From the IMG/VR virus record IMGVR_UViG_3300028388_001955, positions 1 through 37,917 of that record: a stretch of 37,917 nucleotides of DNA. One strand, 5' to 3'. The position numbers and the translations under genes are program-made. This DNA comes from a virus. Shown here piece by piece: positions 1 to 37,917 of this stretch (positions are counted from its first letter, which is position 1; every line of letters begins with the position of its first letter). A model generated the notes under the pieces. The model worked only from the letters and a program-made list of their open reading frames with translations. It did no database searches and was not told the DNA's origin.

Positions 1-534
1 GCATACGATATGTTTAAAAATGACAATGTCTATGCTTATAGTAGGTTGATTGACACTGAGACGTTGTATCCTGAAAGAGCAAAAGTTCCTCCAAAAGCAG
101 GTCAACAAGCAGAATACCTAAATGAACTAGAACCGAATTCACCAGTAACAAATGTCTATCTAAGTAATACACACCCGAGGTTTAATAACTATTTTGAAAG
201 TGATCCTAGGGGACACAAACAAAAGGTTAGATCGAAGGCGTCGCGCAACTGGCTGACAAAGAAAATCACCAACTTCCACATGCCCGGGATAATATTTCTT
301 GCAGAAAAGCGTCATCTAACAATTGGTCATCGCTATGAAATTCACTTCTATTCGTTGGAAGACGGAGAAAACCCAAGGTTTGATAGACATCGGAGTGGAG
401 AGTACTTGGTTTATGCAACACGTCACAAGTTTTCACGAGAAGGGTATAATGTTGTACTAACTGGTGTAAAAACTGTTGATAAGAGCACAAGACCTTCTGT
501 TGAAGGTAAGGCAACGTCCCAGGGTGATCAATAA
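1..534 (+). CDS. Baseplate hub protein, gp27-like, C-terminal part (cut by window start)
   Basis: The reading frame is open from base 1. The first Met (base 10) has no convincing ribosome binding site, so this is probably the 3' part of a longer gene. The C-terminal half has the layout of the terminal beta domain of phage hub proteins (gp27/gpD type): a 'FHMPGIIFLAEKRHLTIGH' stretch, then 'RSGEYLVYATRHKF', then a strand ending 'VVLTGVKT'. In myophages this protein forms the trimeric hub that joins tail tube to spike. The next gene, an OB-fold gp5-type protein, starts at the stop codon, as expected for a hub-spike pair. The family assignment rests on remembered motif similarity, and the N-terminal domain cannot be seen. 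Confidence 0.6.
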   Translation, partial: AYDMFKNDNVYAYSRLIDTETLYPERAKVPPKAGQQAEYLNELEPNSPVTNVYLSNTHPRFNNYFESDPRGHKQKVRSKASRNWLTKKITNFHMPGIIFLAEKRHLTIGHRYEIHFYSLEDGENPRFDRHRSGEYLVYATRHKFSREGYNVVLTGVKTVDKSTRPSVEGKATSQGDQ

Positions 535-1364
535 TGCAAGGCATCAAAACACTAGACTATATGTTTTATGGCGATCAACTGCGATGGTTTGTTGGTACGG
601 TTGTTGGTAACCCTGCTGCTGATCCTGCCCAGTTGGGACGAGTACAGGTTAGGATAGTTGGCATTCATGATGGGTCCGACATTCGTATTGGTGATTTGCC
701 GTGGGCATCAGTAATGTTGCCGTCCACTGAGTCCGGTGTAATTTATGGACAGACATCAACAAGACTACAACCAGGTGCTCAGGTATTTGGAGTATTTGTT
801 GATGGGGAGCACTCTCAGCAACCGCTAGTGCTCGGTTCAATCCCATATAACGCTAGTCCAACAGCACAACAAGCTGCATCTCAACGATTTAGAGATTCAA
901 TCGAGCAACAAACACCTGTTGACCTTGATGCTCCCGCACCATACCCAAACCCTCCAGAAGGTGTGGGATACACTTGGTTGCCTGGTGTTGATCCAAGAGT
1001 CGATCCGGCATTGTTAGAAATATTAGAGAGAATCGCTAAAAGGTTTGGTAGAGGATTAAAATTAAACAGCGGATATCGTTCTCCAGCAAGGAACGCAAGA
1101 GTTGGTGGTGCTAAGAACAGCTGGCACATGAGAGGTAAAGCTGTTGATATGTGGACTGCTAGAGATGGTTTGAGCCGCAATGAAGTTCGTCGATTAGTTG
1201 CTATCGCCAGTTCTGAAGGAATTAATGGAATAGGAATATACTCCGGGTCTGTTCATTTTGATATTAGACCCAACAAAGCTGCGTGGGGGCCATCATTTAG
1301 AAGTGATAGCATCCCTGTGTGGATCGATGATGTTATAGACAATCACATAGCGGGTAATTATTAA
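534..1364 (+). CDS. gp5-type hub OB-fold protein fused to M15 zinc peptidase
   Basis: Residues about 15-105 look like the gp5/gpV OB-fold domain that sits on the hub ('GTVVGNPAADPAQLGRVQVR', 'LPWASVMLP', 'GAQVFGVFVDGE', 'PLVLGSIPY'). After a Pro-rich linker (about 125-145), residues about 148-255 form a peptidase M15 domain ('SGYRSPARNARVGGAKNSWH'). Its zinc-ligand pattern is complete: His198, Asp205 and His241 in a 'HFD' motif. M15 enzymes are D,D-carboxypeptidases or L-Ala-D-Glu endopeptidases that cut peptidoglycan cross-links. A wall-cutting role at the tail tip during entry is inferred. T4 gp5 has a glycoside hydrolase lysozyme here and a C-terminal beta-helix; this protein has neither. 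The needle is probably encoded at 2859-4289. The start overlaps the upstream stop by 1 nt. Confidence 0.82.
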   Translation: MQGIKTLDYMFYGDQLRWFVGTVVGNPAADPAQLGRVQVRIVGIHDGSDIRIGDLPWASVMLPSTESGVIYGQTSTRLQPGAQVFGVFVDGEHSQQPLVLGSIPYNASPTAQQAASQRFRDSIEQQTPVDLDAPAPYPNPPEGVGYTWLPGVDPRVDPALLEILERIAKRFGRGLKLNSGYRSPARNARVGGAKNSWHMRGKAVDMWTARDGLSRNEVRRLVAIASSEGINGIGIYSGSVHFDIRPNKAAWGPSFRSDSIPVWIDDVIDNHIAGNY

Positions 1365-1366
1365 CT

Positions 1367-2230
1367 ATGGCTGTTGTAAATCTAAATCAGCTCAATCTTG
1401 AGTTAAACAACTTGGCTAAGCGTGTAGATTTTACTGCGACGTCTACTGCTGCATTGCAGGCGGCAGAGAAGTACAGTGCAATTACACAAAGTAAACTGGG
1501 AACGGAAATCAATCAAATTATAGGTGGATTTCAATCAATAACGCAAGAAGTTGATCAAGCTGTTGGAGAGGTATCTTCTGTTGCAAATAGTGGGATTTCT
1601 TTATTAGTTGAAAATCCCAACGGAATTAATATTCGTAAATCAACTAGCTCATCAAACAGCGATCTACAAGCTATTACAGAGTCAACAACAACAGGAGGTT
1701 TTCTTGTTGCTGCTGTATCAGCTAATACTCCGGAAGCTATATTTAAGACTCTGCAGCAAGTAACTGGACAGTCACCCAACACTATTAGTCGAGCTGTACA
1801 ACCTATTGCCTCTTCAACAACACAACTGCAGTCTGCTTTAGCTGACATCGCAAAGGGTAATACTATTGCTAATCAGCTAGTAACAGAAAGTAGCAAGTAT
1901 TTAAACAACCTGACATCAGAAATTGGTGGGATTATTGAAGGAGTAATTGACAACGTTGTAGAGTCGTTGGTTAGTCCATACTCCGCTGTATTTAATGTTA
2001 TAACAAACAAGGTTTTGCCAGATAGCACTATATCTGAAGTAATTGGATTGGTTAGAGCGGATCAGATTAAACAAGCCGCCGCAATCCTAAAGAGTTTTTC
2101 TGATCTGTCCACTGAAGAAATTGAAAACTTGTTGTTGACTATTCCAAACAGTGTTTCGGAACAGCTAACAGAAGATATTGATCAAGAACCACCTGATGAA
2201 ATCATCAAGATTATTGGAGAACGTGTATGA
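1367..2230 (+). CDS. Unknown protein in hub/lysis cluster
   Basis: I do not recognise this 287-residue protein. It looks largely helical and is rich in Ser, Thr, Gln, Ile and Val. Residues about 175-235 are a run of amphipathic or hydrophobic segments ('GGIIEGVIDNVVESLV'), and the C-terminus is acidic ('TEDIDQEPPDEIIKIIGERV'). There is no signal peptide and no convincing membrane span. It starts 2 nt after the gp5/M15 gene and its stop overlaps the amidase start (ATGA), so it is almost certainly co-translated with the hub and wall-hydrolase genes. A hub-associated or entry-associated structural role is inferred only from position. Confidence 0.5.
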   Translation: MAVVNLNQLNLELNNLAKRVDFTATSTAALQAAEKYSAITQSKLGTEINQIIGGFQSITQEVDQAVGEVSSVANSGISLLVENPNGINIRKSTSSSNSDLQAITESTTTGGFLVAAVSANTPEAIFKTLQQVTGQSPNTISRAVQPIASSTTQLQSALADIAKGNTIANQLVTESSKYLNNLTSEIGGIIEGVIDNVVESLVSPYSAVFNVITNKVLPDSTISEVIGLVRADQIKQAAAILKSFSDLSTEEIENLLLTIPNSVSEQLTEDIDQEPPDEIIKIIGERV

Positions 2231-2862
2231 GTAGAGTTATTAAATCATATGACGGGACTTTAGATATATCCTATGTGCTTACAAAACAAGAATTTCAAGC
2301 TGTATTAGCAGGAGCTAATCGGCAAATCACAGAGATGGTTATACACGATACATCAACGTTTTTAGATCAAATTCTAACAGCAGACGATATCCATAAGGCA
2401 AGTCGAAACAAAGGATATGATGGAATTAAATACCACTTCGTTATTACTCGCGAAGGGTCGTTGCAACGTGGAGCACACATAGACGATCTTTTACAGCATG
2501 CTGGTTTAGATCATCAGCAATATTCGATTTCATTAGCTTTTGTTGGCGGTATCAACCTTAACATGGAAGAAGCTAAACAGTATGGAGGATACGAGCGCGT
2601 AAGTTCAGATGTTCGCTATGCGAACGCGGAGGGCTTCACCCCCGCTCAATGGAAAACGTTTGATGTTGTTGTTAAGTCATTTTATCAAGTATTTCCTTAT
2701 GGTCAAATATTCGGCCATAAGGACATTATAAGTTCTGGTGTTATTGATCCAGGATTCGATGTTCAATCTTATATCCAAAAAAAGTTTAACAAGGTCAACA
2801 TAATTGATCCGAACCAACCATCTAAATCGTTAGACGAATTATTAACTGAGGCATTACAATGA
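2227..2862 (+). CDS. N-acetylmuramoyl-L-alanine amidase (amidase_2/PGRP type)
   Basis: Zinc-dependent amidase of the amidase_2 / T7-lysozyme type, which cuts the bond between MurNAc and L-Ala in peptidoglycan. The family layout is visible: 'MVIHDT' with the first zinc His at residue 40, 'GIKYHFVITREGSLQRG', 'QHAGLD' (His91), 'GHKDI' (His164), and a C-terminal 'DPGFD' whose Asp174 is in the usual third-ligand position. There is no signal peptide or membrane anchor. It sits between hub and spike genes rather than beside a holin, which suggests a virion-associated entry enzyme, but release at the end of infection cannot be excluded. Start and stop both overlap neighbours by 4 nt, indicating translational coupling. 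Confidence 0.85.
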   Translation: MSRVIKSYDGTLDISYVLTKQEFQAVLAGANRQITEMVIHDTSTFLDQILTADDIHKASRNKGYDGIKYHFVITREGSLQRGAHIDDLLQHAGLDHQQYSISLAFVGGINLNMEEAKQYGGYERVSSDVRYANAEGFTPAQWKTFDVVVKSFYQVFPYGQIFGHKDIISSGVIDPGFDVQSYIQKKFNKVNIIDPNQPSKSLDELLTEALQ

Positions 2863-4289
2863 CAATTGATCCTAACGCAGACGGTAAGCTCGGTGATGCA
2901 ATGTATCCAACCGGTAAACCTGCGACTAGTGATATAACTGGTGCAATGCCCCCCGCTGATTTGTGGGGCCTTCCGATGACTACTGTTGTAACGTCATCGT
3001 TACAGGAAAACAAACTAACGTTTGCTGGTGCCGAAGCGCGCGCGCTGGGTATTAACGATGATATTGCTTTGCAATATTCTTTTGGTGATGTAAATGTCAC
3101 CCAGAGTGGCCACGTAGTAGAAATTAACGACACGCCAGCGGGTGAAAGAATTTTAATCAAACACCGCACCGGCGCTGGTGTTGATCTTTTGCCTGATGGA
3201 TCTGTTGCAATCAGTTCCATGGGCCGCAATGTTGTCACCGTTGCTAAAGACCGGGTGGTGATTGTGCACGGCGATGCATCATACAAGTTTAAAGGTAACG
3301 TAGATTTTGATGTCGATGGAGAGTTTAATGTAAGCTGTTTGAATTATAACGTTAATGTTAAACAAAACAAAACTGTAAGCGTGGGCAACGCTTACAGGAT
3401 GACAACAGAAGGTAACATGGGTGTTACTGTAAAAGGCAATTTATCAGAAACTACGTTGGAAAACAAAACCACAACTACACTCGGTAATAGTGTTAATGCA
3501 ATCAAAGGAACAAACCAACTGTTCAGTGAAGGTGCAATGACAATTGCTGGTGGTGACGCGATAAAATTATCAGCTGAAACATTACTAGATGCATCAGCAA
3601 ATAATGTCAATGTCGCAGGAAACAGTACGTCTATAGTTGGGGCATCAGGAACATTTGGGGGTGACAATGTTGTTTTTTATGGTAAGGGTGGAACGTTCAA
3701 AGAAGGAGTCACAGCACCAACATTTCATGGTGATTTAGATGGAACCGCGGATAAAGCAACAATTGCTGATGTGACAAATTCGCAGAATTATGCTGACCCC
3801 GATCCTGGTGGTGGTGTGGGTGCAGCTGTGGGGTACACGGTTAATAATGTCACTACACCAACAACTGCATTACCCGATGGATCGTTGATGACAGAATATT
3901 TAACCGTATCAGACAAAGGTATAATCGAGGTTAAAGTCGATCCTGGTGATGGAATTAAGAATATGTTGAATAGGTCTGTTGCAACAGGTGGGCTGTCAAC
4001 AAAGTCTATGACAACATCTGAAGTCCGAACAAAGATGAGAGATCCAGCAAATCGTAACAACCAAACATTTGTCGCTGGGCAAGTCGCTGAAGGTACATTA
4101 AACGCGGATCACATTCAACAAGTTCCACAAGCAATCGGGCGAACGTCATCCAAGACAACAACACTTCAAGCTGGTGTAGTATTTTTGGGGCCGAACCCTA
4201 GAGCAGAAACAAGTGGGTTGTATGTGCCAGCAAAAATTGCGGTTAATCGTCGCTTCTTACCAGACCTGCAGTATGTTATTAAATCATAG
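2859..4289 (+). CDS. Baseplate spike/needle protein (gp5 C-terminal / gpV-like)
   Basis: Residues about 85-135 carry the segment that opens the triple-stranded beta-helix of gp5/gpV spikes ('GHVVEINDTPAGERILIKH', then 'TGAGVDLLPDGSVAISSMG'). Residues about 140-260 are regular short beta repeats ('GNVDFDVDGEFNVS', 'NYNVNVKQNKTVSVGN', 'GNMGVTVKGNLSETT'). The remainder has 'FYGKGGTFKEGVTAPTFHGD', which is fibre-like, and a different C-terminal domain. It probably forms the membrane-piercing trimer below the OB-fold protein at 534-1364, so the T4 gp5 needle is encoded separately here. No PAAR tip protein is evident nearby. The start overlaps the amidase stop (ATGA). Confidence 0.72.
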   Translation: MTIDPNADGKLGDAMYPTGKPATSDITGAMPPADLWGLPMTTVVTSSLQENKLTFAGAEARALGINDDIALQYSFGDVNVTQSGHVVEINDTPAGERILIKHRTGAGVDLLPDGSVAISSMGRNVVTVAKDRVVIVHGDASYKFKGNVDFDVDGEFNVSCLNYNVNVKQNKTVSVGNAYRMTTEGNMGVTVKGNLSETTLENKTTTTLGNSVNAIKGTNQLFSEGAMTIAGGDAIKLSAETLLDASANNVNVAGNSTSIVGASGTFGGDNVVFYGKGGTFKEGVTAPTFHGDLDGTADKATIADVTNSQNYADPDPGGGVGAAVGYTVNNVTTPTTALPDGSLMTEYLTVSDKGIIEVKVDPGDGIKNMLNRSVATGGLSTKSMTTSEVRTKMRDPANRNNQTFVAGQVAEGTLNADHIQQVPQAIGRTSSKTTTLQAGVVFLGPNPRAETSGLYVPAKIAVNRRFLPDLQYVIKS

Positions 4290-4296
4290 GTAAATT

Positions 4297-4848
4297 ATGG
4301 CTACTGAAATTAATACACAAACATTACTTGCTGATGGAATTAAAATGAGTGTGTTCACAAAAGACGTTGGCTTGGAGCACATAGTAGATGGTGAAGATCG
4401 CCGCCAAATTGCGCGCAATTTGCAGCCACACGCATATGCGATGACAACAATAAATAATGACGATACCAGTGTGTTTAGAGACTTTACAATTGAGGTTGTT
4501 CAAGGTTTATATAAACCAGCGGCAGGTGAATCAGTAACACCAGATGAATTAAATGATCTCGCGCAGCAAGGCCGCGCGGTAGCATACCAGGTGGTCAACG
4601 ATGAGAATGGTTGTGTGTGTATAAACACGACTTACGACGTTGCGGTTTATTGGAAAGACCTGATTTTATACGACAAATTAATTCTTTGTTACGATACCTA
4701 TAGCCCTGGTGGTGATCTGTACTCTTTTATAATTTTAACAACTCCAAATCTCGATCAAAGATATCGAGGAACATTTACCAGACAAATTGAAACTAGGTAT
4801 AATAATAGTGTTTTAAGCACCAGTGACCTTATCGAAATTCTGCCGTAA
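4297..4848 (+). CDS. Unknown conserved-looking protein before gp25
   Basis: I do not recognise this 183-residue protein. It begins 'MATEINTQTLLADGIKMSVF' and looks like a mixed alpha/beta soluble protein with a hydrophobic strand pair around residues 115-155 ('AVYWKDLILYDKLILCYD', 'SFIILTTPN'). It lies 7 nt after the spike gene and just before a late promoter and gp25, so it belongs to the hub/spike transcription unit. A baseplate role is inferred from location only. It does not look like gp53 or gp48 as far as I can tell. Confidence 0.5.
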   Translation: MATEINTQTLLADGIKMSVFTKDVGLEHIVDGEDRRQIARNLQPHAYAMTTINNDDTSVFRDFTIEVVQGLYKPAAGESVTPDELNDLAQQGRAVAYQVVNDENGCVCINTTYDVAVYWKDLILYDKLILCYDTYSPGGDLYSFIILTTPNLDQRYRGTFTRQIETRYNNSVLSTSDLIEILP

Positions 4849-4854
4849 CAACGT

Positions 4855-4862
4855 TATAAATA
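4855..4862 (+). promoter_or_regulatory. T4-type late promoter box upstream of gp25
   Basis: Exact TATAAATA, the T4 late -10 element recognised by the phage sigma gp55. It lies in the 35-nt gap between the unknown gene ending at 4848 and gp25 starting at 4884. T4 late promoters need no -35 box, so this alone is a reasonable promoter for the wedge genes. Confidence 0.75.
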
Positions 4863-4883
4863 TTACTAAAATTAAAGAGAATA

Positions 4884-5324
4884 ATGGCAAAAGCTTTTTC
4901 GATCGAAGATGGTAATTTACAGAACCGTAGTTTAGTTACTACGCGTTCTCGTTTGTATAAGGATATAGACCTTACCTTTGATAATAGACCGAGTGGAGAT
5001 GTATACAAAAAGACAGATGTTGCTGCTGTTAAACAAGCTGTAAAAAACCTTCTACTGACAAATTGGGGTGAGAAGCCATTTCTGCCAAGATACGGTGCAA
5101 ACTTAGGTGGATTGCTGTTTGAGCTTGGAGATGATACAACAGAAGATGATATTCGAATTTCTGTTCAGAGCGCGATTGAAATTTACGAACCAAGAGCGCA
5201 GCTATTAGACGTCGTTGTTAATTTTTTGCCAGAATACAATTCCATATCCGTTCAGGTGCAGTTTCAAATTCTAAACACAGAAGAAATTGTTGCAGTAGAA
5301 ACAACAATCGCAAGGCTAAGATAA
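4884..5324 (+). CDS. gp25: Baseplate wedge subunit gp25
   Basis: GPW/gp25 family protein of 146 residues. The central hallmark is clear: 'NWGEKPFLPRYGANL' at about residue 60 followed by 'GGLLFELGDD', and then 'RISVQSAIEIYEPRAQL'. In T4, gp25 sits at the inner rim of the baseplate, binds the gp6-gp7 core bundle and nucleates sheath polymerisation. The stop is directly followed by the gp6 start, as in many contractile systems where gp25 and a J-like protein are adjacent. Translation starts at ATG with an AAAGAGA sequence 3-9 nt upstream. Confidence 0.93.
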   Translation: MAKAFSIEDGNLQNRSLVTTRSRLYKDIDLTFDNRPSGDVYKKTDVAAVKQAVKNLLLTNWGEKPFLPRYGANLGGLLFELGDDTTEDDIRISVQSAIEIYEPRAQLLDVVVNFLPEYNSISVQVQFQILNTEEIVAVETTIARLR

Positions 5325-7157
5325 ATGACAGTAATTAGATCGTCACAACTTGACTTTGATCAAATCAAGTCTTCGTTAAAAACATATTTTGCGCAACAAA
5401 GTGAATTTTCTGATTATGACTTCGAAGCGTCTGGGCTGTCGAATATTTTAGATGTTCTTGCGTATAATACTCATATTAATGGATTGATAGCTAACTATGC
5501 GTTGAACGAATCATTTCTTTCAACTGCTCAATTGAGATCATCAGTAGTTTCTCTTGCGGAAGCTGTTGGGTATACTCCTCGATCAAAAACAGCAGCAGTT
5601 GCATATGTAAATTTATTCATAACCAACACCAGTTCTGGCCGAAGTTCTTCGGTCACACTTCCTGCTTACACAACATTTTCAGCTTCTGTTGATGGTGTCG
5701 CTTACACTTTTCAAACGTTACAACCATATGTGGCAGTGGATAATGGATCGGGGCTTTACCAATTCCAAACGACTGATGGTAGTATCAACATTGCAATTTA
5801 TCAAGGATCTCTTACAACAAAAACATTTTATGTTGGAGAAGTTGGAGAGCGACAGATATATGTCGTGCCTGATGTTAATGCTGATACAGCTACATTTGAT
5901 GTTAAAGTGTACGATACAACAACTGGCACATCGTTTACAACATACACACCACTTGCATCTGCTATTACTATTACTTCTACTTCAACATATTATGATGTTA
6001 GTGAATCTCCTAATGGATTTTACGAGATAAACTTTGGAGACGGACAATCAACCGGATTAGCACCAGTTGCGGGTAACAAGATTGTTTTGCAATACATTTC
6101 AACTGCTGGAGCGGATGCAAACACAGCCTCTTCGTTTAACGCAACTTCAACCGTATCAATGGACGGTGAATCATACGACTTAAATGTTACTACGGCAACT
6201 GCCGCGGTTGGGGGAGCTGATAAAGAGTCGATTGAGTCTATTAGACAAAATGCACCAATTAACTTTGCTTCTCAACAACGCTTGGTAACAGCGCTAGATT
6301 ACGAAGGACAAATTCGGGCCAATTATTCAACTGTTGAAGATGTATCAGCTTGGGGTGGTGCAGACAACATTCCATTAGATTATGGTAAAGTTTTTGTTAG
6401 TCTAAAGTTTGCTGACGGCGTTGATAGTGATGCTAAAGTTCAGGTGCAAAACAGCATTGTTAACAATTTAACAAACAACTTGTCGGTTATGTCAATCGAT
6501 ACAGAATTTGTAGATCCAGAAATTACGTATATTGGATGCACAGTATCGTTTAACTATAACCCCAACCTTTCATCTACTCCTGTTAACATCGTAGAAGCAA
6601 ATGTGCTGTCAACTGTTAACCAATATTTTGAAGATAATTTAAATGTGTTCGGAGGAATTTTTAGAAGATCAAATATTCTTTCACTAATTGATGATCTTTC
6701 ACCCGCTATTCTCAATTCTAGAATGGATGTTACAGTACAACGACGATTTACCCCTACACTTAACGTCTCTAAAGCGTACACATTGTCGTTTCCTAATGAA
6801 CTGCAAACACCGACGGTTGCAAATGTAACAATTACTAGCAGCACATTTAATTACCAGGGGCAGATATGCACAATTAGAAATGATTTCCTAAACGCATCAA
6901 ATAAGCTTCAAGTATTGACAACAGAGGGTGATATTATTGTTGATAACATTGGGTCTTATAATCCATCCAATGGTACAATATCACTAATAGGCTTCAATCC
7001 AAGCTCGTTGACATCAGGTACAGAGCTTAAAGTGTTCGCGGTTCCAGCAAACTCAAGCACGATCCGCCCATTGCGGAATTATATTCTTAGCATTGACCAG
7101 GGAATTAGTTCAGCGCGTGGTCTTATTGACTACAGTGAAACACGAGTTAGCTTATAA
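5325..7157 (+). CDS. gp6: Baseplate wedge subunit gp6 (baseplate J-like)
   Basis: 610 residues, compared with about 660 in T4 gp6. The N-terminal region ('FDQIKSSLKTYFAQQSEFSDY', then 'LDVLAYNTHINGLIANYAL') is typical of T4-like gp6. The J-like core is seen around residues 310-345 ('QQRLVTALDYEGQIRANYST') followed by 'GKVFVSLKF'. gp6 forms the iris-shaped ring that holds the baseplate wedges together and contacts gp25. It starts right after the gp25 stop and its own stop overlaps the next start by 1 nt. Confidence 0.9.
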   Translation: MTVIRSSQLDFDQIKSSLKTYFAQQSEFSDYDFEASGLSNILDVLAYNTHINGLIANYALNESFLSTAQLRSSVVSLAEAVGYTPRSKTAAVAYVNLFITNTSSGRSSSVTLPAYTTFSASVDGVAYTFQTLQPYVAVDNGSGLYQFQTTDGSINIAIYQGSLTTKTFYVGEVGERQIYVVPDVNADTATFDVKVYDTTTGTSFTTYTPLASAITITSTSTYYDVSESPNGFYEINFGDGQSTGLAPVAGNKIVLQYISTAGADANTASSFNATSTVSMDGESYDLNVTTATAAVGGADKESIESIRQNAPINFASQQRLVTALDYEGQIRANYSTVEDVSAWGGADNIPLDYGKVFVSLKFADGVDSDAKVQVQNSIVNNLTNNLSVMSIDTEFVDPEITYIGCTVSFNYNPNLSSTPVNIVEANVLSTVNQYFEDNLNVFGGIFRRSNILSLIDDLSPAILNSRMDVTVQRRFTPTLNVSKAYTLSFPNELQTPTVANVTITSSTFNYQGQICTIRNDFLNASNKLQVLTTEGDIIVDNIGSYNPSNGTISLIGFNPSSLTSGTELKVFAVPANSSTIRPLRNYILSIDQGISSARGLIDYSETRVSL

Positions 7158-9604
7158 TGTCACGTACTTTAACCGACTTCAATAGAAGAAACCTAAACTT
7201 TAATGATTACAAAATTGGTGAGGTGTTACCCGAGCACTTCACCAAGCAGTATCCTACTCTAATAACATTTTTAGAGAAGTATTATCAATTTATGGATTCT
7301 GATGTTAATCTTGGGTATGCTAAGACAATCCACGATTTACTAACAGTGCGAGACATAGAAGCCACTCCAATTAATTTGTTGGATCAGTTAATTAATGAAA
7401 TTGGTGTAGGAATCTTATCAGAGGACTTTTTTCTCAATCCACGGATCGCCGCCAAACTAATGGCCGACTTCTATCGTGTAAAGGGGACACTTTTTTCATC
7501 GGAAGGTTTCTTTAGAGCTTTCTACAATTCAGAGGTAGAGGTAAAGTATCCCAAAGACAATATCTTTATTGTAAACCAATCGTTAATTGGTCCAGAAGAT
7601 CTTGATGTTCTCCAAGACGGTAGACTATATCAAATTTATTCTGTGTTGGTTAGATCAGAAATACCAATTGTTGAGTGGTCTGATCTGTATAAGAAGTTAG
7701 TTCACCCCGCTGGTTTTTATCTTGGATCAGAGGTTATTATTAGCACGTTTGCTGACTTCCTTATTGGGGAAATGCCAACTGCACTTCCAGACAGTGGTGC
7801 TAATACTGTTACATTTGAAACAGTAAATCTTGGAGAAGATATAACAGACGATATTGTTCTCGAAGCGCAAGCAGCACGAGGAGAAATTGAAGTAACTGGA
7901 CTATTATACGACTCGTCCACGCGCCTGCGAATTTCTTATGAGAATAGTGTCGACAAGATTGATCAATTTACTGTTGATGAGTTGGACAGCAACTATCCGA
8001 GTATTACTCAGTTGGTTATGGCTACATCTCCAACCGCAGATGCTGACTGGCTAAAAGTTTCCAACCAGGCAGAAACAGCAGACCGACGCAAATACGGATA
8101 TATTTTTGATTCTTCGGATGCAACAGGATATGTAAAACCAATTCCAGAAACTTCTGCAGGAATTAGGCTAATTGGTACATATTCCGCATCAGCCGATTTC
8201 GGCGGCAGCCAGCTGGTGGACGTTCGTAACGATATTGTTTTAGCTGATAGCACACTACCAATTCAAGCGGGTGACTTTATTCTCGCGGCGTCAGGTTTTT
8301 CTTATAGAGGAATACTCGGGACATCTGGTCAAGCAGTAACAATGTTAACAGACTCTTCTGTAGATGTTGCTGTACAATTGCCTTGGGTTAGGTGGAATGT
8401 CGGTGATTTATCAACAGCTTTGAGACCTGCATATAATTATATTGCTAATGATAGCAACCTGTTCCCAACGTTTATCGAGATAGGGCCGTCTGGGTCTAGC
8501 GGTAACTCTAGTAACTTGCACATTTGGGTGTTTAGAGGAGTTGATAGCGATAAGCCAATTGATATCGCTGCGCAGCGAACAACAGGTGTTGGTGCATCAG
8601 AATCAACGGAAAATATTATTGATGGATATAGAGCCTGGAACAACGCTGACGGTTTAGCACGATATGACAGTGTTGCGCCAGAAACACTTGGCGCGATGAT
8701 GATGACATTTATGTATGCAAGAACGATTGCACCGTGGCAAGGATCAACGATAAACAACTTTGCTGATTCTGCTTTAACTACACAATCGAGTGACACATAT
8801 GATGGTTCTATGGCGTCATTTGTTTACAGCCAATTTGATAGCACTGGGCTATACGCACCAGAAGGTCAACTAGATGTTGATTTCTATCAAACAGCAACAC
8901 GTGAGTATAATTCATCTATTAACTTAGCGATTCGTCCTGCTGCTCGAACACCACAGCTAACTTATAAAGGTGCTGTGTATTATGAGCGCAACCAGGGTGA
9001 TAATGCTGATCATATTATTGATTACTCTTCACTAACTCCTGAAGCCGGTGATGTCGCACTATTCTTAATCCAGAACGAGGGAGAAGGTAGTTTCACCTAT
9101 AAACAGCCTAAAAACACTGTCGAGATATTTAACGAAAACCTCGGAGGGTTGGGTGGTCCTCCTTCTGCACGCGTTGCATATAAGGTGTTGGATTCCGCGG
9201 GTGATAACACATTAAGATTTGGAACGTGGAATAACGATGGTACGATCGTTTCGACACTGTTGTTCACCGACGCTGCTGCACCTGTCCTCGCAGCAACAGA
9301 GTCTGATGGGTCGCATGATACCTCAGCGATCGTTTGGGGTAATGCGTCGGTCAATGCTGGTGATTATCTAATTGCGTTTGTTTCTGGTAGAAATGCAGGC
9401 ACGCTCGGCACACCAGCTGGATATACAAACATCCACAGCGACAACGCATTTTTCCTTTTAGGTACTAACGGATCTACAATTAACACATCGTACAAAGTAA
9501 TTGCAGCGGGTGGTGTTGAATCACCAGATAGCAGCACATGGTCTGGTGGCGGTGGATGGTTTAGTAACCTGGTCGTTGTCTCTCAAAAACCGTCAACTAT
9601 ATAA
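7157..9604 (+). CDS. Baseplate wedge-associated chimera: wedge N-terminus plus adhesin-like C-terminus
   Basis: Residues 1-230 look like a protein that commonly follows gp6 in marine T4-like phages ('LPEHFTKQYPTLITFLEKYY', 'NPRIAAKLMADFYRVKG', 'SSEGFFRAFYNSEVEVKYPK'). This is the position of gp7 in T4, but gp7 identity is not shown. Residues about 340-815 look like two consecutive beta-rich modules with the pattern 'AGDFILAASG' / 'AGDYLIAFVSG' and a Gly-rich end. This is typical of fibre or adhesin domains, so the protein may anchor to the wedge by its N-terminus and display a surface domain. It overlaps gp6 by 1 nt. Wedge association is supported by synteny; any receptor-binding role is inference. 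Confidence 0.65.
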   Translation: MSRTLTDFNRRNLNFNDYKIGEVLPEHFTKQYPTLITFLEKYYQFMDSDVNLGYAKTIHDLLTVRDIEATPINLLDQLINEIGVGILSEDFFLNPRIAAKLMADFYRVKGTLFSSEGFFRAFYNSEVEVKYPKDNIFIVNQSLIGPEDLDVLQDGRLYQIYSVLVRSEIPIVEWSDLYKKLVHPAGFYLGSEVIISTFADFLIGEMPTALPDSGANTVTFETVNLGEDITDDIVLEAQAARGEIEVTGLLYDSSTRLRISYENSVDKIDQFTVDELDSNYPSITQLVMATSPTADADWLKVSNQAETADRRKYGYIFDSSDATGYVKPIPETSAGIRLIGTYSASADFGGSQLVDVRNDIVLADSTLPIQAGDFILAASGFSYRGILGTSGQAVTMLTDSSVDVAVQLPWVRWNVGDLSTALRPAYNYIANDSNLFPTFIEIGPSGSSGNSSNLHIWVFRGVDSDKPIDIAAQRTTGVGASESTENIIDGYRAWNNADGLARYDSVAPETLGAMMMTFMYARTIAPWQGSTINNFADSALTTQSSDTYDGSMASFVYSQFDSTGLYAPEGQLDVDFYQTATREYNSSINLAIRPAARTPQLTYKGAVYYERNQGDNADHIIDYSSLTPEAGDVALFLIQNEGEGSFTYKQPKNTVEIFNENLGGLGGPPSARVAYKVLDSAGDNTLRFGTWNNDGTIVSTLLFTDAAAPVLAATESDGSHDTSAIVWGNASVNAGDYLIAFVSGRNAGTLGTPAGYTNIHSDNAFFLLGTNGSTINTSYKVIAAGGVESPDSSTWSGGGGWFSNLVVVSQKPSTI

Positions 9605-9613
9605 GGTTATCAG

Positions 9614-10924
9614 ATGACTCGGCAAAACATTTATACTGGATTGCAGCCCAACACAGACAGTGGAGACGACCTTCGTGACACGTTCATTAAGGTCGAAGCA
9701 AACTTTGCCGATCTATATAACTGGTTGGGGGGAGATAGTGTTCAATTACCAACCGTAACGACATTACACCGTAACGTTGAAGTTGAAGACAGTGGTTACT
9801 TAAATAGTTTTTATGATATGTACGTGTTTAACAACGATTCCAATATGACAGTAAACCTATCTGATGGATGGCAGCGAGGGCAAATCAAAACATTGGTCAA
9901 TAACGGTGCAGGAATTGTTACGGTACAACCAGACAACTTTGCTCAAGGGACGTCAATGTCGTTTAACCAATATGATGCATGTGATGTAATTTGGGATAGC
10001 ACAAATTGGTTAGTTCTTGGAGATTATATTTTCGTAACTGTTGGACCGAAAGCATATAATGCTGTATTTTCGTCAATGCAGCCTGCTGCTGGTTGGGGAT
10101 TTGTTAAAAGAAACGCGTTCTATATTGGACCAGCAGCAACAGTTGCAAATGCCGCAGATTCATCGCAAACCACAGATCTATTCTTCAACTCAAACGGCTT
10201 TGTTGTTGTTGATTCGGCGCCATATGGTGATAGTAACACAAGAGTGGTCACACTGTATGATCAGTTTGGATCGGAAGACTTGACCGCAACAATATCCAAT
10301 GATGTTAGATTGTCGTTACCAGATAGTGCATCCAAGTCTTGTTACTTGAGGTTTACTGGGAATGGTGGGTTGGTTTCGGATAGGTTTATTGGTCCTGTAT
10401 CTGTTGATAGTGCGCGGCCATCGTGGGAACCAGAGAATCCTGTTTGGGCATTAAACCTAATTCGCACTCAAACATTTGGTGCTTTGACTAAAGTGTTTGG
10501 TGTTGAAGGTAATCCAAACTTTATGGAATACGGATTGTGGGCAAATGCTTCAGGCACTATAGAAGGACGTGTTGATGGTAGTTCAAATGTTGTGTGGTCG
10601 AATACAAGTTGGACGGCTGATTCTGCAACTGTACGCAATAGAATTACTCGACTAATCGGAGATATATCTCAAGCAGATAGTGCATTGGGTTATCAAAATA
10701 ATGTGTTAGTAGCTACAACACCTTTTGATGGTAAGGTCAACTATGATTCAGATAATGATATATTCGAGCTTGGCGGCGGACCTGACTTGATCGGCAACGA
10801 CTTTGTTGGAGGTATAGTTGAAATTACCGTGTTTAACTCTACTTCTCCTCTAACCGATTCTGAGCGTACAACATTAGACGAAAAGCTAGCTTTGGTTATC
10901 GATTCTGCGACAGGTGTGTTGTAA
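9614..10924 (+). CDS. Fibre-like structural protein with C-terminal lectin-like domain
   Basis: Residues 1-50 carry the motif seen at the N-terminus of many T4-like fibre proteins ('NIYTGLQPNTDSGDDLRDTF', then 'KVEANFADLYNWLGGDS'). Residues 1-145 align end to end with the separate protein at 10959-11402. Residues about 150-436 are an added domain whose second half ('NFMEYGLWANASGTIEGRVDG' region, 'GGIVEITVFNS', 'LTDSERTTLDEKLA') resembles concanavalin/LamG-like folds. The gene lies between the wedge-like gene and gp8, so the product is probably a baseplate appendage attached by the shared N-terminal module. No T4 homologue is recognised. Confidence 0.6.
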   Translation: MTRQNIYTGLQPNTDSGDDLRDTFIKVEANFADLYNWLGGDSVQLPTVTTLHRNVEVEDSGYLNSFYDMYVFNNDSNMTVNLSDGWQRGQIKTLVNNGAGIVTVQPDNFAQGTSMSFNQYDACDVIWDSTNWLVLGDYIFVTVGPKAYNAVFSSMQPAAGWGFVKRNAFYIGPAATVANAADSSQTTDLFFNSNGFVVVDSAPYGDSNTRVVTLYDQFGSEDLTATISNDVRLSLPDSASKSCYLRFTGNGGLVSDRFIGPVSVDSARPSWEPENPVWALNLIRTQTFGALTKVFGVEGNPNFMEYGLWANASGTIEGRVDGSSNVVWSNTSWTADSATVRNRITRLIGDISQADSALGYQNNVLVATTPFDGKVNYDSDNDIFELGGGPDLIGNDFVGGIVEITVFNSTSPLTDSERTTLDEKLALVIDSATGVL

Positions 10925-10928
10925 TGGG

Positions 10929-10936
10929 TATAAATA
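10929..10936 (+). promoter_or_regulatory. T4-type late promoter box within an inverted repeat
   Basis: Exact TATAAATA in the 34-nt gap before the gene at 10959. It is framed by TGGGT (10925-10929) and ACCCA (10938-10942), which are complementary. The box itself is strong evidence of late transcription; the significance of the flanking inverted repeat is unknown. Confidence 0.72.
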
Positions 10937-10958
10937 AACCCAACCAACGGAGCTAGGG

Positions 10959-11402
10959 ATGGCAAGAAGTAATATTAATACAGGTATAACTGGTAACGAC
11001 GGCCGCGGCGACGACTTGCGCACGGCGGCGACAAAGGTAAACGATACGTTCACCGAGTTATACCAAAACATTGGAGGGGATAGTGATATCTTACCTCTAG
11101 TAACAACTATTCATAATAACACTACTATTGGTGCTGATGGTACATTAGATAGCAACGTTTCTTACTATATCTTCACTAGCGATTCCGACATCAATCTTGT
11201 ATTACCAGATGGCTCTGCAACAGGACAGTATAAACTATTTACAAATAGGGGTTTGGGCAGTGCTCTAATTACTCCAAACAATTGGGCGCACGACGACGAG
11301 GGCGCGTTGGTTCAGTTGGCTGAAAATGGGTCAATGAGAATGGTGTGGGATGGAACGCAGTGGTTAATTGTCGGCAACGCATCAGATATAACAATTACGT
11401 AA
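10959..11402 (+). CDS. Short fibre-like paralogue of the upstream protein
   Basis: 147 residues, collinear with the first 145 residues of the protein at 9614-10924. Shared features include the 'GDDLR' turn, the 'FxxLY' helix, 'GGDS', 'LPxVTTxHxN', a 'DG...GQ.K...N.G' segment and the final 'WLxxG'. It lacks the large C-terminal domain. The simplest reading is a tandem duplication in which one copy kept only the attachment module, perhaps as an adaptor or spacer. It has its own late promoter, and its start follows CGGAGCTAGGG, a good Shine-Dalgarno region. Confidence 0.6.
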   Translation: MARSNINTGITGNDGRGDDLRTAATKVNDTFTELYQNIGGDSDILPLVTTIHNNTTIGADGTLDSNVSYYIFTSDSDINLVLPDGSATGQYKLFTNRGLGSALITPNNWAHDDEGALVQLAENGSMRMVWDGTQWLIVGNASDITIT

Positions 11403-11416
11403 CTTGGGATTAACAA

Positions 11417-12739
11417 ATGGCGGTCATCACAAATAAACTCAAAAAGATTCTAGCTCAGGATCTAAAAGACGACTTTGATAGCGCAGGGACATATTATTAT
11501 GTTGGCCTCGGTCGTTCTGAGCTGTGGAATGATTCTGACATTGTTCCTGATGTAGACAATAGCTATAGAGAAGCAACGCTTTTTAGATATGATTTACAAG
11601 GGGTTAAACTAGTAGATGACGCTGAATTTGTTGTTCCAAGAAACAACTGGGTAGCTGGTACAATTTATTCTGCATATGATGATAATACGTTTTTAGCCCC
11701 TGAAAACCCTTATTATGTTATAACTCAGTCTAATCAAATTTACGTATGTGTTCAACAAGGTAAAAACGCTCTAGGTCAGGCGGTTCCGTCTGTTGTAGAG
11801 CCTACCAGCACAGCTGTTACACCTCAAACACTATCTGATGGATATACATGGAAATTTTTATATTCTATTAGTGCGTTTGAAGCTAACCGATTCCTAGCTG
11901 CCAACTGGATGCCTGTAACAATTATTGACTCTTCTGATGGTAGCTTTAAACAAGATCAGCAAATTGCTGTACAAAATGCAGCTATCCCTGGAGAGATATT
12001 AAGCATTGTTGTTACTAACGGAGGAACCGGTTATTCATCAGCACCAACGATAACAATTACCGGTAACGGAGATAGTGCCGAAGCAACCGCGACTATTTCT
12101 GGTGGTTCCGTTGTTAAGGTAGAGATGACCAACAGAGGAAGTGGTTACACAGCAGCAGATGTAGAGTTTTCTTCCGGTGATGCAACAGCTCGAGCAGTAT
12201 TGTCTCCAATTAATGGTTTAGGTGCCGATCCTCGCGATGATCTAAGATCAACATCTTTAATGTTTAATGGTAGACCGGATGGAGATGAGGGTGGTAAACT
12301 ACCAATTGACCAAGATTTTAGACAGATTGGATTGCTGCGCGGATTAACACTTGTTAACACAGATTCTGATTTTACAGCTAGTGCAGGCATTGCTTTGCGT
12401 AAGCTGACGTTCCAAGGCGGAGCAACGCCATTTACAATTGATAACATCGTTGTGGGTCAAACTTCTGGTGCAAAAGGTGTTATTGATATTACAGATTCAG
12501 CTGCAGGTTTATGGTATCACCAAAATGAAACAACCGGGTTTAGAAATTTTGTGTTGGGGGAGCCGTTGGTTTCAGAGAACACATCAGGAGCAACGGTGGC
12601 TGGATCGGCAATTCTCGATAGCGACCTTGATCCTGACTTTAATAAATATTCCGGTCAAGTTCTTTACATTGATAATAGAACATCGATTACTAGGTCTTCC
12701 GGTGAAACGCAAGACATTAAGATTATTGTTAAACTTTAA
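11417..12739 (+). CDS. gp8: Baseplate wedge subunit gp8-like
   Basis: 440 residues, compared with about 334 in T4. The N-terminus has the typical gp8 pattern 'YYYVGLGRSELWNDSD', followed by 'YREATLFRYDLQGVKLVDDA', 'PRNNWVAGTIYSAYDD', 'YVCVQQG' and 'GYTWKFLYSISA'. gp8 dimers sit on the outer wedge in T4. The extra length lies around residues 195-270, a beta-repeat insert ('GGTGYSSAPTITITGNGDSA', 'NRGSGYTAADVEFSSG') of the kind often found in environmental phage structural proteins. Confidence 0.8.
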   Translation: MAVITNKLKKILAQDLKDDFDSAGTYYYVGLGRSELWNDSDIVPDVDNSYREATLFRYDLQGVKLVDDAEFVVPRNNWVAGTIYSAYDDNTFLAPENPYYVITQSNQIYVCVQQGKNALGQAVPSVVEPTSTAVTPQTLSDGYTWKFLYSISAFEANRFLAANWMPVTIIDSSDGSFKQDQQIAVQNAAIPGEILSIVVTNGGTGYSSAPTITITGNGDSAEATATISGGSVVKVEMTNRGSGYTAADVEFSSGDATARAVLSPINGLGADPRDDLRSTSLMFNGRPDGDEGGKLPIDQDFRQIGLLRGLTLVNTDSDFTASAGIALRKLTFQGGATPFTIDNIVVGQTSGAKGVIDITDSAAGLWYHQNETTGFRNFVLGEPLVSENTSGATVAGSAILDSDLDPDFNKYSGQVLYIDNRTSITRSSGETQDIKIIVKL

Positions 12740-12749
12740 GTAGGATAAT

Positions 12750-15700
12750 ATGACTAGCACAGTTACACAAAGCCTGTTTTCCACCGTCTATAAGGATGAT
12801 TACACAGATAGTGATCACTATCATCGAATCCTTTTTAATGGTGGACGTGCTCTGCAAGCCCGCGAACTTACGCAGATGCAAACTATCATTCAGAGCGAGG
12901 TTGCACGGTTTGCGCGGAACATCTTTAAAGAAGGTGCGGCTGTAAATCCTGGTGGTCCTACAGTTAATGATAAGTATGAATTTATTAAACTAGACACTTC
13001 TTTAAACTCGTTACCTGCAAATCCGGATGATTTGATTGGAACAATTTTTACAGGTGCTACATCAAACTTGCGCGCTGAAGTGCTACAAGTTGTTCCTGTT
13101 GAAGGATCAGATCCAGCAACACTATATGTTCGTTATCTCGGTAATGCGGACAGTGATGGTACCACAACGCTGAGAATGACAGCTGGTGAAAATATCACAA
13201 ACGGCGCAACAACGTTAACTGTTCAAACAACCAACACAACAGTAAATCCAGCAGTCGGCCGCGGTGTTAGAGTTTCAAACGCTGCTGGTGACTTTTGGGC
13301 CGTTGGACACTTCGTGTTTGCTCAACCACAATCGATTATTGTTAGTAAGTATAGTGATAATTATACTGGGGTTGTGGGCTTTGTTGTAACAGAAGATGTA
13401 GTAACTGCTGAAGATAAAAGCGCGCTATATGACAACCAGGGCGATGTTCCAAATACGTCCGCACCTGGAGCAGATCGTTACAGAATACGCCTGACATTAG
13501 TTGATCAAGCTAATGTTGATAGCGATCAGATGTTTATCTTTTTTGTCAAGATTGTCAACTCACGAGTTGTAGATCAAGCAAGAGGAACAGACGATTACAA
13601 TAAGATTAATGAGTTGCTAGCTCTACGAACAAAGGAAGAGTCAGGTAACTATGTTGTACGTCCTTATCGCTTAAAGTTTAATCAAGATTCCGATACATCA
13701 TTTCTAATTGCTGATATTTCTGAAGGAACAGCATATGTTAATGGGTATCGTACAACACGTGATTTCCCAACAAAAATTCGTATACAAAAACCAAATACAA
13801 CGACAACAATCAATAACGAAGTTGTTGCCGCTGATTATGGTAACTACATTATCGCTAACTCATTAACTGGGGTTCCAAACGTAAGTGTTAATGAGCAATG
13901 GAATATTAAAAATGATTCGTCCTATGCTGGTAGCATAATTGGTACTGCTCGAATCAGATCAGTTGAAGAAGATGGTGCGTTCTACAACCTATACTTGTTT
14001 GACATTCAAATGTCAGGCAACAACAGCTTTAGATCTGCAAAAAGTATTGGTGCGGATTCAGCTAACTTTGCAAACATTGAACTGCAGAATAACCAAGCCG
14101 TACTTATTGCTGCAAATAACAATGACCTTTTATTTCCTCTTCCAACAGAACGCCCATCTTCTTTAAGTGATATTAGCCTACAAGTACAAAAACGTTTTAC
14201 TGTCGTTACAGACGGATCAGGTAACGCTACATTAAGTTCAGGTCTTCTTTCAGCTGGAGAAACATGGGTCGACACAAATGCGTGGGTACTGGCTGTTGAT
14301 TCTAGCGGTCAAAACATTTCTTCAACAGCGACTGTCACGGGATCTGGTACAACAACCGCATCTATTACAGGAACTGGAGCTGCGAACTCAACGATTGAAG
14401 TGCTCGCGTATGTTAATGTTTCTGCGGGTACTTCTCGGTCTAAAACACTTACAGAAACGACTGTTACAACAACAATCGATAGTGATGGTAATGGTTTAAA
14501 GTTTATCGATCTAGGTAAAGCTGATATTTACGACGTTTCAAGAATTAGACAAACAGATAGTGATGGAGCTGATCTAACTAGCTCATTCCGCTTGGATAAC
14601 GGCCAAAGAGATAATTACTATGGTGTTGGGCGCTTAATTCTAAAGGGTGGATTCACCACACCGTCGGGTAATGTTTTCGCGCGGTTCCGTTATTTTGATC
14701 ATGGAACAGGAAACTTCTTTGCAGTAAACAGTTATGCGATTGATTATGCTGATATTCCATCATACACACTTGCTGATGGAACAACGGTCTCGTTGCGCGA
14801 TGTGATCGATTTCCGTCCTCGTATTGATGATACAGGAACAAATTTCAGCGACGCATCGGCTAAGGTTAATCCTCTACCCAAACCAACTGATCTTGTACAA
14901 GCAGATGTTACATATTACCTACCACGATACGACCGCTTAGTTATTAATGAATTGGGCGAAATCTCCATTTTGCAAGGAACACCGGATCTTAACCCAAGAT
15001 TCCCATCTGTGCCAGATGACGCACTCAACCTTTATGACATTCGTCTAAACCCAAATACGATTAGTGAATCAGATCTTGAGCTGACATTGATTGAGAACAA
15101 GCGTTATACGATGTCAGACATTGCGCAGTTAGAACAGCGAATCGACAGGCTAGAAGAAACAACTACTCTTAACCAATTGGAAGTTTCAGCTGAAACGTTA
15201 GCTGTTCTTGACTCTGCTGGTCTACTAAGAACCAAAGCTGGATTCCTCGCTGATAACTTTAGTGATCACTTCTTCTCTCAGACAGCTGCAGATGATTACC
15301 GAGCGTCAATTGACCCAGAGGAAAGACTTCTGCGTCCATCAATTGTTGGCAAGAGCATTCGTCTAGTATACGACAGTGATGCCTCGACTAATACTATCCT
15401 TAAAGGAGATAATGTTTATATCAAATACACAGAACAACCACTAATTGAACAAGATTTTGTTTCTGGAACAGAAAACATTAACCCATTTGCGGTTGTTACG
15501 GGAACAGGGGAAATAAGACTTTCGCCAGCATCCGATAACTGGAGAAACACCCAGTTTGTTTCCCCTCGAGTGATTGATGGTCCTCCAAGATTAGCAAACT
15601 TTCTTGGGTTGTTGTTTGGAGAGTGGCGTTGGCAATGGTTTGGCCGCACACAAACAACTACAAGAAGATTTGCACCAGGCCGCGGCCGCGGTTCTACGGA

Positions 15701-17828
15701 ACCGTTTGTTCAAACACCAATACGCCGAGTAGTCTCAACGAGAACAATTCGTGAAACAATAGGAAACCGTGTTGTTGATATTGCGCTAATTCCTTGGATT
15801 AGATCCCGCAAGGTTTATTTCCGTGCTACTGGTCTTAAACCATATCAAAGATATTTTCCATTCTTTGATGGCGTTTCTGTGGCTGATTGGTGCCGCGAAG
15901 AAACCTTCCAAAGAATAGCAAACGATTCAATCGACTGGGGTCGTCGTTTTCCAAGAGCAACAGCACACCCGCAGGGCAGCACCAATCTAATTAGTGATGC
16001 TAATGGTGTCATTGAGGGGTCATTCTTTATTCCATCCACAGCCTCGCTAAGATTCAGAACGGGCGCCCGTGAATTTCAGCTATTGGATGTTAGTTCTGGT
16101 CGAAGCGAAGACGCGTTATCATCAGCTCGTGCTGTGTATACAGCACGTGGTGTATTGGAGACACGTCAGCGAACAATTAGATCGACTCGGGTTATTCGAA
16201 CAGTTAACACTCGGCGCCGAGAAGGAAACGGCCCCGATGAACAGCGCGACCCTCTAGCACAGTCGTTCTTTATTACTAATCAAAATGGTGTATATCTAAC
16301 AAAAGCACGAGTATACTTTGCTTCTAAACCGGATACAGGTGCAGGAGATGATCCGTCTCCTGTAATTTTGCAAATTCGCCCAACAGTCAATGGATATCCA
16401 TCTTCTACAGAAGTTGTTCCTGGTTCAGAGGTAACGTTAACCCCTGATCAGGTTAGCGTTGTTGGCACACAAACTCAAGCTGGTGTTCTTTCTTCACCAA
16501 CTGACTTTGAGTTTGAAGAACCAATTTTCCTTAACCCATTCACTGAATATTGTGTTGTTCTATTAACAGATACAACAAAGTATAACGTCTATGTGGCAGA
16601 AACAGAACAGTTTATCCTTGGAACGACAGAGCGCCGGGTTACTCGACAGCCAACACTGGGATCGTTGTTTAAGTCTCAAAACTCAACAACATGGGAACCA
16701 GATCAAACAAAGGACCTGACATTCCAGCTGTTCCACGCTCAGTTTGATACAGCAGGTGGTACAGTGATTATGGATAACACAGACGTACCTCTTGCGCCTC
16801 TGGATGTCGATCCGTTATTATTTGACAGTGGTGGTCAGTGGGTTGTTGTTTCTCATCCTAATCATGGTTTTGACAGTGGTGACACAGTAACAATTTATGG
16901 GTTGGACTCTGCAACCACTTATGCTGGGGTCTTAGGAACCAGCATTTTGGGACCACGAACTGTTAACAGACCAGATGAAACAGGATATAGAATCTTTATT
17001 GATTCAGCAGCAACATCTTCAATTGCTGTGGGTGGTAATTTGGTTGAAGCAACTGAAAACACACTTTTCGACATTGTTGTTCCTTCAATCGACACTCTAA
17101 TCCCTGAAAGCACAACACTAGATGTAAATGGTAAATTTACTACTGGCAAATCGTGGGCTGGATCAGAAACAAGATTTGTAAAAGATACAGTATTTAATGC
17201 GTTGAACGCACAAGAAGAAAATTACGCTAACGCTCCTCTAATGATTATTAACGCAACGAACGAACAAACACAACTCGGCGCGGGCGTACGGTCGGCAACA
17301 ATTCAGATTCCAATGCAAACTACATCTGCGGATGTTTCTCCTGTAGTTGACATGCAGCGCGCATCCCTAACAACTTTCAACAACATTATTGATAAACAGG
17401 ATTCAGCCGATTACACCCTAACAGGATTTAATGTCCCTCTAACATATGTTGCTGAGACTCAACCAACGGGTGGATCACACATTGCAAAACACTTGACAAC
17501 CCCTGTTACTCTTGCTGAAACAGCTGTTGGTTTAAAGATTATTCTTGCAGCCAATAGACCAGCGGCAAGTGACTTCTTGGTTTACTATAGAACCGGTGGA
17601 GAAGGCGACATCCTATCAGACCAAACGTGGACTCTATTGACGGAAGAAACTTCCGTTCCATCAGATGAAAACCCAGCGATCTTCCGCGAGTATCGTTATC
17701 TTGCTGGTGGTGATGGAGGTAATCTAATTCCGTTTACACAATACCAACTGAAAATTGTGTTCCGCTCGACAAGCAGTTCAAAAGTTTCTACAATTAAGGA
17801 CTTGCGTGTAATCGCAATGGCGGATTAA
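12750..17828 (+). CDS. Giant DUF4815-type baseplate/fibre structural protein
   Basis: 1692 residues. The N-terminus ('FSTVYKDDYTDSDHYHRILF', 'GRALQARELTQMQTIIQSEV', 'FKEGAAVNPGG') matches DUF4815-containing virion proteins of marine T4-like phages. The middle has a helical segment at about 785-815 ('DIAQLEQRIDRLEETTTLNQ') and a basic Arg/Gly stretch near 970-1000, followed by 'IPWIRSRKVYFRATGLKP'. The C-terminal third is beta-rich. Its position between gp8 and the collar-type gene is where T4 has gp9-gp12, so it may replace the gp10/gp11 appendage proteins; this is inference. The stop overlaps the next ATG by 1 nt. Confidence 0.72.
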   Translation: MTSTVTQSLFSTVYKDDYTDSDHYHRILFNGGRALQARELTQMQTIIQSEVARFARNIFKEGAAVNPGGPTVNDKYEFIKLDTSLNSLPANPDDLIGTIFTGATSNLRAEVLQVVPVEGSDPATLYVRYLGNADSDGTTTLRMTAGENITNGATTLTVQTTNTTVNPAVGRGVRVSNAAGDFWAVGHFVFAQPQSIIVSKYSDNYTGVVGFVVTEDVVTAEDKSALYDNQGDVPNTSAPGADRYRIRLTLVDQANVDSDQMFIFFVKIVNSRVVDQARGTDDYNKINELLALRTKEESGNYVVRPYRLKFNQDSDTSFLIADISEGTAYVNGYRTTRDFPTKIRIQKPNTTTTINNEVVAADYGNYIIANSLTGVPNVSVNEQWNIKNDSSYAGSIIGTARIRSVEEDGAFYNLYLFDIQMSGNNSFRSAKSIGADSANFANIELQNNQAVLIAANNNDLLFPLPTERPSSLSDISLQVQKRFTVVTDGSGNATLSSGLLSAGETWVDTNAWVLAVDSSGQNISSTATVTGSGTTTASITGTGAANSTIEVLAYVNVSAGTSRSKTLTETTVTTTIDSDGNGLKFIDLGKADIYDVSRIRQTDSDGADLTSSFRLDNGQRDNYYGVGRLILKGGFTTPSGNVFARFRYFDHGTGNFFAVNSYAIDYADIPSYTLADGTTVSLRDVIDFRPRIDDTGTNFSDASAKVNPLPKPTDLVQADVTYYLPRYDRLVINELGEISILQGTPDLNPRFPSVPDDALNLYDIRLNPNTISESDLELTLIENKRYTMSDIAQLEQRIDRLEETTTLNQLEVSAETLAVLDSAGLLRTKAGFLADNFSDHFFSQTAADDYRASIDPEERLLRPSIVGKSIRLVYDSDASTNTILKGDNVYIKYTEQPLIEQDFVSGTENINPFAVVTGTGEIRLSPASDNWRNTQFVSPRVIDGPPRLANFLGLLFGEWRWQWFGRTQTTTRRFAPGRGRGSTEPFVQTPIRRVVSTRTIRETIGNRVVDIALIPWIRSRKVYFRATGLKPYQRYFPFFDGVSVADWCREETFQRIANDSIDWGRRFPRATAHPQGSTNLISDANGVIEGSFFIPSTASLRFRTGAREFQLLDVSSGRSEDALSSARAVYTARGVLETRQRTIRSTRVIRTVNTRRREGNGPDEQRDPLAQSFFITNQNGVYLTKARVYFASKPDTGAGDDPSPVILQIRPTVNGYPSSTEVVPGSEVTLTPDQVSVVGTQTQAGVLSSPTDFEFEEPIFLNPFTEYCVVLLTDTTKYNVYVAETEQFILGTTERRVTRQPTLGSLFKSQNSTTWEPDQTKDLTFQLFHAQFDTAGGTVIMDNTDVPLAPLDVDPLLFDSGGQWVVVSHPNHGFDSGDTVTIYGLDSATTYAGVLGTSILGPRTVNRPDETGYRIFIDSAATSSIAVGGNLVEATENTLFDIVVPSIDTLIPESTTLDVNGKFTTGKSWAGSETRFVKDTVFNALNAQEENYANAPLMIINATNEQTQLGAGVRSATIQIPMQTTSADVSPVVDMQRASLTTFNNIIDKQDSADYTLTGFNVPLTYVAETQPTGGSHIAKHLTTPVTLAETAVGLKIILAANRPAASDFLVYYRTGGEGDILSDQTWTLLTEETSVPSDENPAIFREYRYLAGGDGGNLIPFTQYQLKIVFRSTSSSKVSTIKDLRVIAMAD

Positions 17829-18064
17829 TGAAAGTTATTCCTGTAGAAGGGTATTCTGATCTCGCCCGCGACCCCAACACCGGTGCGATCATTAATATAA
17901 ATACCACAGAAATGCAGCAAGCTCGCGAGCGCAAAGCTAAACGACGTCAACAGCAGCAGCAGCACCAACAATTAACAGAAGAAGTTCAGAGCTTAAAACA
18001 AGAACTTTCTGAGTTAAAATCACTATTGGTTTCAATTGTAGAGAAAAAACATGGCAAAAATTAA
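17828..18064 (+). CDS. Small coiled-coil protein
   Basis: 78 residues. The N-terminal part ('VEGYSDLARDPNTGAIININ') is followed by a highly charged, Gln-rich helix (about 32-45) and a leucine heptad segment 'LTEEVQSLKQELSELKSLLV' (about 48-68), strongly suggesting a coiled-coil oligomer. The start overlaps the giant upstream gene by 1 nt and the end overlaps the tail-collar gene by 14 nt, so it is translationally coupled to both. It is not recognised by name; a structural or assembly role is inferred. Confidence 0.62.
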   Translation: MKVIPVEGYSDLARDPNTGAIININTTEMQQARERKAKRRQQQQQHQQLTEEVQSLKQELSELKSLLVSIVEKKHGKN

Positions 18065-18890
18065 CACATCACTTTCTGACGTTGTTTCTCAATGGCTTCA
18101 AGATTTTAATGCTCTGTCTCTCGACGTTGGTAATATGAATGAATTATCAACAACAGAGGATTCTGACATCGTTGGAGCGTTAAACAGCCTAAAATCCGAA
18201 GCTGATTCAAATGAAAACGCTTTTTACTCTAGTGTTGTATCAATTATCGATTCAAGTGAAGGGTTAGCTAGTATCCGCACATTAGATGTCACTGCTAATG
18301 CTTTCCTGGTGGGAACAGATTCAGCTTGGGTTAGTAAGAGTGGAGATTCGGCAATCAGTGCGCTTGGTGTTACGGCAACAGGAGCGGAATTAAACCTACT
18401 TGATGGCATCAACACTTCTGGTAATTTTGGCCTTGTTCCATCAGGTGCAATTTTAATGTGGTCTGGATCAATAGGAACAATTCCAAGCGGGTGGCAAATT
18501 TGTGATGGCACCAACGGAACACCAAATCTTCTTGATAGATTTATTGTTGGTGCTGGATCCACTTATGCTGTTGATGTTACTGGGGGATCAAATACTGTCA
18601 CTCTAACAGAAAGCGAATTACCAGCGCATACACACACCGAAGGTAATTTAGCAAATGCTTCAGCTGGCACCCACCGCCACGGAGTTTATTTTGGTAATGT
18701 CGCCGACGGCGGTGGGGTGAAAAATGAGGTAAGAAACGCTTCAAACAGTAACCCGATTGCCAACGCCGGAACAACCGAAGCCGGTGCTCACACGCATACA
18801 ATTTCAGGTGCAACCGCGTCAACTGGCGGCGGGGGCGCGCACGAAAATCGGCCTCCATATTATGCATTAGCGTATATTATGAAACTTTAA
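18051..18890 (+). CDS. Tail-collar domain protein (gp12-like short tail fibre type)
   Basis: 279 residues. Residues about 125-175 are the phage tail collar domain: 'VPSGAILMWSG', 'PSGWQICDGTNGTPNLLDRF', 'IVGAG'. This is followed by the His-rich C-terminal part with 'ELPAHTH', 'GTHRHG', 'GAHTHT' and 'ENRPPYYALAYIMKL'. In T4 gp12 the HxH motifs bind metal in the trimeric receptor-binding tip. The N-terminal 120 residues contain 'LGVTATGAELNLLDG', a common fibre shaft element. The length is about half of T4 gp12, so the shaft is short. It is likely a receptor-contact or baseplate fibre. Confidence 0.82.
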   Translation: MAKINTSLSDVVSQWLQDFNALSLDVGNMNELSTTEDSDIVGALNSLKSEADSNENAFYSSVVSIIDSSEGLASIRTLDVTANAFLVGTDSAWVSKSGDSAISALGVTATGAELNLLDGINTSGNFGLVPSGAILMWSGSIGTIPSGWQICDGTNGTPNLLDRFIVGAGSTYAVDVTGGSNTVTLTESELPAHTHTEGNLANASAGTHRHGVYFGNVADGGGVKNEVRNASNSNPIANAGTTEAGAHTHTISGATASTGGGGAHENRPPYYALAYIMKL

Positions 18891-18900
18891 GAGGTAATTA

Positions 18901-19251
18901 ATGGCTCAGCAAGAAGACATTACAATCGATCAAGGTGCTGACTTTGCAATGCAGCTTCAATTGGCTGAAGTTAATGGCAATCCCAAAGATCTTACTTCAC
19001 ACTTTGTTACTGGCACAGTAAAGAAAACATACACAAGTGACAGCGCAGATACTTTCTCGTTTAGTAGTTCGATCAACGAACCTACTGACGGAATTGTTAC
19101 GTTAACACTTTCAAACACAATAACAGATACTATGAAACCAGGCCGCTATGTTTATGATGTTGAATTATCTTTTACTGATAGTGCCCTAAATACAGTAGTA
19201 GAAAGAATTTTAGAAGGGACTGTTTACGTTACACCTTCTGTATCCCGATAA
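18901..19251 (+). CDS. Small beta-sandwich-like protein before the collagen-like fibre
   Basis: 116 residues. It begins 'MAQQEDITIDQGADFAMQLQ' and continues with alternating strand patterns ('VTLTLSNTITDTMKPGRYVY', 'VVERILEGTVYVTP'), which suggest a single Ig-like or BppU-N-like beta domain. Similar small proteins are found next to fibre genes in marine phages, but I cannot name it. It lies 10 nt after the collar-protein gene and 13 nt before the collagen-like fibre, so an accessory or attachment role is plausible. Confidence 0.58.
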   Translation: MAQQEDITIDQGADFAMQLQLAEVNGNPKDLTSHFVTGTVKKTYTSDSADTFSFSSSINEPTDGIVTLTLSNTITDTMKPGRYVYDVELSFTDSALNTVVERILEGTVYVTPSVSR

Positions 19252-19264
19252 CTAAGAGTGGTTA

Positions 19265-22200
19265 ATGGCGGACATCATTAGAACATCGATTGGCCGAAGA
19301 ACAATCGTAAAAAGTATTACTGTAGGCACACCAATTCCTACTGGGGGTCTAATTCCGTCAGGGTTCTCAGGTTCACGAGGTTTCACTGGTAGTGCAGGAT
19401 TTACTGGATTTACCGGATCACTCGGCCTTGCAGGTAGCCGTGGGTTTACAGGTAGCCGCGGAATTGGCTTTACTGGAAGCCAAGGTGCTGTTGGATTTGT
19501 TGGTAGTCAGGGTGACAGCGGATTTGTTGGTAGTGCAGGATTTACGGGATCTCGAGGTCAACAAGGTTTTACAGGGTCACAAGGTGATAGTGGTCTAACA
19601 GGGTTTACAGGCAGCCAAGGATCCATCGGTCTTACTGGATCACAAGGTTTTACTGGGTCAATCGGTTTTACAGGCTCCCGCGGCGATGTGGGTTTTGCTG
19701 GTTCTAAGGGGGATAGTGGTGCTGTAGGCTTCACTGGATCTCAAGGTTGGACGGGAAGCCAAGGTTTTACTGGTTCACAGGGTTCACAGGGTGCAATTGG
19801 TCTCACAGGTTCACAGGGTATTATAGGTCTCACTGGATCGCAGGGATTTACTGGGTCGAGGGGTGATAGTGGAGCCGTAGGCTTCACTGGTAGCCAAGGA
19901 TTCGCTGGTTCACAAGGCTTTGCTGGTTCACAAGGTTGGACTGGTTCTCGTGGCTTCATTGGTAGCCAAGGATGGACTGGTAGCCAAGGTATTCGAGGAG
20001 ACAGTGGCTTTGCTGGTAGCCAAGGATTCGCCGGATCACGAGGATTTACAGGATCTGCTGGATATACTGGATCTGTTGGAGATCGATATGCGACGACCAG
20101 CACATCATCATTAACAATTGGCCTTGGAGCCAAGACACTCAATGTTGATAGCGATCTAGCATATTCAACCTCACAAACCGTTATTATCGCTGCTAACGAT
20201 AGCAACGATATGGAAGGATCGGTAACACTATACACCCCTTCTACTGGTGTTATGAATGTTAATGTCACTGCTGTTACTGGATCGGGAACGTTTTCCAATT
20301 GGCAAGTTAACTTGTCCGGTGCTCCTGGTCCAATTGGCTACACCGGATCGAGAGGCTTCACTGGTAGTGCAGGATTTATAGGCAGCCAAGGATTCGCTGG
20401 ATCTCAGGGGTGGACTGGATCAAGAGGCTTTACTGGCAGCCAAGGGTTTGCAGGATCTCAAGGTATTCAGGGTGATAGTGGCTTCACTGGCAGCCAAGGT
20501 TTTGCTGGATCACAAGGTTGGACGGGAAGCCAAGGTTTTGCTGGATCTAGAGGTGATAGCGGAGCCGTAGGCTTCACGGGATCTCAAGGTTGGACCGGTA
20601 GCCAAGGATTTGCTGGATCTCAAGGTTGGACCGGTAGCCAAGGGTTTACAGGATCTAGAGGCGATAGTGGTGCTGTAGGCTTCACTGGATCTCAAGGTTG
20701 GACCGGAAGCCAAGGTTTTGCTGGATCACAAGGTTGGACGGGAAGCCAAGGGTTTACTGGATCTCGGGGTATTCAGGGTGATAGTGGTCTAACAGGGTTT
20801 ACGGGAAGCCAAGGTTGGACAGGCAGCCAAGGATTTACTGGATCTCGGGGTATTCAGGGTGATAGTGGTTTCGCTGGCAGCCAAGGGTTTACGGGATCTC
20901 AAGGGTTCACTGGTTCAGTTGGTGATAGCGGCCAAATAGGTTTTACAGGATCTCAGGGTGTTCGAGGAGACAGTGGCTTTGCTGGTTCACAAGGTTGGAC
21001 CGGTTCGCAGGGCTTCACAGGATCTCAAGGGTTCACAGGTTCTAGAGGGTTCACAGGATCTCAAGGTATTCAGGGTGATAGTGGCTTTACAGGATCACAG
21101 GGGTGGACAGGCAGCCAGGGTTGGACCGGAAGCCGAGGCTTCACTGGGTCTAGAGGTGATAGCGGTACTACGGGATTTGTGGGATCTCAAGGTTGGACAG
21201 GCAGCCAGGGTTGGACTGGCAGCCAAGGATTTACTGGATCAAGAGGCTTTGCTGGATCAAGAGGTGATAGCGGAGCAGTAGGATTCGCTGGATCACAGGG
21301 TTGGACCGGTAGCCAAGGATTCGCTGGATCAAGAGGCTTTACTGGTTCACGAGGTGATAGCGGAGCCGTAGGATTCGCTGGATCACAGGGTTGGACAGGT
21401 AGCCAAGGATTCGCTGGATCACAGGGTTGGACAGGTAGCCAAGGGTTTACAGGATCTAGAGGCGATAGCGGCGCTGTAGGGTTTACAGGATCTAGAGGCG
21501 ATAGCGGCGCTGTAGGGTTTACAGGCAGCCAAGGGTTTGCCGGATCCCAGGGCTGGACCGGTAGCCAAGGGTTTGCTGGATCTCAAGGTATTCAGGGTGA
21601 TAGTGGCTTCACAGGATCTCAGGGGTGGACAGGTAGCCAAGGATTCGCTGGATCACAGGGTTGGACAGGATCAAGAGGGTTCACAGGGTCTCAAGGTATT
21701 CAGGGTGATAGTGGCTTCACAGGATCACGGGGCTTCACAGGTTCTAGAGGGTTCACAGGATCTCAAGGTATTCGGGGCGATAGCGGCGCTGTAGGGTTTA
21801 CAGGCAGCCAAGGATTTACAGGATCTCAAGGTTGGACAGGTAGCCAAGGATTTACTGGGTCTAAAGGTGATAGCGGCGCTGTAGGGTTTGTTGGATCACA
21901 GGGTTGGACAGGTAGCCAAGGATTCGCTGGTTCACAGGGGTGGACAGGATCAAGAGGGTTCACAGGATCTAGAGGCGATGAGCTGTTCATCAGCAACACT
22001 ATTCCACCGTCGCCAGAAATTGGTGATTTGTGGTGGAATGATTCTGCTGGTCAGTTAAAATTATACCGAACAGATTCTGGCGACACGGCAGATGCTCTAT
22101 ACAACGATGTTGAGATTTTATTTAGCCTTGACAGCACAACTGCTGATTCATCGGTAAATGCATATTCTATTACAATTCCTGATCCTCCGGTTATATACAC

Positions 22201-23764
22201 AGATGGTCCGTTCCCAGGAACATCTGCAATGCTTGTTGCCGGCAACACTGCGATCCGCATTGATGCAGCAAACTGGCCAGATAGATTTATTGCGGGTGAT
22301 TCTGATTTTACGTTTGAAGTGTGGTTTAAGAGAACCAATCCTGGTGGTTACGCTGGATATGAAGTATTCATGGGTGACTACAACAACAACGCGTTTAATG
22401 AACAATCGTGGTGGATTGGTTACGATAGTACTAGTACAGGTACAAGATTTACGTATGAGCTGCGAGGCGTATTAACGTTACGCAACACCTTTGCTGGATT
22501 TAATAACAACTTTGATAGCGATTGGCACCACTTTGCAGTTCAGCGAACAAGTGGCAGCATCAAGATGTTCCTCGATGGTGTTGTCGGGACAGACTCTGCT
22601 ACAGACACCACAGCAGTTGGCGGAGATACTAGTGAAAACTTTGGTATTGGCTATAGTGGCAACCTTCCAAACGGATTCGAAGGCGCGCTATTTGATGCTA
22701 GAATTACCAGAGCTTCAAGATATGCAGAAACAGGGTTTACGCCACCGACAGAACCATTCTTTGCTGGAACAGTATTTGCTGACAGCACTGGATGGACTAC
22801 GATTGCTGGTGGATACACAGGATCACGTGGTGCTGACGGTACTTCTGGATTTGATGGCAGCCAAGGATTTACAGGATCGCGAGGATTTACGGGCTCCGAA
22901 GGGCTACTAAGCGTAAACGATTCAACTAACTACCCAATTGGTATTCCGGCTTATCCGGATAGAATTGTTGGCGTTGATGTTAGTGACACGGCGACAGATT
23001 CACAAGGTTCAATTAAGACATTCTATCTACAGGATGTTCAAAACCTAACGTCGTTTAATAATCAAACAACACTAACATATAAGCTAGCATTGAGTGATCG
23101 TGCAAACATCATCACAATGACACGTGCCGATTCAGCAAACACAGTTATTATTCCAACAAACGACAGCGTTGGTTTTGATAGCGGTACTGTAATCACAGTG
23201 ATTCAAAATGGTGGTGGTGAAACCAGAATTCAAGGATTTGATAGCACTGTTAGTGTTAACGGTAATCCAGGTGGTTTGGAGAGATCAGTAGGACAGTATT
23301 TCCCAATGGCTGTTCTCAAAACTGGACTAAACGACTGGGTTGTTACTGGTGCCTTAGCGCTTGATTCAAACAAAAATTATTTGATTAGTGGCACACAAGG
23401 TATTCAATTTGAAGTCAAGAATAATATTGTTGGTGATATCGACTCTACAGGTAATCTGATAATGACTGGAGATGTTACAGCATTTGGTACAATTTCTGAC
23501 ATTACAGCTAAGCAAAATGTCTCTCCAATTGTTGACGCCCTCGAAAAGATTAATCAACTTCATGGTGTTACATTTGAGTATAAAGATCATCCCAATAAAC
23601 CTATGACGGGAGTAATTGCGCAAGACGTGGAAAAGGTCCTTCCGGAAGCTATATACAACACCAAAGGAACAAAAGCTGTTCGTTATGGTAATATGGTTGG
23701 CTTATTAATTGAAGCTGTAAAAGAGTTAACGGAAAAAGTTAAGAGGTTGGAGAAAGATGAGTAA
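19265..23764 (+). CDS. Collagen-like tail fibre with LamG domain and S74 self-cleaving chaperone
   Basis: 1499 residues. Gly-X-Y collagen-like repeats, mostly hexads such as GFTGSQ, GWTGSQ and GFAGSR with periodic GDSGAV, fill residues about 33-272 and 352-904. They are interrupted by an 80-residue beta module (273-351). Residues about 953-1175 resemble a LamG/concanavalin domain ('FTFEVWFKR', 'WHHFAVQRTSGSIKMFLDG'). A short third collagen patch follows. The last 89 residues are a peptidase S74 intramolecular chaperone ('SDITAKQNV') with the conserved Ser1411 and Lys1416. S74 domains trimerise the fibre and then cut themselves off before that Ser. Phe or Trp at collagen X positions is unusual. 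It is probably the main long fibre. Confidence 0.87.
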   Translation: MADIIRTSIGRRTIVKSITVGTPIPTGGLIPSGFSGSRGFTGSAGFTGFTGSLGLAGSRGFTGSRGIGFTGSQGAVGFVGSQGDSGFVGSAGFTGSRGQQGFTGSQGDSGLTGFTGSQGSIGLTGSQGFTGSIGFTGSRGDVGFAGSKGDSGAVGFTGSQGWTGSQGFTGSQGSQGAIGLTGSQGIIGLTGSQGFTGSRGDSGAVGFTGSQGFAGSQGFAGSQGWTGSRGFIGSQGWTGSQGIRGDSGFAGSQGFAGSRGFTGSAGYTGSVGDRYATTSTSSLTIGLGAKTLNVDSDLAYSTSQTVIIAANDSNDMEGSVTLYTPSTGVMNVNVTAVTGSGTFSNWQVNLSGAPGPIGYTGSRGFTGSAGFIGSQGFAGSQGWTGSRGFTGSQGFAGSQGIQGDSGFTGSQGFAGSQGWTGSQGFAGSRGDSGAVGFTGSQGWTGSQGFAGSQGWTGSQGFTGSRGDSGAVGFTGSQGWTGSQGFAGSQGWTGSQGFTGSRGIQGDSGLTGFTGSQGWTGSQGFTGSRGIQGDSGFAGSQGFTGSQGFTGSVGDSGQIGFTGSQGVRGDSGFAGSQGWTGSQGFTGSQGFTGSRGFTGSQGIQGDSGFTGSQGWTGSQGWTGSRGFTGSRGDSGTTGFVGSQGWTGSQGWTGSQGFTGSRGFAGSRGDSGAVGFAGSQGWTGSQGFAGSRGFTGSRGDSGAVGFAGSQGWTGSQGFAGSQGWTGSQGFTGSRGDSGAVGFTGSRGDSGAVGFTGSQGFAGSQGWTGSQGFAGSQGIQGDSGFTGSQGWTGSQGFAGSQGWTGSRGFTGSQGIQGDSGFTGSRGFTGSRGFTGSQGIRGDSGAVGFTGSQGFTGSQGWTGSQGFTGSKGDSGAVGFVGSQGWTGSQGFAGSQGWTGSRGFTGSRGDELFISNTIPPSPEIGDLWWNDSAGQLKLYRTDSGDTADALYNDVEILFSLDSTTADSSVNAYSITIPDPPVIYTDGPFPGTSAMLVAGNTAIRIDAANWPDRFIAGDSDFTFEVWFKRTNPGGYAGYEVFMGDYNNNAFNEQSWWIGYDSTSTGTRFTYELRGVLTLRNTFAGFNNNFDSDWHHFAVQRTSGSIKMFLDGVVGTDSATDTTAVGGDTSENFGIGYSGNLPNGFEGALFDARITRASRYAETGFTPPTEPFFAGTVFADSTGWTTIAGGYTGSRGADGTSGFDGSQGFTGSRGFTGSEGLLSVNDSTNYPIGIPAYPDRIVGVDVSDTATDSQGSIKTFYLQDVQNLTSFNNQTTLTYKLALSDRANIITMTRADSANTVIIPTNDSVGFDSGTVITVIQNGGGETRIQGFDSTVSVNGNPGGLERSVGQYFPMAVLKTGLNDWVVTGALALDSNKNYLISGTQGIQFEVKNNIVGDIDSTGNLIMTGDVTAFGTISDITAKQNVSPIVDALEKINQLHGVTFEYKDHPNKPMTGVIAQDVEKVLPEAIYNTKGTKAVRYGNMVGLLIEAVKELTEKVKRLEKDE
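19370..21985 (+). repeat. Collagen-encoding 18-nt repeat array (two blocks)
   Basis: DNA-level array of degenerate 18-nt units encoding Gly-X-Y pairs, in blocks at about 19370-20080 and 20320-21985. Codons vary between units in some places and are identical in others, giving many long near-exact direct repeats. The clearest is a perfect 36-bp tandem pair at 21445-21480 and 21481-21516. Such arrays change length by slippage or recombination. Open antisense frames over this array are a by-product of its composition. Confidence 0.9.
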
Positions 23765-24026
23765 CGATCCAACGGAAAAGCAACATGAGCGTGATCCTAC
23801 CAACGTGTTATTGGGTAACGAATACAGAGACTACCCTCTATACAATTCTCGTGGAAGACCCACAAAACAACCAACAAAATACCATGTTAAGAAAGATGGG
23901 AGATGGGTAAGTGAGCATCCCAAGAAAGAGTTTCAGTTTAGGAAACGTCAGAGACGAGTTCGACAGCTCCTTGACGGGCGGGATCTCGCTAAGCGCGTTT
24001 CGCGGGGTCAAGAAGGGCGTTCCTGA
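23757..24026 (+). CDS. Small basic protein overlapping the beta-propeller gene
   Basis: 89 residues, not recognised. It starts 8 nt inside the end of the fibre gene behind a GGAGAAAG ribosome binding site, so initiation looks real. Residues 1-50 are polar ('PTEKQHERDPTNVLLGNEYR', 'KYHVKKDGRWVSEHPKK') and the rest is very basic. The last 116 nt overlap the start of the next gene in another frame. The protein may be genuine over its whole length, or its second half may be constrained mainly by the overlapping gene. A fibre-accessory role is a guess from position. Confidence 0.5.
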   Translation: MSNDPTEKQHERDPTNVLLGNEYRDYPLYNSRGRPTKQPTKYHVKKDGRWVSEHPKKEFQFRKRQRRVRQLLDGRDLAKRVSRGQEGRS

Positions 24027-27000
24027 TTCCGGAGAAATTGCACTTGGTTATTTTGGTGGCGTTTCGCGGATTGATTCTGTTGAAGGTTTAAATTCAAATA
24101 CATCGACATTTCTTTATAATGCTGCGCATGGTACAATGCGACAGCCTGATTATGATATGGTAATAAACCAAGACTTCACTCTTGACGATTCTGGTAAATT
24201 TGGAACGATTGCTGTATGGAATAATACAGAAATTGTTGCTATGAATACTGTTGATAAAAGATATATCGGCCGCTTTGCGCACCGTTTCAGTAGTTTTATG
24301 CCTGCGCCGTGGCGCCCGATCCACAAACACCAAGATGGCCGCGATTGGATCTATATGACCAACGCTCCTGGTACACAAGTGTCTGCTGATAGTGGTCAGC
24401 GAATGGCTACATTTCGAATGGGGCCGCCATCATATGGTTGGCAACGAGGAACGTTCTTCGAGTTTACGGGGTTAACCGGTGTAGACAATTATACTGGTGC
24501 TGCAGATCCTGATAGCGATTACCTTTTGGTTGTTGGGCAAGATTCTGCTATTATTACATCTATTAATGTTACCAACCCCGAAGTACCATCGGTTGCGGAC
24601 ACGCTAACAGATTCTAATATCGGAATAGGAATTCTCGATGTTGTGATTAAAGGTAATAGAGCATATATCGCTGAGGTAATCACCAATCGGTTTTCCAAAA
24701 TGCATATTGTAGATGTTTCTAATTATAACAGTCTATCGAAAATTGCGACGTTTACACCAGATTCAAGTTTGAGAGCAATCGATGCAAGAGAACTTGTTGC
24801 TGATCCCGATTCTGATGTAGTTTACCTAGGGGGATGGGACACCCTACTTGCGGTAGACGTTACCAATGATAGTTCGAAGGTTGTTGGGACATATAAACGC
24901 GCAGATAATCAAGCTGTTGACATTGAAACAATGGCTATTAATGGTAATAACCTTTGGATGTGCTACGATAATGGTTACATTGAATGCGTTGATGTTAGTG
25001 ACCAAACGTCAATTACTAGTCAATCGTTTACACAATTCAACGAAATGACAGAAGTGTGCAACATACAAGTATTTGAATCTGGTGGAGAAGTGTTTGGTTA
25101 CATATCAACGGGAGACTTTGGCAACGGCCAAATTTTTGTATGGGATTTTACTAATCCGACTAAACCAGAACTGATTTCTCAGTGGGGCGGTAATCATATC
25201 GATTGCCCCGGAAGTCTTGATTTAGAAGTAAACGACGCTGGTGATACGCTATTTATTGGTAATTATTGGGACGGTGGTGGAATAACAGCGTACAACATTT
25301 CCGATAGAACTTCTCCGTATGTAGTCGGATATATTTCTGGTCAATATAATGATCGGGAATGTCCAATGATTGACAGCGATTATATTGTTGCCGGTGGGCC
25401 CAAAGTCGCAGGAACCGAAGACAGTGGTTATGGTCAGTGGGAAAGAACAATTGCACTGTCTATGGGTAATAATAACATACTGTGGGCTTCTGGTGAGACT
25501 AGTGGAAACTTAACAGGATTCGATGTTAGCGATCCGAGCAACATGAGACCGATCTACGCATATGATTTGGGAGCGCCAGAAAGAGTACCAGCAATAAATT
25601 TTGGGGAAGACGATCAGTACGCCGACAACATCTTTGTTGATAGAGATCACGATATTTTATATGCAACGTGCTTCACAACAGCGCTTAAATTGTATTCCTA
25701 TGATGTCAGCGATCCAGCTAACATCGTTCCGCTCGACAGCGCCATTGCTTGGCTAGATTCCCAAAATGAGCGCCCCGATGTGCGGACGCCCGCAGTTGGA
25801 GGAACACCAACGTTTGACAGAACAGGTAACTATCTACTTATCCCCAACCTAGATGGAGAGGTCAATGGTCGATCGCTGTACATTTATAACGTTACAAGAT
25901 CGACAGGTGAAATCTCTCTGAGAGGAACCTGGGCCGATTCCTCGGTTGGAGCGACGAACAAAGCAAAAGCGGAAATAGCGATCGACAGCGATACAGCGAT
26001 TATTACCGGCGGCCAAGATGATATTGTTTCTGTGTTAGATATTTCTGATGTGGATAACATTACTGTTTCTAGCTCACTGTCGTTTAGCGATGATTCAGCG
26101 ATTAACAATCCGCTGGGGATAACTATATCCCCAAACACAAAAACGGCATATGTGGTTAATAATGTTTCTGATGCATTAACAATTTTTGACTACAGCACCC
26201 CATCTAATCTAACGCTTGTCTCTCGTGTAGAAGACAGTGCAACGCGGGCTGTAATGAATGGACCAGTAGCAAACCCCTACCTAGACAGCGATAACAATTC
26301 GTTATGGTATAATTGCTCTAATTGGGGTTTAATGGGTTGTATTGATATTACAACTAAAACCAAACCAAGATTCCTTTCACACCGTGGAGAATTGGAGTGG
26401 GATGGTAATGTCGGAATTGCTGCTTATGGTGATCGTGTTTACACCATTGGTTATTTTGGCCGACAGCTTGTTATCCACAGAGTAACAAACAGTAATACGT
26501 TGACTCCATATTCACCAGTTTCTAAACTTGGTTGTTATTCAGCATTAAGTGGGCAAACAACCTCTCAACTAGTAGCTATTAAGGATTACGTATTTGCTGT
26601 CGGTCAAGACGACCACACAGTAACAGCATTTGATGTTTCCAATCCAGATAGAATTAAAATAGCTAGTCAGATTCGGAGCCTACCAAGTCTTGCATATCCA
26701 TGGGGAATGGTTACTAGCGGGGACAACCAACACTTGTTTATTGGAACAGGAACGTGGGGAACAGATTCAGCAACCTACGGCCCAAATTTTGTTACTGTTG
26801 ATATTAGCGATCCTTATAATATGTCAATCGCTAATGTTATGACTGATTCCGCAAACTTTGGGCAGCTGTCTGTTCTTGACCGTCACGGTAATTACGTTTA
26901 TGCTTCTGATTGGGGTACAGGATCTGCGCCTGCCACTGGCGGCATGCACATTATTGATGTTTCTAATCCGTTAAGCCCAACTCGCACAGGAAGTATTACT

Positions 27001-27381
27001 GGAGACTCTGACTTACGCCGCAGTAAGGGAATTGTAGCGGATAGTGACTATGCATATATAACAGGGTATTGGGTCGATTATTTAAAGGTAATTAATGTCC
27101 AAAACAAATCCTCGCCATCAGTTACTGGTTCAATAACCAGTGGAGATCTTGGGGGACCTGAGGGGATAGCGCTTTCTGGGACAAAGAATAGAGTATACAT
27201 AGCAGCTCGGTTTACAGATGGCTTGATAACAGTTGATGTTTCTAATAAAGCATCACCACGAATCGTAAAAGCGTCGACCGACAGCTTCTGGGGGAACAGC
27301 GCTCGGCAGGTATTGTTAAGAGGTGGGCGAATATTATTAACAGCGCCATTCTCAGATGCAATGACAATATTTAAGGATTAA
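23911..27381 (+). CDS. LVIVD-repeat beta-propeller adhesin
   Basis: 1156 residues from a GTG start; GGGAG lies 8-12 nt upstream. The N-terminus carries the tandem motif found at the start of many marine phage tail proteins ('FSLGNVRDEF', 'GGISLSAFRGVKKGVPDSG', 'EIALGYFGG'), which supports this start even though it lies inside the preceding gene. From about residue 215 to the end I count 18 LVIVD-type blades, with cores such as 'VDVSNYNSLSKIATF', 'GFDVSDPSNMRP', 'YDVSDPANIVPLD' and 'IIDVSNPLSPTRTGSI'. This would make two or three beta-propellers. LVIVD propellers are usually cell-surface proteins. Here the likely role is host or glycan binding at the tail. Confidence 0.75.
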   Translation: MSIPRKSFSLGNVRDEFDSSLTGGISLSAFRGVKKGVPDSGEIALGYFGGVSRIDSVEGLNSNTSTFLYNAAHGTMRQPDYDMVINQDFTLDDSGKFGTIAVWNNTEIVAMNTVDKRYIGRFAHRFSSFMPAPWRPIHKHQDGRDWIYMTNAPGTQVSADSGQRMATFRMGPPSYGWQRGTFFEFTGLTGVDNYTGAADPDSDYLLVVGQDSAIITSINVTNPEVPSVADTLTDSNIGIGILDVVIKGNRAYIAEVITNRFSKMHIVDVSNYNSLSKIATFTPDSSLRAIDARELVADPDSDVVYLGGWDTLLAVDVTNDSSKVVGTYKRADNQAVDIETMAINGNNLWMCYDNGYIECVDVSDQTSITSQSFTQFNEMTEVCNIQVFESGGEVFGYISTGDFGNGQIFVWDFTNPTKPELISQWGGNHIDCPGSLDLEVNDAGDTLFIGNYWDGGGITAYNISDRTSPYVVGYISGQYNDRECPMIDSDYIVAGGPKVAGTEDSGYGQWERTIALSMGNNNILWASGETSGNLTGFDVSDPSNMRPIYAYDLGAPERVPAINFGEDDQYADNIFVDRDHDILYATCFTTALKLYSYDVSDPANIVPLDSAIAWLDSQNERPDVRTPAVGGTPTFDRTGNYLLIPNLDGEVNGRSLYIYNVTRSTGEISLRGTWADSSVGATNKAKAEIAIDSDTAIITGGQDDIVSVLDISDVDNITVSSSLSFSDDSAINNPLGITISPNTKTAYVVNNVSDALTIFDYSTPSNLTLVSRVEDSATRAVMNGPVANPYLDSDNNSLWYNCSNWGLMGCIDITTKTKPRFLSHRGELEWDGNVGIAAYGDRVYTIGYFGRQLVIHRVTNSNTLTPYSPVSKLGCYSALSGQTTSQLVAIKDYVFAVGQDDHTVTAFDVSNPDRIKIASQIRSLPSLAYPWGMVTSGDNQHLFIGTGTWGTDSATYGPNFVTVDISDPYNMSIANVMTDSANFGQLSVLDRHGNYVYASDWGTGSAPATGGMHIIDVSNPLSPTRTGSITGDSDLRRSKGIVADSDYAYITGYWVDYLKVINVQNKSSPSVTGSITSGDLGGPEGIALSGTKNRVYIAARFTDGLITVDVSNKASPRIVKASTDSFWGNSARQVLLRGGRILLTAPFSDAMTIFKD

Positions 27382-27391
27382 AATAAGTGAA

Positions 27392-29398
27392 ATGAAAATT
27401 GCGATTATTGACCTTCTCGGTCTGCCATATGATGGAACAACAGTACAACACAGGGGACTCGGAGGATCTGAGTCAGCAGTAATTTATATCAGCCGTGAGT
27501 TGGTCAAGCTGGGATTTGACGTCACGGTTTACAATAAATGCCGCAGCGATTTTTCTAGTCCTGGTGTGTACGATGGTGTCAGGTATATTGACCACCAAAC
27601 TCATTTGTTACAATCCTCTGTTGACCAATACGATATTGTCATTTCATCACGATCAACAGCTCCATTCCGAAACGATAATCAATATGTCCATTTGACAATG
27701 GCAGCAAAGTACAGAGTACTTTGGATGCATGATACGTTTTGCCAAGGAGATGAAGTTCTTGAGGAAATGATTGTTGGGGGCTTCATTGACGAGGTGTTCA
27801 CATTATCAGATTTTCACAGTTGGTATGTAACAAGTTGCAATCACGGTCGCAAGCGGAATTTTGAAGTTCTGAAACACAAATTTTTTCAGACACGTAATGG
27901 TGTCAACGTGCACGATGTTGTTATGCAAGACCACATAATCGCCCACAAGGATAAAAATCGATTTGTCTATAATGCCAGTGCGACAAAAGGATTGGTTCCA
28001 CTAATAACAAAAATTTGGCCTGAAATTAAAAAAGCTATCCCACAAGCTAAATTAACATGTATTGGTGGGTATTACAGGTTCCCTAACGACAAGCCCGATC
28101 AGCAAGAACAGCTTGTTCGTAAAATGATGGATGATAAAAAGCTACGGCAGCAAGATGTTACTTTCACAGGAGTTATTACCCAACGAGAAGTATCAGAAAT
28201 TGTCAGCAACTCGTACATGATGTTATATCCAACAGCGTTTCCCGAAACATTTGGAATTAGCACTTTAGAGTCGTTGGTTTATCGCACTCCCGTAGTTACT
28301 AATAGGTTTGGTGCTTTAGAAGAGACAGCAATTGATCAGGCGTGTTATAAAATAAACTATAGTTCAACCAATAATGCTCTATTTAATAATATAGACGAAG
28401 AAAATCAAACAAAGTTATTTGTGCAGACTGTTATAGAAGCCTATAACAATGATTATCTACACAAGCAAAAACAGTGGTATTGCTCTGTAGTTGATGATAT
28501 TGTTGGTTGGGATACCGTTGCTATACAATGGAAGCAACATCTTTACTACAAGCTAGGTAAGTTTCTCAACGTTGATCAGTATCGTCGTGCGGACCGAATT
28601 AATCAAAAGGTCGCCCGTATATTTGGACGGCGGTTTAACAACGACTCACAACGAGTAAAGTATACTAGTTATGGCGAACAAAAACCTATCGTTATCATTA
28701 GTCCATTCCGCAACGCAGCTAATTACATTGAAAAATGTATCAGGTCCGTTGCACAACAAGACTATGACAATTACCAACATTGGTTAATAGATGATGCTAG
28801 TGACGATGATGGTAGTCAAGTTGCACGCGAAACAATACAATCGCTTCCACAGCGAATTCGACCGAGATTTAAACTAACATCTAATCCTGTTCGTGCAGGA
28901 GCAATTGTTAATCAGCTGCGTGCATTTAAGAAGTTGCAACCCGACTGTATTGTAATGCTATTAGATGGGGACGATTGGCTTGTCAATAACAATACGGTGT
29001 TTGATATGTACAACGATTTGTATCATAATGGTGTCGATTTCACATATGGTTCTATGTGGTCTGAGGCAGATCAGATTCCACTAATTGCGCAACAATACCC
29101 CCAATCTGTTATTAATAACAAACAATACAGCAAGATTTCATTTCCGTGGAAGATTCCATACACACACTTGAGAACATTTAATAGCAACTTAACCAAAAAT
29201 TTAGATCACAATGCATTTAAGAAGCCATTTGGTGAATGGATGATGGCAGGTGCAGATAATCCTTTATTCTATCAATTAATTGAAAAAGCATCTAATCCTG
29301 TTGCCGTAAAGGAGATTGTTTGCCACTACAATGATCTTAATCCATTAAACGATTATAAAGTTAATGCAGAAGAACAAAACAGGAATGCTGGATTATGA
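27392..29398 (+). CDS. Bifunctional glycosyltransferase: GT4 (GT-B) plus GT2 (GT-A)
   Basis: 668 residues with two enzyme domains. Residues 1-400 form a GT-B/GT4 transferase: N-terminal 'GLGGSESAVIYISREL' and the C-terminal EX7E motif 'PETFGISTLE' (Glu285 and Glu293) that binds the sugar nucleotide. Residues about 430-668 form a GT2 (GT-A) domain: 'PIVIISPFRNAANYIEKCIR', 'LIDDASDDDGS' and the metal-binding 'LLDGDDW' (Asp525-Asp528). There is no signal peptide or membrane span, so it works in the infected-cell cytoplasm. The acceptor is unknown. Its place after the adhesin genes suggests the phage fibres, but host surface glycan or DNA cannot be excluded. The stop overlaps the next start (ATGA). 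Confidence 0.85.
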   Translation: MKIAIIDLLGLPYDGTTVQHRGLGGSESAVIYISRELVKLGFDVTVYNKCRSDFSSPGVYDGVRYIDHQTHLLQSSVDQYDIVISSRSTAPFRNDNQYVHLTMAAKYRVLWMHDTFCQGDEVLEEMIVGGFIDEVFTLSDFHSWYVTSCNHGRKRNFEVLKHKFFQTRNGVNVHDVVMQDHIIAHKDKNRFVYNASATKGLVPLITKIWPEIKKAIPQAKLTCIGGYYRFPNDKPDQQEQLVRKMMDDKKLRQQDVTFTGVITQREVSEIVSNSYMMLYPTAFPETFGISTLESLVYRTPVVTNRFGALEETAIDQACYKINYSSTNNALFNNIDEENQTKLFVQTVIEAYNNDYLHKQKQWYCSVVDDIVGWDTVAIQWKQHLYYKLGKFLNVDQYRRADRINQKVARIFGRRFNNDSQRVKYTSYGEQKPIVIISPFRNAANYIEKCIRSVAQQDYDNYQHWLIDDASDDDGSQVARETIQSLPQRIRPRFKLTSNPVRAGAIVNQLRAFKKLQPDCIVMLLDGDDWLVNNNTVFDMYNDLYHNGVDFTYGSMWSEADQIPLIAQQYPQSVINNKQYSKISFPWKIPYTHLRTFNSNLTKNLDHNAFKKPFGEWMMAGADNPLFYQLIEKASNPVAVKEIVCHYNDLNPLNDYKVNAEEQNRNAGL

Positions 29399-30627
29399 AA
29401 CGAATTTTGATTGCTGTTCCAACAAACAAATATATTGAACCTGAAACATTTAAGTCAATTTACGATCAGGAAATCCCAGAAGGATACTCAGTAGATTTTC
29501 AATTCTTTTATGGATATCAGATTGATCAAATTCGTAATTTAATTGCGCATTGGGCAGTCAGCGCTTACGATTACTTGTTTAGTGTTGATAGTGACATTGT
29601 ATTACCCAAAGACGCTCTAAAGAAATTGCTAGCAGCAGATAAAGATATTATTTCGGGGCTGTATATTCAACGCAAGCCTGGAGAACACATCTTAGAAATA
29701 TATAAGATGACGCCATCAGGAGGATGTACAAACATAACAGCTGAGCAACTTGCAGATTTACCAGGAGATGTTGTTAACGTTGCCGCTTGCGGAATGGGAT
29801 GCTGCCTAATTAAATCGGAAGTACTATCTGCGATTGGATATCCACAATTTGTTTATAAAAGTGCATTACAACATAAGCATACTGTTTCAGAAGATGTTAA
29901 TATGTGCCGTAAAGCGGAGCAGCACGGGTACTTCACGTGGGCTGAAAAGACTGTGATTTGCAAACACATCGGGCAGACACAATTCTTGGTGCAGATGCCA
30001 GAGCGTAAACCAAAACCACAACAGTTAACACACCTCGACAAAGTCGCGCAAGCGGACCTGCTACCTCAAACCCACGTTGATTTCTTAAAGTCTTTATCAA
30101 TTAAACCAAGAGTAATTTATGACATTGGTGCGTGTGTATTACATTGGACACGACATGCACAAAAGATCTGGCCTGATGCAAGCATTTTTTGTTTTGATGC
30201 GTCCCCAGCGGTTCGGCGGTTTTTTCACCCACACCAAGGCTACATAGGTCCGTTATCAGATCAAGATGGCCGCACTGTAATGTTCTATAATGATGTTGAC
30301 AATCCAGGTGGTAACAGCTACTACAAAGAAACCACTGGTTATTACGACAACATCAAACCAACGCCAATGAAAACACGTACATTAGACAGTGTTGTCAAAC
30401 AAGCGGGTTGGCCGCTTGCCGATTTGATTAAAATAGACGTGCAGGGGGCAGAGCTGGATGTGTTAAAGGGCGCGGAAAACGTTTTGAGCAATAAACCAGA
30501 TCTTATTGTTGAGGCACAATTTACAAACTATAATCAAGGGGCGCCCAAGTTTGACGATGTGGACAAATTCCTCACAGACCTGGGATACAAATGTCAACAC
30601 GTGATTAACAAAAATACCTATAAATAA
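29395..30627 (+). CDS. Glycosyltransferase-like domain fused to FkbM methyltransferase
   Basis: 410 residues. Residues 1-215 look like a GT-A glycosyltransferase ('RILIAVPTNKYIEPETFKSI', 'YLFSVDSDIVLPKDALKKLL'), with DSD at 65-67 as the likely metal-binding DxD. Residues about 238-405 are an FkbM-family SAM-dependent methyltransferase: motif I 'VIYDIGAC' (Asp243) and the family signature 'IKIDVQGAELDVLKGAE' (Asp348). FkbM enzymes usually O-methylate sugars, so this protein may add and then cap a sugar. It is coupled to the upstream GT4-GT2 gene by a 4-nt overlap, so three sugar-transfer domains and one methyltransferase form one cassette. The late promoter for gp13 overlaps its end. Confidence 0.82.
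   Translation: MKRILIAVPTNKYIEPETFKSIYDQEIPEGYSVDFQFFYGYQIDQIRNLIAHWAVSAYDYLFSVDSDIVLPKDALKKLLAADKDIISGLYIQRKPGEHILEIYKMTPSGGCTNITAEQLADLPGDVVNVAACGMGCCLIKSEVLSAIGYPQFVYKSALQHKHTVSEDVNMCRKAEQHGYFTWAEKTVICKHIGQTQFLVQMPERKPKPQQLTHLDKVAQADLLPQTHVDFLKSLSIKPRVIYDIGACVLHWTRHAQKIWPDASIFCFDASPAVRRFFHPHQGYIGPLSDQDGRTVMFYNDVDNPGGNSYYKETTGYYDNIKPTPMKTRTLDSVVKQAGWPLADLIKIDVQGAELDVLKGAENVLSNKPDLIVEAQFTNYNQGAPKFDDVDKFLTDLGYKCQHVINKNTYK
30619..30626 (+). promoter_or_regulatory. T4-type late promoter box upstream of gp13
   Basis: Exact TATAAATA, overlapping the last codons of the methyltransferase gene and 30 nt before the gp13 start at 30656. It separates the sugar-modification cassette from the neck, packaging and tail genes. 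Confidence 0.75.
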
Positions 30628-30655
30628 AAGCAGATAACAACAAATAGGTAAACTG

Positions 30656-31408
30656 ATGGTAGCTCCGACATCAAGAGAAACTCTAATTGAATATTGCTTG
30701 CGCGATCTCGGCGCGCCAGTATTAGAGATCAACGTTGATCCAGATCAGCTGGAGGATCGCGTTGATGAAGCTTTGCAATACTATCAAGAATACCACGGTG
30801 ATGCGACATATAGAGATTACATTGCTCATCAGCTGACAGATAGCGATTTAAGCAACGAGTTTATTCCTATTGGCACTGATGTGCTGTTTGTAAACAGGTT
30901 GTTCCCGATCCGCGGTGGTCAAATCAGAAAAGATTTTTTTGATATCAAATATCAACTTCACTTAAATGATATTGCCAACCTACAAACATATATGGGTGAT
31001 ATGGCATATTATGAACAAATTCAGCAATATCTGTCTTTAATTGACATGAAACTAAACGGCACTCCGCAAATCGAATTTAATAGAAAAATGGATCGGATCT
31101 ATATTTTCGGAGATTTGACCGACGGGGATTTAGAAGTTGGTGATTACGTTGTTTATGAGGCTTATCGCGTTGTAGACCCTAACACGTTTAATCAAATTTG
31201 GAACGATAAGTGGTTAAAAAAATACACCACAGCATTAATCAAGAAACAATGGGGATCTAATCTAATCAAGTTTGAGGGTATGCAGCTTCCGGGTGGTGTC
31301 ACAATAAATGGCCGGCAAATATATGAAGATGCGTTACAGGAAATTGAAAAATTAGAAGAAGATATTAGATTAAGCGCTGAGTTTCCTCCTGATTTTTATG
31401 TGGGGTAA
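30656..31408 (+). CDS. gp13: Neck protein gp13 (head completion)
   Basis: 250 residues (T4 gp13 about 309). The N-terminus 'YCLRDLGAPVLEINVDPDQL' followed by 'EDRVDEALQYYQEYH' is the standard gp13 opening. 'FPIRGGQIRKDFFDIKYQLH', 'VDPNTFNQIWNDKWLKKYTT' and 'LIKKQWGSNLIKFEGMQLPG' also fit. gp13 and gp14 form the neck that closes the filled head and accepts the tail. Gene order gp13-gp14-gp15-gp16-gp17-gp18 is as in T4. Confidence 0.92.
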   Translation: MVAPTSRETLIEYCLRDLGAPVLEINVDPDQLEDRVDEALQYYQEYHGDATYRDYIAHQLTDSDLSNEFIPIGTDVLFVNRLFPIRGGQIRKDFFDIKYQLHLNDIANLQTYMGDMAYYEQIQQYLSLIDMKLNGTPQIEFNRKMDRIYIFGDLTDGDLEVGDYVVYEAYRVVDPNTFNQIWNDKWLKKYTTALIKKQWGSNLIKFEGMQLPGGVTINGRQIYEDALQEIEKLEEDIRLSAEFPPDFYVG

Positions 31409-31411
31409 CAA

Positions 31412-32290
31412 ATGGCAACTAATCATTATTTTAGCCAAAAGGTAAAATCAGAACAGCTTTTATATGAAGACATCATTATTGAAAGCATTCGGATGTATGG
31501 GCAAGATGTATATTACTTGCCTCGAGATCTGGTCAACGAAGATGTAATATTTGGTGATGATGTCCCTTCTAGGTTTAACAGCTCTTATAAAGTAGAAGTT
31601 TACATCGAGAACGTCGAAGGATTCGATGGAGAGGGAGATCTATTTACAAAATTTGGTATTGAGATCCGCGACCAAGCATCGTTTATCATTGCGAGACGTC
31701 GGTGGGATCAAACTGTTTCTAGATATGACAACGAAATTGTCGTGGACCGACCTGCAGAGGGAGACCTGTTGTATCTTCCGCTGTCGAAGTCGATGTTCCA
31801 GATTATGCACGTTGAGCATGAACAGCCATTCTATCAGCTAAGCAATTTGCCTGTGTACAGATTGCGGTGTGAGTTGTTTGAGTATAGCGGAGAAGACATA
31901 GAAACTGGAGTTGAGGAGATCGACGACATAGAGAATCTTGGATATAAGCAGGTATTGTCGCTTGCTGATTCAGCAGAAATTGATTTTGTTGTGGGATCAA
32001 CAGTTAGCCAACTTCTTGGATCCGGTGCAACAGTAACTGGTGAGGTCGTCTCCTACAATGACTCAGACAATATCCTCACGGTGACTCAAATTGGCTCCGA
32101 CGACAGCGACTTCCACTTGTTTACAACAGGAGATCTCACTGCAACGGATACTAATGGAGCGACGTTTAAACGCACTATAACTTCTGTTGATGAGCAGCTA
32201 AACCAAGTTAACGCTCAGAATGATGATTTTGATACACAGTCTGATTTTATTGATTTTACAGAAACCAACCCCTTCGGGGATCCTAGATAA
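31412..32290 (+). CDS. gp14: Neck protein gp14 (head completion)
   Basis: 292 residues (T4 gp14 about 256). Typical opening 'HYFSQKVKSEQLLYEDIIIE', then 'MYGQDVYYLPRDLV', 'SYKVEVYIENVEGFDGEGDL' and 'KFGIEIRDQASFIIARRRWD'. It starts 3 nt after gp13. The C-terminal 100 residues contain an acidic beta segment ('GATVTGEVVSYNDSDNILTV') that probably accounts for the extra length. It works with gp13 as the head-tail joining neck. Confidence 0.92.
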   Translation: MATNHYFSQKVKSEQLLYEDIIIESIRMYGQDVYYLPRDLVNEDVIFGDDVPSRFNSSYKVEVYIENVEGFDGEGDLFTKFGIEIRDQASFIIARRRWDQTVSRYDNEIVVDRPAEGDLLYLPLSKSMFQIMHVEHEQPFYQLSNLPVYRLRCELFEYSGEDIETGVEEIDDIENLGYKQVLSLADSAEIDFVVGSTVSQLLGSGATVTGEVVSYNDSDNILTVTQIGSDDSDFHLFTTGDLTATDTNGATFKRTITSVDEQLNQVNAQNDDFDTQSDFIDFTETNPFGDPR

Positions 32291-32311
32291 TAAATCTACC
32301 GAAGACCCATA

Positions 32312-32319
32312 AAGGAGGG
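32312..32319 (+). promoter_or_regulatory. Strong Shine-Dalgarno deciding an ATT start for gp15
   Basis: AAGGAGGG is a 7-nt match to the anti-Shine-Dalgarno sequence. The only coding start at the correct distance is the ATT at 32327, 7 nt after its last G. The first downstream ATG (32375) is 55 nt away and has no ribosome binding site of its own. Confidence 0.75.
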
Positions 32320-32326
32320 TAGTCCC

Positions 32327-33112
32327 ATTTTTGGAATTTATTTTTACCATCAACGGGTTCGTAAAAGTGTTGCTATGTTTGGCAAGCTGTTCAACGACAT
32401 ATACATCATGCGCAAGGACGCCTCAGACACTGGATACAGCACTCTAAAGGTACCTCTTGCTTATGCACCCCGCCGTAAGTTTATCGAGCGAATTCGCGAG
32501 AATCCTAACCTAGATACTGATACACAAGTAGCAATTAAGCTACCACGAATGTCCTTTGAGATTGTCAGCTTTAATTATGATCCTAACAGACAAATAAGCA
32601 AGACAACAACGTTTTCCCAAGCTGCTAGTGTCAACACCCAGCGTAATAAGTTTCGTGCGTGGGTTCCATATACAATAAACTTTCAGCTGAGCATATATGC
32701 AAAAACTCACGACGATGCTTTACAAGTCGTTGAGCAAATTGTTCCTTATTTTAATCCTCAGTATACGCTGACGGTTAAACCATTCGAAGAATACCCAAAT
32801 GTTACCGAAGATGTCCCGGTAACGTTGACAGGAATTTCGTTCACTGATGATTATGAAGCGGCGTTAGAACAGCGGCGGACAATCATATACACACTAGATT
32901 TTGATATGAAGATTAATTTCTGGGGTCCAATAGGCAATGCAACAATTATTCGTAAGGCTATAAATAAGATATATGAGATTAATCAAGGTGGTCGCGACAG
33001 CGATGTGTTGATTGAAACAATAACAGTCACTCCAGATCCAGCTGATGCTAGTCCCGATAGCGACTACGGGTTTAATACTGTGATTGACTTAGCTTTTGAT
33101 GATAGTGCATGA
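32327..33112 (+). CDS. gp15: Tail completion / sheath terminator gp15, likely AUU start
   Basis: Tail-completion protein that caps the sheath and tube and binds the neck. From the ATT start it has 261 residues (T4 gp15 is 272). The extra N-terminal residues read MFGIYFYHQRVRKSVA when the first codon is taken as Met, and this matches the family opening (T4 starts MFGYFYNSSFRR) before 'MFGKLFNDIYIMRK'. Starting at ATG 32375 would remove this conserved part. The core includes 'VAIKLPRMSFEIVSFNYDPN' and 'PYTINFQLSIYAKTHDDALQ'. The stop overlaps the gp16 start (ATGA). The alternative is that the true base at 32329 is G. Confidence 0.85.
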   Translation: MFGIYFYHQRVRKSVAMFGKLFNDIYIMRKDASDTGYSTLKVPLAYAPRRKFIERIRENPNLDTDTQVAIKLPRMSFEIVSFNYDPNRQISKTTTFSQAASVNTQRNKFRAWVPYTINFQLSIYAKTHDDALQVVEQIVPYFNPQYTLTVKPFEEYPNVTEDVPVTLTGISFTDDYEAALEQRRTIIYTLDFDMKINFWGPIGNATIIRKAINKIYEINQGGRDSDVLIETITVTPDPADASPDSDYGFNTVIDLAFDDSA

Positions 33113-33468
33113 CAGATTCAGAACAAAACCCTAATATAGACAACGACTTCGAATACTCTCGTCAAATGTATTACAAGCTACTGACCAAAGGGGAAGAAGC
33201 TTTAGATGATATGATGGACGTTGCACGGGCGACAGAGCATCCGCGTGCATACGAGGTTTTTTCTACCCTAATGAAGAACGTTAGCGACATCAATGACAAA
33301 TTGATGGATATGCATAAAAAGAAGAAAGACCTTAACAAAACTGGAGCAAAGCAACTGCCAACGCCAGAAGGACAAACAAACGTCTTTATTGGTTCTACGA
33401 CAGATCTTCAACGTATGCTTCAGCAACAAACAATGATTGACGTAACGCCTGATGACAGTGATAAGTAA
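33109..33468 (+). CDS. gp16: Terminase small subunit gp16
   Basis: 119 residues (T4 gp16 is 164). The conserved middle 'ARATEHPRAYEVFSTLMKNV', followed by 'SDINDKLMDMHKKKKDL' and 'NVFIGSTTDLQRML', is typical of gp16 in T4-like phages. Two helices form the coiled-coil that assembles into rings. gp16 recognises DNA and stimulates the ATPase and nuclease of gp17. It is translationally coupled to gp15 and is 23 nt upstream of gp17. Confidence 0.88.
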   Translation: MTDSEQNPNIDNDFEYSRQMYYKLLTKGEEALDDMMDVARATEHPRAYEVFSTLMKNVSDINDKLMDMHKKKKDLNKTGAKQLPTPEGQTNVFIGSTTDLQRMLQQQTMIDVTPDDSDK

Positions 33469-33491
33469 AACCCATAAATGGGATTGGTGAT

Positions 33492-35939
33492 ATGCCTGAG
33501 ATAGTTGACTGGTATAATGGTAATCCGCAAGTTAAGCGTGATGGGGTAATTACTCAGTTTACACAAGAGCAGGTAAACGAATATATTAAGTGTTCTCAAG
33601 ATCCCGCTTACTTTGCGCGTAAATATTGTAAGGTAATTAACCTGGATCGCGGTTTGGTTCCTTTTGACCTATACCCGTACCAGGAGAAGATGTTTGATCA
33701 CTTCAACGACAATCGATTCAGCATTGTGCTTGCTTGTAGACAGTCAGGCAAAGACCAACCTCTCAACACAAAGATACCAACACCAACAGGGTGGTCGACG
33801 ATCGGCGATTTGCAAATTGGGGATCAAGTAATTGGCGATGATGGGTTACCTACAACAGTAATTGATAAATCTCCTATATTTAACGATAAGATAATATATA
33901 AAATAACATTCGATACAGGTGAAACGGTTAAAGCCTCATCAACACACCTATGGGATATTAAACACAACAGCTGGACCCGTTATAACAAATCTGCTCGAAC
34001 AATAACGACACAAGAGATTTACGATAAGTTTCATAGCGGCTCAAAAACGTATTCAAACGGACGAATGTTTATAGATGCTGCTCGCCCGGTGGAATTACCT
34101 GAACGCAACTTACCAATTGATCCTTACACCCTAGGTGTGTGGTTAGGGGATGGTAGTAGACGTGTTGGATGTGTATATGGTGTAGAATCAGATCTAAAAG
34201 AAATCATTAGTTACATACCTTTATCAAATACGGGATTGAGAGATTGTAACACTGCAAAGGTTGTTACAATCACAGGACTAACCACCTTGTTGCGTGAACA
34301 CAATATACAGAACAATAAACACATTCCTCACAACTATTTGAGAAGCTCAATCAACCAACGTCTTGAATTATTGCGCGGTTTAATGGACACAGATGGCAGT
34401 GTTGTTAGAGCTAGTGGCGCGTGTGAATTTTATCAGAAAGATCGTGACATTATCGATCAATTTAGAGAACTGTTGAGTTCACTGGGTATTAAGAGTTATT
34501 TGTCATACAAGACAATTACTGACCAAAAGTATTGGACTGTGCGTTTCAGCACTTCATTAGATGTGTTTAAATTAAAGCGCAAGTTGCACATCCAACAGAC
34601 AAAGCGAAAAAACCACCCCAAAGCTACAAGACACTACATCACTAATGTTGAACAGGTAGAAAGTGTTCCAACACAGTGTATATCTGTAAACAACGACAGT
34701 CATCTGTATCTATGTGGTGATAATTGGGTTCCTACTCACAACTCAATTTCTTCTGTCGCATATCTGCTGTGGTATGCAATTTTTCATTCTGAAAAGACGG
34801 TTGCTATTCTCGCGAACAAAGGTGCTACTGCTCGTGAGATGCTTTCTCGTGTCACACTGATGCTTGAAAACCTTCCGTTCTGGCTGCAGCCAGGATGTAA
34901 GAGCTTGAACAAGGGTAGCATCGAATTTAGCAATAACAGCACAATCATGGCAGGTTCGACGTCTGCTTCATCTATTCGTGGTTTTTCTGTTAACTTGCTA
35001 TATTTGGACGAGTTTGCATTTGTTGAAGATGCAGCGACGTTCTACACGTCGACATATCCAGTTGTTTCATCTGGTAAAGACACAAAGGTGATCATCACGT
35101 CTACCGCTAATGGTATCGGTAACACATACCACAAGATCTGGGAAGGAGCTGTACAGCGAACAAATCAATACAAGCCATTTCGCGTGGACTGGTGGGACGT
35201 TCCGGGTCGCGATGAAGAGTGGAAAAAGCAGACAATTGAGAACACGTCTCAGCTACAATTTGACCAAGAGTTTGGAAACACATTCTTCGGAACGGGTGAC
35301 ACGTTAATTGATTCAAGGGTGCTAATTGACTTGCGCGCAGTTGAACCTATAGCATTGAGAGAAAACAATTGTCTATCTGTATACAAAGAGCCTGTTAAGG
35401 ATAATGATTATTTAATGATGGTTGACGTGTCTAAAGGTAGGGGTCAGGATTACTCTACGTTTAACATTATCAATGTTACCAGCAAGCCTTTTGAGCAAGT
35501 AGCTGTATATCGAAATAACACAATTTCACCATTATTATTTCCAGATATTATTCACAAATATGCGCGATTGTATAACAATGCATATGTTATTGTTGAAAGC
35601 AATGATCAAGGTTCTATAGTTTGTAATGCTTTATACCACGACATTGAATATGAAAATATTCATCTGGAATCTGTTATTAAATCAGATCGAATTGGTATAG
35701 AAGTTAATAAAAAAGTTAAGCGAATAGGTTGTAGCGCAATTAAAGATATTATCGAATCTCACAAATTAAAAATTGTTGATGAAGAAACAATTCGCGAAAT
35801 GTCTACTTTTATTGCAAAGGGTCAGTCATATGAAGCGTCAGATAACAATCATGACGACTTGATGATGAACCTGGTTTTATTTGGATATTTTGTTCTTGGC
35901 GATGATTTTATGAATATGACTGGGGTTGGATGCTGCTGA
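33492..35939 (+). CDS. gp17: Terminase large subunit gp17 interrupted by an in-frame intein
   Basis: 815 residues including a 330-residue intein (88-417). The spliced protein would have 485 residues. Extein features are the N-terminal 'DPAYFARKYCKVINLDRGLV', Walker A 'CRQSGK' joined to 'SISSVAYLLW' after splicing, and Walker B 'LLYLDEFAF' (Asp506, Glu507). The RNase H-like nuclease has three acidic sites: 'MMVDVSKGRGQDYSTF', 'VIVESNDQG' and 'HDDLMMNLVLFGYF'. gp17 is the ATP-driven packaging motor and headful nuclease. The ATPase cannot work until the intein is removed. The reading frame stops after 'TGVGCC', but a plausible 31-residue tail continues in the +1 frame to 36024, suggesting a frameshift. 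It starts 23 nt after gp16. Confidence 0.93.
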   Translation: MPEIVDWYNGNPQVKRDGVITQFTQEQVNEYIKCSQDPAYFARKYCKVINLDRGLVPFDLYPYQEKMFDHFNDNRFSIVLACRQSGKDQPLNTKIPTPTGWSTIGDLQIGDQVIGDDGLPTTVIDKSPIFNDKIIYKITFDTGETVKASSTHLWDIKHNSWTRYNKSARTITTQEIYDKFHSGSKTYSNGRMFIDAARPVELPERNLPIDPYTLGVWLGDGSRRVGCVYGVESDLKEIISYIPLSNTGLRDCNTAKVVTITGLTTLLREHNIQNNKHIPHNYLRSSINQRLELLRGLMDTDGSVVRASGACEFYQKDRDIIDQFRELLSSLGIKSYLSYKTITDQKYWTVRFSTSLDVFKLKRKLHIQQTKRKNHPKATRHYITNVEQVESVPTQCISVNNDSHLYLCGDNWVPTHNSISSVAYLLWYAIFHSEKTVAILANKGATAREMLSRVTLMLENLPFWLQPGCKSLNKGSIEFSNNSTIMAGSTSASSIRGFSVNLLYLDEFAFVEDAATFYTSTYPVVSSGKDTKVIITSTANGIGNTYHKIWEGAVQRTNQYKPFRVDWWDVPGRDEEWKKQTIENTSQLQFDQEFGNTFFGTGDTLIDSRVLIDLRAVEPIALRENNCLSVYKEPVKDNDYLMMVDVSKGRGQDYSTFNIINVTSKPFEQVAVYRNNTISPLLFPDIIHKYARLYNNAYVIVESNDQGSIVCNALYHDIEYENIHLESVIKSDRIGIEVNKKVKRIGCSAIKDIIESHKLKIVDEETIREMSTFIAKGQSYEASDNNHDDLMMNLVLFGYFVLGDDFMNMTGVGCC
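33753..34742 (+). mobile_element. LAGLIDADG intein in terL, class 3 signature, Asp1
   Basis: 330 residues in frame, from Asp88 to Asn417 of the terminase. The C-terminal splice junction is standard: 'VPTHN' then Ser418. The N-terminal junction must follow Lys87 to restore Walker A GK-S, so the first intein residue is Asp (in 'DQPLNTKIPTPTGW'), not Cys or Ser. Class 3 markers are present: Trp154 two residues after the block B His152 ('SSTHLW'), Cys396 in block F ('QCISV') and Thr415 before the penultimate His. Two LAGLIDADG motifs, 'LGVWLGDGS' (214-222) and 'LLRGLMDTDGS' (293-303), show a homing endonuclease. Cutting of intein-free terL alleles is inferred. Confidence 0.92.
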
Positions 35940-36024
35940 GCAAGACGAGATGATGGAAAGATACAAAAGCGATCCTTGGGCTATTGAGGGAACAGAGCCA
36001 TCGTGGGAAGACCAAATCTTCTAA
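35929..36024 (+). other. Probable terL C-terminal tail in +1 frame (frameshift remnant or programmed shift)
   Basis: After Val812 of the terminase the main frame gives only Gly-Cys-Cys and stops at 35937-35939. Shifting by +1 continues with 31 codons beginning DAAEQDEMMERY and ending 'PSWEDQIF', then TAA at 36022-36024. The tail is charged and helical, then acidic-aromatic, and looks like ordinary terminase C-terminal sequence. The shift point lies near a GGGG run at 35922-35925; removing one G would join the frames. The remaining gap to gp18 (36025-36105) holds the late promoter. Confidence 0.6.
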
Positions 36025-36035
36025 TTTGTGTAGAT

Positions 36036-36043
36036 TATAAATA
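36036..36043 (+). promoter_or_regulatory. T4-type late promoter box upstream of gp18
   Basis: Exact TATAAATA, 63 nt before the sheath start. Downstream in the same gap, TTATAAT occurs twice (36061-36067 and 36075-36081). These resemble a bacterial -10 box, but no clear -35 is seen for either. Confidence 0.75.
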
Positions 36044-36105
36044 CATTTAAGTGAATTACCTTATAATGTACGGCTTATAATCGAACACTGGAAGAGGAAA
36101 TACTC

Positions 36106-37851
36106 ATGGCAATTTTTACTCCATCTGAGTCACCAGCTGTTATCGTTCGCGAGATTGACCTTACAGGCGTAGTGCCTAACGTTCAGTCAACAACCGGCGG
36201 TTTTGTTGGTAACTTTCGTTGGGGGCCTGTGGAAGAGACGACGCTAATCGATGGAGAAGCGAGTCTGGTATCCACATTCGGAACCCCAAGCGATAGTAAT
36301 GCGGTTGATTTCCTATCAGCTGCTTACTTCCTAAGATATTCTAACTCATTACAGGTTGTCCGCATGGTAGACGGGGATAGTGCTGGTAACGCTACCGATG
36401 GTGGTGGTAACAACGTTCCCCTAGTCAAGAACCGTGACGATTTTGACAACCAAGCGCTTTCTTTGGATAGCGACAACCACATCTTCTTTGCAAAGTACCC
36501 AGGTGCGCTTGGTAACAGTTTGCTGGTTTCTACATGTCCAGCTAACGATTCTGCGTTTAGCGGATGGTCATACTCTGGAGAGTTTGACGCTGCGCCAGGG
36601 ACGTCTTCTTATGCTGCAGCTGCGGGTGCAAGCAACGATGAAATGCACGTGGTTGTTGTTGATGAAGATGGTGACATCTCTGGATCAAGAGGCACCGTCC
36701 TTGAAAGATTCCCATATGTATCTCTTGCTTCTGATGCTAAGAATACAGATGGTTCAACAAATTACATCATCAACGTAATTAACGACAGATCCAGATATAT
36801 CTGGATGGCTGGATTTGGTCCTACAGACTCAGCTGGTCTACAAGAATTTGACAACACATCAGGTCAAGTAGCAGCGAGTGGTTTGGATTACGCAGATGAT
36901 AGTGCTGGTCTAACAACACGAACAGCATCGTTTACACTAGGTAAAAACTCGATTACTCTTAACGAAGCTAAATTTGCATCCGGTTTTGACCTGCTGGAAG
37001 ACAAAGACAACATTCAGGTTGATTTCTTAATCGCCCCAGGAATGTCTTCTTCCGTTGCACAAACAACAGTTGTTAACGATCTGGTAACTATCGCGCAGAG
37101 CACCCGTAAGGACTGTGTGGTTGTAGCATCTCCTGCACGAACAGACATTGTTGGATCAACAACTCCTGTTACAAGCGCGGTTGCTACAGCAAACAACTTT
37201 ACTAGCAGCTCTTACCTGATCATGGATAACAACTATCTGAAGGTCTATGATAAATACAACGACAAATATCGTTGGATTCCAGCAGCATCATCAACAGCTG
37301 GTCTTATGGCCGCGACAGACTTTGTTGCAGCTCCGTGGTTCTCACCAGCTGGTGCACGACGAGGTCAGTATCTAGGTGTTACATCACTGTCGTACACACC
37401 AACAAAGTCGGAGCGTGATACGCTGTACAAGGCTGGTATTAATCCTATTGCAAATATTCCTGGTCAAGGTGTGTTGCTGTACGGAGACAAAACCAAGCTA
37501 AATAGACCATCAGCATTCGACCGCATTAACGTACGGCGACTGTTCTTGGTGATCGAAAGAGCAATTGCAATTGCAGCGCGAAATGTTCTGTTTGAGTTCA
37601 ACGATGAATTCACAAGGGCAGAATTTGTAAACATTGTTGAGCCATTCCTTCGCGAAATTCAGGGCCGTCGTGGTATTACTGATTTCCGCGTTGTGTGTGA
37701 TGAAACGAACAACACACCTGCTGTAATCGACCGTAACGAATTTGTTGCTAGCATCTTCATCAAACCAGCGCGTTCAATCAACTACGTAACTCTAAACTTC
37801 GTGGGCGTGAGAACAGGAGTTGAGTTTGAAGAAGTAGTCGGCACGGTTTAA
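36106..37851 (+). CDS. gp18: Tail sheath protein gp18
   Basis: 581 residues (T4 gp18 is 659). The opening 'FTPSESPAVIVREIDLTGVV' with 'TTGGFVGNFRWGPVEE', the mid-domain 'VDFLIAPGMSS', and the C-terminal contractile core are typical: 'SLSYTPTKSERDTLYKAGIN', 'GVLLYGDKT', 'DRINVRRLFLVIERAIAIAA', 'FIKPARSINYVTLNFVGVRT'. The sheath contracts on infection to drive the tube through the envelope. A GAGGAAA ribosome binding site precedes the ATG. Confidence 0.94.
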   Translation: MAIFTPSESPAVIVREIDLTGVVPNVQSTTGGFVGNFRWGPVEETTLIDGEASLVSTFGTPSDSNAVDFLSAAYFLRYSNSLQVVRMVDGDSAGNATDGGGNNVPLVKNRDDFDNQALSLDSDNHIFFAKYPGALGNSLLVSTCPANDSAFSGWSYSGEFDAAPGTSSYAAAAGASNDEMHVVVVDEDGDISGSRGTVLERFPYVSLASDAKNTDGSTNYIINVINDRSRYIWMAGFGPTDSAGLQEFDNTSGQVAASGLDYADDSAGLTTRTASFTLGKNSITLNEAKFASGFDLLEDKDNIQVDFLIAPGMSSSVAQTTVVNDLVTIAQSTRKDCVVVASPARTDIVGSTTPVTSAVATANNFTSSSYLIMDNNYLKVYDKYNDKYRWIPAASSTAGLMAATDFVAAPWFSPAGARRGQYLGVTSLSYTPTKSERDTLYKAGINPIANIPGQGVLLYGDKTKLNRPSAFDRINVRRLFLVIERAIAIAARNVLFEFNDEFTRAEFVNIVEPFLREIQGRRGITDFRVVCDETNNTPAVIDRNEFVASIFIKPARSINYVTLNFVGVRTGVEFEEVVGTV

Positions 37852-37873
37852 GGCGCAATAAGGAGAACACACA

Positions 37874-37917
37874 ATGGCCATTCTCGGCGTAGACGACTTC
37901 AAAGCAAAGTTAAAGGG
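37874..37917 (+). CDS. gp19: Tail tube protein gp19-like, first codons only
   Basis: ATG preceded by AGGAG 8 nt upstream and encoding MAILGVDDFKAKLKG before the window ends. This opening and the position directly after the sheath gene fit the T4-like tail tube protein gp19. Only 14 codons and part of the next are visible, so the call rests mainly on synteny. Confidence 0.7.
   Translation, partial: MAILGVDDFKAKLK

Follow-up and report, generated by a model that had tools for sequence, protein, structure and literature searches.

The window analysed here, the whole 37,917-nucleotide stretch of the IMG/VR virus record IMGVR_UViG_3300028388_001955, contains a phage terminase gene whose Walker A motif is split by an insert with aspartate as its first residue. 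This raises the question of what the insert is and how such an element could splice. The host gene (33492..35939, + strand) encodes a precursor of 815 aa, annotated from Pfam (PF03237, PF17289) and from homologues as a T4-type terminase large subunit. Both the ATPase domain (Terminase_6N, E=4e-16) and the nuclease domain (Terminase_6C, E=5e-16) are present, as are T4-like neighbours (tail sheath stabilizer, small terminase and tail sheath genes), in agreement with the T4-like terminase that a sequence-only reading of the window had named as the host protein. The N-extein (33492..33752, +) has 87 aa and carries the Walker A sequence ...CRQSGK at its end, while the C-extein (34743..35939, +) begins with Ser+1 (SISSV...) and comprises the remaining ATPase and the nuclease domain. 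Elsewhere in the window, positions 19265-23764 encode a probable tail fibre, a collagen-repeat protein of 1499 aa with a C-terminal Peptidase_S74 (endosialidase chaperone) domain. Between the fibre and terminase genes, at 27392-30627, lie two neighbouring genes that gave glycosyltransferase and methyltransferase-like matches.

The insert (33753..34742, +) encodes 330 aa, from Asp1 to Asn330, in frame and with no stops. It reads ...CRQSGK↓DQPLNTKIPTPTGW...NWVPTHN↓SISSV, where the arrows mark the junctions, and separates the Walker A Lys (GK) from Ser. An uninterrupted CRQSGKSIS was found in Phage C48C1 and in about 70 IMG/VR viral contigs, whose terminases are 72-76% identical; most of the insert-free homologues have CRQSGKSISSV and the others close variants. 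The splice junctions are exact because about 70 insert-free homologues read straight through GK↓SIS, and this continuity rules out other N-terminal junctions. Asp1 is therefore no alignment choice, given that THN↓S fixes the C-terminal junction and homologue continuity the N-terminal one. The earlier description of a 330-residue in-frame insert, with Asp after GK and THN before Ser, proved correct to the residue in its coordinates and ends, as did its precursor numbering (Asp88 = D1, Trp154 = W67, Cys396 = C309, Thr415 = T328). It had also assumed an empty GK-S junction, and the homologue alignment, which could have contradicted either this junction or the N-terminal site, supports both. No second copy of the intein was found within the record, which is a fragment of 37.9 kb.

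With respect to splicing class, neither Cys nor Ser is available as a nucleophile at intein position 1 (Asp1 codon, 33753..33755, +), as is characteristic of class 3, and the WCT triplet is complete: W67 (block B 12), C309 (block F 4) and T328 (block G 5). These residues lie in block B His65-Leu-Trp67 (33945..33953, +), in block F, whose Cys309 (34677..34679, +) is the presumed initiating nucleophile, and in block G Thr328-His329-Asn330 (34734..34742, +). In addition, H65 of block B, the penultimate H329, the terminal N330 and the nucleophilic Ser+1 are all present. The comparison set consisted of 184 distinct related inteins from phage records, viral contigs and prokaryote genomes, in which H65, T328 and N330 were kept in all 184, C309 in 183 and W67 in 182. 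The supposed preference of class 3 inteins for Ser+1 did not hold in this set, where the +1 residue was Thr in 96 inteins, Ser in 86 and Cys in 2. A PDB sequence search gave the class 3 DnaB inteins of M. smegmatis and M. chimaera as top matches (E ~1e-20). In a tree of 66 inteins, with a thin outgroup of one class 1-like row only, the window intein fell in a 32-member clade (99/99), all of whose members are at the RQxGK site of T4-like terminases and have the WCT triplet.

The predicted structure was examined with an AlphaFold model of the intein and short flanks (pLDDT 90). The modelled splicing domain superposed on 6bs8, the M. smegmatis class 3 DnaB intein, with Z 19.9 and 1.3 Å over 125 residues at 36% identity, and Asp1 (model residue 10) would overlay residue 1 of 6bs8, which is Ala1. 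Searched alone, this predicted domain had class 3 inteins as its top structural matches, consistent with a HINT fold, and the whole model, endonuclease included, aligned with PI-SceI (Z 27). A different mechanism, either class 1 or a class 2-like direct attack by Ser+1 in which Cys309, Trp67 and Thr328 are incidental, is suggested by the non-nucleophilic position 1, a feature shared with class 2 inteins. However, it is scarcely credible in view of the complete WCT triplet, the position among WCT inteins in the tree and the class 3 matches of the modelled domain. The class 3 intein at GK↓S that had been read from the sequence is thus supported by motifs, homologues, tree and model. With a probability of about 95%, the insert is a class 3 intein of full length, in which a splicing domain is combined with a LAGLIDADG homing endonuclease and which interrupts the P-loop of a large terminase subunit from a T4-type phage. 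The analysis establishes its anatomy, the exact position of both junctions, its membership of a class 3 clade, the conservation of the catalytic residues and a predicted fold.

Some inteins of the comparison depart from this pattern. Those of viral contigs L183 and L154 are class 3-like and combine Cys1 with a complete His/Trp/Cys/Thr set; they are possible class 1/class 3 hybrids, which a definition based on the absence of Cys1 would leave out. A site different from GK↓S is used by the class 3-like intein of viral contig L176, whose C-terminal end lies shortly before the P-loop (VTHN↓CPRQCGKS) and whose +1 residue is Cys.

Position 1 was variable among the 184 inteins, with Ala in 106, Pro in 25, Met in 12, Gln in 11, Gly in 10, Leu in 6, Asp in 4, Ser in 3, Cys in 3 and others in 4. 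The remaining Asp1 cases were the terminase inteins of Clavibacter phage CMP1 (GVGK↓DLDVNT) and mycobacteriophage Minerva, and one from a Patescibacteria contig, whose start was placed by alignment alone. Minerva shares its intein, at 100% identity, with phage Baka (NGKG↓DLGHNT...PTHN↓SILEA). Asp1 is certain in Baka because the intein-free Courthouse (NGKGSILEA) and WXIN (NGKGSCLEA) show the uninterrupted site. CMP1 and Baka/Minerva rule out that Asp1 is unique to the window. Kelley et al. (2016) reported quick splicing of the Baka TerL1-b intein and cleavage of the Courthouse terminase gene by its endonuclease (PMC5050341), which demonstrates that a class 3 intein can splice with Asp at position 1. 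Aspartate is not mentioned in the main text of that paper. The Asp1 inteins were scattered in the tree and did not form one group; Asp1 thus seems to have arisen on several occasions and to take no part in catalysis. Asp1 was absent from the closest relatives of the window intein, which have Met, Gln, Ala or Pro. The expectation that Asp1 would be an informative variant is consequently weakened: it is rare (4/184), but it recurs in CMP1 and Minerva/Baka, and in Baka with quick splicing.

This rarity, and the difference from all other 42 inteins at the RQxGK site, would fit an intein that does not splice or is decaying, its reaction at the N-junction being slowed or prevented by Asp1, with cleavage or a dead precursor as the outcome. 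We consider this highly improbable, given that the frame is open with all catalytic residues intact, that the terminase should be essential to the phage, and that the Baka intein, class 3 with Asp1, splices quickly. Asp1 may cause slower splicing or side cleavage in the window intein. It is very unlikely that Asp1 is functional, with a side-chain carboxylate that lies next to the Lys-Asp bond to be cleaved, tunes the first step (e.g., in a pH- or metal-dependent manner) and makes terminase activation conditional.

In the preferred reading, that of an ordinary class 3 intein, Asp1 would be a bystander that happens to occur in this phage lineage, position 1 being no nucleophile in class 3. Cys309, activated by His65 and Thr328, would attack the Lys(-1)-Asp1 bond to give a thioester branch, and the N-extein would then be transferred to Ser+1. 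Asn330 would cyclise with the assistance of His329, and extein ligation would restore the Walker A motif CRQSGKSIS. By analogy with its family, the window intein probably splices, has an active endonuclease and is capable of homing.

It had also been proposed that the intein acts as a timing gate, with delayed or conditional splicing releasing the terminase ATPase only late in infection. The insert splits the Walker A Lys from Ser and, therefore, the unspliced ATPase should be inactive. From what is known of P-loop biochemistry, ATPase activity should be held back for as long as the intein divides the motif. Furthermore, conditional splicing of a class 3 mycobacterial DnaB intein has been described (PMC6195587). 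However, five of the five terminase inteins of Kelley et al., that of Baka with Asp1 included, spliced readily (PMC5050341), and the intact endonuclease and the absence from about 70 close terminases fit a selfish homing element that the phage does not need. Our analysis of the window gave no sign of regulated splicing, and the timing gate is unlikely.

The insert matches LAGLIDADG_3 (PF14528, E=2e-11), and both motif acids are intact, D133 in motif 1 (LGVWLGDGS, 34131..34157, +) and D214 in motif 2 (LLRGLMDTDGS, 34368..34400, +), so that the two-motif LAGLIDADG endonuclease noticed earlier is indeed retained. By 2020, 1701 class 3 inteins had been catalogued, 82.5% of them with LAGLIDADG motifs (PMC7891396), and P-loop ATPases and terminases are established preferred intein hosts (PMC5050341). 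The endonuclease would most likely cut insert-free terminase genes of co-infecting phages at the same P-loop site, and we propose that the element spreads by homing through this cutting of empty sites. At the empty site of record L049, 35 of 40 flanking bases match, and DNA conservation at the empty site shows a weak peak only (0.83 at -30 to -11, 0.74 around the junction). A 292-residue intein in L092 (2992-3867), about 38 residues shorter than its near-identical 330-residue sisters, possibly reflects an endonuclease deletion.

In the extein tree, the window terminase belongs to a 100% clade with 15 intein-free terminases. The distribution of the element within its own terminase lineage is therefore patchy, as would be predicted for a homing intein, although it must be noted that the intein itself was the query that found many of the intein-bearing rows, which biases the sampling. 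The window intein adjoins a Met1/Gln1 group (97/98) in the intein tree. No recent donor was found, the nearest known relative being only about 51% identical, and recent homing is therefore not directly visible. Base composition gave no sign of foreign origin (GC 0.392 for intein and exteins alike; GC3 0.35 vs 0.37). The intein may have been acquired by transfer, or it may have been retained here and lost elsewhere.

Terminase P-loop class 3 inteins are already known as a family, and the window intein is one ordinary further member. It adds one such case and one apparently independent Asp1 case, which supports a non-catalytic first residue in class 3, and it leaves the understanding of inteins and packaging motors unchanged. 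Related terminases carry about 40 other class 3 inteins at their RQxGK↓S/T site, in Synechococcus phage B23, Klebsiella phages RaK2 and K64-1, E. coli krischviruses and many IMG/VR contigs. These inteins share with the window intein the insertion point, the WCT triplet, the LAGLIDADG endonuclease, the THN end and a length of about 330 residues, and the nearest ones fall in the same supported clade; they differ in sequence (31-51% identity) and in having Ala, Met, Pro or Gln in place of Asp at position 1. For RaK2 and K64-1, the presence of an intein in the large terminase had been pointed out in 2017 (PMC5259590). Four terminase records (L002, L003, L005 and L006), from Synechococcus phage B23, E. 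coli phage Ec_Makalu_002 and Klebsiella phages fENko-Kae01 and RaK2, contain the intein but do not annotate it.

The Baka/Minerva TerL1-b intein resembles that of the window in being class 3, with Asp1, Ser+1 and a LAGLIDADG endonuclease, in the Walker A region of a terminase. In contrast, it has a Terminase_1-type host and a site one residue later (GKG↓S), is about 30% identical and is distant in the tree; its splicing and cutting have been demonstrated (PMC5050341). The CMP1 intein is also class 3 with Asp1 directly after GK, but has Thr+1 and the P-loop context GVGK↓T and is about 36% identical. Finally, the mycobacterial DnaB class 3 mini-inteins (6bs8, 6rix) share the splicing-domain fold and the active-site residues with the window intein, and differ from it in their lack of an endonuclease, their Ala1 and their helicase host.
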